This document shows positions 1 through 62,562 of a DNA stretch of 62,562 bases, one piece after another. How positions within the stretch are numbered: position 1 is the stretch's first letter; each line of letters starts with the position of its first letter. The stretch is from Sphingobium sp. Lineage in GTDB: Bacteria; Pseudomonadota; Alphaproteobacteria; Sphingomonadales; Sphingomonadaceae. Position numbers and translations under genes: made by a program. The notes under the pieces are model-generated. The model worked only from the letters and a program-made list of their open reading frames with translations. It was not told where the DNA came from and searched no databases. The stretch covers positions 1 to 62,562 of the forward strand of contig JAGNYO010000008.1 in assembly GCA_017984895.1 (NCBI GenBank), in the 5' to 3' direction.

Positions 1-2
1 GT

Positions 3-563
3 AATATCGCGTTGCGCTATACGGGGCTTTACCCGGAAAATGTGCGCAGGCTGGTTGCGATAGAAGGGCTTGGTCCTTCACCCAGGCAGTTGGCAAAGCA
101 GGCGGCGATTCCGGCGTTCGAGAAAATGCGCACGTGGATCGACGAGCAGCGCGCGATGAGCAGCCGCCAGCCGCGGCGCTATGCCTGCGTCGAGGAGGCC
201 TTTGAGCGGATGATGCAGGAAAACCCGCACCTTTCGCCCGAGCGCGCCCGGCATCTGACCGTGCATGGCATGAGCCAGAACGAGGATGGCAGCTATAGCT
301 GGAAGTTCGACAATTATGTGCGGGTGTTTCCGCCTGTCGACCTGCCCCAGGCTGAGCTGGAGCAGCTATGGCAGCGTATCACCTGCCCAACATTGCTGGT
401 ATACGGGAAGCAGAGCTGGGCCTCCAACCCCGCCGAGGATGGGCGCGCGCGGCATTTCCGCAATGCTCAGGTATCGCTCTATGACAATGCCGGGCACTGG
501 GTGCATCATGACCGACATGACGATTTTGTCACGGAAATAGAGCAGTTTCTGGCGGACGAATAA
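3..563 (+). CDS. Alpha/beta hydrolase, C-terminal part (5' end outside window)
   Basis: The reading frame is open from the first bases of the window and begins GNIALRYTGLYPENV, which is the stretch that normally follows the nucleophile elbow (G-x-S-x-GG) of an alpha/beta hydrolase. The nucleophile itself therefore lies just outside. The catalytic His is probably in DNAGHWVHHD near the C-terminus, and the strand before the acid residue is CPTLLVYGKQSW. Family members hydrolyse esters or related bonds in the cytoplasm, but the substrate cannot be told from this part. The gene converges on ndk, with a hairpin between them. Seen: the C-terminal fold motifs. Inferred: hydrolase activity. Confidence 0.8.
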   Translation, partial: NIALRYTGLYPENVRRLVAIEGLGPSPRQLAKQAAIPAFEKMRTWIDEQRAMSSRQPRRYACVEEAFERMMQENPHLSPERARHLTVHGMSQNEDGSYSWKFDNYVRVFPPVDLPQAELEQLWQRITCPTLLVYGKQSWASNPAEDGRARHFRNAQVSLYDNAGHWVHHDRHDDFVTEIEQFLADE

Positions 564-591
564 GCACCGCCCGCCCCCGTTCTGCGCCAAC

Positions 592-622
592 AAAAAGGGC
601 CGCTCCCCTGAAGGGCGACCCT
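592..622 (-). terminator. Rho-independent terminator of ndk
   Basis: Read on the minus strand, a GC-rich hairpin with arms around AGGG..GCCC and GGGAGC..CCCT is followed directly by five T residues. It lies 26 bases past the ndk stop codon and between two convergent genes, so it should end ndk transcription. Confidence 0.65.
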
Positions 623-647
623 GATTGTGTGCCGGTGATTCGCTGGT

Positions 648-1070
648 TCAGCCGACGATATCTTCGTTGCGGAAGAAATAGGCGATTTCGGTCGCCGCGT
701 TTTCTTCGCTGTCGGAGCCATGGACCGAATTGGCCTCAATCGACTCGGCGAACAGCTTGCGGATCGTGCCCTCGTCGGCATTTTCGGGGTTGGTTGCGCC
801 CATGATGTCGCGGTTGCGCTTGACGGCGTTCTCGCCCTCAAGCACCTGCACCACGACCGGGCCGGAGATCATGAACGCGACGAGATCGGCGAAAAAGGGG
901 CGCTCCTTATGGACGCCATAAAACCCTTCGGCCTGCTCGCGGCTCATGCGGATACGGCGCGAAGCAATCACGCGCAGACCCGCTTCCTCCAGCTTGGCGG
1001 TGATCGCGCCGGTGAGGTTGCGGCGGGTGGCGTCGGGTTTGATGATCGAAAATGTGCGGGTAACGGCCAT
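648..1070 (-). CDS. ndk: Nucleoside diphosphate kinase
   Basis: This enzyme moves the gamma phosphate of ATP onto nucleoside diphosphates through a phospho-histidine intermediate and balances NTP pools in the cytoplasm. The protein is 140 residues, the usual length, and opens [17 protein letters not shown]. The catalytic histidine is H117 in NSVHGSDS, and the nucleotide-binding [10 protein letters not shown] motif is present. The ATG at 1070 was chosen because the family begins there; a longer frame upstream has no homologous character. A GGAG sequence sits about 12 bases upstream. It lies downstream of holC with a gap of 92 bases and ends at a hairpin terminator. Confidence 0.97.
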
Positions 1071-1162
1071 TTTGAAAAGGCTCCACTGATTGATCCGGTA
1101 TGGAATGGCGGGCGCTTTAGCGGCGTTGCTGCGGCGCGGCAAGGGGATTAATCATGGGAGGC

Positions 1163-1606
1163 TTACGGCCCCTCGATCCACTTGCGGCCTTCCTGTCGCC
1201 AGAAGCGGGGCGTTACCGCGTCCCGCCCTTTCAGCGCCCGCCAGCAATCGCGCGCGGCGGCTATCGTCGCCGCGTCAAAGAAATAGAAGGCGCGCTCGAA
1301 GCCGAGCGCGGCATCGCGCCATACCCCGTCCGTCAGCGCAATGGAGCTGGCGGCGTTGGCAGGGGTATCGGGCGCATCGGCGCACAGCAGGATCGGCTGC
1401 ATCGCCTCGTCGCCGTCGCCCGCCAGCCCATGCGCGAGGAAACTATCCGGCCGCGCTTCCCACAGAGCGCGCGAGATGCGGGAAAGCGAACCCTCGCGAC
1501 CATCCACCACCAGCAGGCGCCCGCCCTCGTCCATCAGCTTCTGCGCGATGGCGGGTAGCACCTGTTCCGCCTGATCGTGGCTGAGCTGATAGAAATCGAC
1601 GCGCAT
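1163..1606 (-). CDS. holC: DNA polymerase III chi subunit
   Basis: The 147-residue protein opens MRVDFYQLSHDQAEQVLPAI, typical of HolC, the chi subunit that links the clamp-loader complex to single-strand binding protein at the replication fork. Family landmarks visible are the early FYQL strand, the GRLLVVDGREG turn, and the C-terminal RDCWRALK..RFWRQEGRKW region. It starts 7 bases after the pepA stop, a pepA-holC pairing common in proteobacteria, so the two are probably co-transcribed. The assignment rests on length, motifs and neighbour. Chi sequences diverge strongly, so a search would help confirm it. Confidence 0.9.
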   Translation of the reverse strand: MRVDFYQLSHDQAEQVLPAIAQKLMDEGGRLLVVDGREGSLSRISRALWEARPDSFLAHGLAGDGDEAMQPILLCADAPDTPANAASSIALTDGVWRDAALGFERAFYFFDAATIAAARDCWRALKGRDAVTPRFWRQEGRKWIEGP

Positions 1607-1613
1607 CAGACCA

Positions 1614-3077
1614 TCAGTTCTCGAACTTGTCTGCTACCAGACGGTCGAGCAGGCGCACGCCATAGCCGGTGGCGCCCTTGTCCCATGTGCCACCGGGCTT
1701 GTCGGCCCAGACCATACCGGCGATGTCGAGATGCGCCCACTTGACGCCTTCGTCGACGAAACGCTTGATGAACTGCGCGGCGGTGATCGAGCCAGCGAAA
1801 CGCCCGCCGATATTCTTCATGTCCGCAATCGGGCTGTCGATCATCTTGTCATAGGCATCGCCCAGCGGGAAGCGCCAGAGCTTGTCGCCTGCGCCCTTGC
1901 CCGCGCTGAGCAGATCGTCCGCCAGCGTGTCGTCGTTACTGAACAGGCCGCCATGCTCGCTCCCCAGCGAAACGATCATCGCGCCGGTCAGCGTGGCGAG
2001 GTCGATCAGCGTCGTGGGCTTGTAGGTGCGTTGCGCCCAGGTAATGACATCGCACAACACGAGGCGACCTTCGGCATCGGTATTGATGACCTCGATGGTC
2101 TGGCCGGACATGGAGGTGACGACATCGCCGGGGCGCTGGGCATTGCCATCGGGCATGTTTTCCACCAGGCCGCAGATGCCGACGACGCGGGCCTTCGCCT
2201 TGCGTTGGCTGAGCGCGCGGATAACCCCCGCGACAGCGCCCGCGCCGCCCATGTCCCACTTCATATCCTCCATGCCCGCAGCGGGCTTGATCGAGATGCC
2301 GCCGGTATCGAACGTCACGCCCTTGCCGACCAGCACCAGCGGGGAGGCGGCATCATTGCCGGTGCCGTTCCACTCCATGGCGAGCACGCGCGGCTTGCGC
2401 ACCGAGCCTTGCGCCACGCCCAGCAGCGCGCCCATGCCCAGCGTCGCCATCTCGGTTTCGTCGAGCACCGTGAGCGTGACGCCCAGCGTCTCCAGTATCC
2501 GGCACCGCTCCACGAAACTTTCGGGGTAAAGAATGTTCGCAGGCTCCGCCACCAGCTCGCGGGTGAAGCGCACGCCCTCTGCCACGGCGGAAAGATGCGC
2601 CCACTCGCCCGCGCAATCCGCCCCGCTCACCAGTTCAACTATGGCCAGAGTCGGTTTCTGCTTTTCAGGGAGCTTGGTGCGATATTTGTCGATCCGCCAG
2701 CCGCGCAGCTCCGCCCCCAGGGCAAATCGCGCGATGCCGGCCGCCGTCACCGGCCCGGCCGCCTCGAAGCTCACCGACGCGTGGGTCGCCCCCGATGTCA
2801 GCAGCCTGGCAGTGAGTGCTGCGCCGGCCTTTTCCATATCCGCCTCGCTTGCGCCGCCGACCCCGAGCAGCAGAACACGCCTGGCCTGACCGTCGATGTG
2901 CGCAAAGCTCTCGACCACCGCGCCGCATTCACCCGCAAAGCGCGCCAGCGCAACGGCCCCGGCAAGCGTGGTGGTTGAGGAGGTGGCGGGGATCTGTTCC
3001 AGCCCGCCGGTTTTTACGACAAAGACCTGCGTATCGGCTTGCGCGGAACGGGACGAGGCAAAGCGAATATCCATCAT
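1614..3077 (-). CDS. pepA: Leucyl aminopeptidase (M17 family)
   Basis: A cytosolic two-metal aminopeptidase that removes N-terminal residues from peptides. The 487-residue length fits family M17. The C-terminal catalytic domain carries the signature NTDAEGRLVL, together with VGKGVTFDTGGISIKP and the MKWDMGGAG metal/active-site segments. The N-terminal half is the more variable macro-like domain. Two ATG codons lie in tandem at 3077 and 3074, and either could be the start. The gene is divergent from lptD with about 140 bases between them, and holC follows 7 bases downstream. In some bacteria PepA also binds DNA; nothing in the sequence tests that here. Confidence 0.96.
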   Translation of the reverse strand: MMDIRFASSRSAQADTQVFVVKTGGLEQIPATSSTTTLAGAVALARFAGECGAVVESFAHIDGQARRVLLLGVGGASEADMEKAGAALTARLLTSGATHASVSFEAAGPVTAAGIARFALGAELRGWRIDKYRTKLPEKQKPTLAIVELVSGADCAGEWAHLSAVAEGVRFTRELVAEPANILYPESFVERCRILETLGVTLTVLDETEMATLGMGALLGVAQGSVRKPRVLAMEWNGTGNDAASPLVLVGKGVTFDTGGISIKPAAGMEDMKWDMGGAGAVAGVIRALSQRKAKARVVGICGLVENMPDGNAQRPGDVVTSMSGQTIEVINTDAEGRLVLCDVITWAQRTYKPTTLIDLATLTGAMIVSLGSEHGGLFSNDDTLADDLLSAGKGAGDKLWRFPLGDAYDKMIDSPIADMKNIGGRFAGSITAAQFIKRFVDEGVKWAHLDIAGMVWADKPGGTWDKGATGYGVRLLDRLVADKFEN

Positions 3078-3215
3078 GTTTCTTTCAGCGGAAATGGGTG
3101 CGTCCGTTTCGCGTTACACCAGCCATGGCGCACAGGTAAAGCCGCACGATCCGTGGCATATGGGATTGCGGGATCGCCCGTGATGCAATAGGCGGTCTGG
3201 CAGAGCCACATAGTC

Positions 3216-5534
3216 ATGACCCAGCACAGCACCCCGCCTTTACCGCCCCCCTCACCAGAGCAGCGCCTGCGCCGCAGCATCCGGTATGTGGCCAGCCCGT
3301 TGTTGGCGGGCGCCGTCATGGTGGCGCTCATACCGATAGAGGCCGCATCGGCGAGCGAACAGGAAAGCGCCGCCGCACCGCCGCCCGTCGTCCTTGCGGC
3401 CCCTGACCCTGCCCCGGCTGCTGCGCCCGCCAGCGAACAGGAAATCGCCTTCTCCGCCGATCTGCTGGAGCATGACGACGAGACGGACATCGTCACCGCC
3501 ACCGGCAATGTGCAGGTGATGCGGGAAGGCAACCGCCTGCGCGCGGACAAGGTCGTATGGAACCGCACTACGGGCCAGGTCGAGGCGACCGGCAACGTCT
3601 CGACCGTCGATGTGGAAGGCAATGTCGCCTATGGCGACCGGCTCGAAGTGACCGATACCCTGAAAGACGGCGTGGTCAACAACCTGCTGCTGGTAATGGC
3701 GCAGGGCGGCAGGCTGGTCGCGCGGCGGGGCGAACGGCGCAATGGCGTGTATATTCTCGAACAGGCGGCCTATTCGCCTTGCTCGGTCGAAGGAGCCAAG
3801 GGCTGCCCGAAAGAGCCGAGCTGGCAACTGAAGGCGGTGCGGGTGCGCTATGATCCCGCCGTCGGGCGGGTTTATTACAAGACCGCCAGCCTCGAATTGT
3901 TCGGCATCCCGCTGGGTGTATGGCCGGGTTTCTCCCATCCGGTCGGCGACAAGGGCGGCTCAGGCTTTCTGCTGCCCGATTTCCGCCTCAATGGCCTCAA
4001 CGGGTTCGAACTGGCCCTGCCCTATTATCTCAAGCTCGCCCCTAACCGGGACATGACGATCACCCCGCATCTATTCACCAATCAGGGGCCATTGCTCGAA
4101 GGCAACTACCGGGCATGGATAGGGCGCGGCGCCTATAATGTGCTGGGCTATGTGACCAACAGCGTGCAGAGCGATGGCGGAGGTGGCGGGCAGGCTCGCA
4201 ACCGGCAGTTTCGCGGCTATATCGAGGCCAATGGCTCCTATCGATTCAGCCCCGAATGGCGGCTTTACGGCTCGCTGCGCCGGGCAAGCGACCGCACCTT
4301 CCTGCGGCGCTACAGCATCAACAGCGATGACCGTCTGCGTTCCACCGTGCGGGTGGAGCGGATCGACAAGGACAGCTATTTCTCGCTCGCCGGCTGGTCG
4401 GTCCAGACCATGCGGCTCGGGGACAGCCAGCGCCAGATGCCCGTCGCCCTGCCGGTGATCGACTATCGTCGACGGTTGCCTGCGCCGCTGATCGGCGGGC
4501 AGGTGCAGGTGCAGGCAAACACCCTCGCCATCACGCGGGATAGCGGCCAGAACACCCAGCGCGCCTTCGTGTCCGCCGAATGGAAGCTGCGCACGCTGAC
4601 AAGCATGGGCCAGGAACTCGCGCTGACCGCGTATACGCGCGGCGATGTCTATCACAGCAGCGATACGCTGGAAAACAGCATCGTCGCCTATCGGGGGCAG
4701 GCCGGCTGGCAGACCCGCGCCATCGGCGCCCTCGCCGCAGAGGCGCGCTGGCCCTTTATCGGCGAATTTCTCGGTGGCACGCAGCGCATCACGCCGCGCG
4801 TTCAGTTCGTCGCGGCGCCTCATCTCGCCAATCTCAAACTGCCCAATGAGGATGCGCGCAGCGTCGACCTTGAGGATAGCAACCTGTTCGCGCTCAATCG
4901 TTTTCCCGGTTATGACCGCTTCGAGGATTCGAGCCGCTTTACCTGGGGAGTGGAATATGCGCTTTCGCTCAAGGACTTCTCGCTGGAGAGCGTGCTTGGC
5001 CAGAGTTTCAGGCTGAACAGACGCCCCACCCTGCTGCCCGACGGCACCGGGCTTACCGATCGTGCCTCCGATTATGTCGGCAGGACCACCGTGCGCTATC
5101 GCGATTTTCTGGGGCTGACCCACCGCTTCCGGCTCGACCGGCGCAATTTCGCCGTGCGTCGCAACGAGATCGACGCGACCTTCGGCACACGGCGCACCTA
5201 TGCGGTTATCAGTTATCTGAGGCTGAACAGAAATGTGACGCAGCAGCTCGAGGATCTGGCTGATCGCGAGGAGGTTCGGCTCGGGGCGCGGGTGGCGATC
5301 GCTCGTTATTGGTCGATCTTCGGCTCCACCGTCGTTGACCTCACGGACAGCAAGGAAGCGCCCGGCGTGACCACCGACGGCTTCGACCCCGTGCGCCACC
5401 GGTTCGGCATAGATTATCGCGACGACTGCCTCAACGCGTCGATCATTTGGCGGCGCAGCTATCAGGCCGCCGGTGACGCGCGCATTAACAACAGCTTTCA
5501 GCTTCGGCTGGCATTTCGCAATCTGGGCATATAA
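3216..5534 (+). CDS. lptD: LPS-assembly outer membrane protein LptD
   Basis: LptD is the outer-membrane barrel that, with LptE, inserts lipopolysaccharide into the outer leaflet. The protein has 772 residues. After a Pro-rich N-terminus and a hydrophobic signal-like stretch (about 20-48) comes an OstA/LptA-like domain (about 75-185; EIAFSADLLEHDDETDIVTA, then VQVMREGNRLRADKVVW). The long barrel follows, ending in the aromatic-rich pattern typical of outer-membrane strands. The conserved Cys segment around C189 and C197 (SPCSVEGAKGCPK) and a Cys near the end (DDCLNAS) are candidates for the disulfides that gate the barrel. It heads an operon with surA, the chaperone needed for LptD folding, which strongly supports the call. 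Confidence 0.96.
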   Translation: MTQHSTPPLPPPSPEQRLRRSIRYVASPLLAGAVMVALIPIEAASASEQESAAAPPPVVLAAPDPAPAAAPASEQEIAFSADLLEHDDETDIVTATGNVQVMREGNRLRADKVVWNRTTGQVEATGNVSTVDVEGNVAYGDRLEVTDTLKDGVVNNLLLVMAQGGRLVARRGERRNGVYILEQAAYSPCSVEGAKGCPKEPSWQLKAVRVRYDPAVGRVYYKTASLELFGIPLGVWPGFSHPVGDKGGSGFLLPDFRLNGLNGFELALPYYLKLAPNRDMTITPHLFTNQGPLLEGNYRAWIGRGAYNVLGYVTNSVQSDGGGGGQARNRQFRGYIEANGSYRFSPEWRLYGSLRRASDRTFLRRYSINSDDRLRSTVRVERIDKDSYFSLAGWSVQTMRLGDSQRQMPVALPVIDYRRRLPAPLIGGQVQVQANTLAITRDSGQNTQRAFVSAEWKLRTLTSMGQELALTAYTRGDVYHSSDTLENSIVAYRGQAGWQTRAIGALAAEARWPFIGEFLGGTQRITPRVQFVAAPHLANLKLPNEDARSVDLEDSNLFALNRFPGYDRFEDSSRFTWGVEYALSLKDFSLESVLGQSFRLNRRPTLLPDGTGLTDRASDYVGRTTVRYRDFLGLTHRFRLDRRNFAVRRNEIDATFGTRRTYAVISYLRLNRNVTQQLEDLADREEVRLGARVAIARYWSIFGSTVVDLTDSKEAPGVTTDGFDPVRHRFGIDYRDDCLNASIIWRRSYQAAGDARINNSFQLRLAFRNLGI

Positions 5535-5567
5535 AGGTTGCGCGACGGGGGCAAAGTTCACTCAGCC

Positions 5568-5633
5568 ATGGTTCATGATCATGGCGGTAAACAGCTCGGC
5601 CGAAACAGCATTGTGCGGAGAGTAGTGTTCTAG
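5568..5633 (+). other. Possible 21-codon upstream ORF in frame with surA
   Basis: An ATG at 5568 opens 21 codons (MVHDHGGKQLGRNSIVRRVVF) ending in TAG at 5631-5633. The surA ATG follows with no gap and in the same frame. Either this is a leader whose translation is coupled to surA, or it is the remains of a longer N-terminus closed by an amber codon. There is no clear Shine-Dalgarno in front of it. It contains the palindrome CATGATCATG. Confidence 0.3.
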
Positions 5634-6992
5634 ATGGTCAAATCGAAAATTGGCGCACTCCGGCGCGTCAGCCCGGCTTTCTCGACCCTGCTGGCAGCGG
5701 CGTCGTTTCTCGCGTTCGGCATGAGCGCTCCGCTCATTGCGCAGGATGCCAGCGATTCGCTCAAGCTGCCCGAGGATCTGACGATCTTCCAGGATCGGGA
5801 CCCGAATCTGCACAAGCCCACCGCCGTGGTCAATGGCCAGATCATCACCAAGACGGATGTGGACCAGCGGCTTGCGCTGATCGTGCTGGCCAATGGCGGT
5901 AAGATGGCGGACGATGAGCTGGCCCGCCTGCGCCTTCAGGTGCTGCGCAATCTGATCGACGAGACGCTGCAAATCCAGGAAGCCTCAGCGAACGACATCC
6001 GCGTAGACAAGGCCGAGCTGGAGCAGAGCTTTGCCCGCGTGGCCGCCAATTTCCGCCAGGCTCCCAAGGATTTCGTCAAATATCTCTCCTCCAAGGGTAG
6101 CTCCGCCGCCAGCATATCTCGCCAGATAGAGGCGGAAACGGCTTGGAGCCGCCTGCTTCGTCGCAAGGTGCAGCCCTTCGTCAATGTGAGCCAGGAAGAG
6201 GTGAAATCGGTCATCGACAAGCTCAACGCCTCCAAAGGCGCGGACGAATATCGCGTCGGTGAGATCTATCTCTCCGCCACGCCGGAAAATGCCGACCAGA
6301 TTTTCGCCAATGGCCGCAACATCATCGAACAGATTAAGCAAGGCGGCTCGTTCGCCGCGTATGCGCGCCAGTTTTCCGAGGCGTCCACGGCGGCGGTGGG
6401 CGGCGATCTGGGGTGGATCCGCGCCGGTCAGATGCCCGAAGAACTCAACAAGGCGATGCTGGAAATCCAGGTCGGGCAGATCGCGGGGCCGGTCGCCATT
6501 CCGGGCGGCTATTCGATCCTTTACCTGATGGACAAGCGCAAGGTGCTGACCGCGGACCCGCGCGATGCGATGCTGAGCCTCAAACAGATTTCTCTCGCCT
6601 TCCCGCAGGGGATGAGCGAGGCGCAGGCGAATAGCGTTGTCAAGAATTTCGGCGAGCAGATGAAGGCGCTGCAAGGCTGCGGCAGCGTTGCCGACATTGC
6701 CGCCAAGCTGAAGGCAGAGGTAATTGACAACGATAATGTCCGCATCCGCGATCTGCCCGCCGCGCTGCAACCCATGATGCTCGATCTTCAGGTTGGGCAG
6801 GCGACGCCGCCGTTCGGCTCGCGCGAAAGCGGTGTCCGCTCGCTGGTGATATGCGGGCGTGATGATCCGCAGGATGCCGGCGCGCCCTCCTTTGATCAGA
6901 TCATGTCCCAGATCGAGGATGAGCGCGTCAACAAGCGTGCGCGCATCTATCTGCGCGATCTGCGGCGGGATGCGATCATAGATTATAACTGA
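5634..6992 (+). CDS. surA: Periplasmic chaperone / peptidyl-prolyl isomerase SurA
   Basis: SurA escorts unfolded outer-membrane proteins across the periplasm. The protein is 452 residues, with a basic N-terminus and hydrophobic core ending near ..SAPLIAQ as a cleavable signal peptide (about 1-37). A SurA N-terminal domain follows (about 55-190; VNGQIITKTDVDQRLALI, then LIDETLQIQEA). Next is a parvulin-type rotamase domain (about 205-305; GGSFAAYARQFSEA, GGDLGWIRAGQMP, YSILYLMDKR) and a second, degraded parvulin region. It lies between lptD and pdxA, the order also found in enterobacteria. GGAG of the upstream region is 11-14 bases from the ATG, a rather long spacing. Confidence 0.94.
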   Translation: MVKSKIGALRRVSPAFSTLLAAASFLAFGMSAPLIAQDASDSLKLPEDLTIFQDRDPNLHKPTAVVNGQIITKTDVDQRLALIVLANGGKMADDELARLRLQVLRNLIDETLQIQEASANDIRVDKAELEQSFARVAANFRQAPKDFVKYLSSKGSSAASISRQIEAETAWSRLLRRKVQPFVNVSQEEVKSVIDKLNASKGADEYRVGEIYLSATPENADQIFANGRNIIEQIKQGGSFAAYARQFSEASTAAVGGDLGWIRAGQMPEELNKAMLEIQVGQIAGPVAIPGGYSILYLMDKRKVLTADPRDAMLSLKQISLAFPQGMSEAQANSVVKNFGEQMKALQGCGSVADIAAKLKAEVIDNDNVRIRDLPAALQPMMLDLQVGQATPPFGSRESGVRSLVICGRDDPQDAGAPSFDQIMSQIEDERVNKRARIYLRDLRRDAIIDYN

Positions 6993-6996
6993 GGCG

Positions 6997-8031
6997 ATGA
7001 CCGTGCCCGCCAGCCCCCCCGTAGCGATGCCGCCGCTGGCCGTGACTCTGGGTGATCCGGCGGGGATCGGGCCGGAGATCATCGGCAAGGCGTGGGCCGT
7101 GCGCGAGGCGCAGGGGCTGGCGCCCTTCTTCGTCGTGGGGTGCAGCCGGGCAATTTCGGCGGTTTGGCGCGGGCCGGTGATGCCGATCAGCACACCGGAC
7201 GAAGCCGCCAGTATCTATCCCACCGCCCTGCCCTGCCTCGAGACGGAGCTTGCGGGCAGTGTTATCCCCGGCCAGCCCGATGCGGACGGCGCGCAATGCG
7301 CATTGCAGGCGTTGGAAATGGGCATCGGCCTCGCCAAATCCGGCGCGGCGGGCGCACTCGTGACCGGGCCAGTCGGCAAGACCCAGCTATACGCCATCGG
7401 CTTTACCCATCCGGGCCAGACGGAATTCATTGCCGAGCGCTGCGGCGTCGCGCGGGACAATGCGGTGATGATGCTTGCCGGGCCGTCGCTGCGCGTTATC
7501 CCCGTGACGGTCCATATGCCGCTGCGCGCCGTGGCGGACGCGCTGAGCATCGATCTTATCCGCACCCGTGCTGTCGTCACCGCCAAGGGGTTATGCCGCA
7601 ATTTCGGCATATTGAAACCACGTCTGGTGGTTGCCGGGCTTAACCCCCATGCGGGCGAAAGCGGCAATCTGGGGCGGGAGGAAATCGACATCATCCTCCC
7701 CGCCATCGAGTCGTTGCGCGCGGACGGTATGGAGATCAGCGGCCCTTATGCGCCCGATGCACTGTTCCACGAGAGCATGCGCGAAACCTATGACGCCGCG
7801 CTTTGCATGTATCACGATCAGGCGCTCATTCCGCTCAAGACCCTGCATTTCGACGAAGGCGTCAACATGACGCTGGGCCTGCCGATAGTTCGCACATCGC
7901 CGGATCACGGCACCGCCTTCGGCATCGCCGGACATAATGTCGCCAGCCCCGGCGCGATGATCGCCGCGATCCGCATGGCGGAAAAGGCGGCACGCGCGAG
8001 ACTGACGGTTACTGACAGCGCCTGTGCCTGA
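6997..8031 (+). CDS. pdxA: 4-hydroxythreonine-4-phosphate dehydrogenase
   Basis: PdxA oxidises 4-phosphohydroxy-L-threonine in the DXP-dependent pathway to pyridoxal 5'-phosphate (vitamin B6). The 344-residue protein shows the family opening [15 protein letters not shown] and the metal-site histidines in [18 protein letters not shown] and [10 protein letters not shown]. It begins 4 bases after surA ends, and its last 8 bases overlap the GTG start of rsmA, so the three are one transcription unit. The pdxA-rsmA order is conserved in many proteobacteria. Confidence 0.96.
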
Positions 8032-8839
8032 CCTGCCGCCGCTGCGCGATGTCATTGCCCGCCACGGCCTGCGCGCCAGCAAGGCTCTGGGACAGAATTT
8101 CCTGCTGGATGAACAGCTTCTCGCCCGTATTGCCGCCATTCCGGGCTGCATGGAAGGCGCAAGCGTGTTTGAGGTCGGCCCCGGCCCCGGTGGCCTGACC
8201 CGCGCCGCGCTGAAGGCTGGCGCGCGGGTGAGCGCAGTAGAGATGGATCGGCGCTGCATCCCCGCGCTGGAAGAACTGGGCGCCGCTTTTCCGGGCCAGC
8301 TACAGATCGTCGAGGGCGATGCCATGGCGGTCGATGCGCGCGCGCTGGCGGGCGATGGCGCGCATATCCTCGCCAACCTGCCCTATAATGTCGGCACGCC
8401 ATTGCTGGTGAGCTGGCTATCAGGGCCGTGGGCGCCATGGTGGGCGTCGCTCACCTTGATGTTTCAGCAGGAGGTGGCGGAGCGGATCGTCGCGCAGCCA
8501 GATACCTCCGCTTATGGCCGCCTCGCCGTGTTGGCGCAGTGGCGCTCCCACGCACGGATCGCGTTGAAGGTGCACCGCAGCGCCTTCACGCCGCCGCCCA
8601 AGGTGATGTCCGCCGTGGTGCATATTACGCCGGCCGACGAGCCAGCGGGGGTAAAGCTCGCCGTGCTGGAGCGCGTCACCGCCGCCGCTTTCGGCCAGCG
8701 CCGCAAGATGCTGCGCCAGAGCCTCAAAGCTGTGCCTGGTGCGCTGGAAGCATTGACGGAGCTAGGCATAGATACGCAGCGCCGCGCGGAAACCCTGACC
8801 GTCGCGGATTACATCGCGATCGCGCGGTTACTGGGCTGA
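8024..8839 (+). CDS. rsmA: 16S rRNA (A1518/A1519) dimethyltransferase
   Basis: RsmA (KsgA) places four methyl groups on two adjacent adenosines near the 3' end of 16S rRNA, a late check in 30S assembly. The 271-residue protein has GQNFLLDE at the start, the SAM-binding [14 protein letters not shown], and the catalytic motif [11 protein letters not shown]. The [11 protein letters not shown] segment lies near the C-terminus. Translation starts at GTG 8024, inside the end of pdxA. Its last 12 bases overlap the end of the convergent TPR gene. Confidence 0.96.
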
Positions 8840-9382
8840 AGGCGCGGCGGCGGGCGCGGTGACGACAGGAGGCGTGGCAGGCAGGCCCGTCACGACCGCA
8901 AGATCCTTCGCCTTCTGCACGGATTGGCTGGCCACCTGCTTGTCAATCAGCGCGCCCAGCTCCGCAATCTGGGGGCAGCTCCCGCGGCATAGCGTCTGTA
9001 TGCGCGACAGGTTTTCGCGCGCATTGGCGATGGCGCCACGCTCCGCCAGCGCGCGCACGGTGCCTGACAGCGCGGCCATGTCGGTCGGTTCAAGGCTCAA
9101 TGCCGCATTGTAAAACCGCACTGCCTTGCCCTGAAGTCCCTGCCCGCGCGCTACATCGCCGAGCGTCACGAACACCGCCCGGTTGCGGGGATCGATAGCG
9201 AGCGCGCTTTCGTAAGCGTCATTGGCGGCTTCGAGATCCCCTGCTGCGCGCGCTGCATCGCCCTTTGCCGCCCAGGCGAGCGAGAGCGGGTCAATCTGGT
9301 TGTCGGGCCGCTTCGCCACGCCCACGCTCGACACCACGAGAGCGAGACTGGCAAGGGCAAGTGTAGGCGGCGTTAAACGCAT
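8828..9382 (-). CDS. Tetratricopeptide-repeat protein, exported
   Basis: The mature part carries two or three TPR helices (about 28-130; [40 protein letters not shown]), a protein-protein interaction scaffold. The start at 9382 gives a clean signal peptide ([20 protein letters not shown]) and has GGGAGA seven bases upstream. A longer frame from 9457 would overlap the rsmB stop as ATGA but would put 25 unlikely residues in front of the signal. The Ala/Pro-rich tail looks unstructured. It follows rsmB and probably acts in the periplasm. The partner is unknown. Confidence 0.8.
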
Positions 9383-9453
9383 GACAATCTCCCATATGCC
9401 GCTTGGAGCGGGCTTGAGTCTCGGCAGTGCAGCATGATCACCCGGACTTCGCC

Positions 9454-10638
9454 TCATATCCTTACCAGTGCGGCGATGAAGAACCCATCCGTGCCATCAT
9501 GTGCGGGCGTTAGCAAGCGGCCTTCACCATATTTGCGTCCGGCGGGTATGGCGAGGTCCGCAGCGCGCCAGCCGGAATGACGGGCGAGAAACGCCTCGAT
9601 CTGCCCTGCGCCTTCCGCTTGGGTGAGAGCGCAAACGGCATAGACCAGCCTACCGCCGGGCTTGACCAATGGTGCGGCGAGATCGAGAATCCGCGCCTGT
9701 TCCGCCACCAAGCGCGTCAGCCGATCCTTGTTGAGACGCCAGCGCGCCTCCGGGTTGCGGCGCCAGGTGCCTGTGCCGGAACAGGGCGCATCGACCAGCA
9801 CGACATCGGCCGACCCCGCTAACTGGCCTAGCACCGTATCTTCCCTGCCCGCATCAAGCAGCCGCGTCTCAATAAAACCCGCGCCCGCTCGCGCCGCGCG
9901 ATTCGGCAACCGGGAGAGGCGATCCCGGTTGGTATCAGCGGCAATGAGCTTGCCCTGCCCCGCCATATCGGCACCGAGCGCCAATGTCTTGCCACCCGCA
10001 CCGGCGCACAGGTCTATGATGGTCATCCCCGGCGCGGCGGCGCAGGCGAGCGCGATCATCTGGCTGCCTGCATCCTGTATTTCGATCAACCCATCCTGCC
10101 AGAGCGCGGCCTGCTCCACCGGCGCATTCTCCGTGAGGCGCAATGCGTGAGGCAGACCTGCTATCGTTAGCGCGTCACAGTAGTGCGCCCGCACCTGCTC
10201 CGTGCGTGCCTTGAGAGCGTTGACGCGCAAATCGAGCGGCGCGCGCTCCAGCAGCGCGGCCTGCTCAGCAGCATTTTTCAGGGGTTCAGCCAGATGCGGG
10301 GGCAGCCAATATGGCATGGCGCCCGGTGTTGCGCGCTCCTCCTCCGCGCTGATCGGCGCAGGCGCATGGGGCGAGCCATCGAACAGTTCCACAAGCTCAG
10401 GCTGTGGTTCCGTCAGCGCCAGCATTGCCGCGCGGCCACTCGCGGGGCGCTCCGCGCACAAGCGGATCGCGGCATAGACATGCTCCCGCACCGCGCGCCG
10501 GTCTTTGGAGCCAGCATAGCGCCGGTCCTTGAAATAGCGCGCGATCAGCGTATCCGCCGCCGCCCCGCCATCACGTGCGGCAAGGATGATGCCATCGAGC
10601 AGCTCTATCGCCGCCTGCACACGGGCGGAGGGGGTCAT
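9454..10638 (-). CDS. RsmB-family rRNA cytosine-C5 methyltransferase
   Basis: A SAM-dependent 5-methylcytosine RNA methyltransferase of the NOL1/NOP2/Sun group, 394 residues. The N-terminal 130 residues look like the NusB-type RNA-binding domain (TLIARYFKDRRYAGSKDRRA). The catalytic half has the SAM loop IIDLCAGAGGKTLALGADM, motif IV DAPCSGTGTWRRNPEARW with its Cys, and the nucleophile region YAVCALTQAEG. E. coli RsmB modifies C967 of 16S rRNA, and that target is the best guess here. It lies upstream of the TPR gene and 54 bases after guaB. Confidence 0.9.
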   Translation of the reverse strand: MTPSARVQAAIELLDGIILAARDGGAAADTLIARYFKDRRYAGSKDRRAVREHVYAAIRLCAERPASGRAAMLALTEPQPELVELFDGSPHAPAPISAEEERATPGAMPYWLPPHLAEPLKNAAEQAALLERAPLDLRVNALKARTEQVRAHYCDALTIAGLPHALRLTENAPVEQAALWQDGLIEIQDAGSQMIALACAAAPGMTIIDLCAGAGGKTLALGADMAGQGKLIAADTNRDRLSRLPNRAARAGAGFIETRLLDAGREDTVLGQLAGSADVVLVDAPCSGTGTWRRNPEARWRLNKDRLTRLVAEQARILDLAAPLVKPGGRLVYAVCALTQAEGAGQIEAFLARHSGWRAADLAIPAGRKYGEGRLLTPAHDGTDGFFIAALVRI

Positions 10639-10692
10639 AAGATGGCTTCCTGTGAGAGGGCCGGTGCACCACGTCCGCGCGAGCGGGCCAGT

Positions 10693-12216
<1,524 letters not shown>

Positions 12217-12237
12217 CTAGAGCGACGAAAAGAAATT

Positions 12238-13047
12238 TCAGGCTTGCCCGGCTCGCTCCAGCAGGCTGCGGGCCTGCGCGATGTGCATATCCTCGATCAT
12301 CGCGCCGTTATGCCGCTGCGCTCCGCCGGTGAAAGCCGCGATCAGCGCATGGGCGTTGGCCAGCTCCTGCTCCGACGGGCCGAATGTCGCGTTGGCGGAC
12401 TCGATCTGGCCGGGGTGGATCAGCGTCTTGCCGTCAAAGCCGAGCGCGCGGCCTGCGCGGCATTCGGCGGCAAATCCTTGCGCGTCGTCGAACCTGTTAT
12501 AGACCCCGTCGAACACTGCCTTGCCGCCAAGACGGGCAGCAAGGATCACGCCTTGCATCGCGAGCATCAAACCGGAGCGGTCCGCATCAAGAGGGATACG
12601 CAAATCATGCCGCAGATCGTTGTTGCCCATGAAAAGCCCGGCGACGCCCGGCTCTGCGGCGATCGCTTGTGCGTTTACGACTCCGCGTGGTGATTCGATC
12701 ATCGCGATGACGGGCCGTTGGCAGGCGGCATGGACGCTTGCCGCCTGCTCTGCCGCCTCGACCTTGGGCAGCACGACATAATCGGGCGCGAGGCCGCTCA
12801 ACGCGGCCATATCCGCACTGTGATCCGCAGAGTCCACCGCGTTGACCCGCACCGCCGCCAGCCTTCGGCCAAAGCCCTGCGCCATTGCGGGGCCGAGCGC
12901 CGCGCGCGCCGCTTCCTTGTTCTCATGCGCGACGGCATCCTCCAGATCGAGAATCACCATATCGCACGGCAGACCGCGCGCCTTCTCCATCGCCCGCGCA
13001 TTGGAAGAGGGCAGGAAGAGAAGCGAGCGGGCGTGAGCGAGCAACAT
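12238..13047 (-). CDS. CitE-like CoA-ester lyase (HpcH/HpaI aldolase family)
   Basis: The 269-residue protein begins with RSLLFLPSSNARAMEKA and contains DMVILDLEDAV, VRVNAVDSAD, VVLPKVEAAE and AMIESPRGVVNA. It also has FMGNNDLRHDL and GKTLIHPGQIE, the landmarks of the citrate lyase beta-subunit-like family. These enzymes cleave or form malyl-, citramalyl- or related CoA esters with Mg2+. No alpha or gamma citrate lyase subunits lie nearby, so a stand-alone CoA-ester lyase is more likely than citrate lyase. I chose ATG 13047, with AAGAGG upstream, over an in-frame TTG two codons earlier. Confidence 0.85.
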   Translation of the reverse strand: MLLAHARSLLFLPSSNARAMEKARGLPCDMVILDLEDAVAHENKEAARAALGPAMAQGFGRRLAAVRVNAVDSADHSADMAALSGLAPDYVVLPKVEAAEQAASVHAACQRPVIAMIESPRGVVNAQAIAAEPGVAGLFMGNNDLRHDLRIPLDADRSGLMLAMQGVILAARLGGKAVFDGVYNRFDDAQGFAAECRAGRALGFDGKTLIHPGQIESANATFGPSEQELANAHALIAAFTGGAQRHNGAMIEDMHIAQARSLLERAGQA

Positions 13048-13139
13048 GGGCAAGGCCTCTTACAAACAATGCAAGGGCCACCCCTTCCCCGATTTCAAGC
13101 ACCGGGGAAAGCGATTTTTACGCGCCTGTGGAAGCTGGC

Positions 13140-13451
13140 TCAGTTCTTACCGAACATGCCCTTGGCCGCATCGGCAAGGCCACCCAGTCCGCCCTCGCTG
13201 CCCAGCAACCCGCCAACCTTGCCCAGCAGGTCATCAGCGCCGTTACCACCGAGATTACCTAGCATTTCCTGAAGTTTATCGACCGGCAAGCCATGACGCT
13301 CCGCCGTCTGCATCAACGCGGCCATCGTGTCGCCGCCCTCACCCAGATTTGCGGTCAACGACTCGGTAAGGGATTTGATCTGATCTGCCGGCAGGCCGAG
13401 TTTGCCTGCAATTTCATCAAGGTTCAGATTTTCCAGCAATTTGTCAAACAT
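13140..13451 (-). CDS. Small Gly-rich protein, YidB-like, function unknown
   Basis: I do not recognise a defined function. The 103 residues start MFDKLLENLNLDEIAGKLGL and continue with amphipathic helices (ADQIKSLTESLTANLG, MAALMQTAERHGLPVDKL). The tail is Gly-rich (GNLGGNGADDLLGKVGGLLG), ending MFGKN. The helix-plus-glycine pattern resembles the YidB/DUF937 type of small proteins. There is no signal peptide or membrane segment. It stands alone between the CitE-like gene and pckA on the same strand, downstream of the pckA terminator. Confidence 0.7.
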   Translation of the reverse strand: MFDKLLENLNLDEIAGKLGLPADQIKSLTESLTANLGEGGDTMAALMQTAERHGLPVDKLQEMLGNLGGNGADDLLGKVGGLLGSEGGLGGLADAAKGMFGKN

Positions 13452-13531
13452 GGCCCGCCCTTTTGTATCGTGATAGGAAGTGGGGGTATAGCAGATACGC
13501 TGTCCGCTGGCGATGCGGCGTGTCTAGCCGC

Positions 13532-13565
13532 AAAAAGGGCGCGAAAGCCTGTGCCCCCGCGCCCC
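13532..13565 (-). terminator. Rho-independent terminator of pckA
   Basis: On the minus strand, GGGCGCG pairs with CGCGCCC across a 14-base loop and is followed by TTTTT. It lies about 22 bases past the pckA stop, with the next minus-strand gene about 80 bases further on. Confidence 0.65.
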
Positions 13566-13587
13566 GTCAGCATTGATTTAATGCGCC

Positions 13588-15195
13588 TTATTCTGCCGCA
13601 ATGGCCACGGCTGGCGCCGCATCGCGCACAGAGGCATCGACATGATCGGCAAACTGTTCGAAATTGTCGACGAACTGTTGAACCAGTTTGGCGGCGGTTG
13701 CGTCATAAGCGTCCTTGTCCGCCCATGTGGCGCGCGGATCGAGGATCTGGCTCTCGACCCCCGTGACGGCCACCGGCACCTCGAACCCGAAGTTGGGATC
13801 GGTGCGGAATTCGGCGGAATTGAGACTGCCATCAAGCGCGGCATTGAGCAGCGCGCGCGTTACCTTGATCGGCATGCGGCTCCCGGTGCCATATTTACCG
13901 CCGGTCCAGCCAGTGTTGACCAGCCAGCAGGTAACGCCGCCCTTGGCGATCCGCTCCTTCAGCAGATTGCCATAGACCGCCGGGTGGCGCGGCATGAACG
14001 GCGCGCCAAAGCAGGTGGAGAAGGTAGCGGACGGCTCAGTCACGCCGATTTCCGTGCCCGCCACGCGCGCGGTGTAGCCTGAGAGGAAGTGATACATCGC
14101 CTGATCGGGCGTGAGGCGCGCGATCGGCGGCAGCACGCCATAGGCGTCGGCGGTGAGGAAGATGATGTTCTTCGGCACCGGGCCGAGATTGTCCGCGCTC
14201 GCATTGGGAATGAAGTCGATCGGGTAGGAGCCACGGCTGTTCTCGGCGAGCGTGGCGTCGTCAAGGTCGATCTCGCGGGTCACGGGGTCGATCACCACAT
14301 TCTCCAGCACCGTGCCGAACCGTTTGGTGGTGGCATAGATCTCCGGCTCGGCCTCTGCGGAAAGGCGGATCATCTTGGCGTAGCAGCCGCCCTCGAAGTT
14401 GAAAACGGCGGTGTCTGACCAGCCATGTTCATCATCACCGATAAGGGTGCGGCTGGCATCGGCTGACAAGGTGGTCTTGCCGGTGCCAGAGAGGCCAAAG
14501 AAGATCGCGGTGTCGCCGTCCGGGCCGATATTGGCCGAACAGTGCATCGGCATCACGCCCTTCACCGGCAGCAGATAGTTGAGAATGCTGAACACGGATT
14601 TCTTCATCTCGCCCGCATATTCGGTGCCGCCGATCAAGATCAGCTTTTCCGCGAAATTGACGGCGATCACCGTCTCGCTACGGCAGCCATGACGGGCAGG
14701 ATCTGCACGGAAGCTCGGCAGATCGATGATGGTATATTCTGGCGCAAAGCCTGCAAGCTCCTCCGCCTTCGGACGCACCAGCAGGGTGCGGATGAACAGG
14801 TTGTGCCATGCGTATTCGTTGACCACACGGACATTGACGCGATGCTCCGGCTGCGAACCGCCGAACAGGTCAGCGACATAGAGCTGACCCTTTTCCTTCA
14901 GCGCCGCGAGAAAATCGGCCTTCAGCGTCGCGAATTGTTCCGGCGTCATGGCGACATTGGTCTTGCCCCACCACACGGTGTTTTCGGTTTCGGCATCGCG
15001 CACGATGAACTTGTCGGAAGCGGAGCGGCCGGTATGCTTGCCCGTGGCGACCACAAACGGGCCGTCCTTCGCCAATATGCCCTCACCGTTTCTGACGGCG
15101 GCTTCCACCAGTGGCCCTGTGCCGAGGTTCCAGTGAACGATCGAACCGGTAATTATGCCCTGATCGGACAGGGAAATCGAGGAATACGCCTGCAC
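13588..15195 (-). CDS. pckA: Phosphoenolpyruvate carboxykinase (ATP)
   Basis: PckA converts oxaloacetate and ATP to phosphoenolpyruvate and CO2, the entry to gluconeogenesis. The 535-residue protein has the kinase P-loop [13 protein letters not shown], the metal/substrate segment [11 protein letters not shown], and the family motif [10 protein letters not shown]. Translation starts at GTG 15195, with GGGAGA a few bases upstream. It is divergent from chvI with a 246-base gap. In other alphaproteobacteria pckA is an established ChvI/ChvG target and sits beside that system; regulation here is inferred from position. Confidence 0.97.
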
Positions 15196-15441
15196 GCGCT
15201 TCTCCCTTTATAGCCATCATGATCGCCCCGGAAGGCGCGCTGGGCCAGCCCCTTGTTGGATTGCTACAACCGCATGCCTTGGCCGCATACAGGCGCTCTC
15301 GTCCGGGACCAGACTCAGGCGCGCATAAGGCCTGACACTCTCCACGTCAAACAATCAGGTGGTTAACCGCGGCAATTTTAGAATTCTGCCTGCAAGGACA
15401 AAGTTGCCGCTGCGCCATCATTGCGTTAACCCGTCCCCACG

Positions 15442-16161
15442 ATGACCGATATTTCCGCCCCTACCGTCGCGCTCATAGACGACGACAGCAACATCATCGC
15501 CTCGTTGGCGATCGCCCTACAAAGCGAGGGCTTCGCCACGCGCGTTTACACGGACCCGGAGCTTGCCCTTAAAGCTCTGGCGGACAACCCTGCCGACATT
15601 GCGGTGTGCGACATCAAGATGCCCCGGCTCGACGGGATCGAACTGCTCCGCCGCCTGCGCGAAAAAAGTGCGATGCCGTTTATCTTCCTCACCTCCAAGA
15701 CCGATGAGCTGGATGAAGCGCTGGGCCTCGCGATGGGGGCGGATGATTATATCGCCAAGCCCTTCTCCCAACGCCTGCTGATTGCACGGATCAGGGCGAT
15801 CCTGCGGCGCACCGAGATGGCCCAGGCCGCCCTCGCAGACGATGAGGCGCCCGCCGCCGAACCCATGATGCGCGGCCGGCTGATGATGGACCCGGATAAG
15901 CATCTGGTCAAATGGAAGGAACAGCCCATCACCCTCACCGTGACGGAGTTTATGATCCTCGAAGCATTGGCGCACCGGCCGGGCGTGGTAAAAACCCGCA
16001 ACCAGCTTATGGATATCGCCTATCAGGACGATGTCTATGTCGACGACCGCACCATCGACAGCCATATCAAACGCCTGCGCCGCAAATTTCGTGAGGCCGA
16101 TCCCGATTTCAACGCTATAGACACACTGTATGGCGCCGGTTACCGTTTCTCAGAAGAATAG
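15442..16161 (+). CDS. chvI: ChvI-type response regulator
   Basis: An OmpR/PhoB-class regulator of 239 residues. The receiver domain (about 8-122) has the acid pocket DDD at 13-15, the phospho-acceptor D57 in VCDIKMP, and the switch Lys in YIAKPFSQ. The C-terminal winged helix (about 145-239) shows [19 protein letters not shown] and [17 protein letters not shown]. The position between pckA and chvG-hprK marks it as the ChvI orthologue, the regulator that answers acid and cell-envelope signals in rhizobia and relatives. No clear Shine-Dalgarno precedes the ATG. It overlaps the longest chvG frame by 32 bases. Confidence 0.92.
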
Positions 16162-17728
16162 GCCTGTGCGCATCCCGCCCGTTTCATGGCGCGGCGGGTT
16201 CAGCCTGACCTGGCGTATATTGGCGGTGAACGTCATTGCGCTGGCTTTGCTGGCGGGTGGCTTCTTTTATATAGACAGCTATCGCACACGCGTGATCGAC
16301 GAACGACTGGCGCAATCCGCCAGACGCATGGAGATGATCCGCGATATGGTGGCCTATATCGCTCCGGCCCAGCGGACCGACGTTCTACGCAAATTTTCCA
16401 CCGACAATATGGAGCGGGTGCGGCTTTATGCGGCCTCAGGGGCGATGCTTTTTGATAGTGCGCGCGATGGCGGCGCGACCTATTTGCTGATCGATCCGGT
16501 GGAAGAGCCATTAAAGCGGCATGTCGCGCGCTTCCTCGATGAAGCGGTGGATGCGGTGGTCGGCGCCGATCCGCTACCTCCCTTCGCCGAACCTCCTCAC
16601 GATACCGCGATGGCCTGGCCGGAGATGGTAGAGGCGGCGCGCAGCGGCCATGCCGTTGCCGTGGCCCGCTTCGCGCCGGATCGCACGCCGATGATCAGTG
16701 CCGCGGTCCGGCTGGCGGATGGAAACGCGCTGCTCAGCATTACCAACGCAAGGGACATCACCCGCGCGGTGCGGGCCGAGCGTCTGCGTCTGACACTGGT
16801 TCTCACCCTTGCACTGCTCAGTTCGATCTGGCTGTCGCTGTTCCTTGCGCGCACCATTGTGCTGCCGCTGCGCAAACTGGCGCGGGCGACGGCGCGCGTG
16901 CGGCTGGGGCGGTCGCGCCAGGTCAGCATTCCACGTTTGCCGACGCGCCGAGACGAGATCGGCGCGCTGGCACGCTCTGTGGCGGACATGACCGAGGCGC
17001 TCCGCTACCGGATCGACGCGACGGATAGCTTCGCCGCCGACGTCAGCCACGAACTCAAGAATCCGATCGCATCCCTGCGTTCCGCGCTGGACGGGCTGGA
17101 GACGATCGCCGACCCTGGCCTGAAGCGACAGCTCCTCGATATCGCGCAGGATGACGTGCGGCGGCTCGATCGTCTGGTTACGGACATTGCCGAAGCCTCG
17201 CGCATCGACGCGCAGCTCTCGCACACCCGCTTCGAGCCGGTCGACCTTGGCCAGTTGATCGAACAGATGATTCTTGCCCGCGAGGCGCGCGGTATAGAGC
17301 GGCAAGTGCGCCTCGCCTTCGCCCGCCCACGCCGCGATGTAGCGGTGGTGATGGGCGAGGAAGCGCGCCTGATGCTGGTAATCGACAACCTGCTCGACAA
17401 CGCTGTTTCCTTCTCGCCTGATGGCGGGCTGGTCCAGATCACAGCGACGGTCGCGAACGATGAAGTGTTGCTGAGCGTAGAGGACGAGGGGCCGGGCGTG
17501 CCGGAGGAGGAGCGGGAAACGGTATTCCGGCGTTTTCACAGCGTGCGGCCCGAACAGGAGGCATTCGGTAAGCATAGCGGTCTGGGACTTGCTATCGCGC
17601 GCAGCATTGTCGAAGGCCATCAGGGGCGTATCGTCATTGCCGACCGGGAGGACGCGCTGCGCGGCGCACGGTTCGATGTCTATCTGCCGCTCGCGCATCT
17701 CAATGATCCAGGGATCGCCTCGGAATGA
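16130..17728 (+). CDS. chvG: ChvG-type sensor histidine kinase
   Basis: A membrane sensor kinase of up to 532 residues. One transmembrane helix lies near 29-50 ([15 protein letters not shown]), followed by a periplasmic loop of about 170 residues. A second helix (about 224-244) and a HAMP linker follow. The H-box is [18 protein letters not shown], and the ATPase has N ([10 protein letters not shown]), G1 ([12 protein letters not shown]) and G2 ([14 protein letters not shown]) boxes. It pairs with ChvI just upstream. The ATG at 16130 lies inside chvI; an in-frame GTG at 16166, four bases after the chvI stop, gives a 520-residue alternative. The stop overlaps hprK as ATGA. Confidence 0.92.
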
Positions 17729-18219
17729 CCAGCGATGCGCCAGCACAGGAGTCGGAAACCGCCTTCGCGGGCGCAGTGCATGGCACCAGCGTGGCGATAG
17801 GCGGCCAGGGCGTGCTGATCCGCGGGCCGAGTGGCGCGGGTAAATCCGACCTTGCGCTAAGGCTCATTGACCGGGGCGCGGTGCTGCTGAGCGATGATTA
17901 CACCCAGGTGAGCCGTGAGGGTGAGGCGGTGATCTGCGCTGCGCCGGAGCATATCGCTGGCCTGATCGAGGTGCGCGGGCTGGGCATAGTGCCGCTCGCG
18001 CATATACCGCGGGCACCTCTGGCGTTGATCGTGATACTGCATGGTAACGACGAACCCACGCCAGAGCGGCATCCCTCTCCCCTGCCCACGCACAGACTGT
18101 GTGGACAGGAGCTGCCCTTCCTCTCGCTGCGCGGGTTCGAAGCGAGTGCGCCGATCAAGATTGAACTGGCGCTGCGTCACTTAAACCGCCAGAATGAACG
18201 CGGAGACGCGATGCGATGA
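17725..18219 (+). CDS. hprK: HPr kinase/phosphorylase, short alphaproteobacterial form
   Basis: HprK phosphorylates HPr on a serine. At 164 residues this is only the catalytic C-terminal domain; the N-terminal domain of the roughly 310-residue Firmicutes protein is missing, as is normal in alphaproteobacteria. The P-loop is IRGPSGAGKSDLALRLI, and LSDDYTQV and the family signature IEVRGLGIV are present. It is joined by ATGA overlaps to chvG before and rapZ after it. Its substrate HPr is encoded three genes downstream with a fitting Ser site. Confidence 0.93.
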   Translation: MTSDAPAQESETAFAGAVHGTSVAIGGQGVLIRGPSGAGKSDLALRLIDRGAVLLSDDYTQVSREGEAVICAAPEHIAGLIEVRGLGIVPLAHIPRAPLALIVILHGNDEPTPERHPSPLPTHRLCGQELPFLSLRGFEASAPIKIELALRHLNRQNERGDAMR

Positions 18220-19166
18220 CCGAGGGGCAAGCGAAGTCGATAGTGCTGGTGTCAGGCATGTCCGGCGCCGGCAAATCCACCGCGCTCAAAACGCTGGAGG
18301 ATCTGGGCTGGGAGGTGGTGGATAATCTGCCGCTGATGTTGCTCGAACGGCTGATGGATGCGCCGCCCGCGTCTGACACCCGTAACCGCGACCGCCCGCT
18401 CGCCATTGGCATAGACAGCCGCACGCGTGGCTTTGACGCCGCCGCGCTGGTGCAGCGCATCAAGACCCTGCGCACTCATGAGAGCTGGGATATCGAGACG
18501 CTCTACCTCGATTGCTCCGGCGCGGAGCTTGAGCGCCGTTATGCCGAGACACGCAGGCGCCACCCGCTGGCCGAGGATCGTCCGGCGGCGGATGGCATCG
18601 CGCGGGAGCGCGAGCTGACCGAGCCGTTGCGCCGCTGGGCGGGGCAAGTGATCGACACCACAGCCATGTCCGTGAATGAGCTGCAACAGGAAATCCGCAC
18701 CCGCTACAGCCGTGATCCGCATGAGCGGACGGTGCTCACGATCCTCTCCTTCGGCTTTTCGCGCGGGGTGCCTCGCAATGCGGACCTGATGTTCGACATG
18801 CGCTTTCTGCGTAACCCGCACTGGGACGATGCACTGCGCCCGCTCACCGGCCAGGCGCCAGAAGTGGCGGCATATATCGCGCAAGATCCGGCCTACGAGG
18901 ATGCGGTGTGTCAGATCGAGCATCTGCTCGTCACTCTCCTCCCCCGCTATCAAGAGCAGGGCAAATCCTATGTCACCATCGCGTTTGGATGCACCGGAGG
19001 TCGTCACAGATCGGTACACGTTGCCGAACGTGTCGGCAGATACTTGCGTCAGGCGGGTTTTTCGCCCACGGTCCTGCACCGCAACATGGAATCGGCGCCG
19101 CACAATGCCATCGAACAGGCAGGCAGCGCCCAAAAACAAGGTTTTCGGGGCGAATATTCGGCATGA
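18216..19166 (+). CDS. rapZ: RapZ-family nucleotide-binding protein
   Basis: A 316-residue protein with an N-terminal P-loop (VLVSGMSGAGKSTALKTLED) and the conserved C-terminal domain (ILSFGFSRGVPRNADLMFD, then FGCTGGRHRSVHVAERV). In E. coli RapZ binds GlmZ/GlmY small RNAs and glucosamine-6-phosphate to tune GlmS. In alphaproteobacteria the RNAs are not known, and the partner is often proposed to be the PTS or a cell-envelope kinase. It overlaps hprK upstream and the EIIA gene downstream, each by 4 bases, so all are translated together. Confidence 0.93.
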   Translation: MTEGQAKSIVLVSGMSGAGKSTALKTLEDLGWEVVDNLPLMLLERLMDAPPASDTRNRDRPLAIGIDSRTRGFDAAALVQRIKTLRTHESWDIETLYLDCSGAELERRYAETRRRHPLAEDRPAADGIARERELTEPLRRWAGQVIDTTAMSVNELQQEIRTRYSRDPHERTVLTILSFGFSRGVPRNADLMFDMRFLRNPHWDDALRPLTGQAPEVAAYIAQDPAYEDAVCQIEHLLVTLLPRYQEQGKSYVTIAFGCTGGRHRSVHVAERVGRYLRQAGFSPTVLHRNMESAPHNAIEQAGSAQKQGFRGEYSA

Positions 19167-19570
19167 TTGGCTTGGTTCTGGTTACGCATGGCAGGCTTGC
19201 GAGCGAGTTTCTCGTAGCGATGGAGCATGTGGTTGGTCCTCAGCAGGCGATCGAGACGATCTGCATCGGCCCTGATGACGACATGGAGACGCGCCGCGCC
19301 GATATCGCTCGCGCGGTGGAGACGGTGAACAGCGGATCGGGCGTGATCCTGCTGACGGATCTGTTCGGTGGAACACCCTCCAATCTCGCCATTTCGCTGC
19401 TCGAGGCCGGGGAAATCGAAGTGATCGCGGGTGTCAATTTACCGATGTTGATCCGCCTCGAAAGCGCGCGCAAATCCCTGAAAGTAACGGCGGCGGTCGC
19501 GGCGGCGCGGGAGGCGGGCCAGAAATATATCAGCGTCGCCTCCGAACTGCTGGGGGGGAGTGCCAAATGA
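19163..19570 (+). CDS. PTS EIIA component, mannose type
   Basis: The 135-residue protein begins MIGLVLVTHGRLASEF, with the phospho-accepting histidine H9. It carries the fold motifs GVILLTDLFGGTPSNLAISL and NLPMLIRLESAR of the EIIA-Man family. In alphaproteobacteria this soluble protein is a regulatory phosphate sink rather than part of a sugar transporter, and no IIB, IIC or IID partners occur here. The ATG at 19163 overlaps the rapZ stop as ATGA, and its own stop overlaps ptsH the same way. Enzyme I is not in the window. Confidence 0.93.
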   Translation: MIGLVLVTHGRLASEFLVAMEHVVGPQQAIETICIGPDDDMETRRADIARAVETVNSGSGVILLTDLFGGTPSNLAISLLEAGEIEVIAGVNLPMLIRLESARKSLKVTAAVAAAREAGQKYISVASELLGGSAK

Positions 19571-19842
19571 CCGAGGAAGTGAGCCGCGAGGTGCTGATTA
19601 CCAACCGGCGTGGCCTTCATGCCCGTGCCAGCGCCAAATTCGTCACGATGGCAAGCGAGCTGCCTGCCCAGATCACCGTTTCCAAGGATGGCTCCAGCGT
19701 CACCGGCACCTCGATCATGGGTCTGATGATGCTGGGCGCGGCGATGGGCGATTCGATCACGATCGCGGCATCGGGCGATGGGCATACGCAAGCGCTGGAG
19801 CAGCTTGTCGCGCTGGTCGAGGGCAAGTTCGGCGAGGACTGA
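19567..19842 (+). CDS. ptsH: Phosphocarrier protein HPr (nitrogen-PTS type)
   Basis: HPr is the 91-residue phosphocarrier of the phosphotransferase chain. The histidine that receives phosphate from Enzyme I is H18 in NRRGLHARAS. The regulatory serine phosphorylated by HprK is probably S49 in GTSIMGLMML. It ends the block hprK-rapZ-EIIA-HPr, and both its kinase and its phosphate acceptor are encoded beside it. The next gene starts 6 bases later. Confidence 0.95.
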   Translation: MTEEVSREVLITNRRGLHARASAKFVTMASELPAQITVSKDGSSVTGTSIMGLMMLGAAMGDSITIAASGDGHTQALEQLVALVEGKFGED

Positions 19843-19848
19843 GCCGCC

Positions 19849-20655
19849 GTGCGTAGGGAAATAACCGGATTTTCGAACCCGCTGGTGAAGCGCGTGCGCG
19901 CGCTGCGTGACAAGAAGCACCGCAAACGCGAGGGGCTGTTCCTGGCGGAAGGGCTGCGCATCATGGCCGAGGCGCGCGACGCAGGAGCCTTGCCTGAAAT
20001 GCTGTTCCATGCGCTGGATGCCGCACCGCACCCCCTTGCCACCGCGCTGATGGATGCAGTGGACGAAGCAGGCGGCGAGGTGATCGCCACTTCGGCGGAT
20101 ATTCTTTCCAAGATCTCCGGCAAGGACAACGCACAGACTGTGGTGGGCATCTATGCCGACCGCCTAACCCCGCTGGAGGCGCTGGACCGCGCGTCGGCAG
20201 ACATCTGGATGGTGGCGCAGGCCCTGCGCGATCCTGGCAACCTCGGCACGATATTACGCACCGGAGATGCGGTGGGTGCAGGCGGGCTGATATTGATCGA
20301 TGACTGCGTTGATCCCTTCTCGGTCGAGGCAGTCCGCGCGAGCATGGGCGCGCTGTTTACGCAAAAGATCGTGCAGTGCCGGTGGGAGGCGTTTATCGGC
20401 TGGCTGCGCTCTGGCCCCGGTGCGCTGGTCGGCACCAGCCTGAATACCGATCAGGATTATCAGCAACCGAGTTATGCTGCTCCCGCCTTCCTCCTCATCG
20501 GCAATGAAGCACGCGGACTGCCGGCGGAATATGAGGCGGAGTGCGATATTCTGGTCAAGATTCCGATGCTGGGCAAGGCGGACAGCCTTAATGCGGCGGT
20601 CGCGGCGGCGGTGATGGCCTATGAAGTGCGCAGCCAGTTCAGGCGAAGGCCATGA
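19849..20655 (+). CDS. TrmH/SpoU-family RNA 2'-O-methyltransferase
   Basis: A 268-residue SPOUT-fold enzyme. An N-terminal substrate-binding part opens EITGFSNPLVKRVRALRD and runs to about 100. The knotted SAM-binding domain follows, with motif 1 QALRDPGNLGTILRTGDAVG and motif 2 FLLIGNEARGLPAEYEAECD. Motif 3 is IPMLGKADSLNAAVAAAV. Relatives methylate ribose in rRNA (RlmB, TsnR) or tRNA; the exact nucleotide cannot be assigned. Translation starts at GTG 19849, 6 bases after ptsH, and the stop overlaps the transporter gene as ATGA. Confidence 0.88.
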   Translation: MRREITGFSNPLVKRVRALRDKKHRKREGLFLAEGLRIMAEARDAGALPEMLFHALDAAPHPLATALMDAVDEAGGEVIATSADILSKISGKDNAQTVVGIYADRLTPLEALDRASADIWMVAQALRDPGNLGTILRTGDAVGAGGLILIDDCVDPFSVEAVRASMGALFTQKIVQCRWEAFIGWLRSGPGALVGTSLNTDQDYQQPSYAAPAFLLIGNEARGLPAEYEAECDILVKIPMLGKADSLNAAVAAAVMAYEVRSQFRRRP

Positions 20656-21920
20656 GCATGATGTGGGCGCACAGGCGGGTATTGATGGCAAGCCTGGTCG
20701 GCACAGCCGTCGAGTTTTATGATTTCTACATATACGCCACGGCGGCCTCGCTGGTGTTCGGGCCATTGTTTTTCCCCTCCAGCTCACCCGCAACGCAGCT
20801 CATGGCCTCTTATGCCAGCTTTGCCGTGGCGTTTTTCGCACGGCCTCTGGGCGCGGCGGTGTTTGGCCATTATGGCGACCGGATCGGGCGCAAATCCACG
20901 CTTGTCGTCTCGCTGATGCTGATGGGCCTCTCGACCCTCGCTGTCGCTTTCCTGCCGACCTATCAGGCAATCGGGTTCTGGGCGCCTTTGCTGCTGTGCG
21001 TCATGCGGTTCGGTCAGGGCTTCGGGCTGGGCGGCGAATGGGGCGGCGCGGCTCTGCTGGCGACGGAAAACGCCCCGCCGGGCTGGCGCGCGCGTTTTGG
21101 CATGGTGCCGCAACTGGGTGCGCCGGTGGGATTCATCTTCGCCAACGGGCTTTTTCTCGTGCTGGGGCGTTTTCTGGGTGAGACGGAGTTTATGGCGTGG
21201 GGCTGGCGTATCCCATTCCTCGCCAGCGCGCTGCTCGTTCTTCTCGGCCTGTGGATACGCCTGAAGATTAATGAAACGCCCGAATTCGCTACTATATTGG
21301 AGCGTCAGGAGGAAGCTCACGCCCCCCTAATCGAGGTGATGCGCGGCCATGTGCGCGCGATACTGACGGGCACCTTCGCCACCGTCGCCTGCTTTGCGAT
21401 TTTCTATATCACCACCGCCTTCGCGCTGGGCTATGGCACCGCGACATTGCACATAGCGCGGGAGCATTTCCTGCTGCTCCAGCTGGTGGCGATCCTGTTC
21501 ATGGCGCTGGGGATTATCCTTTCGGGCTGGTGGGCAGACAAGGGCAGCCCACGCACGGTGCTGATCGCCGGATGCGTGATGACGATACCGATGGGAATCG
21601 CCTTCGGCCCACTTCTGGGGATAGCGAGCGATGGCACGATCCTGCTCGCCCTTTCCAGCGGACTGTTCGTCATGGGCTTCGTCTATGGTCCGCTAGGAGC
21701 ATTTTTGCCGTCGCTTTTTCCGGTGCGGCTGCGGTATTCGGGCATATCCTTCGCGTTCAACATGGGTGGCATTTTCGGCGGGGCGCTGGCACCCATTGTC
21801 GCGACGGCCCTGGTCGGTTGGCACGGAGTGGGCGCTGCCGGACTCTATATGTCGGTCGCTGCCGCGCTAAGCCTTGCCGCACTGATGGCGCGGAACCGCG
21901 TGCTGTCATCGGGGGTTTGA
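20652..21920 (+). CDS. MFS transporter, metabolite:H+ symporter (MHS) type
   Basis: A 422-residue inner-membrane protein with about 12 hydrophobic segments. The first helix has GTAVEFYDFYIYATAASLVF, and the signature loop is FGHYGDRIGRKSTLVVSLML, both typical of the MHS subfamily (ProP, KgtP, ShiA). A second marker is GFGLGGEWGGAALLATENAP. Members import small carboxylates or osmolytes with protons; the substrate cannot be inferred. It overlaps the methyltransferase stop by 4 bases, an unexpected partner, so the two may simply share a transcript. Confidence 0.88.
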   Translation: MSMMWAHRRVLMASLVGTAVEFYDFYIYATAASLVFGPLFFPSSSPATQLMASYASFAVAFFARPLGAAVFGHYGDRIGRKSTLVVSLMLMGLSTLAVAFLPTYQAIGFWAPLLLCVMRFGQGFGLGGEWGGAALLATENAPPGWRARFGMVPQLGAPVGFIFANGLFLVLGRFLGETEFMAWGWRIPFLASALLVLLGLWIRLKINETPEFATILERQEEAHAPLIEVMRGHVRAILTGTFATVACFAIFYITTAFALGYGTATLHIAREHFLLLQLVAILFMALGIILSGWWADKGSPRTVLIAGCVMTIPMGIAFGPLLGIASDGTILLALSSGLFVMGFVYGPLGAFLPSLFPVRLRYSGISFAFNMGGIFGGALAPIVATALVGWHGVGAAGLYMSVAAALSLAALMARNRVLSSGV

Positions 21921-22071
21921 CAGCGATGGCGCATGTTTCAGACTGTGCGGATTGTATCAGGCAGGCATCATGAATTTCTCATTTTACTCCACTTCTTCTC
22001 CCTCTCCCCACTCATCCCCATCCTCTTTCAGCCTCTCCGGGGCCAGGTGGGAGCTGACCGAACTGCGCCAT

Positions 22072-23151
22072 ATGATCCGTCTGTCACTCGACTGGCTCTC
22101 CACCCATGCCGCGCCAATCCTGATCGCGGCACTCGCGGGATTGCTCCTCTATCTCGGCATGGCGTTCATCCGCAGCAGGCTCGCCTGCGCGCAGGAGGAG
22201 CCACAAAGCCAGGCGGACATTCCGGCAATCCTGCGCCGCACCTTTGCTCGAACCACCCATATCTTCATGGCGACAGCGGCGGCGCGGCTGGTGGTAGGCT
22301 ATGCCTATCCCCCCGAACCGATCTTCATGACGGTGCGCTTTCTGTTTACGGTTGCAGGGGTATTTCAGGGAGCGATCTGGGCGCGCGAATTCATTATCGG
22401 CCTGATCGCACGCCGCGCCGAAGAGGATGGCCGCGGCGAGACGCTGGCCAACGCGATGGGGCTGATCCGCGTTCTCGTGACCTTTGCACTGTTCGCTATC
22501 GCGACGATCATGGTGCTCGACAATCTCGGCGTCAATGTCACCGGGCTGGTGGCAGGGTTGGGGATAGGCGGCATCGCCATTGGTCTGGCGGCGCAGGGCA
22601 TATTTTCTGACCTGTTTTCGGCGCTGTCGATCATTTTCGACAAACCCTTCCGCAAGGGCGACACCATCCAGTTTGGCACCACCACTGCCAGTGTCGAGCA
22701 TATCGGCCTCAAGAGCACGCGGCTGCGCTCGGTAGATGGTGAGCAGAAAATCATCGCCAATGCCAAGCTGCTGGAGCAGGAAATCACCAACTTCAGCGAT
22801 ATAGCGACACGGCGTTATCGTATGGCGGTCGGCCTCATATATCAGACGCCGCCGGATAAAGCGGAACGGGTGCCGGAAATCCTGCAACGCGCCATCGAGG
22901 AAGCAGGCGCCGAGTTTCAGCGGGCCAGCTTCACCGCCTTCGGACCGAGCAGCCTCGATTTCGAGGTGCATTTCTTCGTCCACGGCCATGACATCACGCA
23001 GGCGGACGCGATGCGACACAAGGTCGGCATGGCGATATTGCGCCATTTTGCGGCGGAGCGGCTGGAATTCGCCTATCCCACGCAAACGACCTTCACCGCC
23101 GCGCCCGATGGCACCCTTGTCTGGCCTTATGCCGCGCCGAAAGAGGGATGA
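22072..23151 (+). CDS. MscS-family mechanosensitive channel
   Basis: The protein has three hydrophobic segments in its first 170 residues. The third holds the pore-lining helix and MscS core (VTGLVAGLGIGGIAIGLAAQ, then DLFSALSIIFDKPFRKGDTI). The cytosolic beta/alpha-beta vestibule follows, with LKSTRLRSVDGEQKIIANA. These channels open under membrane tension and protect against osmotic downshock. The frame is open up to 21952, with an ATG at 21970, but the extra 34-40 residues are a Ser/Pro-rich low-complexity stretch. I prefer the ATG at 22072 (359 residues), with moderate certainty. Confidence 0.87.
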   Translation: MIRLSLDWLSTHAAPILIAALAGLLLYLGMAFIRSRLACAQEEPQSQADIPAILRRTFARTTHIFMATAAARLVVGYAYPPEPIFMTVRFLFTVAGVFQGAIWAREFIIGLIARRAEEDGRGETLANAMGLIRVLVTFALFAIATIMVLDNLGVNVTGLVAGLGIGGIAIGLAAQGIFSDLFSALSIIFDKPFRKGDTIQFGTTTASVEHIGLKSTRLRSVDGEQKIIANAKLLEQEITNFSDIATRRYRMAVGLIYQTPPDKAERVPEILQRAIEEAGAEFQRASFTAFGPSSLDFEVHFFVHGHDITQADAMRHKVGMAILRHFAAERLEFAYPTQTTFTAAPDGTLVWPYAAPKEG

Positions 23152-23372
23152 AGCGCCATTCCGGCACAGGGCAACGCAAAAAATAGTGTCATAAATGGGA
23201 AAACAGCGGAAGCCAAACGCGCCGTGTTCCTGTAAGAGGCCGACTGCGGCAAGGCGAGGGGCCGATCTGGCTCCTCGATTATTCCTGTGCCGCATAGCCC
23301 TGACACGTCTGTAAACGGCCTGTCAGCCTGTTTTCGCCGCATTGTGCGGCCCCAGTTTGATATGTGAGATCC

Positions 23373-25133
23373 ATGCCTTTTTCCCGACTTCCCAAGATAC
23401 TGGGCGATGCCTTGTCCGAACGCGGTTATGCCGCCCCTACCCCGGTTCAGGCCGCTGTTCTCGAAGAGGAGGCTTATGGCCGGGATCTTGTCGTTTCCGC
23501 GCAGACCGGGTCCGGCAAAACGGTCGCCTTCGGCCTTGCTCTGGCGTCTGATCTGTTGGGCGATGACGACCGCATGCCCACAGCCGGCTCTCCGCTCGCG
23601 CTCGTGATCGCGCCCACACGAGAGCTGGCGCTTCAGGTCAGCCGAGAACTCATCTGGCTCTACAGCAAGGCAGGCGCACGCATCGCCACCTGTGTCGGTG
23701 GCATGGATGCGGCGAAAGAGCGGCGCGCCCTCGCGCATGGGGCGCATATCGTGGTGGGCACGCCGGGGCGGCTGCGCGACCATCTGGAGCGCGGAGCGCT
23801 GGACCTCTCCTCTCTTAAGGCTGCGGTGCTCGATGAGGCGGACGAGATGCTCGACATGGGCTTTCGCGAGGATCTGGAGGAGATACTCGATGGTACGCCA
23901 GGGGAGCGGCGCACCCTGCTCTTTTCCGCGACGATGCCTGCGCCGATCGTGGCGCTTGCCCGCCGGTATCAGCGCGATGCCCTGCGTATCTCGACCGTTA
24001 CTCAGGATCGGGGGCATGGCGACATCAGCTATCAGGCGATGACCATCGCCCCTTCCGACATCGAGAACGCTGTCGTCAACCTGCTGCGCTTTCACGAGGC
24101 GGAGACGGCCATGCTGTTTTGCGCCACCAGGGACAATGTGCGGCACCTTCATGCCAGCCTGACCGAGCGCGGCTTCGCGGTTGTCGCGCTATCGGGCGAG
24201 CATAGCCAGAACGAGCGCAATCAGGCACTGCAAGCGTTGCGGGACCAGCGCGCGCGCGTCTGCGTGGCGACCGATGTCGCGGCGCGCGGCATCGATCTGC
24301 CCAGCCTCAGCCTAGTGGTTCATGTCGAAATTCCGCGCGATGCCGAAACGCTCCAGCACCGCTCTGGGCGGACAGGCCGCGCTGGCAAGAAAGGCACGGC
24401 CGTGCTGATCGTGCCTTATCCGCGCCGCAAGCGTGTCGAATCGATGTTGCGCGGCGCCCGTATTACAGCGCAGTGGATCGCGCCGCCGAGCGCCGAGGAT
24501 ATCCGCAATGCGGACAGCGAGCGCCTGCTGGCAACGCTGCTGGCCCCGGTCGAGTTTAGCGAACAGGATCTTGCGCTGGCAGAGCGCCTGCTGACGGAGC
24601 GCAACCCGCAGGAGATTGCCGCAGCCCTGGTCCATGCCCACCGCGCCCGCCTCCCCGCGCCTGAGGATTTGCTCGGTAGCGACGCACCGCAGGAGCCACG
24701 CGGGCCGCGCCCCGGCTTCGAAAGCAGCGCATGGTTCCGCGTCAATGTCGGGCGTAACCACAATGCGGACGCGCGCTGGATTCTGCCGCTGCTATGCCGC
24801 AGGGGGCATGTCAGCCGCAGCGAGATCGGCGCAATCCGTATCGCCGCGCATGAAACCCTGTTCGAGGTGCCGGGCGCGCTTGCCGCGCGCTTCCTCGAAG
24901 CTGTGAACCGAACTGCCAATGGCGAGGACGAGGTGGAGATTCAGCCGGTCGATGGCAAGCCGCGCGAGGAGGCCCGGCGTCAGCGGCGGGATAATGCCCG
25001 CCCGGTCCACGCACCCAAGCCGTATCGCGGCAAGACCGCGCGGCCGACGCTCAGCCAGGCCAAGCCGGATTTCGCGGGAGCAGAAAGAAAAAGCGCCAAG
25101 CCACCGCGCAGAAAGCCGGGTCGCACCCGATAG
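23373..25133 (+). CDS. DEAD-box RNA helicase with DbpA-type RNA-binding domain
   Basis: A 586-residue ATP-dependent RNA helicase. The Q-motif region (APTPVQAAVLEEE), Walker A (AQTGSGKT), the DEAD motif in LDEADEMLDMGF, SAT in LLFSATMPAP, and the domain-2 motifs VATDVAARGIDLPSL and HRSGRTGRAGKKG are all present. Residues around 455-520 (WFRVNVGRNHNADARWILPL) form the DbpA-like RNA-binding fold seen in CsdA/DeaD and DbpA, followed by a basic tail rich in Arg/Lys. Roles in ribosome assembly, RNA decay or cold adaptation are likely. The ATG at 23373 was preferred to a GTG three codons earlier. Confidence 0.92.
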   Translation: MPFSRLPKILGDALSERGYAAPTPVQAAVLEEEAYGRDLVVSAQTGSGKTVAFGLALASDLLGDDDRMPTAGSPLALVIAPTRELALQVSRELIWLYSKAGARIATCVGGMDAAKERRALAHGAHIVVGTPGRLRDHLERGALDLSSLKAAVLDEADEMLDMGFREDLEEILDGTPGERRTLLFSATMPAPIVALARRYQRDALRISTVTQDRGHGDISYQAMTIAPSDIENAVVNLLRFHEAETAMLFCATRDNVRHLHASLTERGFAVVALSGEHSQNERNQALQALRDQRARVCVATDVAARGIDLPSLSLVVHVEIPRDAETLQHRSGRTGRAGKKGTAVLIVPYPRRKRVESMLRGARITAQWIAPPSAEDIRNADSERLLATLLAPVEFSEQDLALAERLLTERNPQEIAAALVHAHRARLPAPEDLLGSDAPQEPRGPRPGFESSAWFRVNVGRNHNADARWILPLLCRRGHVSRSEIGAIRIAAHETLFEVPGALAARFLEAVNRTANGEDEVEIQPVDGKPREEARRQRRDNARPVHAPKPYRGKTARPTLSQAKPDFAGAERKSAKPPRRKPGRTR

Positions 25134-25198
25134 CGCTGATGTTTTTGTGAAGCAGGCCGCCTGTCGGATGACGACGCAGGTTTTGAGGAGCGGGGCAA

Positions 25199-25378
25199 AT
25201 GGCAGAACGGTTTGAACGGCACAAACAGGCATGGACCGCTGACGAGGTGCAGAAGCTCCACACCCTTGCGAAGAAGGGTATGGCGCTCAAGGCTATCGCC
25301 AAAGCATTGGTCCGCAGCGAAGAGTCCGTGAAGGAGCGCGCCAGAGCGGATGGCTTGACCATCGCTCGGCTGCGCTGA
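25199..25378 (+). CDS. 59-residue HTH/SANT-like small protein
   Basis: A short gene translated as MAERFERHKQAWTADEVQKL.. and ending ..ARADGLTIARLR. A strong Shine-Dalgarno (GAGGAG) sits 8 bases upstream, and a hairpin terminator follows the stop. The pattern, a Trp, then ADEVQKLHTLAKKGMALKAI, then AKALVRSEESVKERARADG, looks like a small helix-turn-helix or SANT/Myb-like fold such as those in GcrA-related or recombinase HTH proteins. The role is unknown; DNA or RNA binding is inferred. It is 65 bases after the helicase and may be co-transcribed with it. Confidence 0.75.
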   Translation: MAERFERHKQAWTADEVQKLHTLAKKGMALKAIAKALVRSEESVKERARADGLTIARLR

Positions 25379-25416
25379 ACAGGCGACCGGCTACCACCAG
25401 CGCTTATCCATACACA

Positions 25417-25452
25417 ACAGGCGCCCTGGCCAAGCCAGCGCGCCTGTTTGTT
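25417..25452 (+). terminator. Hairpin terminator between the 59-residue gene and rplS
   Basis: ACAGGCGC and GCGCCTGT form perfect arms around an inner CTGGC/GCCAG stem with a CAA turn, followed by TTTGTT. It stands between convergent genes and could act in both directions, with TTGTGT following on the minus strand. Confidence 0.7.
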
Positions 25453-25509
25453 CGTTATGGGGGGAAAGCTGCATCAGCCGCCTTACCCCTCATCAAACGA
25501 AGGGTGAAA

Positions 25510-25881
25510 TCAGCCCTCGGTCGGGCGATTGTCGCGACGCTCGGCGATGCGGGCGCGCTTGCCGGTGAGGCCGCGCAGATAATAGAGCTTGGCACGACGC
25601 ACCACGCCCTTGCGCACCACGGTGATGCTCTCGACATTGGGTGAATAAAGCGGGAATACGCGCTCGACGCCCTCGCCAAAGCTCATCTTGCGCACGGTGA
25701 AGTTGCTGCCCATGCCCTTATTGGAGCGGGCGATGCAGACGCCTTCGTAGTTCTGAATACGGGTGCGTTCGCCTTCGACGACCTTCACGCCGACGCGCAG
25801 TGTGTCACCAGCGCGGAATTCCGGGATAGCCTTGGATGCCTTGGCGATTTCCTCGGCTTCGATCTGCTGTATGAGGTTCAT
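25510..25881 (-). CDS. rplS: 50S ribosomal protein L19
   Basis: L19 sits at the 30S-50S interface of the ribosome. From ATG 25881 the protein is 123 residues and opens [20 protein letters not shown], matching the family; the longer frame upstream has no L19 character. Typical segments are [39 protein letters not shown] and [19 protein letters not shown]. It is last in the ffh-rpsP-rimM-trmD-rplS series, 40 bases after trmD. Confidence 0.97.
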
Positions 25882-25921
25882 GCCTCTATTCCTTCGTCTC
25901 GTGTCGCGCGCCAGAGGCAGA

Positions 25922-26686
25922 TCAGTCCCGAACGCCCCTGTGGCGCTCCCAAAGGTCCGGCCTGCGTAACCGTGTGTCATCCTCCGCCCGTTGTTTCCGC
26001 CAGGTGGCGATCTTCGCATGATCCCCCGATCGCAACACTTCGGGGATACTGCGCCCCTCCCACTCGGGTGGTCGGGTATAATGCGGATATTCGAGGAGGC
26101 CGCTTTCGAAGCTTTCCTCGACTCCGCTTGAAGGGGCGCCCATTACCCCGGGAAGCAGCCGAATGCAAGCATCAAGCAGGCTCAACGCCGCCATTTCTCC
26201 GCCGGAGAGGATGATGTCCGTCAGCGAGACTTGCTCGATCTGCGGCCTTACCTCGAACAGGCGCTCGTCAAACCCCTCGAACCGTCCGCAAAGGAGCGTC
26301 AGCCCCGGCCCGGCAGCCAGCTCCCTTATCCTTTGCTGGGTGATGGGTGTGCCGCGCGGCGTCATAGCGAGGATGGGGGCTGCGAGGCCTACCTCCCTCT
26401 CCCCTTCAGGGGAGGGGGCCGGGGGGTGGGGCATCAACCTTTCCACCATCCGCCGCTCGGCCTCATCCACCGCCGCGCTCAGCACATCGCAGCGCAACAC
26501 CATCCCCGCCCCGCCGCCTGCAGGGGTATCGTCCACCGTGCGGTGCTTGTCGGTCGCGAAATCGCGGATCTGGATGGGATCGCAAGACCATAAGCCCTGC
26601 TCCAGCGCGCGGCCAGCGAGCGACACGCCCAGCGGGCCGGGGAACATCTCCGGGTAGAGAGTGAGGATTTGGGCGGCGAAGGTCAT
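25922..26686 (-). CDS. trmD: tRNA (guanine-N1)-methyltransferase with a repeat-derived insert
   Basis: TrmD methylates G37 of tRNAs next to the anticodon and prevents +1 frameshifting; it is essential in most bacteria. The 254-residue protein has the opening [40 protein letters not shown], the trefoil-knot SAM site [13 protein letters not shown], and [14 protein letters not shown]. It ends with the [19 protein letters not shown] region. Between residues of about 80 and 105 it carries [16 protein letters not shown], encoded by a palindromic repeat and adding roughly 20 residues compared with rhizobial TrmD. The start overlaps the stop of the upstream membrane-protein gene as ATGA. Confidence 0.95.
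26391..26433 (-). repeat. Palindromic repeat inside trmD
   Basis: A C/G-biased element with a roughly 10-bp stem (CTCTCCCC / GGGGAGGG around a TTCA loop) followed by GGCCGGGGGGTGGGG. Elements of this appearance normally lie between genes. Here it is read in frame on the minus strand as [13 protein letters not shown]. Confidence 0.7.
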
Positions 26687-27006
26687 TGTGATTTTCGCTT
26701 AACCAGCAAGTTCGCGGAAAGCCAGCCGGACCACCAGCCGACGGTTGCGATTAGCAAAAGCATCAAGCCAGTAAATACGCGCCCTTGGGGATTCTCATCA
26801 ACTTCCAAAGGCACAGCAAACGCATACATAAGCAAAAGAACGCAGATCAGTGGCAACGGCGCGGCAGACCAGTTGACGACATCTCGATTTACCATGCTTG
26901 GCCGAAAGCGCTTCAATAACAGCGCCAAACCACACGATACCACGGAGACAAAAACCAACGGCAGCAAACTGAATAGGACAGTGAATCCGATCAAGCCTGC
27001 CATCAT
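26683..27006 (-). CDS. Small membrane protein of the vapBC-trmD insert, unknown
   Basis: I do not recognise this 107-residue protein. It has three hydrophobic segments (about 3-30, 45-66 and 76-98; for example [20 protein letters not shown] and [19 protein letters not shown]) with short basic loops (LLLKRFRPS) and a basic tail VKRKSQ, so it is an inner-membrane protein. The ATG at 27006 overlaps the vapC stop as ATGA, and its stop overlaps the trmD start the same way. The DNA is visibly more AT-rich than the neighbouring ribosomal genes, which suggests recent arrival. Confidence 0.75.
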
Positions 27007-27392
27007 CCCGCCCAATTCTCTGTTTTCAGCCCCGGCACATCGGCGAAATCCGCTTCGTTGCGTGTCACCAGCGTCAATCCAAGCGAAAGTGCATGCGCCG
27101 CGATCAGCCGGTCGAAGCTCTGACGCTTAATGCCAATCTGGCGCACGAGGGCGCCATAAGTTGTCGCGGCCGCTTCATCGAATGGGTGAAGTTTCAAGGT
27201 GCGAACCAAGGTGTCGAGCTTTTGCTCGTCAGCGGGTTCCGTTCGCTGGTGCCGCGCTCCTACCCTCAATTCCGCCAATGTTATCGCAGAAATACCGAGA
27301 CCCCGCGCATAGGCGGTGTAAATGCGATCCCGCACCAGATCGCTTCTGCCCAGCGCAAAATCGATACAGACATTTGTGTCCAGCAGGAACAA
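27003..27392 (-). CDS. vapC: VapC-type PIN-domain toxin ribonuclease
   Basis: A 129-residue PIN-domain protein, the toxin half of a type II toxin-antitoxin pair. The acidic Mg2+-binding quartet is complete: D5 in FLLDTNVCIDF, E41 in TLAELRVGA, D94 in SFDRLIAAHAL, and D115 in NEADFADV. VapC toxins characterised elsewhere cut initiator tRNA, other tRNA anticodon loops or rRNA; the target here is unknown. It starts 2 bases after vapB and overlaps the membrane-protein gene by 4 bases. Confidence 0.93.
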   Translation of the reverse strand: MFLLDTNVCIDFALGRSDLVRDRIYTAYARGLGISAITLAELRVGARHQRTEPADEQKLDTLVRTLKLHPFDEAAATTYGALVRQIGIKRQSFDRLIAAHALSLGLTLVTRNEADFADVPGLKTENWAG

Positions 27393-27394
27393 AC

Positions 27395-27667
27395 TCAGGA
27401 AGCCTTGCCGTCAGGCTTTCGTGGGGACCAGTCCCGCTCCGCTTGCTCGATGTCCCCACGCCCCTCGGACATAAAGCCGGGCGAAAAGGAGCCATAGAGC
27501 CCCATCAGCACTTTCAACCCATCGTCTTCTTTCCAGAAGGTGAAACTGCCGTCGGCATGAGGCGCAATCACGATGTCGTCACCTTCCGCGATGCCCAGCG
27601 CTTTGGGCAGGCGCAAAGCAACCGAGTTGCCCGATTTGAACACCTTGGCCTTATATTCCTCGCTCAT
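27395..27667 (-). CDS. vapB: VapB-type antitoxin (AbrB/MazE fold)
   Basis: A 90-residue antitoxin. The N-terminal swapped-hairpin DNA-binding domain reads KAKVFKSGNSVALRLPKALG, typical of AbrB/MazE/VapB. The C-terminal part (LYGSFSPGFMSEGRGDIEQA) is the flexible segment that should wrap and block VapC. A GGAG sits just upstream of the ATG. A perfect palindrome lies 10 bases before the start codon, as expected of an autorepressed toxin-antitoxin operon. Confidence 0.9.
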   Translation of the reverse strand: MSEEYKAKVFKSGNSVALRLPKALGIAEGDDIVIAPHADGSFTFWKEDDGLKVLMGLYGSFSPGFMSEGRGDIEQAERDWSPRKPDGKAS

Positions 27668-27677
27668 GGCAAACTCC

Positions 27678-27698
27678 GTATATACATCATGTATATAC
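27678..27698 (-). promoter_or_regulatory. Palindromic operator/promoter of vapBC
   Basis: GTATATACA and TGTATATAC form a perfect 9-bp inverted repeat around TCA. The AT-rich arms (TATAGT, TATATA on the minus strand) could also supply the -10 element. It lies between vapB and the last base of the rimM stop codon, in an otherwise GC-rich region. Binding by VapB/VapBC is inferred from position and symmetry. Confidence 0.75.
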
Positions 27699-28219
27699 TA
27701 TACCACAAAGCCTGCGTCAATCACCGCGCGGGTCGCCTCGATCTGGGCGGCGTGAATGGGGACCATGAAGCGCACCGGCTTGGCGCCCGGCACAGCAGGC
27801 CGTTCGATCTCGATGATGTCGCCCGCGCCGAAATTCTCGACCGCAACGATGTGGCCCAGCGCATCGCCGGTGTCGGCAACGCACGGCAAGCCGATGACAT
27901 CATGATGATAAAACTCGCCCTCGCCCAAAGACGGCAAGGCGGAGCGCGGCACGGTGAGCGCAACGCCGCGCAGGGCTTCCGCCGTCGTGCGGTCCTTCAC
28001 CTCGGCAAAGCGGGCGACTGCGCCATTCGATCCCGCCCGGATGGATGAAAGGGTGAGCGTCCGCCCACCCCCATCAAAGGTTTTGTAGCGTTTCAGGCTC
28101 TCGGCATCGTCGCTGAAGAGCTTCAATCGCACCTCGCCCGCCACGCCATGCGCGCCGACGATCGCGGCAAGGGTGACTTGCCTCTCTTCAGCTGGCGCGG
28201 CAGGGAGGTCGGCGGTCAA
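27698..28219 (-). CDS. rimM: 16S rRNA processing protein RimM
   Basis: RimM binds S19 and helps mature the 30S head. The 173-residue protein shows VTLAAIVGAHGVAGEVRLKL near the start and VKDRTTAEALRGVALTVPRS before the PRC-barrel half (EGEFYHHDVIGLPCVADTG). It ends HAAQIEATRAVIDAGFVV. The only in-frame start after the rpsP stop is TTG at 28219, 3 bases downstream. Its stop codon abuts the vapB operator. In most genomes trmD follows directly; here three genes intervene. Confidence 0.94.
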   Translation of the reverse strand: MTADLPAAPAEERQVTLAAIVGAHGVAGEVRLKLFSDDAESLKRYKTFDGGGRTLTLSSIRAGSNGAVARFAEVKDRTTAEALRGVALTVPRSALPSLGEGEFYHHDVIGLPCVADTGDALGHIVAVENFGAGDIIEIERPAVPGAKPVRFMVPIHAAQIEATRAVIDAGFVV

Positions 28220-28222
28220 GGG

Positions 28223-28846
28223 TCAGCCCTGAGCCTGCTCTTCGCTGGTGTCAACGGCGGGAGCCTCCTCTGCGCTCACTTCAGCGGCGGGAGCTTCCTC
28301 GGCAGCTTCCTCCGCCACAGGTGATTCCTCAGCCGGGAATTCGGCAGGTGCAGCTTCCTCAGCCACAGGCGCTTCCTCAGCCGGCGCTTCCTCGGCCGGA
28401 GCTTCGGCAGGCGCGGCTTCTTCCGCTACCGGTGCTTCTTCAACCGGCGCGGGAGCAGCGGCGGCAACGGCGGCTTCTTCAGCAGCGGTCTTGGCGGCTT
28501 CCTCGGCCTCGGCTACCTTTGCAGCCTTCTCCTCGGCGCGGTCCTTGGCCTTCTCGCCAGGCACAGCCTTGTTCGGGTTGTTGCGCGCTGCGCGCTCTTT
28601 CACCCCAGCGGCGTCGAGAAAGCGGGCGACGCGGTCGGTCGGCTGCGCGCCGTTCGACACCCAGTATTTCGCGCGCTCGGCATCCAGCACCACGCGCTTT
28701 TCATCGGTCTTGGCGAGCAACGGGTTATAGCTGCCGATACGCTCGATGAACTTGCCGTCGCGCGGCGCGCGGACATCAGCCACGACGATGCGATAATAAG
28801 GACGCTTTTTGGAGCCAGCACGCGAGAGACGAATTGATGTTGCCAT
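28223..28846 (-). CDS. rpsP: 30S ribosomal protein S16 with long Ala/Glu tail
   Basis: The first 80 residues are ordinary S16 ([56 protein letters not shown]), a component of the 30S body. The family is usually 80-90 residues, while this protein has 207. From about 105 onward it is an acidic low-complexity tail of Ala, Glu and Pro in imperfect repeats such as [18 protein letters not shown]. Some alphaproteobacterial S16 proteins have similar but shorter tails. It follows ffh by 45 bases and precedes rimM. Confidence 0.95.
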
Positions 28847-28891
28847 GTAACCTAACCTTACCTTTCTTAAACCTTGAAAATAAATGCAATT

Positions 28892-30364
28892 CTACTTCTT
28901 CATGAATTTCTCGAAACCGGGGGGAAGCCCGCCCGGTGCGCCGCCGCCAAAGCCGGACAATCCGCCCGCACCGCCGCCAAGGCCGCCGAGCATATCACCC
29001 ATTCCGCCGCCCCCAAGTCCGCCTTTGCCGCCCATAAACATCTTCGCGAGCGCGCCAAATCCGCCCATCTTGCGGATTTTCTTCATCGTCGTTTCCATTT
29101 CCTGATGCATCTTGAGGAGCTTATTGACCTCCTGCACCGTGCGACCCGCGCCCTTGGCGATGCGGATCTTGCGCTTGGCGTTGATGATCGCCGGGCGCTC
29201 GCGCTCCTTTGGGGTCATCGAGCCGATGATGGCATCGAGATGCACCAGCGCCTTGTCGTTCGCGCCGCTCTGCGCCATTGCGGCCTGCGCCTTTTTGAGG
29301 CCGGGGATCATGCCCGCCATCGCGCCCAGCCCACCCATCTGCTGCACCTGTTTGAGCTGCATACGCATGTCGTTCAAATCGAACTGGCCCTTCGCCATCT
29401 TCTTGGCGAGCTTGTCCGCCTCCTCGGCGTCAATCGCTTCGGCGGCTTTCTCGACGAGCGAGACGACATCGCCCATGCCAAGGATACGCTGGGCTACGCG
29501 CGCGGGATAAAACGGCTCGATCGCGTCGAGCTTTTCGCCCGTTCCCGCGAACTTGATCGGCGCACCAGTGACGAAGCGCATCGAGAGCGCCGCGCCGCCG
29601 CGCGCATCGCCATCCATCCGCGTCAGCACCACGCCCGTGAGCGGCACCTGCTCGGTGAAGTTCTTCGCGACGTTGACGGCATCCTGGCCGGTGAGGCTAT
29701 CGACCACCAGCAAGATTTCCTGCGGGGCGGACACATCCGCCACCGCCTTCATCTCGTCCATCAGCGCCTGATCGACATGCAGGCGGCCCGCGGTATCGAG
29801 CATCACCACGTCATAGCCCTGCAGCTTCGCGGATTGCAGCGCGCGGCGCGCAATCTCGACCGGGCGCTGGCCAGCAACGATAGGCAATGTCGCCACGTCG
29901 CACTGCTGGCCCAGTACGGCAAGCTGCTCCTGCGCTGCCGGACGATTGACGTCGAGCGACGCCATCAACACCTTCTTGCGCTCTTTCTCCTTGAGGCGCT
30001 TGGCGATCTTGGCGGTGGTGGTGGTCTTGCCCGAACCCTGCAAACCGACCATCATGATGACGGCGGGCGGGGTGACATCAAGCATCAGCTCGGCGCTTTC
30101 GGCCCCCAGAAACTCGGTCAGCGTATCCGAGACGATCTTGACGACCATCTGACCCGGCGTGACCGAGCGCAGCACATCGCCACCCACGGCGCGATCAGTC
30201 GCGCGGTCGACGAACTCGCGCACTACGGGGAGCGCAACGTCCGCCTCCAGCAGCGCGATTCGCACCTCGCGCATTGCGGTGCGGACATCATCCTCGCTCA
30301 GCGCACCGCGCCCGCGCAGCTTGTCGAACACCCCGGTAAGGCGATCGCTCAATGACTCAAACAT
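28892..30364 (-). CDS. ffh: Signal recognition particle protein Ffh
   Basis: Ffh is the SRP GTPase that carries inner-membrane proteins to FtsY. The 490-residue protein has an N domain, the G domain with GLQGSGKTTTTAKIA, DTAGRLHVDQALM and LTRMDGDARGGAAL, and the Met-rich M domain (NDMRMQLKQVQQMGGLGAMA, then KMHQEMETTMKKIRKMGGFG). A Gly-rich tail ends FEKFMKK. The ATG at 30364 with AAGAGG upstream was chosen over two further in-frame non-ATG codons. Its receptor FtsY is encoded about 3 kb away on the other strand. It is first in the ribosomal operon. Confidence 0.97.
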   Translation of the reverse strand: MFESLSDRLTGVFDKLRGRGALSEDDVRTAMREVRIALLEADVALPVVREFVDRATDRAVGGDVLRSVTPGQMVVKIVSDTLTEFLGAESAELMLDVTPPAVIMMVGLQGSGKTTTTAKIAKRLKEKERKKVLMASLDVNRPAAQEQLAVLGQQCDVATLPIVAGQRPVEIARRALQSAKLQGYDVVMLDTAGRLHVDQALMDEMKAVADVSAPQEILLVVDSLTGQDAVNVAKNFTEQVPLTGVVLTRMDGDARGGAALSMRFVTGAPIKFAGTGEKLDAIEPFYPARVAQRILGMGDVVSLVEKAAEAIDAEEADKLAKKMAKGQFDLNDMRMQLKQVQQMGGLGAMAGMIPGLKKAQAAMAQSGANDKALVHLDAIIGSMTPKERERPAIINAKRKIRIAKGAGRTVQEVNKLLKMHQEMETTMKKIRKMGGFGALAKMFMGGKGGLGGGGMGDMLGGLGGGAGGLSGFGGGAPGGLPPGFEKFMKK

Positions 30365-30618
30365 CAACACCTCTTGTGCGCAGCGGAACTGCGTAAAACC
30401 TCATTCCCCGAAACGACAAACACGCCGGTGGACGAAAACTCGCCGACCAGCGTCGATCCTTGGATCATCGGGCAAACGGCCCAAGCCAGGGATGTCATCA
30501 GGGCGCCAGACAGGCTCAAGGCCCGCTGACTGAAGCCGCGCATAGGGGAAAGCGCGGGAAATGGCAAGTGCAGCTATGCCCTTTCCTTGGGTATGCCAGC
30601 GCCTTATGCTTAGCTGTC

Positions 30619-31125
30619 ATGACCAAGCGCCCCATCATCACCGTCAACGACAGCATGCAGACCGGCTATAGCTATGCCCTCACCGCGCTGGAGGGGAAGA
30701 ATTTCGACCCCGGCTTCACCCCGCATTTCACCCCGCGCGAGATGCTGGAAATGGGCGTGTTCGAGGGCAAATATTGCAACGATTGCCGGGATGAATTGCC
30801 CGCCTCTTGGTTCAAGAAGGCGCGGATTTCAGACAAGCCGGATGTCTCCTGCAATTATTTTGGCGTCAAAAGTCGCCAACCATTGAGCGTATGGCGCGAA
30901 AAGGGCTGGATTTATGGCCCGGACGTGCGCGGCTGGTTCCAGTGGTATTGCCGCTATTATCTGGGCCGCCGCCTGCCGGACATCGACGCGATGCAGATCA
31001 AGCGATGGCGCGCGTTTTCGCGCCATGCCGGGCAAATTCGCGCCAACTGCGCACCGGGAGACATCTTCTGCCGCCCGCGCCAGCGGCAAGGGCTGCTGCA
31101 ATGGTCTTATGACCCGTTTATATGA
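30619..31125 (+). CDS. Conserved-looking Trp/Cys-rich protein of unknown function
   Basis: I do not recognise a named family. The 168-residue protein has no signal peptide or membrane helix. It holds a CNDCRDELPASWFKKARISD segment, a run rich in aromatics (SVWREKGWIYGPDVRGWFQW followed by YCRYYLGRRLPD), and a Cys/Arg end (APGDIFCRPRQRQGLLQWSY). Such dense Trp, Tyr and Arg usually reflect strong conservation. The Cys pairs could bind a metal. It lies between ffh (opposite strand) and dapF; the ATG at 30619 fits, and the longer frame upstream lacks support. Confidence 0.75.
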   Translation: MTKRPIITVNDSMQTGYSYALTALEGKNFDPGFTPHFTPREMLEMGVFEGKYCNDCRDELPASWFKKARISDKPDVSCNYFGVKSRQPLSVWREKGWIYGPDVRGWFQWYCRYYLGRRLPDIDAMQIKRWRAFSRHAGQIRANCAPGDIFCRPRQRQGLLQWSYDPFI

Positions 31126-31167
31126 GATAATAGACTTTTACCGCGCCCGCCCCTACATGCGCAACCT

Positions 31168-31968
31168 ATGAGCAGCTTCGCCAAAATGCACGGCCTTGGC
31201 AATGATTTCGTGGTGATCGACGCGCGCGAAAGCCCGGTCGAAATGCCGCCCGCGCGCGTCCGCGCCATTGCGGATCGGCACACTGGCATCGGCTGCGATC
31301 AGCTCATAGTGGTGGGCTTGTCCGACAAGGCCGATGTCGACATGCGGATCTTCAACGCCGACGGCTCGGAAGTGGAAGCCTGCGGCAACGCGACGCGCTG
31401 TATCCCACTGTTTTTGGGCCGCGATGTGACGATAGAAACCGGCGCGGTCCTGCTCGACGCGCGGCTCGCGGGCGACGGTGCCAGTGTCGATATGGGCGCG
31501 CCCCGCTTCGAGTGGGACGCGATACCGCTGGCCTACGCGATGGATACATATGCCATGCCGGTGAGCTGGGAGGATCTGCCCGCCCCTGCCGTCATCAATG
31601 TCGGCAACCCGCATGTGATCTTCTTCGTCGATGATCTGGCGGCGGTGGAGACAGACCGCCTCGGTTCCTTGATCGAGCATGATCCGCTGTTCCCGGCGCG
31701 CGTTAACGTCAACTTCGCGCAGGTGCTGAGCGACCGACATATCCGCCTCGTTGTGTGGGAGCGCGGCGCGGGGCTGACGCAGGCCTGCGGCACGGGCGCG
31801 TGCGCCACCGCCGTCGCCGCGATCAGGCAGGGGCTGGTAACCGGCCCGGTCACAGTCTCGCTGCCCGGTGGTGATCTCATGATTGACTGGCGGGCGGGAG
31901 GGCATATCCAGATGACTGGCCCGGCGACATTCGTCTTTTCCGGCGAGACGGACTGGGAAAGGTTTTAA
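31168..31968 (+). CDS. dapF: Diaminopimelate epimerase
   Basis: DapF interconverts LL- and meso-diaminopimelate, supplying lysine and the peptidoglycan crosslinker. The 266-residue protein opens SSFAKMHGLGNDFVVIDARE. The two catalytic cysteines are C72 in EACGNATRC and C207 in QACGTGACATAV. The substrate-binding VNVGNPHVIFFV is present. It starts 42 bases after the unknown gene and overlaps mtaB by one base, beginning a four-gene run with mtaB, ftsY and yciB. Confidence 0.97.
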   Translation: MSSFAKMHGLGNDFVVIDARESPVEMPPARVRAIADRHTGIGCDQLIVVGLSDKADVDMRIFNADGSEVEACGNATRCIPLFLGRDVTIETGAVLLDARLAGDGASVDMGAPRFEWDAIPLAYAMDTYAMPVSWEDLPAPAVINVGNPHVIFFVDDLAAVETDRLGSLIEHDPLFPARVNVNFAQVLSDRHIRLVVWERGAGLTQACGTGACATAVAAIRQGLVTGPVTVSLPGGDLMIDWRAGGHIQMTGPATFVFSGETDWERF

Positions 31969-33272
31969 TGTCCGGGCCAGAGGTTATCACCTTCGGCTGC
32001 CGTCTCAACATCGCCGAAAGCGAGGGGATGCGCGCGCTCGCGGGCGATGACCCGAACCTCGTCATCGTCAACAGTTGCGCCGTGACAAGTGAAGCGGTGC
32101 GGCAGGCGCGGCAGGCGATACGCCGGGCCAAGCGCGCCCGCCCGGACGCGCGCATCATCGTCACCGGCTGCGCGGCGCAAACCGATCCGGCCCTGTTTGC
32201 CGCGATGCCAGAGGTCGATACCGTCATCGGCAATGGCGAAAAGATGGACGCCCGATCTTTCAGCCTCCCGTTCGCGCAAGAAAAGGTCCGCGTATCGGAC
32301 ATCATGGCGGTGCGCGAGACGGCGCCCTCCACACAGGGTTTGCAGGAAAAGTGGGAACCGGTTTTCCGTCCGCAAACCCTGCAACCAAAAGCGTCCGCCT
32401 TCGCCGATCATGCCCGCGCCTTCATCGAGGTGCAGAATGGCTGCGACCATCGCTGCACCTTCTGCATCATCCCGTTTGGCCGGGGCAACAGCCGCTCCGT
32501 CCCCGCAGGCGCAGTGATCGAGCGGATACAGGGGCTGGTGGACGAGGGATATGAAGAGGTCGTGCTTACCGGCGTCGATGTGACGAGCTATGGCGCGGAT
32601 TTGCCTGGCGCACCGAGCTTGGGCAGCCTGATCGAGCGGATACTCGCCCATGTCCCTGCCCTGCCCCGGCTACGCCTTTCCTCGATTGACAGCGTGGAGA
32701 TAGACGAGCGCCTGTTCGCGCTGCTGGCCCAGGAGCCGCGCGTGATGCCGCATGTGCATCTCTCGCTCCAATCCGGCGATAACATGATCCTGAAGCGCAT
32801 GAAGCGCCGCCACAATCGCGCGGAGGCGATCCACATCGTCGAACGGTTGCTATCCGCCCGGCCAGAGATCAGCATCGGCGCGGACATCATCGCGGGCTTC
32901 CCGACAGAGACGGACGCGATGTTCGCCAACAGCCTCGCCTTGGTGCGCGAGTGCCACATCGTCCACGGGCATATCTTCCCCTATAGCCCGCGCACCGGCA
33001 CCCCCGCCGCGCGGATGCCGCAGGTCGACCGCGCCGTTATCAAAGCCCGTGCCGCTCAGCTCAGGGAGGCCAGCGCAGACAACCGCGCGCGCTGGCTCGC
33101 CTCGCTGGTCGGCTCTCGTCAGAAAGTGCTTACGGAGGGCGATGGCACCACCGGCCATGCCGAAAACTTCGCGCCCGTGCGGCTTCCCTCCCCGCAAAAG
33201 CGCGGCAAAATCGTAACAAAGCGCGTCATCGGGGTTGAGAATGGCATGCTGATCGCGCAAGAGGCGAAGTAA
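31968..33272 (+). CDS. mtaB: tRNA t6A37 methylthiotransferase MtaB with a repeat-derived insert
   Basis: MtaB adds a methylthio group to t6A37 of tRNAs reading ANN codons. The 434-residue protein has the N-terminal MiaB-like domain (VITFGCRLNIAESEGMRALA, NSCAVTSEAVRQARQAIR) and the radical-SAM cluster motif CDHRCTFCIIPFGRG. It also has VLTGVDVTSYGADLPGAPSL, then IAGFPTETDAMF. A palindromic element at codons 123-138 adds roughly 19 residues (QGLQEKWEPVFRPQTLQ) just before the radical-SAM domain compared with rhizobial MtaB. The start overlaps dapF and the stop overlaps ftsY, each by one base. Confidence 0.94.
   Translation: MSGPEVITFGCRLNIAESEGMRALAGDDPNLVIVNSCAVTSEAVRQARQAIRRAKRARPDARIIVTGCAAQTDPALFAAMPEVDTVIGNGEKMDARSFSLPFAQEKVRVSDIMAVRETAPSTQGLQEKWEPVFRPQTLQPKASAFADHARAFIEVQNGCDHRCTFCIIPFGRGNSRSVPAGAVIERIQGLVDEGYEEVVLTGVDVTSYGADLPGAPSLGSLIERILAHVPALPRLRLSSIDSVEIDERLFALLAQEPRVMPHVHLSLQSGDNMILKRMKRRHNRAEAIHIVERLLSARPEISIGADIIAGFPTETDAMFANSLALVRECHIVHGHIFPYSPRTGTPAARMPQVDRAVIKARAAQLREASADNRARWLASLVGSRQKVLTEGDGTTGHAENFAPVRLPSPQKRGKIVTKRVIGVENGMLIAQEAK
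32334..32381. repeat. 48-bp palindromic element inside mtaB
   Basis: Outer 10-bp arms CAGGGTTTGC and GCAAACCCTG are perfect, and inner GGAAAA / TTTTCC arms flank GTGGGAACCGG. The 24-base core (32345-32368) recurs with one mismatch at 56862-56885. It is read in frame as QGLQEKWEPVFRPQTL. Confidence 0.85.
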
Positions 33273-34204
33273 TGACTGATACAGCACCCAAAAGCTGGCG
33301 CGAGAAGCTGTTCGGCGGCCTCAAGCGCACCTCCGAAAAGTTGGGCGAAAATCTTGGCGGCCTGTTCGCCAAGCCGCTGGACGCGCAAACGCTGGACGAG
33401 ATCGAGGAGGCGCTGATCGTCTCCGACCTTGGCCCGACGATGGCGATGCGCATCCGCGACCGCCTTGCAGACAGCCGCCACAGCCGCGCGATCACCGAGG
33501 AATATGTGCGCGAGGTGATTGCCGAGGAGGTTGAGAAGGTTTTGAAGCCGGTAGCCAAGCCGCTGGAGTTCAAGGCCTCCCGCCCGCAGGTGATCCTCGT
33601 GATCGGCGTCAACGGATCGGGCAAGACGACGACCATCGCCAAGCTCGCCAAGCGGTTTCAGGAACAGGGGCGCAGCGTGATGCTGGCCGCGGGAGACACA
33701 TTCCGCGCCGCCGCCATCGGGCAACTGAAGGTGTGGGCAGAGCGCATCGGTGTGCCGATCGTGTCGGGCAAGGAAGGCGGCGATGCGGCCGGCCTCGCCT
33801 TCACCGCCGTGCAGCAGGCGACCGAGCAGGGCATCGACATATTGATCGTCGATACCGCGGGCCGCCTGCAAAACCGCACTGAGTTGATGGACGAGCTAGC
33901 GAAGATCCGCCGTGTGCTTGGGCGGCTCGATCCCGCCTCGCCGCATGATGTGGTGCTGGTGCTGGATGCGACATCGGGCAACAATGTCCTTTCCCAGATC
34001 GAGGTGTTCCGCGATGTCGCGCAGGTTACGGGGTTGGTAATGACCAAGCTCGATGGCACTGCGCGCGGCGGGATGCTGGTGGCGGCGGCAGAAAAATATG
34101 GCTTGCCTATCCACGCGATCGGCGTTGGTGAAACAATTGATGACCTGCGTCCGTTTGACGCGGCGGACATGGCGAAAGCCATAGCAGGAAGCGCTTATGC
34201 CTGA
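33272..34204 (+). CDS. ftsY: Signal recognition particle receptor FtsY
   Basis: FtsY docks the SRP-ribosome complex at the inner membrane. At 310 residues it consists of little more than the NG domain and lacks the long acidic A domain of E. coli FtsY; a short amphipathic N-terminus (SWREKLFGGLKRTSEKLG) may contact the membrane. G-domain motifs are GVNGSGKTTTIAKLAKRF, AGDTFRAAAIGQL, DTAGRLQNRTELMDEL and TKLDGTARGG. It overlaps mtaB by one base and yciB by 8 bases. Confidence 0.97.
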   Translation: MTDTAPKSWREKLFGGLKRTSEKLGENLGGLFAKPLDAQTLDEIEEALIVSDLGPTMAMRIRDRLADSRHSRAITEEYVREVIAEEVEKVLKPVAKPLEFKASRPQVILVIGVNGSGKTTTIAKLAKRFQEQGRSVMLAAGDTFRAAAIGQLKVWAERIGVPIVSGKEGGDAAGLAFTAVQQATEQGIDILIVDTAGRLQNRTELMDELAKIRRVLGRLDPASPHDVVLVLDATSGNNVLSQIEVFRDVAQVTGLVMTKLDGTARGGMLVAAAEKYGLPIHAIGVGETIDDLRPFDAADMAKAIAGSAYA

Positions 34205-34850
34205 AGCAACTACCAATACTGGAACCTCTGCCAAACCCGCAGCCGCGCATAATCCCAATCTTTCCCTCGCGCTGGATTTCGGCCCGCTGCTAGTGTTTTT
34301 CCTCGGCTTCAAGTTCGCGGGGATGATTATTGGCACGGCCGCCTTCATGGTGGCCATCAGCCTCGCGGTGCTGATTTCGAAGGTGAAGCTGGGCAAAGTC
34401 TCGCCGATGCTATGGCTATCGGCCGTGCTGGTGGTGTTTTTCGGCGGGCTGACCATCTGGTTCAACGACCAGCGCTTTATCCAGATCAAGCCGACGATCA
34501 TCTATAGTTTCTTCGCGTTGATGCTGCTGGGCGGGCTGGCGCGGGGCAAGTCTCTGCTCAAATATCTGCTCCAGGCGGCCTATGATGGCCTTTCCGAAGA
34601 AGGCTGGGCCAAGCTCTCGCGCAACTGGGCACTGTTCTTCATCGTAATGGCGGCAACCAATGAAGCGATGCGCGCAAGTCTCAGCTTCGATACATGGTTG
34701 TCGGTAAAAGTATGGGGGGTGACGATCCTGTCCTTCCTGTTCGCTGCCGCCAATGTGCCTATGCTGCTTAAGCACGGGCTGGTGCTGGACAAACGCAAGG
34801 CGAACGAGGCGGAGGAAGCGGTGGCGCGGGGCGACCCGCCGCAGGGATGA
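34197..34850 (+). CDS. yciB: Inner-membrane septation protein A family (YciB/IspZ)
   Basis: A 217-residue polytopic protein with about five hydrophobic segments after a Thr/Ala-rich N-terminus. Family features are NLSLALDFGPLLVFFLGFKF, IWFNDQRFIQIKPTIIYSFF and EEGWAKLSRNWALFFIVMAA. YciB is linked to cell-envelope elongation and septation in enterobacteria, but its biochemistry is not settled. It overlaps the end of ftsY, as is common in alphaproteobacteria. Its last codons fall within a palindrome shared with the convergent sodB terminus. Confidence 0.93.
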   Translation: MPEATTNTGTSAKPAAAHNPNLSLALDFGPLLVFFLGFKFAGMIIGTAAFMVAISLAVLISKVKLGKVSPMLWLSAVLVVFFGGLTIWFNDQRFIQIKPTIIYSFFALMLLGGLARGKSLLKYLLQAAYDGLSEEGWAKLSRNWALFFIVMAATNEAMRASLSFDTWLSVKVWGVTILSFLFAAANVPMLLKHGLVLDKRKANEAEEAVARGDPPQG

Positions 34851-34866
34851 TCATTCACTGCGGCGG
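34836..34866. terminator. Inverted repeat between convergent yciB and sodB
   Basis: CCGCCGCAG and CTGCGGCGG form perfect 9-bp arms around an inner TGATCA palindrome, spanning the yciB stop. No T tract follows on either strand, so intrinsic termination is only possible; an RNA-stabilising hairpin is the alternative. Confidence 0.4.
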
Positions 34867-34883
34867 TGCGTGGAAGTGCTGGC

Positions 34884-35510
34884 TCAGGCCAGTTCCTCGG
34901 CCTTCTGATCCGCGCGGGCGGCGCCGTTACCATCCAGGTTCTGCGAAACGAAGTTCCAGTTGATCGCGTTCTTGAGTAGCGCCTCGACATAGTTCGGGCG
35001 GGCGTTGCGATAGTCGATATAATAGGCGTGTTCCCATACATCGAGGATGAACAGCGGCTGCACACCCTCATGCGCCACCGGGCTATCCGCATCATGATAG
35101 GATGTCACCGCCAGCGCGCCGTTCTTCATCACCAGTGCCGCCCAGCCGGAAGCAAAATGGCCAACCGCCTCTGCCTTGAGCTTGTCGAGCAGGGCGTCGG
35201 TCGATCCGAACGCCTGATCGATCCGTGATTGAAGATCGGCGCTCGGCTGAGTCTTTTCAGGGCTTAGGCACAGCCAGTAAAAGCTGTGATTCCACATCTG
35301 CCCGACCTGATTGAACAATGTTCCGCTGGTGGAACGCACCAGTTCGACCAGAGACTTGCCTTGCAACGCAGCATCTCCAGCGATCAGCTCGTTCGCCTTC
35401 TCGACATAGGCTTTATGATGTTTGCCATGATGATAATCGAAGGTTTCCGCCGAAATGAGATCGCCGAAAGCATCTTTGGCGTATGGTAAATCAGGGAGTT
35501 TCAAAACCAT
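34884..35510 (-). CDS. sodB: Superoxide dismutase (Fe/Mn family, probably Fe)
   Basis: SodB converts superoxide to oxygen and peroxide in the cytoplasm. The 208-residue protein opens MVLKLPDLPYAKDAFGDLIS. Metal ligands are in the HHGKHHKAYV region, QMWNHSFYWLCLSP, and DVWEHAYYIDYRNARPNYVE. The latter two blocks are typical of the Fe-SOD branch, but Fe versus Mn cannot be settled by eye. The Ala/Glu-rich tail after NLDGNG is a small extension. It is monocistronic and diverges from the PuuD-like gene across 230 bases. Confidence 0.95.
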   Translation of the reverse strand: MVLKLPDLPYAKDAFGDLISAETFDYHHGKHHKAYVEKANELIAGDAALQGKSLVELVRSTSGTLFNQVGQMWNHSFYWLCLSPEKTQPSADLQSRIDQAFGSTDALLDKLKAEAVGHFASGWAALVMKNGALAVTSYHDADSPVAHEGVQPLFILDVWEHAYYIDYRNARPNYVEALLKNAINWNFVSQNLDGNGAARADQKAEELA

Positions 35511-35740
35511 GACAGGATTCCCGTTCCAGTGTTGACAGATATTACGGACAGTCGTGCAAACGTATGACAGCGCAGGAAGGTTCTACCCGATGCGGGAAAT
35601 ATATGCGGTAACGCAACATCGCGAATCGCCCTGAAACATCCCAGTCATTAAGGATGTGACAATTCGGTCCTGTTGGCTTAGATTGGTCTTGGCAGAGCAA
35701 CGGCTCGCCTTTTCAATTCTTATCTCTCCTGGGGGAAGCC

Positions 35741-36304
35741 ATGGTAAAATTTTTCGGCAATCTTCATATGGTACTGCTCGTGGGCCTGCTGCTGACGATC
35801 GCAGTCATTTTCGGCGCGCATGCGGATATGATTACAGTGAACGGCGTGTTCCGCTGGCTCCATCTGTTTTTTGGCATCGTCTGGATCGGCCTGCTCTATT
35901 ATTTCAATTTCGTGCAGATCCCGACCATGCCCAAGATACCGGCAGAACTGAAACCCGGTGTCTCGAAGCATATCGCGCCCTCTGCGCTGTTCTTTTTCCG
36001 CTGGGGCGCGGCGTTTACGGTGCTGACCGGCCTCATTGTTGCCCATCTGACCGGCTATCTGGTCGAGGCGCTGAGCCTTCAGGAGCCATTCCGTTTGATT
36101 GGCATCGGTATGTGGCTGGCGCTCATCATGGCGTTCAACGTGTGGTTCGTGATCTGGCCGGCGCAGCAAAAGGCGCTTGGGCTGGTTGCGGCGGATGATG
36201 CTACCAAGGCGGCAGCAGCAACCCGCGCGATGATGTTCTCGCGCACCAATACGCTGCTTTCGCTCGCGATGCTCTATTGCATGGTCAATGCCAACCACGG
36301 CTGA
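35741..36304 (+). CDS. Membrane protein resembling the PuuD urate-hydroxylase membrane domain
   Basis: A 187-residue protein with four hydrophobic helices (LHMVLLVGLLLTIAVIFGAH; WLHLFFGIVWIGLLYYFNFV; WGAAFTVLTGLIVAHLTGYL; GIGMWLALIMAFNVWFVIWP). The HLFFGIVWIGLLYYFNF and NVWFVIWPAQQ segments with conserved His/Trp resemble the N-terminal domain of PuuD. That enzyme also has a C-terminal cytochrome c domain (CxxCH), which is absent here, so urate oxidation should not be assumed. A good GGGGGAA ribosome site lies 6 bases upstream. It has no obvious operon partner. Confidence 0.75.
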   Translation: MVKFFGNLHMVLLVGLLLTIAVIFGAHADMITVNGVFRWLHLFFGIVWIGLLYYFNFVQIPTMPKIPAELKPGVSKHIAPSALFFFRWGAAFTVLTGLIVAHLTGYLVEALSLQEPFRLIGIGMWLALIMAFNVWFVIWPAQQKALGLVAADDATKAAAATRAMMFSRTNTLLSLAMLYCMVNANHG

Positions 36305-36325
36305 CTTGCACATAGACGAACAGGG

Positions 36326-36371
36326 GAAAATGCGGGGAGAGGGCGGCAGACGCTTCCTTCTCCCCATTTTC
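36326..36371 (+). terminator. Hairpin between the PuuD-like gene and sufE
   Basis: GAAAATG-C-GGGGAGA pairs with TCTCCCCATTTTC across a loop of about 18 bases. The lower stem ends in ATTTTC rather than a run of T, so termination is plausible but unproven. Confidence 0.45.
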
Positions 36372-36387
36372 GCATTATAGCGACGGC

Positions 36388-36792
36388 ATGACCGCGCTCA
36401 CCGAAATATATGAGGAATATGAATTCCTCGACGCCGACGACCGCTACCGTCTGCTTATCGATCTCGGCAGGGCATTGGAGCCAATGCCCGATGCGCTCAA
36501 GACCGATGCCACGCTCGTGCGCGGCTGCTCCGCCGCCGTATGGGTCTATCCCCAGCGCAGCGAGGACGGGCGGCTGCATTTTCTGGCAGACAGCAACGCC
36601 GCGATCACCAAGGGCATCATCGCACTGGTGCTGAAAACGGTGCAGGACCGGACAGCAGCGGAAGTAGCCGCCGCAGACATCGAAGGCGCGCTGGCGCCGT
36701 TCGACCTCAAGAGCCAGCTCTCCTCTAACCGAACGCAGGGCATCCCCAACATGATTGCGCTGATTCGTGAAACGGCGGCGCGCTATGTGTAA
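36388..36792 (+). CDS. sufE: SufE-family sulfur acceptor
   Basis: SufE takes persulfide sulfur from the cysteine desulfurase SufS for Fe-S cluster assembly. The 134-residue protein has the catalytic C47 in [14 protein letters not shown], the [18 protein letters not shown] helix, and [16 protein letters not shown]. The C-terminus [20 protein letters not shown] is typical. No suf operon lies nearby. A hairpin separates it from the upstream membrane-protein gene. Confidence 0.95.
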
Positions 36793-36851
36793 TCGGATCT
36801 GGGTATAATCACCTCTGGCGCCGGGCGCACCGCCAACCCATATACGCGATC

Positions 36852-37856
36852 ATGACAAAGCTCTCCCTTCTCGATCTTGTGCCCGTTACCGAAGGCGGCA
36901 GCGTGCGCGTGGCGTTGATGCGTGCCGCAGACCTTGCAGCCCACGCCGAAGCGCTGGGTTATGCCCGCTATTGGACCGCCGAACATCATGGCATGCCCGG
37001 CATCGCTTCTGCCGCGACATCAGTGGTGCTCGCGCATGTCGGCGCGGCGACCAGCACCATCCGCATCGGCGCTGGCGGCATCATGTTGCCGAACCACGCG
37101 CCGCTCGCCATCGCCGAGCAGTTCGGCACATTGGATGCGCTGTTTCCCGGCCGCGTCGATTTGGGATTGGGCCGCGCACCGGGATCGGACCAGCGTGTCG
37201 CGCAGGCAATGCGGCGCGCGCTGATGAGCGGGGCAGAGAGCTTTCCGCAAGATGTAATGGAGCTACAGGCCTATTTTGCAGGAGACGCGCGGCTGGGCTT
37301 TGAGGCTACGCCAGGTGTGGGGGCAAATGTGCCGATCTGGATACTGGGGTCTAGCCTTTATGGCGCTCAGCTCGCCGCCCATCTCGGCCTGCCTTATGCC
37401 TTTGCTTCGCATTTTGCGCCTGACATGCTCGACGACGCGCTGCATATCTATCGGCGGGATTTCAAACCCTCCGCCCAGTTGCAGCAGCCTTATGCGATGG
37501 CGGGCTTCAACATCTTCGCCGCAGACAGCGCCGAGGAGGCGGAGCTGATTGCCACGTCCGCGATGCAGTCCGTCGTGGCTCTGCGCACGGGCAACCCCGG
37601 TCGCATCAAGCCGCCGTTGCGCGGTTATCGCGAGAACCTGTCTCCTCCCGCGCAGGCCATGCTCGCCAATTTCTTCGCAGCATCGAGCATCGGCACACAA
37701 GCGGATGTAGAGCGCGATCTTGCAGCCTTCCTCCGCCGCACCCGTGTCGATGAAGTGATCGTCAGTGGGATGATATACGCTCAGGACGCGCGCAAACGCT
37801 CGCTGGAGATCGGGATGGCAGCGGCGAAGGCAATCACGCAGCCTGCCGCCGCCTGA
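36852..37856 (+). CDS. Luciferase-like (LLM class) flavin-dependent oxidoreductase
   Basis: A 334-residue TIM-barrel flavoprotein. The start [40 protein letters not shown], the [20 protein letters not shown] block and [13 protein letters not shown] are the hallmarks of the YhbW-like subgroup. These enzymes use FMNH2 or F420 and oxygen, but substrates are known for few. The [20 protein letters not shown] loop fits the same group. It lies 60 bases after sufE on the same strand; a shared transcript is possible but a functional tie is not evident. Confidence 0.9.
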
Positions 37857-37875
37857 AGGGCGTCGCTGCTCAGCC

Positions 37876-38409
37876 CTATGGCTTCCAGGTGCGGCGTTCC
37901 TCTGCGGCTTTCAGCACATCATAGGCCGCCTGAATCGCCTGAAAGCGAAGGGCGGCGTCCTTGTCATCGGGTTTAACGTCGGGATGGTTGGCCTTGGCGA
38001 GCCGCCGCCAGCTCTTGCGCACCGCCTCGAAGTCCGCATCCACTTCCAGCTCCAGTATCTCCAGCGCGCGCATCTCGTCGCGGCTTCTCGATCCATCGCC
38101 CGCCGCGCCCCAGCCGAAAAAGGTCGAGCCATGAAAGCCCGACGCATCCCGCGCTTCGTCCGCCTCACGGCGCGCGCGTTCCTCCTCGTCCAGCCCCTGA
38201 AAATAATCCCAGCCCCGGTTATACTCACCGGCGTGTGCCTGGCAGAAATACCAGCGCTCCTTGCTGTTGGGCGATTTGGGTGCCGGGCAATCCCCCCGCT
38301 CTTCGCAGCCATGCCGATCGCACAGGCGCACCTGCTGCGCCGCGCGGTCTGCGCCATAGCTGCCCCAGCGGGGAAAGCCCCAATCGTTTTTGCGTCCTGC
38401 TCTTGCCAT
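37876..38409 (-). CDS. J-domain protein with Cys/His-rich N-terminus
   Basis: The last 60 residues form a J domain (LEILELEVDADFEAVRKSWR, then RLAKANHPDVKPDDKDAALR) with the HPD motif that stimulates DnaK. The first half is unlike DnaJ. It carries a possible zinc-binding cluster (RLCDRHGCEERGDCP, YFCQAHAGEYN), then an acidic/basic linker with an FHGSTFFGWGAAG segment. I chose ATG 38409 (177 residues); a GTG three codons upstream is also possible. A dedicated J-protein co-chaperone is likely, with an unknown client. It converges on the LLM gene 19 bases away. Confidence 0.85.
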   Translation of the reverse strand: MARAGRKNDWGFPRWGSYGADRAAQQVRLCDRHGCEERGDCPAPKSPNSKERWYFCQAHAGEYNRGWDYFQGLDEEERARREADEARDASGFHGSTFFGWGAAGDGSRSRDEMRALEILELEVDADFEAVRKSWRRLAKANHPDVKPDDKDAALRFQAIQAAYDVLKAAEERRTWKP

Positions 38410-38504
38410 AAGCCGCACAGTGTAACCGCGCGTCGTCGCAGAAGAAAGACGCTAACCCAAGTTTTTCTCTTCGCTCTGGCCGATGCTTTTGCTATTGCGG
38501 TGCG

Positions 38505-38925
38505 GCCAGAGGGTCGGGCGGCCGCGGCGGGGGAAACTCCGGCGAGGAAAGTCCGGGCTCCACGAAACAACGGTGCCGGTTAACTGCCGGCGGGGGCGAC
38601 CCCAGGGACAGTGCAACAGAGAGCAGGTCGCGTCAGTCGCAAGACTTAAGGCTTCGGCCGCGCGAAGGTGAAAGGGTGCGGTAAGAGCGCACCGCGCCCC
38701 CGGCAACGGCGGGCGGCACGGTAAACCCCACCGGGAGCAAGACCGAATAGGGACGGCGCGCTTATCTGCAAGGGTAAGCAGGGTGTTTCGCCCCAGACCG
38801 TCCGGGTTGGTTGCTTGAGGGGCGGAGTAATCCGCCTCCTAGAGGAATGGCCGCCCATCCGCCCGTATGTCCCTCACGGGAAACAGCGGCGCGGTGGACA
38901 AAACCCGGCTTACAGACCCTCTGGC
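38505..38925 (+). ncRNA. rnpB: RNase P RNA, bacterial class A
   Basis: The catalytic RNA that trims 5' leaders from pre-tRNA. The ends GCCAGAGGGTC (38505) and GACCCTCTGGC (38925) pair as stem P1. The conserved core GAGGAAAGTCCGGGCTCC is at 38544-38561, and CACGGTAAACCCCACCGGGA lies in the middle. AGAGGAATGGCCGCC and the closing ACAAAACCCGGCTTACAG complete the conserved regions. About 421 nt, a normal size for alphaproteobacteria. It falls in a protein-free gap of about 650 bases between the J-domain and PEP-CTERM genes. Confidence 0.96.
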
Positions 38926-39059
38926 GCTTTTACTCTCAAGAAAAAATAGTCCCATCCTGAAACGATTTTGGATCGCTAGCTTTCCGGCGCGAATTTTGAC
39001 TTGTCAGGGCGCATGGCATTTGTGATGAGCGATGCGTGATTACTTTACCGGGGAATAAG

Positions 39060-39740
39060 ATGAAACTGGCAAAATGGGCTGGCGTAGCATTGACTGGCGC
39101 GATGATGATGGCAGTGCCGGGGAATGCCAAGATTCTTGTTTTCAATTATAGTGCGAGAGTGGATCAGTCGGCACAGGGTGCCCCGGTGGGCACGCTGATC
39201 GCTGGCAGTTTTTCCTACGACGATAACTTGCAACCCCAAACGTCGTATCCAGGCACGTATGGTGACATCGCAGTATATCAGAGTCCAACAATTCTATTGA
39301 GCGCCCGGATCAACGGCAGCAAAATATCCGGCGGCGGTACTGCAACGGTTTTTAACTCTCACACCCCCTATTCCCTGAATACACCCGCTGACGAGGATGG
39401 TTTCTTCATAGGTGATGTTTCTGGACCTCTATTAGGCGTTTCAATTTATGGGCCGAATGAAAACTGGTTGGCCAACGCAAACCTGCCCTCGTCCTTTCCC
39501 TTCGCCCTCACACAGGGCCATTTTCCGGATCCACGCGACGGAGATGGCATTATGGTTCCAGCAGGCGAGTTTTTTTACAATGATCTCAAAGGGACTAGCT
39601 TCAGCGCAGTGGTCCTCTCCGTGACCAGCGCGGCAATCCCCGAACCCGCGACATGGTCGCTCCTTATCCTCGGCTTTGGCGGCATTGGTGCAGCGATGCG
39701 GCGGCGGGGGAAGCGCGCTGCGGCGCTGGCCGCGGCCTAA
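39060..39740 (+). CDS. PEPxxWA-CTERM sorted exported protein
   Basis: A 226-residue exported protein. The signal peptide is MKLAKWAGVALTGAMMMAVP.., and the mature part is a Gly/Ser/Asn-rich beta-type region without recognised catalytic motifs. The C-terminus has the sorting signal IPEPATWSLLILGFGGIGAA followed by RRRGKR: PEPxxWA, a helix and a basic tail. This signal, widespread in sphingomonads, is cut by an exosortase, linking the protein to exopolysaccharide and the cell surface. The DNA is visibly more AT-rich than its neighbours. No exosortase gene is in the window. Confidence 0.88.
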   Translation: MKLAKWAGVALTGAMMMAVPGNAKILVFNYSARVDQSAQGAPVGTLIAGSFSYDDNLQPQTSYPGTYGDIAVYQSPTILLSARINGSKISGGGTATVFNSHTPYSLNTPADEDGFFIGDVSGPLLGVSIYGPNENWLANANLPSSFPFALTQGHFPDPRDGDGIMVPAGEFFYNDLKGTSFSAVVLSVTSAAIPEPATWSLLILGFGGIGAAMRRRGKRAAALAAA

Positions 39741-39747
39741 AAAACTC

Positions 39748-39830
39748 ATCGTCATCCCCGCAGAAGTGGGTATCCAGAGTTTTGCAGGCGTCGGCTCAGA
39801 CTAGATTCCCGCGTTCGCAGGAATGACGAT
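39748..39830. repeat. Palindromic intergenic repeat
   Basis: ATCGTCATCCCCGC at one end and GCAGGAATGACGAT at the other are inverted repeats matching at 12 of 14 positions, with inner GTGGGTATCCAG and CTAGATTCCCGC motifs. It sits between two convergent genes. The look is that of the common 'GTCATTCCCGC' repeats of proteobacteria, which often serve as bidirectional hairpins. Confidence 0.65.
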
Positions 39831-39840
39831 AACCGCCTCC

Positions 39841-40521
39841 TCAATCCCCCGTCGGCTTGGGGAGCAGCAGCGCCAGCAGGATCGCCCGGCACTCGCCGCA
39901 GATGATGCCGTCGATCAGCTCCGGGCGAAACCGCCGCTGGAACGCGCGCACCGCCGCTTCCGGCTCCTTGATGTCATAGCCGAAGCGCTCCAGCGCCAGC
40001 ATAAAGGCGCTGTCTGACCAGAGCGGGTCCATCAGGTGCTTGGTCGGGCGCGGCAGGGCGAGGCGCAGGCGCGCGAGGCGGCCCCACGGAAACAGCTCGC
40101 CGGGGTCTTGCTTACGCCCCGGCGCGACATCCGAATGCCCGACGATATTGCCGCGCGTGATGCCGTGGCGCGTCACGATATCGTGCATTAAAGGGATAAG
40201 CGCATCGATCTGCGCCTCTGGGAAGCCGCGATAACCCCATTCATGGCCGGGGTTGACGATCTCTATGCCGATGCTGGCGGAGTTGATATCCGATGTGCCG
40301 CGCCACCAGCTCTGCCCCGCGTGCCAGGCGCGATGCTCCTCGGCTACCATACGGACGACCTCGCCATCCTCCGTCACCACATAATGCGCGGAAACCCGCG
40401 ACTCCGGGTTGGCGAGCCAGTCTATCGCGCTTTGCGCATCGGGCATGCCGGTATAGTGCAGCACCAGCATGGAAACCGGCAGCTTGCGCGCGTCATGATT
40501 GGGGGACGGCCGTTCTTTCAC
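39841..40521 (-). CDS. N-acetylmuramoyl-L-alanine amidase (Amidase_2, AmpD-like)
   Basis: A zinc amidase that cuts the lactyl-alanine bond of muropeptides. Core motifs are MLVLHYTGMPDAQSAIDWL (first Zn His), HRAWHAGQSWWRG, SIGIEIVNPGHEWGYRGF, and NIVGHSDVAPGRKQDPG (second Zn His). A peptidoglycan-binding-like helix set follows (EAAVRAFQRRFRPELIDGI). I place the start at GTG 40521 (MKERPSPNHDARK.., 226 residues); the frame runs back into cheR without family character. No signal peptide is seen, so a cytoplasmic recycling role like AmpD is likely. The gene follows cheR by 67 bases. Confidence 0.9.
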   Translation of the reverse strand: MKERPSPNHDARKLPVSMLVLHYTGMPDAQSAIDWLANPESRVSAHYVVTEDGEVVRMVAEEHRAWHAGQSWWRGTSDINSASIGIEIVNPGHEWGYRGFPEAQIDALIPLMHDIVTRHGITRGNIVGHSDVAPGRKQDPGELFPWGRLARLRLALPRPTKHLMDPLWSDSAFMLALERFGYDIKEPEAAVRAFQRRFRPELIDGIICGECRAILLALLLPKPTGD

Positions 40522-40588
40522 CCTATGCTCTGCCCTGAAGCCCTCTTGCCTTGCTCTGCGTGGACAATGGCGGACAAGCCGCAGAGGA

Positions 40589-41428
40589 TCAAGCGGCTTC
40601 CACTCTCCGATAGGCGCCACGATTATCCGGGCAGGCGGCGAATTGCGTGGTAAGCCCGATGCTTGTCTCACCTGCGCCGAGCAAGAGCCAGCCGCCCGGC
40701 CTGCTGTGCCGCGCCATCAATGAAAACAGGGCCTGTTTGCGCGCGGGTGTGAAATAGAGCAGCACATTGCGGCACAGGATCAAATCATAAACCCCGGAAG
40801 GTGCGTTGGGCGCCATCAGATTATCCACCTGAAAGTCGATCATCTGGAGCAGTAGCGGATTGAGGCGCCAGTCGTCTCCGTCCTGCTCCATCCAGCGCAG
40901 CATATCGGACACAGGCAGACCGCGTTGCGCCTCCATTTGCGGCACCACGCCCGAGCACGCCCTAGCGATTGCGGCATGGGAGATGTCGGTTGCGAGGATT
41001 TCCAGGCTCCAGTCCGGCCACTGGGCGCGGCTGTTCTCGAACAGTATGGCCAGCGACCAGGCCTCCTGCCCGGTGGAACAACCGGCACACCATAGGCGCA
41101 GCTTCTGCTCTCGTCCTTGCGTTTGCGCGCGCTCCATTGCGGCGGGAATTAATTCCTTGCCGATCATCGTGAAGATATGTGCATCGCGAAAGAAGCTGGT
41201 TTCGTTGTTGAGCAGAGCATCGACAGACTGAGTGGCAAGCGCGCCGCTGCGATCTGCATGGATCGCAGCCACCAGCGCGTCTATCGTCGGCAGCCCATGG
41301 GCGCGCAGCACGGGTCCAAGCGATGCTTCGATCCGCCAGATCCGGCTGTCCGAAAGAGCCTGCCCCGTTTTCTCTTCGAGCAGATCAGCCAGCATCCGCA
41401 TTGCCGGGGTGCGCGCGATTTCCTTCAT
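40589..41428 (-). CDS. cheR: Chemotaxis receptor methyltransferase CheR
   Basis: CheR methylates glutamates on chemoreceptors with SAM. From ATG 41428 the protein has 279 residues. An N-terminal helical domain carries LLNNETSFFRDAHIFTMIGK, the SAM site is WCAGCSTGQEAWSLAILFE, and ILATDISHAAIARA and YDLILCRNVLLYFTPARK follow. The start overlaps the cheB stop as ATGA. It is last in the cheA-W-Y-B-R series. No chemoreceptor gene is present in the window. Confidence 0.95.
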   Translation of the reverse strand: MKEIARTPAMRMLADLLEEKTGQALSDSRIWRIEASLGPVLRAHGLPTIDALVAAIHADRSGALATQSVDALLNNETSFFRDAHIFTMIGKELIPAAMERAQTQGREQKLRLWCAGCSTGQEAWSLAILFENSRAQWPDWSLEILATDISHAAIARACSGVVPQMEAQRGLPVSDMLRWMEQDGDDWRLNPLLLQMIDFQVDNLMAPNAPSGVYDLILCRNVLLYFTPARKQALFSLMARHSRPGGWLLLGAGETSIGLTTQFAACPDNRGAYRRVEAA

Positions 41429-42504
41429 ACCGCTACTCCGCAATAGGTGGCCATATAGCGCGGGATATCTGCGGGTGCGAGGCAGGCGGAGGCTAATCCT
41501 TCTCGCGCCAGCGAGCCGGGCATGCCCCACACGGTGCTGCTCGCCTGATCCTGCGCGATCAGCACACCGCCGGCACTCGCAATGGCGCGCCCGCCCGCCG
41601 TGCCATCCCGCCCAATGCCGGTAAGAACCACACCCATCGCGCCCGCGCCGAAGCAGTGCGCCATCCCTGCAAACATGTGGTTCACAGAGGGGCGAGCCGA
41701 GGTGAGCGGGTCACGCCTTTCGATCAAGCTGATCCGGGCCGTGCCCCCCTCTCTCAGGCAAGAGAGGCTGACCTCGCCTGGCGCGATATAGATGTGGTTA
41801 GGGCAGAGCGCCTGCCCTTCCCGCGCTATACTGACAGGCAGGGTGCACATCCGCGCCACCTGCCGCGCATAATAAGGGATGAACGAGGACGGCAAATGCT
41901 GGGTAACGAGAATCGGGACATCCGGCCTGGGGGGCATTGCCTGCAACAGGCCGGCGAGCGCGTGTATGCCACCTGTCGATGCACCAATGCCGATACACTC
42001 AACCGCGAAATCTGGCGGCACGAGGCGCAGCGTTACGGGTGCCTCTTCAGCCCGGCGTGACTGTCGTGCTGCCGCAAGACGGCGGACACGCCACAGCAGT
42101 TGTTCGGCGAAGTCGTGCGTCTCTTCGCCGCTCGTCGGCTTGGCGAGAGCGTCGCTGGCGCCGAGCGAGAGCGCGGTTACCGCAGTGCTGCTGCCGCGCT
42201 GACAATAAGAGGACAGCATGATGACATGGGCGTCGCGCGCGGCATCAAGCATATGCGGCAAGGCGTCCAACCCCTTCCGGCCCGGCATTTCATGATCGAG
42301 CAGGATGATATCCGTGCGCTGAGCGGACAGATATGCGAAGGCTTCATCTAGGCTGCCCGCCTGACATACCAGCTCTATATCCGCAGCCCCATCGAAAATC
42401 CGGCCAATCGCCGTGCGCGTGACGAGCGAATCATCGACCATCATTACTTTGACGGTCAGTGCCGGCGCGCTGGCCGGTGATCTTGCAGGCGAGGTGGCAA
42501 TCAT
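41425..42504 (-). CDS. cheB: Chemotaxis receptor methylesterase CheB
   Basis: CheB demethylates receptors after being phosphorylated by CheA. The 359-residue protein has a receiver domain with D70 (DIILLDHEMPGRKG) and an acidic pair in VMMVDDSLVTR. A linker joins it to the esterase domain, with nucleophile Ser in IGIGASTGGIHAL, His in VTQHLPSSFIPYY, and VVLTGIGRDGTAGG. It lies 34 bases after cheY and overlaps cheR by 4 bases. Confidence 0.95.
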   Translation of the reverse strand: MIATSPARSPASAPALTVKVMMVDDSLVTRTAIGRIFDGAADIELVCQAGSLDEAFAYLSAQRTDIILLDHEMPGRKGLDALPHMLDAARDAHVIMLSSYCQRGSSTAVTALSLGASDALAKPTSGEETHDFAEQLLWRVRRLAAARQSRRAEEAPVTLRLVPPDFAVECIGIGASTGGIHALAGLLQAMPPRPDVPILVTQHLPSSFIPYYARQVARMCTLPVSIAREGQALCPNHIYIAPGEVSLSCLREGGTARISLIERRDPLTSARPSVNHMFAGMAHCFGAGAMGVVLTGIGRDGTAGGRAIASAGGVLIAQDQASSTVWGMPGSLAREGLASACLAPADIPRYMATYCGVAV

Positions 42505-42538
42505 CGCCGGTCCTGTACGTGAAAATCTGCTACAGAGG

Positions 42539-42901
42539 CTAAAGCACGCCTACGAGCTGAAGTTTGCTTTCCAGCGTGTCCCGGTCGAACGGCTTCATTA
42601 CATACTCGTCCGCCCCGGCATCGAGCGCGGCCTTGATGTGGCCCAGCCCATTCTCGGTGGTGCAAAAGATCACTTTCGGGCGGCTGGAGCGGGTGGCGTT
42701 GAGCTGTTGGAGGAACTCCATCCCGCTCATCACTGGCATATTCCAGTCGAGTAACACGACATCATGATCGCCATTCTGACACTGGCTCAGCGCATCGCGG
42801 CCATCGCAGGCTTCGCTGACGCTGATATCGAGTGACTCGAGAATATGGCGAGCGACCTTACGAATGACTTTGGAGTCATCTACCACCAAGCAGTTCTTCA
42901 T
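42539..42901 (-). CDS. cheY: Chemotaxis response regulator CheY
   Basis: A stand-alone receiver of 120 residues. The acid pocket is VVDDSKVI, the phospho-acceptor is D52 in VVLLDWNMPVMSG, the switch Thr is in VIFCTTENG, and the Lys is in YVMKPFDRDTL. It is phosphorylated by CheA and would act on the flagellar switch, or as a phosphate sink if another CheY exists elsewhere. A rather wide gap of 76 bases separates it from cheW. Confidence 0.94.
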   Translation of the reverse strand: MKNCLVVDDSKVIRKVARHILESLDISVSEACDGRDALSQCQNGDHDVVLLDWNMPVMSGMEFLQQLNATRSSRPKVIFCTTENGLGHIKAALDAGADEYVMKPFDRDTLESKLQLVGVL

Positions 42902-42977
42902 AGCGGCTTTTCCTGAAAAGTTTTGCCTAACTTCATCATTATAGGGCGCAAAGCTGAGCGAAAGGTAAACGCGCTAA

Positions 42978-43436
42978 TCAGGCGGCTTGCGCAAACAGGC
43001 ATGATTCGAGGAAGCTGGCGAGCGTCACCACAAAATAGGCCTGCCCGTCTACTTCGACCACCCCTTTGGCAAAGGTCTGCCAGGCGGGTTCAATCCGCCC
43101 GCAGATAGGCAGAGGTGCGGACTCGATCGTCTGGATGTCATCCACCCTGTCCACCAATATGCCATAGCCATGCCCGCCGATTTCGCAGACGATGGCATGG
43201 GATTCGGCATCATGATCCCGCTTGATCTGCGCGCCCGGTTTTGTGGCGCCGCGCACCAAAGCTGCCACGTCGATGATCGTCAGCACCCGGCTGCGCAGCG
43301 CGGCCAAACCCGCAACATGACCCGGCACACTCGGCACCGGCGAGAGTTCGTGCAGACGCACCACGGCGTCGACCTCGCCTGTGCTGATGGCGATCGCCGT
43401 GCCCGCGACATGCGCTAAAAGATACAGGCCGTTCAT
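42978..43436 (-). CDS. cheW: Chemotaxis coupling protein CheW
   Basis: CheW couples receptors to CheA. The 152-residue protein shows the SH3-like fold pattern: LLAHVAGTAIAISTGEVDAV, VPGHVAGLAALRSRVLTIID, AIVCEIGGHGYGILVDRVDD. It ends with GQAYFVVTLASFL, whose segment Q-A-Y resembles the K-x-F position of other CheW proteins. The sequence is divergent, but its start overlaps the cheA stop as ATGA, which supports the call. Confidence 0.9.
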   Translation of the reverse strand: MNGLYLLAHVAGTAIAISTGEVDAVVRLHELSPVPSVPGHVAGLAALRSRVLTIIDVAALVRGATKPGAQIKRDHDAESHAIVCEIGGHGYGILVDRVDDIQTIESAPLPICGRIEPAWQTFAKGVVEVDGQAYFVVTLASFLESCLFAQAA

Positions 43437-45877
43437 GCGGCGACATTCCTTTTTCCTAGCGCTGCGATTGCCCCGATGAGTGCATCCTGATCGTAGCGGT
43501 AGATGCTCGCATCGTCTGGTCCGAGCGGCTGGCTGACGCTGCGCAGGCGCACTATCGCGGCATTTGTCTCCGCGGGCATAGTGACGGAGGCGGCATCAGA
43601 CGTCACCAGGATCACATCACATGGATGCCGTTCCGCGCCTTCATCGCCCCAGACCACTTCATAACCGGCCTGACCCAGCAGCGGCGCCAATATTTCCCGA
43701 TTCCACGGATCGTCGGCATCGGGAATCAGGCAGCGTGCGGATAACTCGGCCCGATCAGCCGGTATGCGCGGCTCGCCGGCAAGCGCCAGTAGGGCCATGC
43801 TGTCCAGCACCTCCACCTGCCGACCGTTGACCAGCACCAACCCGGCGACAAGGCCGTGACGAGCGCTCATGTCCAGCTCGGCGGGAATATCCTCGATGTC
43901 CAGCACCATCCGGATCGGGTAACAGAGTTCGTGCCGATCATCACGGACCCGAAGGCAGGTGATTTCGTTGGTGCTGGGTTGCATGTCCGCCCCGCTGACG
44001 GCGCGGCTGCACGCGACGATCCGACCGCCTATGGTGGCATAGGGATGGCCCGCAGAAACGCCGAACCTCTCGAAAGCTATGTCCTCCACCCGCTCTACCA
44101 GCGAAAGACGGATGATCCGTTCCTCGCCTGACAGCTCGATAAAGCGGAGGCCGGTGTAGACGCCTCCGGCGCGCTCGCCTGATGCGGCGGAACCAGCAGC
44201 GCCCCGCGCGGGTACTGCCTGCTCAACCGTTTCGGAAATGAGGGGAAGCTGCGCCACTTGCGCAATTCCCCCGGCATCAAGCAATAGCATTGGCTGGCCG
44301 TTGTCCGGCAGGGTCATGCCCGCATAGATGCCTGCCGCCATCACCATTGGCGCGGCGGGGCGGATCACCAGTTCCTCATGGTTTTCCACGTGGGATACGC
44401 CGAGAATATAGGGCTTGCCGCCGGTGGAGCGAACCAGCATCAGCGACCTTGGCCCCTGCCGTTCCAACAGGGGCATGCCGATCACGTCCTCAAGGTCGAT
44501 CATCGAATACCGGGTGTTGCGGATGGTCGCGGTGAGGCCGCCGCCCAGCCGCGCAATCGACACGGTAGGGTTGTTATCATGCAATATTTCGACCACGGCA
44601 GAGCGCGGAATGGCGAAATGAATGCCACCCGCGCTCAGTATCAGGCCGGGAATGATGGTGAGCGTGAGCGGCACGCGCATGGTGATGGTAAGGCCACGGC
44701 CTGGCTCGCTCGTCAGCGAAATGACCCCGCCGATCCGCTCGATATTGGCGCGCACGATATCCATGCCCACGCCACGTCCGGAAATCGCCGTCACTTCCTG
44801 CGCGGTGGATAGGCCTGGGGTGAAAATCAGCTCCAACTTCGCCTGCTCGCTGAGCAGAGCGGCGTCCTGCGCGCTCATCAGCCCGACAGCGACGACTTTG
44901 GCCACCACCGCCTCGGTGTTGATGCCGCGCCCGTCGTCCGCCACCTCGATGACGATCTGGCTGCCAGACTGGTGCGCGGAGACGCGCAACCTGCCGGTTT
45001 CGGGCTTGCCGACGGCGCGCCGCTGATCCGGCGTTTCGATACCATGGTCGATGCAGTTGCGCACGATGTGGGTGAGTGGATCAATGACCGCCTCGACCAT
45101 TTCCCGGTCCATCTCGACATCGCCACCCTCGAGCAGCAGCTCGATATGTTTGCCGAGTTCCCTCGAAAGATCGCGCACCATCCGCGGGATCGCTATGAAC
45201 AGGCGGTCTACCCGCTGCATCCGTGTCTTGGAAATAGTGTCGCGCATGTCCGCGATGCAGCTCGATAAGCGCTCGAACGCCGCTTCCAGTTCAGGCTCCG
45301 GGTCGGTCGCACGCAGCTTGCGCGAAACCTCGTTGCGGGCGAGAACCATGTCTGAAACGCCGTTCATCAACTGGTCGATGAGCATCAGCGGCAGGCGGAT
45401 GGTCCGCGCCGCGCCAGGCATGCGGGCCTGCGCCTCTTCATGATCCTGCGCTATGCTCTGGGCGCCGCTCTCTTCGATCGTATCGTCGCCCGTGCCGCGC
45501 GTCCGCGCGAAACACTGCTTCAGAGTGGCGATGATGACCTCGTCGTCCTTACGATCAAGCGTTTCGCCCGACTCGATGACGATGCACAGCTCGGCAATGC
45601 GATCCATGATGGCCAGCACGGCAGTAATCGTGGCGGCATCAGGGATGCCTTCTCCCCCGCGCATTTCGGAGAGAACATCCTCCGCGGCATGGCTCAATTT
45701 TTCGAAGCGCGGCAGGTTCAGAAAGCCGGAACTGCCTTTAACCGTATGAAAAAAGCGGAACAATTCGTCCAGCAGGCCGCGGTCAGACGGGTCGGCCTCC
45801 AGCGCCACCACCACATTGGCAAGCGCTTCCAACCCTTCCTGAGTTTCCGCAACAAAATCGGAAAGTAATTCTTCCAT
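43433..45877 (-). CDS. cheA: Chemotaxis histidine kinase CheA, no P2 domain, extra C-terminal domains
   Basis: An 814-residue kinase. The Hpt domain has H44 in FRFFHTVKGSSGFLN. The dimerisation helices follow (about 155-225; LPLMLIDQLMNGVSDMVLAR) with no clear CheY-binding P2 domain between. The ATPase carries DPLTHIVRNCIDHGIETPD, EVADDGRGINTE and SGRGVGMDIVRANIERIGG. A CheW domain (about 415-550) is followed by a second CheW-like region (GLRFIELSGEERIIRLSLVE ... GLVAGLVLVNGRQVEVLDSM). The last 110 residues resemble a receiver fold without its Asp (CLIPDADDPWNREILAPLLG, DVILVTSD). The start at 45877 is where homology begins. A CtrA-type box lies 47 bases upstream. Confidence 0.93.
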   Translation of the reverse strand: MEELLSDFVAETQEGLEALANVVVALEADPSDRGLLDELFRFFHTVKGSSGFLNLPRFEKLSHAAEDVLSEMRGGEGIPDAATITAVLAIMDRIAELCIVIESGETLDRKDDEVIIATLKQCFARTRGTGDDTIEESGAQSIAQDHEEAQARMPGAARTIRLPLMLIDQLMNGVSDMVLARNEVSRKLRATDPEPELEAAFERLSSCIADMRDTISKTRMQRVDRLFIAIPRMVRDLSRELGKHIELLLEGGDVEMDREMVEAVIDPLTHIVRNCIDHGIETPDQRRAVGKPETGRLRVSAHQSGSQIVIEVADDGRGINTEAVVAKVVAVGLMSAQDAALLSEQAKLELIFTPGLSTAQEVTAISGRGVGMDIVRANIERIGGVISLTSEPGRGLTITMRVPLTLTIIPGLILSAGGIHFAIPRSAVVEILHDNNPTVSIARLGGGLTATIRNTRYSMIDLEDVIGMPLLERQGPRSLMLVRSTGGKPYILGVSHVENHEELVIRPAAPMVMAAGIYAGMTLPDNGQPMLLLDAGGIAQVAQLPLISETVEQAVPARGAAGSAASGERAGGVYTGLRFIELSGEERIIRLSLVERVEDIAFERFGVSAGHPYATIGGRIVACSRAVSGADMQPSTNEITCLRVRDDRHELCYPIRMVLDIEDIPAELDMSARHGLVAGLVLVNGRQVEVLDSMALLALAGEPRIPADRAELSARCLIPDADDPWNREILAPLLGQAGYEVVWGDEGAERHPCDVILVTSDAASVTMPAETNAAIVRLRSVSQPLGPDDASIYRYDQDALIGAIAALGKRNVAA

Positions 45878-45924
45878 CACCCTGTCCGCACGCCTTGCAC
45901 ACAGGCATGATTGGGCAGGCATGG

Positions 45925-45939
45925 TTAATTCGGCGTTAA
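45925..45939 (-). promoter_or_regulatory. Putative CtrA box upstream of cheA
   Basis: TTAACGCCGAATTAAC on the minus strand matches the CtrA consensus TTAA-N7-TTAAC exactly. It lies 47 bases before the cheA ATG. CtrA controls motility and chemotaxis genes in sphingomonads and Caulobacter, and the gene for ChpT, which phosphorylates CtrA, is next upstream. Confidence 0.65.
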
Positions 45940-46044
45940 AACTGTGGAAAAATCGGAACTTATGATCTGGCTCACTGTGCTGAGCTGCGCTGGAATTTCC
46001 GGCTGGGCGTCGCCCGCGCATCCGGCCCAGTGACCCGTTTCGGG

Positions 46045-46728
46045 CTAGACCGGCAGCACTGCGCCAAAGACCAGCGCAGGCTCGCCCGGTGCGGAAAGCA
46101 TCATATCCCCGCCCGCGCGATCTACCATCTGCCGCGTCATCCATGCGGCGGCGGACCGGGATGTCACGGCGTCGTCGCGCAACTCGCCGGAGAGCGCGGC
46201 GCGATATTCTGGGTCCAGCACGATCTTCTGCCCCTGCCCGCGCACAGCGAGTTCGATGCGCCCTGGCTGCACCTCTACGCCGATATCGAGCTGCCCACCG
46301 CGCACCAGCGCATCGCCTGCTATCAGCGCGAGATTGAGCAGCACCTTCGTCGCACGCTTGTTCAACGCTTCGTTGGGAACCAGCCAGCCGACCTTGACCC
46401 GGCCGGACGAGGCGAACATGCCCTCGATCGCCTGCCGCGCTTCATCGGGTGGCACTGCATCGCCATAGCCACCGGCAGACCCGAAGGCGAGACGGAAGAA
46501 TTTGAGCTTGGCGGCCGATGTGCGCGCGCTTTCGGCCAGCAGATCAAGGCAACGGGCACGCATCTCAGGGTCCGTCTCGTCGGCCATCAACTCCAGCCCG
46601 TTGTTGAATGCGCCGACCGGGCTGAGCAGATCGTGGCACAGGCGCGAGCATAGCAGCGCCGCGAAATCCAGCACCGGATCGGTCTGCTGCGCTGATGCCT
46701 GACTGCTCATTTCATTCCCCAAAAGCAT
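46045..46728 (-). CDS. chpT: Histidine phosphotransferase ChpT
   Basis: ChpT relays phosphate from CckA to CtrA and CpdR. The protein forms a dimeric pseudo-kinase: a helical hairpin with the phospho-histidine H32 in LLCSRLCHDLLSPVGAFNNG, and a C-terminal degenerate GHKL domain (VLLNLALIAGDALVRGGQLD, then AAWMTRQMVDRAGGDMMLSA). At 227 residues it matches the family. I prefer ATG 46728, with GGGAGA just upstream. ATG 46710 with GGGGA is nearly as good, and the frame extends to 46773. It lies upstream of cheA on the same strand, separated by about 170 bases carrying the CtrA box. Confidence 0.9.
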   Translation of the reverse strand: MLLGNEMSSQASAQQTDPVLDFAALLCSRLCHDLLSPVGAFNNGLELMADETDPEMRARCLDLLAESARTSAAKLKFFRLAFGSAGGYGDAVPPDEARQAIEGMFASSGRVKVGWLVPNEALNKRATKVLLNLALIAGDALVRGGQLDIGVEVQPGRIELAVRGQGQKIVLDPEYRAALSGELRDDAVTSRSAAAWMTRQMVDRAGGDMMLSAPGEPALVFGAVLPV

Positions 46729-46779
46729 ATATTCTCCCGTCTTTGCCGTCATGGCGGCGCAGACGCAAGCCACATCGCG

Positions 46780-47190
46780 TCAATCCTCGCAGACAATCAG
46801 GTTTACAGGCACAAAACGGTCATGGAGTCCGCCCGTTCCCACCTGCCAGAGCGCACAGGCTCCGCCCGGCGCACAGATCAGCCATAGCATCCCACCCTCC
46901 TGGGCCATCTCTGCATCGCAGGCAGACGGCACAGCATTTCCGCCGGGGTGAGAATGATAATGGCCCAACACCGCAAGGCCGCCGGCGCGCGCTTCCCGAT
47001 GCGCCGCAAACAACACCGCAGGGTCCAGCTCAAAGCGTTGGGCTGGATCATCGGCGACGTTGGCGGCGGGGCGCGCCTCGCTGATCCGCCCCTCCCCGCC
47101 CAGTAGCAAACCGCAGATCTCGGCATTGGGGCTGGCGGCGGCATGTGCCTTAATCCGCGCCAGCAGCGCCCTTGATATATGCACCGTCAT
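46780..47190 (-). CDS. JAMM/MPN+ metallopeptidase domain protein
   Basis: A 136-residue stand-alone JAMM (Mov34/MPN) protein. The zinc site is complete: E24 in AEICGLLLGG, and the HxHPx5PSxxD motif (H79, H81, D92) in GHYHSHPGGNAVPSACD. Bacterial relatives cleave ubiquitin-like sulfur carriers, remove small peptides during cysteine or siderophore biosynthesis, or act as Mec+ hydrolases. No ThiS/MoaD-like partner is encoded nearby, so the substrate is unknown. The ATG at 47190 is where homology begins. It diverges from rluD with only 17 bases between the start codons. Confidence 0.88.
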   Translation of the reverse strand: MTVHISRALLARIKAHAAASPNAEICGLLLGGEGRISEARPAANVADDPAQRFELDPAVLFAAHREARAGGLAVLGHYHSHPGGNAVPSACDAEMAQEGGMLWLICAPGGACALWQVGTGGLHDRFVPVNLIVCED

Positions 47191-47207
47191 CCCCACATGC
47201 CTACGCC

Positions 47208-48179
47208 ATGGGGGATGGAAGTTCCAGAGTGACGGCAATTGTCGACGAGGCTCTTTCCGGCGCGCGGCTGGACAAGGCGCTGGCCGTGCTTGTCCCCGCG
47301 CTTTCCCGAGAGCGGGTGAAAGCGCTCATCCTCGGTGGGCAGGTTGCCGGTGCGGATGGACGAGCGCTGTGTGATCCCTCCGCAAAGGTCGCCGCTGGCC
47401 AGTGCGTCCTTATCACCCTCCCCGCGCCTGCGCCCGCCGAGGCCATCGCACAGGATATTCCGCTCGATATCATCTATGAGGATGCGCATCTCGTCGTGAT
47501 AGACAAGCCCGCCGGGCTGGTCGTCCACCCGGCGGCGGGCAATCTTGATGGCACGCTGGTCAACGCATTGCTCCATCATTGCTCGGGCCAGCTTTCAGGG
47601 ATCGGCGGGGTGGCGCGCCCCGGCATTGTCCACCGCATAGACAAGGAAACCTCCGGCCTTCTGGTCGTCGCCAAATCCGACACCGCACATGAGGGGCTGG
47701 CCCGCCAGTTCAAGGATCACAGCATAGCCCGGCGCTATCTCGCGATTGCCAGCGGCCATCCCCGCCCAATGAGCGGCACGATCGAGACGTGGATCGGCCG
47801 GTCAGAGCGGGATCGCAAGAAGATGGCGGTGCAACAGGAGGGCCGCGGCAAGCATGCCATTACCCATTATCGCACGCTCGAAACGCTGAAGGGCGCAGCA
47901 TTGATGGAATGCCGTCTGGAAACTGGCCGCACCCATCAGGTGCGCGTCCATATGGCGCATATCGGCCATGCGCTGATCGGCGATCCAGCCTATGGCCGAG
48001 CCTACAGCCAAGCCGGGCGCATGAAGGCGGGCGATGGTGGCGCAAAGAATAACTTCCGTCGCCAGGCGTTGCATGCTGCCGCGCTGGGGTTTATCCATCC
48101 TATAACGGAGGAAAAGCTCGTCTTTGAAAGCGCTCTGCCTGCCGATATGCAGGAACTGTTAAGCCAGCTCCGCGTATAG
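47208..48179 (+). CDS. rluD: 23S rRNA pseudouridine synthase, RluA/RluD family
   Basis: This enzyme isomerises uridines, probably U1911, U1915 and U1917 of 23S rRNA if it is RluD. An S4-like domain (ALSGARLDKALAVLVPALSR, RVKALILGGQVAGADG) precedes the catalytic domain. The catalytic Asp is in GIVHRIDKETSGLLVVAKS, followed by GRTHQVRVHMAHIGHALIGD and RRQALHAAALGFIHP. From ATG 47208 it has 323 residues; an in-frame GTG at 47232 or ATG at 47172 are alternatives. The next gene downstream is rpoH, a common sphingomonad order. RluA or RluC specificity cannot be excluded. Confidence 0.92.
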   Translation: MGDGSSRVTAIVDEALSGARLDKALAVLVPALSRERVKALILGGQVAGADGRALCDPSAKVAAGQCVLITLPAPAPAEAIAQDIPLDIIYEDAHLVVIDKPAGLVVHPAAGNLDGTLVNALLHHCSGQLSGIGGVARPGIVHRIDKETSGLLVVAKSDTAHEGLARQFKDHSIARRYLAIASGHPRPMSGTIETWIGRSERDRKKMAVQQEGRGKHAITHYRTLETLKGAALMECRLETGRTHQVRVHMAHIGHALIGDPAYGRAYSQAGRMKAGDGGAKNNFRRQALHAAALGFIHPITEEKLVFESALPADMQELLSQLRV

Positions 48180-48249
48180 ACGGGGGCTGGCAATCGAAGC
48201 GGCGTCGCCCATAAGGGGACGCAGAGGGAAAGGACCAGGGTAAGACGAC

Positions 48250-49152
48250 ATGGCCAAAGGGAACACTTCCAGCGCGCTTGTGCCGGTGCTTGGCACGGAT
48301 GCCAGCCTTAATCGCTATCTTGCGGAGATCCGCAAGTTTCCGATTCTGACGCCAGAGCAGGAATATATGCTGGCCAAGCGCTATCAGGAGCATCAGGACC
48401 CTGAAGCCGCTGCCCAGCTTGTCACCAGCCACCTCCGTCTCGTCGCCAAGATCGCGATGGGCTATCGCGGCTATGGACTGCCGGTCAGCGAGCTGATTTC
48501 GGAGGGCAATATCGGCCTGATGCAGGGCGTTAAGAAATTCGAGCCGGATCGCGGCTTTCGCCTCGCCACCTACGCAATGTGGTGGATCAGGGCGTCGATC
48601 CAGGAGTTCATCCTGCGCTCGTGGTCGCTCGTGAAAATGGGCACCACGGCGGCGCAGAAGAAGCTGTTCTTCAACCTGCGGCGCATGAAGAACAATATCG
48701 AGGCGTTTGAGGATGGCGATCTCCACCCCGATGACGTGACCAAGATTGCTACCGATCTTGGCGTGTCCGAGGAGGATGTCGTCAGCATGAACCGCCGGAT
48801 GGCGATGGGCGGAGATACTTCGCTCAACGTGCCGATGCGCGAGGATGGCGAGGGCCAATGGCAGGATTGGCTGGCCGATGATGGCCCATTGCAGGACGAG
48901 CGCGTCGCCAATGCCGAGGAGCAGGACATCCGGCACGGCCTGCTGCTGGAGGCCATGGACAGCCTTAACGACCGCGAAAAGCATATCCTCGCCGAGCGTC
49001 GTCTCGCCGAGGAGCCGAAAACGCTGGAGGAACTGAGCCAGGTCTATGGCGTATCGCGTGAGCGGGTTCGACAGATCGAGGTGCGCGCTTTCGAGAAGCT
49101 GCAAAAGGCGATGATGCGGATCGCGGGCGAGCGGCGCCTGATGCCTGCCTGA
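48250..49152 (+). CDS. rpoH: Heat-shock sigma factor RpoH
   Basis: A 300-residue sigma-32 type factor. Region 1.2/2 includes LNRYLAEIRKFPILTPEQEY and LVTSHLRLVAKIAMGYRGYG, then FRLATYAMWWIRASIQEFIL. The RpoH box region is AQKKLFFNLRRMKNN, and region 4 has LNDREKHILAERRLAEEPKT and LEELSQVYGVSRERVRQIEV. It directs RNA polymerase to chaperone and protease genes. AGGACC and AGGG motifs lie 10-20 bases upstream. Another rpoH copy may exist elsewhere, as in other alphaproteobacteria. Confidence 0.96.
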   Translation: MAKGNTSSALVPVLGTDASLNRYLAEIRKFPILTPEQEYMLAKRYQEHQDPEAAAQLVTSHLRLVAKIAMGYRGYGLPVSELISEGNIGLMQGVKKFEPDRGFRLATYAMWWIRASIQEFILRSWSLVKMGTTAAQKKLFFNLRRMKNNIEAFEDGDLHPDDVTKIATDLGVSEEDVVSMNRRMAMGGDTSLNVPMREDGEGQWQDWLADDGPLQDERVANAEEQDIRHGLLLEAMDSLNDREKHILAERRLAEEPKTLEELSQVYGVSRERVRQIEVRAFEKLQKAMMRIAGERRLMPA

Positions 49153-49203
49153 GTCGCACTCAGGCGGGCCACGGCAAAGGAGTCATCCGGCTGATAGGGC
49201 AGG

Positions 49204-49270
49204 AAAAACCCGACACTCCTCACAAGGAGCGCCGGGTCAGGGGTGGGTTAGCCACCAAGGACCTCCCACT
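49204..49270 (-). ncRNA. Candidate small RNA, minus strand, downstream of rpoH
   Basis: On the minus strand the region folds as a GGTGG-CTAAC-CCACC stem-loop (49242-49256) followed by a strong terminator. CCCGGCGCTCC pairs with GGAGTGTCGGG around TTGTGA and is followed by TTTTT (49204-49208). No minus-strand protein gene lies on either side, so this terminator has no other owner. A promoter-like pair lies just upstream at 49277-49304. Predicted length is about 67 nt; the 5' end is an estimate. Confidence 0.45.
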
Positions 49271-49276
49271 GGTCGC

Positions 49277-49304
49277 ATTATGAACATACAGATTTGCTGC
49301 TAAA
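49277..49304 (-). promoter_or_regulatory. Candidate promoter of the minus-strand small RNA
   Basis: Minus-strand CATAAT (49282-49277) as -10 and TTTAGC (49304-49299) as -35, with a 16-base spacer, in an AT-rich patch. The -10 fits well and the -35 poorly. Confidence 0.3.
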
Positions 49305-49370
49305 ATTCCGTGACTCGCGTCAAAATACGCAAATTTTGCGCGAATCCCTTGCAACGCTTATAGGGCACGC

Positions 49371-49856
49371 ATGGCTATTTTCCCCCGCCCCGTTTCTCCC
49401 AAAAATGCTGCCGGCGACCTGTGGGGCTATCTGCTCGAAAAACGGGCGCATCGCTGGCCGCTGCTCGGTGTTTCGATGGCATTGACCTGGGTAATCATCT
49501 GGGTGTTCGTGATCGATGCCAATACCAATATCAAGCCGAAGCAAAACCAGATCACCTATTTCCAGAACTGGCAGGCGGATCGTTCGGACATCACCGTCAT
49601 CCTGCAACAGAAGAAAGATCTGGCGGCGAGGGTCACGGCGCTCCACGCCAAGCAGAAGGAAATGCAGAAGGTCGCCGACATATTCGGCATCGAATGGCGC
49701 GAGGATGCGAAACGCAATGCCGCGCGCGAAGCCGAAGCAGTGCGTATCCTGAACGCCCAGATCGACAAGCGGCTGGCCGAGGCGCAGGCGAAGCTCGAAG
49801 CAGGCGCGCCGCTAACCACGCAGCCTCCCTCGCCCGCTTCCGGCACGGTGGAATGA
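49371..49856 (+). CDS. Single-pass membrane protein with coiled coil, unknown
   Basis: I do not recognise this 161-residue protein. It has a short cytoplasmic N-terminus (DLWGYLLEKRAHRW), one transmembrane helix (about 31-50; LLGVSMALTWVIIWVFVIDA), then a charged region predicted to be a coiled coil (ILQQKKDLAARVTALHAKQK; AREAEAVRILNAQIDKRLAE) and a Pro-rich end. The topology resembles FtsB/FtsL-type or other bitopic scaffold proteins, but this is only a shape match. Its stop overlaps the ribD start as ATGA, so it is translated with the riboflavin genes. Confidence 0.75.
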   Translation: MAIFPRPVSPKNAAGDLWGYLLEKRAHRWPLLGVSMALTWVIIWVFVIDANTNIKPKQNQITYFQNWQADRSDITVILQQKKDLAARVTALHAKQKEMQKVADIFGIEWREDAKRNAAREAEAVRILNAQIDKRLAEAQAKLEAGAPLTTQPPSPASGTVE

Positions 49857-50836
49857 CGGGCAGCCCGGCGGATGCGCGCTTCATGCGTGCCGCGATTGCG
49901 CTCTCGCTGCGTGGACAGGGACGCACCCAGCCTAACCCCAATGTCGGCTGCCTGATCGTCAAGGACGGGGTCGTCATCGGGCGCGGATGGACACAGCCTG
50001 GCGGGCGGCCTCATGCCGAGGCGCAAGCACTTACCCAGGCGGATGGCCTGACAGACGGCGCGACCGCCTATGTTTCGCTCGAACCCTGTTTTCACCTGTC
50101 GCCACGTGGGCCGCGTTGTGTCGAGTTGCTGCACCGCACCGGCATAGCCCGCGTCGTCATTGCCGCAACCGACCCTGACCCGCGCACCAACGGCCAGAGC
50201 ATCGACTGGCTGCGCACCCAGGGTTTGCAGGTCGATACTGGCGTGTTGGAGGCGGAAGCCCGCGTCGCGATGGCGGGATTCTTTACGCGCCAAGTGCTGG
50301 GCCGCCCGGCGGTGACGCTGAAGCTCGGCCTTTCTCTGGATGGCTGCATCGCCTGCGCCGATGGCACGAGCCAGTGGATCACCGGCAACGCAGCGCGTGC
50401 GCATGCGCACATGATCCGCGCCCGGCATGACGCGATCCTCGTCGGGCGCGGCACATGGTGGGCAGACAAGCCCCGCCTCGATGTGCGATTACCCGGTCTG
50501 GAGGATCGCGCGCCGCAGCGCATCCTGCTGGGCCACGGCACCGCGCCCGATGGCTGGGCGATCATCGATGATCCCGCAGCCATCGCGGACCTTGAGGGCG
50601 TTGCCAGCCTGATGGTGGAAGGCGGAGCGCAAGCGGCGGCGGCATTCCTGCGTGAGGATCTGGTCGATAGTCTGCTGCTTTATCGAGCGCCGATCCTCAT
50701 CGGCGGGGGCAGGCCCGCGCTCGGCGACATCGGCCTGCCCTCGCTCGACGCCGCCCACGGCCGCTGGCGGCTGATCGACCGGCGGATGCTGGGCGTGGAT
50801 GCGATGGAGGTTTACGCGCGCGTCCGGGCGGGCTAG
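49853..50836 (+). CDS. ribD: Bifunctional riboflavin deaminase/reductase RibD
   Basis: RibD deaminates and then reduces the pyrimidine intermediate made from GTP. The 327-residue protein has the deaminase domain (about 1-140; RTQPNPNVGCLIVKDG, the zinc site HAEAQAL and LEPCFHLSPRGPRC). The reductase domain follows (LKLGLSLDGCIACADGTSQW, ILVGRGTWWADKPRLDVRLP). The segment SLMVEGGAQAAAAFL binds NADPH in relatives. It starts in an ATGA overlap with the membrane-protein gene and is followed 9 bases later by ribE. Confidence 0.96.
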   Translation: MTGSPADARFMRAAIALSLRGQGRTQPNPNVGCLIVKDGVVIGRGWTQPGGRPHAEAQALTQADGLTDGATAYVSLEPCFHLSPRGPRCVELLHRTGIARVVIAATDPDPRTNGQSIDWLRTQGLQVDTGVLEAEARVAMAGFFTRQVLGRPAVTLKLGLSLDGCIACADGTSQWITGNAARAHAHMIRARHDAILVGRGTWWADKPRLDVRLPGLEDRAPQRILLGHGTAPDGWAIIDDPAAIADLEGVASLMVEGGAQAAAAFLREDLVDSLLLYRAPILIGGGRPALGDIGLPSLDAAHGRWRLIDRRMLGVDAMEVYARVRAG

Positions 50837-50845
50837 AGCGGAACC

Positions 50846-51481
50846 ATGTTCACCGGCATCGTTTCCGACATCGGCACCATCCTCTCCGCAAACCAGCGCG
50901 GCGACCTGCGGCTCGTCATTTCCTGTGATTACGACATTGACGGCGTGGCGCTCGGCGCGTCCATCGCTTGTTCAGGCGTTTGCCTCACGGTGGTCGACAA
51001 GGGCGCAGGCGCGGATGAAGATTCCACGAGCAACGGCTGGTTCGCGGTCGACGCCTCGGCCGAAACGGTGCGCCGCACCGCGCCGGGCATGTGGGAAACG
51101 GGACGCCGCCTCAACCTCGAACGCGCGCTCAAGCTGGGCGACGAACTGGGCGGTCATATCGTTACCGGCCATGTCGATGGCATCGCGACTGTGGTCGGTG
51201 TTTGCGACGAGGGAGAATCACGCCGCGTCGGTTTCACAGTCTCCCCGGAAATCGCGCCGTTCATCGCATCCAAGGGGTCTGTCACGGTCGATGGCGTATC
51301 GCTGACCGTGAACGAGGTGGTGGACCACAAAAGCGAGACGCATTTCAGCGTCAATCTGATCCCCCACACATGGGCGGTCACGACCTTGGGCGAACTGACC
51401 GTCGGGCGGCCGGTGAACATCGAAATCGACGTGCTGGCGCGCTACCTTGCCCGGCTCAAGGAACGCATCACCGTCGTCTGA
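50846..51481 (+). CDS. ribE: Riboflavin synthase, alpha subunit
   Basis: Riboflavin synthase dismutates two lumazines to riboflavin. The 211-residue protein shows the internal two-fold repeat of lumazine-binding domains: FTGIVSDIGTIL, SIACSGVCLTVVDKGA, NLERALKLGDELGGHIVTGH, then SVTVDGVSLTVNEVVDHKSE and FSVNLIPHTWAVTTLGEL. Its stop codon forms part of a half-site (TGATGTGAT, 51479-51487) that matches the palindrome in front of ribB. Confidence 0.96.
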   Translation: MFTGIVSDIGTILSANQRGDLRLVISCDYDIDGVALGASIACSGVCLTVVDKGAGADEDSTSNGWFAVDASAETVRRTAPGMWETGRRLNLERALKLGDELGGHIVTGHVDGIATVVGVCDEGESRRVGFTVSPEIAPFIASKGSVTVDGVSLTVNEVVDHKSETHFSVNLIPHTWAVTTLGELTVGRPVNIEIDVLARYLARLKERITVV

Positions 51482-51529
51482 TGTGATCCCGTGCTTGACG
51501 ATCACATTATAATGTGATTATTCACATTT
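51479..51529 (+). promoter_or_regulatory. Palindromic operator and promoter of the HTH-RibB gene
   Basis: ATCACATTATAATGTGAT (51501-51518) is a perfect 18-bp palindrome with TATAAT (51508-51513) at its centre. Further half-sites are TGATGTGAT at 51479-51487 and TTCACATTT at 51521-51529, about three and two helical turns from the matching halves. TTGACG precedes at 51495. The 48-base gap holds no Shine-Dalgarno before the ATG and is too short for an FMN riboswitch. Repressor binding here, perhaps by RibB's own HTH, is inferred. Confidence 0.7.
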
Positions 51530-52813
51530 ATGCAGACTCAACCGCTCGTCAAACACATCATCGGCCTGATCAACTCGGGCGAAATGTCGCGTTCAGGCCT
51601 TGCCCGCGCCGCCGGCCTCCATGCCAACAGCCTGCGCAAGCTCGGCGATGAAGAGTGGAACCCCACCGCCGAGACGCTGTCCCGACTCGAGGCCTATCTC
51701 GCAAAACGCGAAAGCGGCACCGCACTTGCCAGCCCGGAAGAAATTATCAACGAAGCACGCAACGGGCGCATGTTCATCCTGGTCGATGACGAGGACCGGG
51801 AAAATGAGGGCGACCTCGTGATTCCCGCCCAGATGGCGACGCCGGATGCGATCAACTTCATGGCGACCCACGGGCGCGGCCTCATCTGCCTCGCGCTCAC
51901 CAAGAGCCGGGTAGAGCATCTTGGCCTGGACCTGATGAGCCGAGCCAATGGCACCCGGCACGAAACCGCCTTCACCGTCTCGATCGAAGCGCGCGAGGGC
52001 GTGACCACCGGCATATCGGCGGCAGACAGGGCGCGGACCGTCGCGGTCGCAATCGACTCCTCCAAAGGCCGGCAGGATATTGTTACCCCCGGCCATGTAT
52101 TCCCGCTGGTGGCGCGCGATGGCGGCGTGCTGGTGCGCACCGGCCATACAGAGGCGGCGGTCGATGTGTCGCGGCTGGCGGGTTTGAACCCTTCCGGCGT
52201 AATCTGCGAGATCATGAAAGACGACGGCACCATGGCGCGGCTGGATGATCTCATCCCCTTTGCCCAGCGCCACAGCATGAAGATCGGCACGATCCGTGAC
52301 CTGATCGCCTATCGCCGCCGCCATGATCATCTGCTCGAAAAGCGTGCCGAGGTGACATTCACCAGTCGCTGGGGCGGGGAATGGAAAGCCATCACCTTCT
52401 TCAACCGGGCCACGCAAAACGAACAGCTTGTCCTTCAGAAGGGCCATATCGACCCTGACGCCCCTACCCTCGTCCGCATGCACCAGATGAACCCGCTGGT
52501 CGACGCGCTCGGTGAGGAAAGCCCGCGATCGGGCGTGCTGGCGCGCGCCATGGAGATCATTGGCGAGGAGGGCGCGGGCCTGATTGTCGCTATCAACCGC
52601 CGCGCGCCGGATGATTTCACGCGCATGCTGCGGCAACGATCCGGCGAGACACCGCGTGACATGGATGAATTGCGGGATTATGGGGTCGGCGCGCAGATCC
52701 TCGCCGATATGGGGGTGCATGACATGGTGCTGCTCACCAACACGCAGCACAGCCTCGTCGCGCTCGATGGCTATGGCCTCGCAGTGGTGGGCCAGCGCTC
52801 CATTGATATTTAA
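51530..52813 (+). CDS. ribB: DHBP synthase RibB with N-terminal HTH and degenerate GTP-cyclohydrolase half
   Basis: The 427-residue protein has three parts. Residues 1-60 look like a Cro/XRE-type helix-turn-helix (MSRSGLARAAGLHANSLRKL, then WNPTAETLSRLEAYL). Residues 68-275 are the DHBP synthase that makes the four-carbon unit of riboflavin from ribulose-5-phosphate, with intact DDEDRENEGDLVIPA, HGRGLICLAL and VRTGHTEAAVDVSRLAGLNP. Residues 285-427 follow the GTP cyclohydrolase II fold but lack the zinc cysteines and the RQEGRGIG arginine motif (MHQMNPLVDALGEE replaces the Cys-rich stretch), so that activity should be lost. A perfect palindrome lies upstream. No Shine-Dalgarno is seen, so translation may start on a nearly leaderless mRNA. 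Confidence 0.92.
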   Translation: MQTQPLVKHIIGLINSGEMSRSGLARAAGLHANSLRKLGDEEWNPTAETLSRLEAYLAKRESGTALASPEEIINEARNGRMFILVDDEDRENEGDLVIPAQMATPDAINFMATHGRGLICLALTKSRVEHLGLDLMSRANGTRHETAFTVSIEAREGVTTGISAADRARTVAVAIDSSKGRQDIVTPGHVFPLVARDGGVLVRTGHTEAAVDVSRLAGLNPSGVICEIMKDDGTMARLDDLIPFAQRHSMKIGTIRDLIAYRRRHDHLLEKRAEVTFTSRWGGEWKAITFFNRATQNEQLVLQKGHIDPDAPTLVRMHQMNPLVDALGEESPRSGVLARAMEIIGEEGAGLIVAINRRAPDDFTRMLRQRSGETPRDMDELRDYGVGAQILADMGVHDMVLLTNTQHSLVALDGYGLAVVGQRSIDI

Positions 52814-52825
52814 GGAGTATCCGAG

Positions 52826-53248
52826 GTGGCCCATTTCCTGATCGTCGAGGCGCGGTTCTACGACCATCTCAATGACCTGCTGATTGAGGGGGCGGCGGCA
52901 GCGCTCGAGACCGCCGGGCACACGCACGAGGTGCTCAGCGTGCCTGGCGCGCTCGAGATTCCGGCCGCAGTCGCCCTCGCGAGCGAGAGCGGACGCTATG
53001 ACGGCTATATCGCCATCGGTGTCGTCATTCGCGGCGAAACCTACCACTTCGAGGTGGTATCGAACGAAAGCGCCCGCGCCCTGATGGCCCTGTCGCTGGA
53101 TGGCCTGCCCATCGGCAACGGCATCCTGACGGTCGAAAACGAGGCACAAGCCCTCACCCGCGCCCGCCGCACCGAGAAGGACAAGGGCGGCGAAGCGGCC
53201 AAGGCAGCGATGCGCATGCTTGAACTGCGCGCGAAATTTGCTGGCTGA
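52826..53248 (+). CDS. ribH: 6,7-dimethyl-8-ribityllumazine synthase
   Basis: RibH condenses the RibB product with the RibD-derived pyrimidine. The 140-residue protein opens [20 protein letters not shown], with the phosphate-binding loop [20 protein letters not shown] and its catalytic His in [22 protein letters not shown] is the second landmark. Translation starts at GTG 52826, with AAGGAG about 9 bases upstream, just after the ribB stop. It completes the set ribD-ribE-ribB-ribH. Confidence 0.96.
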
Positions 53249-53297
53249 TCCTCAGCGGTCGCGCTTTGCCCCTTGCCTGTCCCGCGTGCAGGCTTAC

Positions 53298-53978
53298 ATG
53301 AGAGTGATGGCCGCCGCCCCTATCCTTCCGCAAGACCCGACCCTTGACGAGGTGCGCGCCGCGCTGGCTCCGCTGATCGCGCGCAACGCCGGGTTCGATG
53401 GCTGGCGCCCGGCGGCAGTAGAAATGGCGGCTGCACAGCTGGGCCTCGCGCCCGAGATCGCCGCGCTGGCTTTCAGCGGGAGAGCGGTCGCGATGATCGA
53501 TGCCTGGTTTGCGCATATCGATAGCGCGATGCTGGCTGCCTGCCCGCCAGACCGCCTCGGGCCAATGAAGGTGCGCGAGAAAATTACAGCGCTCGTCGAA
53601 GCGCGGCTCGATGTTCTGGCGCCGGAGCGCGAGGCGCTGCGCCGGGCGCTCGCGATCCTCGCCATGCCACAAAATATGACGCATGCGGCCAAGCTGTGCT
53701 GGCGCGCGGCGGACCTGATGTGGCGCGCGGCGGGCGATACGGCGGTAGACTATAATCATTATACCAAGCGCAGTCTCGTCGCTGGGATCTATGCCGCTAC
53801 ACTGCTGGTGTTTCTCGATGACGACAGCGAGGGGCAGGCCGATACCCGCGCCTTTCTCGCGCGCAGGGTCGAGGGAGTAATGCGCTTCGAGAAGGCGAAA
53901 GCCCGCTTCTCAGCCAATGCGGAACGTCGCCCCAGCCTCGCGCGTTTTGTCGGCCGCCTGCGCTATCATGCGCGTTGA
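53298..53978 (+). CDS. COQ9-family ubiquinone biosynthesis protein
   Basis: COQ9 proteins bind lipids and assist ring hydroxylation in ubiquinone synthesis. The 226-residue protein has the typical FDGWRPAAVEMAAAQLGLAP, KITALVEARLDVLAPEREAL, and the conserved C-terminal LCWRAADLMWRAAGDTAVDY with NHYTKRSLVAGIYAATLLVF. Two ATG codons, 53298 and 53307, are possible starts and neither has a strong ribosome site. It follows ribH by about 50 bases on the same strand; a shared promoter is possible. Confidence 0.93.
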   Translation: MRVMAAAPILPQDPTLDEVRAALAPLIARNAGFDGWRPAAVEMAAAQLGLAPEIAALAFSGRAVAMIDAWFAHIDSAMLAACPPDRLGPMKVREKITALVEARLDVLAPEREALRRALAILAMPQNMTHAAKLCWRAADLMWRAAGDTAVDYNHYTKRSLVAGIYAATLLVFLDDDSEGQADTRAFLARRVEGVMRFEKAKARFSANAERRPSLARFVGRLRYHAR

Positions 53979-54038
53979 AAAGTTCACGCCCAGTTCAAAA
54001 CCCATGGAATAGCGCGCCGGACGACAAGGAGAAATTTG

Positions 54039-54680
54039 ATGAAGTCCTTTCGTGCCGCCCTGTTGATGCTGTGCTGCATCGCGCCCACCCCTCTGGCACA
54101 GGCCCAGCCGCCCGCCGCCCGGCCCTCCAACCCGGATCTGGCCCTCGTGGCCGACTATATTCGCCAGACCAGAAGCCTCGTCGCCACCTTCTCCCAGACC
54201 GACCGCAACGGTCAGACTCTGGCCGGCAAGCTCACCCTCAAACAGCCGGGCAAGATCCGCTTTCAATATCAGCAGGGCGTGCCGCTGCTGATCGTGGGCG
54301 ATGGCAAGGCGCTAACGGTGATCGACTATGAGGTGCGCCAGGTCCAGCGTTGGCCGATCCGCAGTTCGCCCTTGGGTGCGCTCATCGACCCGGCACGGGA
54401 TTTCACGAAGTTCAGCAAGGTGGTGCAGACCGGCGATCCTTCGACCCTCTCTGTCGAAGCGCGTGATCCGAAACGGCCTGAGTTCGGCACGATTACACTG
54501 GTGTTTCAGCGTCAGCAGGGCGCGCCTGCCGGCCTCAGCCTCTATGGCTGGGTCGCGCGAGACGCGCAGGGCAACCGCACCGCCGTGCGCCTATCAGCAC
54601 AGCAGTATAATGCTCCGGTGGCGGATTCGGCATTTCGTTGGAAAGACCCACGCCCACAGGGACCGCGCGCAGGCGGCTAA
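54039..54680 (+). CDS. lolA: Outer-membrane lipoprotein carrier protein LolA
   Basis: LolA shuttles lipoproteins from LolCDE across the periplasm. The 213-residue protein has a signal peptide (MKSFRAALLMLCCIAPTPLA, cleaved after ..AQAQ). The half-barrel follows: YIRQTRSLVATFSQTDRNGQ, GKLTLKQPGKIRFQYQQGVP, LLIVGDGKALTVIDYEVRQV, then WPIRSSPLGALIDPARDF. AGGAGA lies 7 bases before ATG 54039. It stands alone, 60 bases after the COQ9 gene. Confidence 0.94.
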   Translation: MKSFRAALLMLCCIAPTPLAQAQPPAARPSNPDLALVADYIRQTRSLVATFSQTDRNGQTLAGKLTLKQPGKIRFQYQQGVPLLIVGDGKALTVIDYEVRQVQRWPIRSSPLGALIDPARDFTKFSKVVQTGDPSTLSVEARDPKRPEFGTITLVFQRQQGAPAGLSLYGWVARDAQGNRTAVRLSAQQYNAPVADSAFRWKDPRPQGPRAGG

Positions 54681-54984
54681 ACGACGCGTTCAAGCGATGA
54701 ACGGTGCGCAGCTTCCATTCGTTAATGCTGGCGACAGCCACAGCGGGTTATAAGGGGTCAACCGCAGAGGAAGCGGCCGGAATTCCCCCCTGTTATCCGG
54801 CTAGCCACCTTTGTGATTGCGCCCAATAGCGCATACTGGAACCCCCGCTCCATGCCCCCGGAGCGGGGGTTCTTCATGGGCAATGCCATCCCTGCGCGGA
54901 ACGGCCCGCTTCAAGACACACGCACCCTCGTTCGCGCGCACACTTCGCTTGCGTCGCTATCCCAAGCCCCCTAGGGGAAAATCC
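54681..54984. other. 304-base intergenic region between lolA and xthA
   Basis: It holds one strong hairpin terminator (54840-54876) and otherwise nothing I can assign. Short frames here lack ribosome sites and family resemblance, and no tRNA-like cloverleaf is visible. The stretch 54880-54984 between the hairpin and xthA probably carries the xthA promoter, and a CCCCCTAGGGG palindrome lies 10 bases before its start codon. Confidence 0.6.
54840..54876 (+). terminator. Strong hairpin terminator after lolA
   Basis: AACCCCCGCTCC and GGAGCGGGGGTT form a perfect 12-bp stem around ATGCCCCC, followed by CTTC with only a short pyrimidine tract. It is 160 bases past lolA. Confidence 0.65.
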
Positions 54985-55779
54985 ATGTCTCAGACTCTCA
55001 AGATTGCATCGTGGAATATCAACAGCGTCCGCGCCCGTATCGATCTCGTCACCCGCTTCCTGAGCGAGGAAGGGCCGGATATCCTGTGCCTTCAGGAAAC
55101 CAAGGTGACGGACGATATTTTCCCCGGCGGCGTGTTTCGTCAGATGGGCTACAACCATCATATCCTCCACGGTCAGCCGATGCACCACGGCGTCGCGATC
55201 ATCAGCAAGGTGCCGATGCGCGAGGACGACCGTCTGGACTGGCAGGCCAATCGCGAGGCGCGCCATGTTGGTGTGCGGCTCGACAACGGCGTGCGGCTGG
55301 AGAATGTCTATGTGCCGGCGGGAGGCGAGGTGCCTGATCTCGTAGAGAACCCCAAATTCGGGCAAAAACTCGCCTTTCTGGAGCGGATGGTTGAATGGTC
55401 CGCCAAGCTGTCCGTGCCGACTATCCTTACCGGAGATTTCAACATCGCGCCGCTCGAATGCGATGTGTGGAGCCACAAACAGCTTGTCGATGTGGTTAGC
55501 CATACTGCGGTGGAATGTGAAATACTGGCCCGAATGCAGGCCGCGCATGGCTGGGTGGACATCGGTCGACAGTTTTACCCTGAGCCGCAACGCCTCTACA
55601 CCTGGTGGAGCTATCGCGCGAAGGACTGGCTGGCCTCTGATCGTGGGCGCAGGCTTGATCATATGTGGGTCAGCCCCGAACTCGCGGAGAAGGCCATTCG
55701 CCACCGGGTGATCGAATCCTGCCGCAGTTGGGCCAGACCGTCCGATCATGCGCCGCTGATCACCGAGTTCGCCTTCTGA
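54985..55779 (+). CDS. xthA: Exodeoxyribonuclease III / AP endonuclease
   Basis: The enzyme cuts DNA 5' to abasic sites in base-excision repair. The 264-residue protein has KIASWNINSVRARIDLVTRF, ILCLQETKVTDDIFP (metal-binding Glu), NVYVPAGGEVPDLVENPKFG, and the catalytic TILTGDFNIAPLECDVW. RRLDHMWVSPELAEKA and the final PSDHAPLITEF carry the catalytic His. The start at 54985 fits the family; a longer frame runs through the upstream terminator and is not coding. The stop overlaps the ribA start (TGATG). Confidence 0.95.
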   Translation: MSQTLKIASWNINSVRARIDLVTRFLSEEGPDILCLQETKVTDDIFPGGVFRQMGYNHHILHGQPMHHGVAIISKVPMREDDRLDWQANREARHVGVRLDNGVRLENVYVPAGGEVPDLVENPKFGQKLAFLERMVEWSAKLSVPTILTGDFNIAPLECDVWSHKQLVDVVSHTAVECEILARMQAAHGWVDIGRQFYPEPQRLYTWWSYRAKDWLASDRGRRLDHMWVSPELAEKAIRHRVIESCRSWARPSDHAPLITEFAF

Positions 55780-56852
55780 TGAGCGCCGAGGCGGCCGCGC
55801 GGGCTGTCGCCAAGGCCATAGACGCGCTGCGGCGTGGCTGGGCGGTTGAGGTGATGGCGGCTGGGCAATGCCTACATCTGCTGGCGGTTGAAAGTGCGGA
55901 TGAACAAAATCTTCCCGCGTTCGATCCCACCAACGCAGCTCCTATCCTCATCTCAGCCGCGCGGGCGCACACGCTGCACCTTGCCAACCAGCGCGAGGCC
56001 GCGGACCCTGAGGCGCCGGTGCTGGTGCAGCGGGAAAGCTGGATCGATCTGGGCGGGGCGATGGCGCTGGCGGACCCGGTGCGCGATCTCGCGACGCCTC
56101 TGAAAGGCCCCTATCGCGCCCTGCCGCTTAGCCAACCGGATGCTGCTGCTGGGGCGCTGCGCCTTGCCCGCTTGGCGGGAATATTGCCCGCTTTTTTCGT
56201 GGCGCCCGCGCCTGTCTCTACCGAGGCAAGCGCAGAGGCGGATGCGATCCTCGTATATGGCGGCGGGCCGCAGCTCCATATAGCGACGCGCGCGCGCCTG
56301 CCGGTATCTGTAGCGGAAAGCGCGGAAATTTGGGCATTCCGCACTCTTGGTGACCCACGTGAGCATGTCGCGCTCGTGGTCGGCGCACGCGATGACAGTG
56401 TGCCGGTGGTAAGGCTGCACAGCGAATGCCTGACCGGCGATGTGCTGGGCAGCCTCAAGTGCGATTGCGGGCCGCAGCTCCACGCCGCCCTGCATCAAAT
56501 AGCGAACGCGCGCTGGGGCGTGCTGCTCTACCTCCGGCAGGAGGGGCGCGGCATTGGCCTCATCAACAAGCTGCGTGCCTATGCGCTTCAGGATCAGGGG
56601 TTTGACACGGTCGATGCGAATGTGCGCCTCGGCTTCGCGATCGACGCGCGCGATTTTTCGGTGGCGGCGCAGATGCTGCGGCTGCTGGCGGTTGAGGAAG
56701 TGCGGCTGCTTACCAACAATCCCGCCAAGGTTGCGGGGCTGGAGGCGGAAGGCGTGAAGGTGAAGGAGCGAGTGCCCCTCGCGATTGAACCTAATCCGCA
56801 TAATGCCCGCTATCTCGATACCAAGCGGGATCGCACCGGGCATCAGCTATGA
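55779..56852 (+). CDS. ribA: GTP cyclohydrolase II with vestigial RibB-like N-terminus
   Basis: RibA opens GTP to start riboflavin synthesis. The C-terminal half (about 190-357) is complete: zinc cysteines in HSECLTGDVLGSLKCDCGPQ, the catalytic RQEGRGIGLINKLRAYALQD, and LLTNNPAKVAGLEAEGVKV. The first 165 residues (AIDALRRGWAVEVMAAGQCL ... VLVQRESWIDLGGAMALADP) have the length and faint pattern of a DHBP synthase domain but lack its acidic DDEDRENEGD motif, so this half is probably inactive. It mirrors the RibB protein encoded 3 kb upstream. It overlaps xthA by one base. Confidence 0.94.
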   Translation: MSAEAAARAVAKAIDALRRGWAVEVMAAGQCLHLLAVESADEQNLPAFDPTNAAPILISAARAHTLHLANQREAADPEAPVLVQRESWIDLGGAMALADPVRDLATPLKGPYRALPLSQPDAAAGALRLARLAGILPAFFVAPAPVSTEASAEADAILVYGGGPQLHIATRARLPVSVAESAEIWAFRTLGDPREHVALVVGARDDSVPVVRLHSECLTGDVLGSLKCDCGPQLHAALHQIANARWGVLLYLRQEGRGIGLINKLRAYALQDQGFDTVDANVRLGFAIDARDFSVAAQMLRLLAVEEVRLLTNNPAKVAGLEAEGVKVKERVPLAIEPNPHNARYLDTKRDRTGHQL

Positions 56853-56922
56853 ACATTGCGCGGAAAAGTGGGACCCGGTTTTCCGCATCGCGCGATGCGA
56901 ACATAATAGCATGAACATCGCG
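56849..56922. repeat. Palindromic element with flanking 12-bp near-direct repeats between ribA and the transpeptidase gene
   Basis: GCGGAAAA (56860-56867) and TTTTCCGC (56879-56886) flank GTGGGACCCGG, followed by a second palindrome GCATCGCGCGATGC (56885-56898). The 24-base core matches the mtaB element with one mismatch. ATGAACATTGCG (56849-56860) and ATGAACATCGCG (56911-56922) lie on the two sides, 11 of 12 identical. Confidence 0.75.
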
Positions 56923-57435
56923 GTCCGCGTGGATAGCGCCGCGCAAACGCTGCACTTCGATGGGCGGACCTTCCCCTGCGCCATGGGCAAGGGCGGCGCC
57001 TGCCGGTCGGAGGCGAAACGCGAGGGCGATGGCTGCACACCGCTCGGGACATGGCCGATCCGGGGTGCGCTGCTGCGTCCGGGGCGGGTCGAGTTGCGTC
57101 AAGCACCACTAATCCCGTGGCGGTGGACGCGGGAGAATGACGGCTGGTCAGATGGTGCGGATGACCCCGCCTATAACCGCCCGGTGATCCTCCCCCACCC
57201 CTTCTCGCACGAACGCCTCCAGCGAGAGGACGCCGCGTATGATATCGTCATCGTGCTCGGTTATAACGACGCGCCACCACGGCGGGGCATGGGCAGCGCC
57301 ATATTTTGGCATATCTGGGTGCCGAAGGATGACGGCGCGCCCAAGCCCACCGAAGGCTGCATAGCCATCGCGCGTAAGGATATGGACCGTATCCTCCCCC
57401 ACCTGCTGCCGGGAACGGCGATGGAGGTCTTTTAG
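56911..57435 (+). CDS. L,D-transpeptidase family (YkuD domain) protein
   Basis: The 174-residue protein ends in a YkuD-type active site, with His in FWHIWVPKDD and catalytic Cys in PTEGCIAIARKDM. It also has GKGGACRSEAKREGDGCTPL and GTWPIRGALLRPGRVELRQA, typical of the ErfK/YbiS/YkuD-like branch. Relatives crosslink or trim peptidoglycan, or attach lipoproteins. No signal peptide is seen, so the site of action is uncertain. The ATG at 56911 is the only start that keeps the family frame; an ATG at 56849 overlapping the ribA stop reads into a stop codon. It converges with glnD, overlapping 4 bases. Confidence 0.88.
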   Translation: MNIAVRVDSAAQTLHFDGRTFPCAMGKGGACRSEAKREGDGCTPLGTWPIRGALLRPGRVELRQAPLIPWRWTRENDGWSDGADDPAYNRPVILPHPFSHERLQREDAAYDIVIVLGYNDAPPRRGMGSAIFWHIWVPKDDGAPKPTEGCIAIARKDMDRILPHLLPGTAMEVF

Positions 57436-60194
57436 GCCGCCATCTGCTCCACCGCCCGCACTTCCGAAGCGTCGAGCAACCGGCGCTCCAGCGTCTGCAA
57501 CCGGATCTTGCTCTCGATCTTTCCACCTAGAAGATCGGTAAGATAGAAGGTGTCGACCGCCCGTTCGCCATAGGTGGAAATATGCGCGCTGTGCACCGTC
57601 ACTTTGGATTGGAACAACGCATAAGCGAGATTGAACAGCAAGGCCGGCTTGTCCCGCGCGTGAATCTCGATCACGGTAAAGCGGTTGGACGCCTTGTTGT
57701 CGATCAGCACATTGGGCGCGATATCGAACGCCTCGGCGCGGGCGCGCGGGAGCGGGCGCGCCTCAAGCCGGGGCTGGAGCTTTTGCCTGTTGGCAAGCGC
57801 ATCCTCGATCGCCCGCTCGATACGGGCGAGCTGGCTTGGCTCGTCGAACGGGCGACCAAGCGGATCCTGCACCAGGAAATTGTCGATCGCCATGCCGTCA
57901 CGCGTGGTATGGATGCGCGCGTCGATAATACTGCCGCCCGCAAGGTGAATCGCCCCCGCGATACGATAAAATATGCCAGGGTGATCGGCGGCGTAGATGG
58001 TGACGAGGCTCGCCCCGCGTTCGGGGTAAACCTGCGCCGTAATCGAGAGCGGCGCCTTGCCCGCCGCCAGGATGTGGCGCGCGTTATGCGCCAGAATGTC
58101 GTCCGGTTCGGCAATCCAGTAACTTTCAGGCAGCCGCTTGGCGAGACGGGCGAATTCCGTGTCGCTGACTGCTAGGTGCTGCTTCAAGGCCTGTTGCTTG
58201 ACCGCAACCTTCTCCTTGCGCCCGCTCGATTTGTGCCCGAGACGCAGCACTTCTTCGGCAGAATTATACAGATCGCTTAGCAACTGCCGCTTCCAGCTGT
58301 TCCATACCCCCGGCCCTACCGCGCGGATATCGACCGTGGTAAGCATCAGCAGCAGGCGCAGGCGCTCGGCGCTCTGCACCACTTCCACAAAGTCCATGAT
58401 CGTCTTGTAATCGCTAAGGTCGCGCTTGAAGGCGGTCGCGCTCATCAACAGGTGATGCCGTACCAGCCAGGCCACCGTCTCAGTCTCCGCGGCGGTCATA
58501 CCGAGGCGCGGGCAGAGTTTTTCGGCAACTTCCGCGCCGAGTATGCTGTGATCCCCGCCCCGCCCCTTGGCAATATCGTGCAGCAATACCGCGACATAGA
58601 GCGCCCGGCGTGACACCAGCTTGCCCATCAGATCGCTGGACAGCGGGTGATCTTCCGCCAGTTCGCCGCGTTCGATTTGTGACAGCAGGCCTACGGCGCG
58701 GATCGTATGTTCATCCACCGTATAATGATGATACATGTCGAATTGCATCTGCGCGACGACACGGCCAAAATCCGGCATGAAACGGCCAAACACGCTTGCC
58801 TCGTTCATCCAGCGCAGCACGGTTTCCGGCTCCCTCGCAGAGGTCAGCACTTCCATGAAAAAAGCGTTGGCGCGCGCATCCTTGCGCACCGTGTTGTCGA
58901 TCAACGGGGCGTCCCGCCGCGCGGCGATGAGCGAGCTGGGATGGATAGCGAGGCCGTGCCGATCTGCTAAAGCGAAAATCTCCAGCAGGCGCACCGGATC
59001 TTTCTGGAAAAAATCATCACTGGGCAGCGCGATGCGCCCCCGCTCCATCACAAAGCCATCGAGCTTGCGGGGGCGACGGAACAGGGTCGGCATGAAGCGG
59101 CGCCCGCGCACGGCCCACTGGTCATCAAGGTGGGCGAGGAACACGCCGGTCAGGTCGCCGACCATCTTCACCATCAGGAAGTAATAGCGCATGAACCGCT
59201 CCACGCTCGAACGCCCCTCGCGCGCGGTAAAGTGCATGCGCTTGGCGACCTCGAGCTGAAGGTCGAAGGTGAGGCGGTCCTCTTCGCGGCCTGTGATATC
59301 ATGCAGGTGGCAGCGCACCGCCCAGAGAAAGTTTTCCGCCTTCTGAAACTGCTTCAGTTCCTGCGGCGTCAGCAGTCCCGCGTCGACCAGCCCTGAAACA
59401 TTGTCCGCCCGGTTCACATATTTGCCGATCCAGAACAGGGTCTGGAGATCACGCAGAGCGCCCTTGCCTTCCTTCACATTGGGTTCGACGACATAGCGGC
59501 TGTCGCCCATGCGCTTGTGCCGCTGCTCGCGCTCCGCGAGCTTTTCCGCGACAAAACTGCGCGCGCCGTCCTTCACCACTTCTGTGCCAAAGCGCACGCG
59601 CGCCGCGTCATAAACTTCGCGGTCGCCCCAGACATAGCGCGCCTCGAGCATGGCGGTGCGCACGGTCAGATCCGCCTTTGTCATGCGAATCATCTCGTCG
59701 ATGGAACGGCTGGAATGGCCTACCCTCAGCCCCAGATCCCAGAGAGAATAGAGCATGGACTCAATGACCTGCTCGGTCCAGCCCGTCGGTTTATAAGGAG
59801 TGACGAAGGCGATATCGACATCGCTGCCCGGCGCCATCTCGCCCCGGCCATAGCCACCCACGGCGAGCAGCACCATCTGCTCCGCTGTGCTGCGATTGCC
59901 GGGTTTGTATAGGTGACGCACCGTCGCGTCATAAAGAATGCGCAGCACCTGATCGGTGAGAAAGGCGAAAGCCTGCACCGTTTCCCGCCCATTGGTGGGA
60001 TGAGCTTCGAGCCTGCGCATCGCTTCCGCCCTTCCGGCGGCGAGAACTTCGGCCAGCAAGGCGACGATCTTGCCGCGCAACAGGGCGGTGTCTGCCGTAT
60101 CGGCGGCGGCGATGACCTGCTCGAGCTGATCGGCGACAGCGCGGCGGTCTATGATCGCGCGGCGATTAGGCAGGGCGGAGAAAAAATCGGTCAT
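57432..60194 (-). CDS. glnD: Bifunctional [protein-PII] uridylyltransferase / uridylyl-removing enzyme
   Basis: GlnD senses glutamine and modifies PII proteins to control nitrogen assimilation. The 920-residue protein has the nucleotidyltransferase domain (GGYGRGEMAPGSDVDIAFVT, about 110-140), a linker (GKGALRDLQTLFWIGKYVNR), and the HD domain (about 490-610; VLLHDIAKGRGGDHSILGAE). Two C-terminal ACT domains follow (IYAADHPGIFYRIAGAIHLA and IHARDKPALLFNLAYALFQS). It is monocistronic here. The nitrogen-PTS block at 17.7-19.8 kb belongs to the same physiological circuit. Confidence 0.96.
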   Translation of the reverse strand: MTDFFSALPNRRAIIDRRAVADQLEQVIAAADTADTALLRGKIVALLAEVLAAGRAEAMRRLEAHPTNGRETVQAFAFLTDQVLRILYDATVRHLYKPGNRSTAEQMVLLAVGGYGRGEMAPGSDVDIAFVTPYKPTGWTEQVIESMLYSLWDLGLRVGHSSRSIDEMIRMTKADLTVRTAMLEARYVWGDREVYDAARVRFGTEVVKDGARSFVAEKLAEREQRHKRMGDSRYVVEPNVKEGKGALRDLQTLFWIGKYVNRADNVSGLVDAGLLTPQELKQFQKAENFLWAVRCHLHDITGREEDRLTFDLQLEVAKRMHFTAREGRSSVERFMRYYFLMVKMVGDLTGVFLAHLDDQWAVRGRRFMPTLFRRPRKLDGFVMERGRIALPSDDFFQKDPVRLLEIFALADRHGLAIHPSSLIAARRDAPLIDNTVRKDARANAFFMEVLTSAREPETVLRWMNEASVFGRFMPDFGRVVAQMQFDMYHHYTVDEHTIRAVGLLSQIERGELAEDHPLSSDLMGKLVSRRALYVAVLLHDIAKGRGGDHSILGAEVAEKLCPRLGMTAAETETVAWLVRHHLLMSATAFKRDLSDYKTIMDFVEVVQSAERLRLLLMLTTVDIRAVGPGVWNSWKRQLLSDLYNSAEEVLRLGHKSSGRKEKVAVKQQALKQHLAVSDTEFARLAKRLPESYWIAEPDDILAHNARHILAAGKAPLSITAQVYPERGASLVTIYAADHPGIFYRIAGAIHLAGGSIIDARIHTTRDGMAIDNFLVQDPLGRPFDEPSQLARIERAIEDALANRQKLQPRLEARPLPRARAEAFDIAPNVLIDNKASNRFTVIEIHARDKPALLFNLAYALFQSKVTVHSAHISTYGERAVDTFYLTDLLGGKIESKIRLQTLERRLLDASEVRAVEQMAA

Positions 60195-60373
60195 AGTCTT
60201 ATCTAGGGTTTCCTCGCAGCATCCGCCAGTGTGATGGAATTGAAATTCGCCACCTCAAGAGGCGCGTGCGAGAGCGAATTTCCAATCCATAAACCACACT
60301 AGAATCCTGTAAATGCTAATGACCCTTATGAACCGGATGTCCGCTCTGCGCTATCCGAATGATAGGGCGGACT

Positions 60374-62560
60374 TCAGGTTCGGGTCACTAGCGCCTTGAG
60401 CTTATATATCAGCTCCAGCGCCTCGCGCGGGGTCAATGCGTCCGCATCCGTGGCGTTCAGCAGTTCTTGTAGCGGATCGGGGTTACTATTGTCCTTCTCT
60501 GTGGGTACGGCCGCGAACAACGGCAGATCATCCAGCCCCGCCGCAATGCCGCCTGTCTTGGCCCGTCCCGCTTCGAGCTTCGCCAGCACCGCCTTGGCCC
60601 GCGCCAGCACCGGCGCAGGCAGGCCCGCCAGCCGCGCCACCGCGATACCATAGCTGCGGTCGGCGGGGCCAGCCGCCACTTCATGCAGCAATACCAGATC
60701 GCCCTTCCACTCGCGCGCGCGAACATTATGGAGCGAGAGGGCGGGCAAGCTCTCCGCCAGCCGGGTCAACTCATGATAATGCGTCGCGAACAGGCAGCGG
60801 CAGCGGTTGACCTCGTGCACTGCCTCCACCACCGCCCACGCGAGCGCAAGCCCATCATAAGTCGATGTGCCGCGCCCGACCTCATCGAGGATCACGAAGC
60901 TGCGTTCCGTGGCCTGAGAGAGGATCGCCGCCGTCTCCACCATCTCGACCATGAAGGTTGAGCGCCCGCGCGCAAGATTGTCCGACGCGCCCACCCGGCT
61001 GAACAGGCGGTCGACGAGGCTGAGCGTGGCAGACTGGGCAGGAACATAGCTCCCCGCCTGCGCCAGCAACACGATCAGCGCATTCTGGCGCAGAAACGTC
61101 GATTTGCCGCCCATATTGGGACCAGTGACGAGCCACAGCCGGTTCGCCTGAAGCAGCGCGCAGTCATTGGCGACGAACGCCTGCCCCTCGCGCCTTAGCG
61201 CATCCTCCACCACCGGATGCCGCCCAGCGACAATCTCCAGCCGCAGCTCCACCACGAAGGCAGGCCTTGCCCAGCCACCCTCCGCTGCGCGCTCGGCCAT
61301 GCTGGCGGCCACATCCAGGCGCGCCAGCGCCTGCGCTGCCCGCGTGATCGCTTCCTTGCGGGCGAGTGTCATCTCGATCAGGCTTTCGAGATGCGCGGCC
61401 TCGGCGGCAAGCGCATGGCCGCCCGCCTGGCTCACCCGGTTCGCCTCCTCGTGCAGATCGACCGAGTTGAAGCGCACCACGCCGGCCAGCGTCTGCCGGT
61501 GTGTGAAGCCCGATCCCTCGCGCATCAGCGCATCCCCATGCTTGCCCGGCACCTCGACATGATAGCCCAACACCGCGTTATGGCGGATCTTGAGCGCCGA
61601 AATGCCGGTTTCCTCGCGATAGCGCGCCTCAAGCTGCGCGATAGCCCGCCGTCCGTCGCTAGCCAGACGGCGCAGCTCATCCAACGCTGCGTCAAACCCT
61701 TCCGCGATATAGCCGCCGCTCGCCGCCTCGGTAGGTGGTGTGGGGACCAGCGCCTGAGTGAGTTCGTCCACCAGCGCACCATGCCCATCAATCGCGGGGA
61801 GCAACCGCTCAAGCAACGCGGGCCACCCCTCACATTTTGCCTTACCGAGCCGTTCGCGCAATGAACGCGCACCCGCCAACCCGTCCCGCAACTGGCCAAG
61901 ATCGCGCGGGCTGCCTCGCCCCAGCGCCAGCCTGCCCAGCGCGCGGCCAATATCGGGTAGCGCCCGCAAAGCCGCGCGCAAGCTCTCGCGCCGCCCGCTG
62001 TCGTCATGCAGCCACTGCACAAGGTCCAGCCGCGCCAGTATCCCGCCCTCATCAAGCAACGGCGCGGCAAGATCAGCCGCCAGCAAGCGCGCCCCCGCGC
62101 CCGTCACGGTCCGGTCGATGCTGTGCAGCAGGCTACCCGCCCGGCTGCCGTTCATGGTGCAGACAATCTCCAGGCTTTCGCGCGTAGCGGCATCGATCGC
62201 CATATGGCTGCCCGGCGCGATGTGCACCGGCGGCGCCAGATGCGGCTGCCGCCCCTGCCCGGCATGATCAAGATAGCCGAGCAACCCGCCGATGGCAGAC
62301 AACTCCGCCCGGCTGAATCTGCCGAAGCCATCGAGCGTCGCCACGCCGAACATCTCTTTCAGACGCGCTTCCGCCCGCGCGGACGAGAAGGCCCCCTTCT
62401 CGAACATATGCGCGCCCGGCACGTCCAGCACAGATCCTTCCGCCACCACGATCTCGGATGCTCCCACCCGCGCCAGCTCGGCGGAAAGTGCGCCGCTATC
62501 GACGCTCATCGCCTCGAAGCGCCCGGTCGATATATCCGCCGCCGCCAACGCGATCTCGCC
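60374..62560 (-). CDS. mutS: DNA mismatch repair ATPase MutS (N-terminus outside window)
   Basis: MutS recognises mismatches and recruits MutL. About 728 residues are visible, and the frame is still open at the window edge, beginning GEIALAAADISTGRFEA within the N-terminal half; the mismatch-reading Phe-x-Glu motif lies outside. The core has the lever and clamp regions (LQIRH-like KIRHNAVLGYHVEVPGKHGD). The ATPase has Walker A TGPNMGGKSTFLRQNALIV, Walker B SFVILDEVGRGTSTYDGLAL and FATHYHELTRLAESLP. The helix-turn-helix end reads TPREALELIYKLKALV. It lies upstream of, and reads away from, glnD on the same strand. Confidence 0.97.
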   Translation of the reverse strand, partial: GEIALAAADISTGRFEAMSVDSGALSAELARVGASEIVVAEGSVLDVPGAHMFEKGAFSSARAEARLKEMFGVATLDGFGRFSRAELSAIGGLLGYLDHAGQGRQPHLAPPVHIAPGSHMAIDAATRESLEIVCTMNGSRAGSLLHSIDRTVTGAGARLLAADLAAPLLDEGGILARLDLVQWLHDDSGRRESLRAALRALPDIGRALGRLALGRGSPRDLGQLRDGLAGARSLRERLGKAKCEGWPALLERLLPAIDGHGALVDELTQALVPTPPTEAASGGYIAEGFDAALDELRRLASDGRRAIAQLEARYREETGISALKIRHNAVLGYHVEVPGKHGDALMREGSGFTHRQTLAGVVRFNSVDLHEEANRVSQAGGHALAAEAAHLESLIEMTLARKEAITRAAQALARLDVAASMAERAAEGGWARPAFVVELRLEIVAGRHPVVEDALRREGQAFVANDCALLQANRLWLVTGPNMGGKSTFLRQNALIVLLAQAGSYVPAQSATLSLVDRLFSRVGASDNLARGRSTFMVEMVETAAILSQATERSFVILDEVGRGTSTYDGLALAWAVVEAVHEVNRCRCLFATHYHELTRLAESLPALSLHNVRAREWKGDLVLLHEVAAGPADRSYGIAVARLAGLPAPVLARAKAVLAKLEAGRAKTGGIAAGLDDLPLFAAVPTEKDNSNPDPLQELLNATDADALTPREALELIYKLKALVTRT

Positions 62561-62562
62561 GG

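Follow-up and report, generated by a model that had tools for sequence, protein, structure and literature searches.

A predicted helix-turn-helix domain fused to RibBX in Sphingomonadaceae and a conserved putative operator at its own gene

The window analysed here is a stretch of 62,562 nucleotides from Sphingobium sp. and carries riboflavin genes in the order ribD, ribE, ribB (51530-52813) and ribH, with a gap of 48 bp between ribE and ribB (Table 1). This gap is AT-rich, at 35% G+C against 63% for the window. The source assembly comprises 2.44 Mb, and ribB is the sole DHBP synthase match in its own genome. Around 65 residues of RibB precede the DHBP synthase domain, which keeps the motifs DRENEGD, PGHVFPL and HTEA when aligned to PDB 6mnz and 4i14; we take these motifs to hold the catalytic residues. 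The C-terminal domain (RibX) has N, P and S at the positions where three zinc cysteines stand in 4i14, which argues against its assignment as a GTP cyclohydrolase II. The separate ribA gene presumably supplies the activity missing from RibX; in the protein that it encodes, around 170 residues precede the GTP cyclohydrolase II domain. A preliminary description, made from the letters of this stretch, had proposed a helix-turn-helix (HTH) domain fused to RibB. The fusion itself stood, but the domain is joined to a RibBX whose C-terminal part is degenerate, and not to plain RibB. Judged from its sequence, the window protein is a three-domain HTH-RibB-RibX, that is, RibBX with an HTH added (hereafter HTH-RibBX). 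Its gene is probably on one transcript with ribH, and a same-strand RibH match was found in 37 of the 38 fusion loci with enough flank. Elsewhere in the window there were matches to RNase P RNA (38506-38928) and to the ffh sRNA (30415-30467).

Table 1 Features of the ribE-ribB-ribH region and of ribA, in window positions.
Feature	Position	Strand	Remarks
ribE (riboflavin synthase, Lum_binding)	50846..51481	+	upstream gene; Pfam PF00677, 7.8e-46
Upstream half-site TGTGAT, right half of the second putative operator position	51482..51487	+	conserved; 31-bp spacing in the window
TTGACG, probable -35 element	51495..51500	+	directly before the palindrome; TTG conserved in relatives
Main putative operator ATCACATTATAATGTGAT, perfect 18-bp palindrome	51501..51518	strandless	unique in the window and conserved
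GATTAT, probable -10 element	51516..51521	+	overlaps the operator end; GATA in most relatives; assignment inferred
TTCACATT, downstream half-site	51521..51528	+	absent from the nearest relative, L003; not generally conserved
HTH domain of RibB, about residues 1-62	51530..51715	+	profiles, fold, invariant residues in the 25-36 region
DHBP synthase domain of RibB	51737..52312	+	PF00926, 4.2e-83; Pfam residues 70-261
RibX, GTP cyclohydrolase II-like domain	52343..52795	+	PF00925, 4.1e-31; zinc cysteines absent
ribH (lumazine synthase)	52826..53248	+	PF00885; starts 12 bp after ribB
ribA, separate gene	55776..56852	+	full-scoring GTP cyclohydrolase II domain, PF00925, 5.9e-60

The N-terminal segment of the window protein, searched alone, matched HTH_26 below the Pfam threshold (E 0.014). 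Among 34 relatives, Pfam matches at E <=0.1 were to HTH_3 (24), HTH_26 (22) and HTH_31 (19), the best at 2.6e-4. A profile search of the domain against the sequences of solved structures gave no meaningful match. The AlphaFold model of the domain had a pLDDT of 81.8, with no helix assigned at the position of the recognition helix, and a Foldseek search with this model returned mostly XRE proteins at high probability, but with every E at 0.14 or above. Its neighbours were C.EcoT38IS, C.BclI, HipB, P22 c2, SinR and the 434 repressor; the MuB N-terminal domain and the Lac repressor, which are not XRE folds, were also within the first eleven matches. A model of full-length RibB (pLDDT 69.4, DHBP domain poor) was discarded. 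Fourteen residues were invariant in the 34 HTH sequences (A25, A27, A28, G29, L30, H31, N33, L35, R36, W43, N44, P45, T49 and L50). Nine of them lie in the expected recognition-helix stretch, where they form AxAAGLHxNxLR within residues 25-36, as would be expected if one DNA sequence were read throughout. The earlier reading of some 60 N-terminal residues as a Cro/XRE-like HTH is thus moderately supported by profiles and fold, and more strongly by the invariance of the recognition helix.

Directly upstream of ribB, the perfect 18-bp palindrome reported in the preliminary description was found where it had been placed, and ATCACATTATAATGTGAT occurs only once in the window even when three mismatches are allowed. 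Palindromy carries little weight here: 20 mononucleotide-shuffled windows contained 15 perfect 18-bp palindromes, so that one in 62 kb is common by chance, and it is conservation that marks ATCACATTATAATGTGAT as real. The best places away from ribB in the genome of the window differ from the palindrome at three positions. A wider regulon in this genome was considered and rejected, since these three-mismatch places numbered 4, against 2 for a control pattern. Two extra half-sites had also been proposed; the upstream one is conserved, while the downstream one is not generally kept, although downstream half-sites at other spacings are present in a few lineages (L039, L041, L079).

Fusion of the HTH domain to RibB is widespread in the family of the window. 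Of 298 family genomes, 239 gave a match to the domain; these cover 75 of 96 genera, and named members include Sphingobium, Sphingomicrobium and Parasphingopyxis. Among the HTH matches listed, the open frames were of 336-652 aa, as expected for RibB, and every locus that was inspected had RibB after the HTH. Among the 59 family genomes that lack an HTH match, 9 gave no RibB match and a few have RibB cut by a contig end, so some of these absences may be assembly gaps. In an order-wide sample the domain matched in 145 of 246 genomes, all but three of them in the family of the window; the three outside it were one 94-aa open frame and two matches on CoaBC. Of 24 genomes from other families in the order, 22 gave a RibB match, and none of these matches began before residue 44. 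Class-wide, 9 of 289 genomes gave a match, 3 of them within the family; the other 6 were weaker, in frames of 78-280 aa.

The putative operator accompanies the fusion. In the genus of the window the gap consensus is AATGTGATT-N-CTTGAAATAATCACATTGCAATGTGATAT, and the motif TCACAYNNNNRTGTGA was found upstream of HTH-ribB in 36 of 37 genus genomes, with 3 further copies in total. The sole genome lacking it is 60% complete and also gave no RibB match, and a reversed-pattern control yielded 0 copies in the 37 genomes. The operator scored 11-16 out of 16 at each of 79 fusion loci, which represent 45 genera and of which 33 come from the genus of the window, and it scored at least 12 at 77 of them; left out of this set were L067, which carries the HTH and scores 16, and the duplicates L001, L032 and L034. 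By contrast, 19 HTH-less loci scored 8-10, with 460 bp searched there and 180 bp at the fusion loci; fragments or second copies are represented among the 19 by L060 and L061, and L059, with 61 bases upstream, is excluded. Among 1560 mononucleotide shuffles 7 reached a score of 12 and none reached 13, and by this measure the HTH-less homologues are at chance level. Similarly, the usable named records (79 of 80, L203 being too short), whose genomes partly overlap the other set, all had RibB downstream and a site scoring 12-16, with a best score of at most 11 in the rest of the same 4 kb in 75 of 79.

At the level of whole genomes, tallied by eye, the exact motif was present in 186 of 239 family genomes with the HTH versus 3 of 59 without it. 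One copy was counted in 165 of the 186, and two or three copies in 21. The other 53 genomes with the HTH do not contain the exact motif, and degenerate forms were present where examined. One family genome, G350, has the exact motif and gave no RibB match in the search. At 28 of the 79 fusion loci no ribE match was found within about 1.3 kb upstream, and all 28 keep the operator, so the operator goes with the fusion and not with the rib cluster. The bases around it are mostly not conserved whereas the operator itself is. Co-occurrence of palindrome and fusion, an expectation of the preliminary description, was thus borne out: a site, intact or somewhat degenerate, was present at all examined fusions except one second copy.

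This exception and the history of the domain were examined phylogenetically, with 98 RibB sequences. On the best tree the HTH state has to change 9 times, and well-supported branches force 4 of these changes. An operator score of at least 11 was obtained in 51 of 52 rows with the HTH versus 2 of 46 rows without it; the threshold was set at 11 and not 12 because the fusion loci L070 and L078 score 11, and the scoring had no anchor for L057, L236, L237 and L238 and too little upstream sequence for L231 and L234. Both HTH-less copies have a score of 11, at the bottom of the range seen for fusions. Starred branches give 4 independent pairs, and in all 4 the operator tracks the HTH, with a sign test p of 0.125 at an n too small for significance; an earlier tree (64 rows, threshold 12, one mislabelled row) gave 2.7 of 4. 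The sole HTH-bearing exception is L113 (G019:C1:3662000-3665500), a second HTH-RibB copy in a genus genome in which GLPSGGLR replaces GLHANSLR and which has no operator. HTH-less second copies in the genus (L114-L117) score at most 11 anywhere in the locus, the same as background. Four loci (L065, L068, L070 and L097) form a small clade in a quick tree, and there a -35-like TTGACA apparently lies inside the upstream palindrome and the operators are arranged differently. Six loci with motif copies away from ribB in other genomes were inspected, five of them without an evident link by eye. In the sixth, L241 (G162:C1:2868000-2872900), an extra motif at 1930 lies amid half-sites, roughly 1.5 kb past the HTH-ribB end; it looks like a real multi-half-site array, and some species may have a second target.

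The position of the palindrome is promoter-like. We examined the 64 of 79 loci with the core arrangement, the other 15 having the best palindrome further upstream or some other arrangement. In 57 of the 64 a TTG precedes the palindrome by 4-9 bp, against a mean of 7.0 and a maximum of 16 in shuffles, and in 49 GATA is found at the end of the palindrome. TGTGA is located 19-21 bp before the palindrome in 53 loci, which puts it 31-33 bp, or about three turns, away from the main site's right half; over the whole of the scanned stretch it was found in 56 loci (shuffle mean 2.2, maximum 8). It is therefore probable from these patterns that the palindrome fills the spacer between a -35 and a -10 element. 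A consensus promoter scan of the ribB upstream region in the window returned no promoter, and in the window TTGACG and GATTAT are separated by 15 bp, less than is usual for a sigma-70 promoter. The suggestion that a TATAAT at the centre of the palindrome is a conserved -10 element did not survive the comparison, as the centre is TGCA in 13, TGTA in 7 and TATA in 4 of the 64 loci. In 32 of the 79 loci, 10-14 nt separate the palindrome from the ATG, with Shine-Dalgarno-like bases in 4 of the 32; such bases were present in 28 of 29 own-genus loci with a gap of at least 25 nt. The short gap, mostly without Shine-Dalgarno-like bases, suggests that the ribB transcript is probably leaderless in the lineages with a gap of about 11 nt, the window (gap 11) included.

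A leaderless transcript in these lineages would leave no room for a riboswitch. The ribE-ribB gap in the window had already been judged too short for an FMN riboswitch, and indeed no RF00050 match in the window reached threshold. Equally, RF00050 was found in 0 of 37 genus genomes, under stricter filters, and in 0 of 40 family genomes (18 without the HTH domain and 22 with it), and FMN riboswitch control of ribB was set aside across these samples. In other families the match was present in 4 of 24 genomes, with control matches in 7 of 14. Family members without the HTH thus also gave no riboswitch match, so a simple one-for-one replacement is not established.

We consider it probable (roughly 0.78) that a dimer of HTH-RibBX binds the operator, blocks RNA polymerase and so represses the ribBX-ribH promoter from which it is itself expressed. 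What the computation shows is that the HTH is fused to RibBX, that an operator precedes the gene, that the two occur together, that most genomes have one copy of the site and that its surroundings are laid out like a promoter. An enzyme that binds this operator through its HTH appears to be the best reading of these data, because the site is usually single, is absent without the domain and stays with the gene. We infer that a RibB dimer would place its two HTH domains on the palindrome, in the spacer and overlapping the -35 and -10 elements, and that a weaker second site beside the -35 element, some 32 bp upstream, would add cooperative binding. Bound HTH-RibBX would exclude RNA polymerase from the ribBX-ribH promoter, so that the enzyme would limit the synthesis of itself and of RibH; that the effect would be repression is suggested by the position of the operator. 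Repression could depend on the level of the enzyme alone or on a ligand, whether ribulose-5-phosphate, DHBP or a nucleotide or flavin bound by RibX.

The C proteins of restriction-modification systems are small XRE proteins with paired palindromes at their own promoters and leaderless transcripts, and they activate at low operator occupancy and repress at higher occupancy. Dual control of this kind, in which low occupancy of the site activates ribBX and higher occupancy at the promoter represses it to give a switch or a timed burst, is an unlikely alternative, albeit one with several points in its favour: the two operator positions about 32 bp apart flank the -35 element, C.EcoT38IS and C.BclI are among the nearest PDB folds, and a leaderless start is probable in many lineages. 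Most loci have the full palindrome over the promoter and the half-site upstream, however, which is the opposite of an activation-first arrangement, the 15 loci outside the core arrangement being less clear. C proteins are also free-standing, and the spacing and strength order of their operators differ, whereas HTH-RibBX is fused to an enzyme.

Quite improbable is a free-standing regulator, for example of the CRP/FNR type, that reads the palindrome while the HTH on RibB serves some other role. CRP-type half-sites are TGTGA/TCACA-like, and the half-sites here resemble them, but they face the opposite way (TCACA-N6-TGTGA). About one site per genome speaks against a global regulator; the lack of a site where the HTH is absent and the retention of the site by the fusion gene where ribE is not beside it speak against a free-standing one. 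A perfect inverted repeat near the ATG would fit the palindrome working as RNA (a hairpin, an attenuator or translation control), but we give this very little credence, since the repeat has no loop, comes with no terminator-like site and, by the conserved TTG/GATA geometry, would lie in the promoter ahead of the transcript start. A vestigial or structural N-terminal domain, with the conservation reflecting shared descent of a short region, would fit the weak profile scores of the window's own protein and is just as improbable, given that across genera the recognition helix holds some of the least variable residues in the domain, that the operator is conserved while the surrounding bases mostly are not, and that the second copy with a changed helix has no site.

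Returning to autorepression by HTH-RibBX, RibX is a natural candidate for an effector sensor because it is retained despite its missing catalytic cysteines. A bolder version, in which HTH-RibBX is a ligand-gated autorepressor whose RibX domain senses a pathway metabolite or flavin and other cofactor enzymes have received the same HTH module, is possible but we regard it as tentative. A related HTH is indeed present at the N-terminus of CoaBC (Flavoprotein and DFP domains) in two genomes from another family of the order (L110, G360:C1:1171000-1175500; L111, G396:C294:1500-6000), and no shared palindrome was found upstream of these two loci. The 94-aa frame with a related HTH, from another family (L112, G047:C18:4500-8500), is a possible free-standing relative of the domain. 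If true, this version would describe a portable way for vitamin enzymes to repress themselves, replacing riboswitch control across a bacterial family. More generally, in most genera of the family the enzyme itself appears to double as a DNA-binding protein, the system suggests a sensing role for RibX, and the operator, usually present in one copy per genome, is a possible tool in sphingomonads.

A full-text literature search covering open-licence papers returned no description of an HTH-RibBX system. Control of riboflavin synthesis in bacteria has been described mostly via the FMN riboswitch, which is also a common control of ribB and differs from the arrangement here in acting as RNA. Known proteins resemble HTH-RibBX in part. 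The excerpted text of one study describes RibBX as a functional RibB with a GCH2-like domain that is without GTP cyclohydrolase II activity, and the X domain of Shewanella RibBX as regulating RibB activity by an unknown mechanism (PMC10012899). The window shows the same combination of RibB, a GCH2-like domain missing key residues and a separate ribA; unlike the window protein, RibBX in that excerpt is described with no mention of an HTH or a self-binding site (PMC10012899). In Wolbachia, according to the excerpt of another report, the transcription factors wBmxR1 and wBmxR2 bind the ribA promoter and positively regulate a ribA reporter (PMC3518464); as described there they are free-standing, whereas the putative regulator in HTH-RibBX is fused to the enzyme. 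With a predicted DNA-binding domain on the enzyme and a conserved putative operator at its own gene, HTH-RibBX has, from its sequence features, the make-up of an enzyme-repressor. Archaeal RbkR joins a winged helix to riboflavin kinase, whereas HTH-RibBX carries a predicted Cro/XRE-type HTH on DHBP synthase; its domains are DHBP_synthase and GTP_cyclohydro2, with no riboflavin kinase match. As an HTH joined to a riboflavin-pathway enzyme, RbkR is described in the portion of the source available as both regulator and enzyme (PMC8305020). Among other enzyme-repressors, BirA works together with biotinyl-AMP, and PutA relocates to the membrane. Both are described in an excerpted source as pathway enzymes that repress the operon of their own pathway (PMC6978683). 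HTH-RibBX would be like these two as an enzyme-repressor, while the enzymes, pathways and effectors differ.
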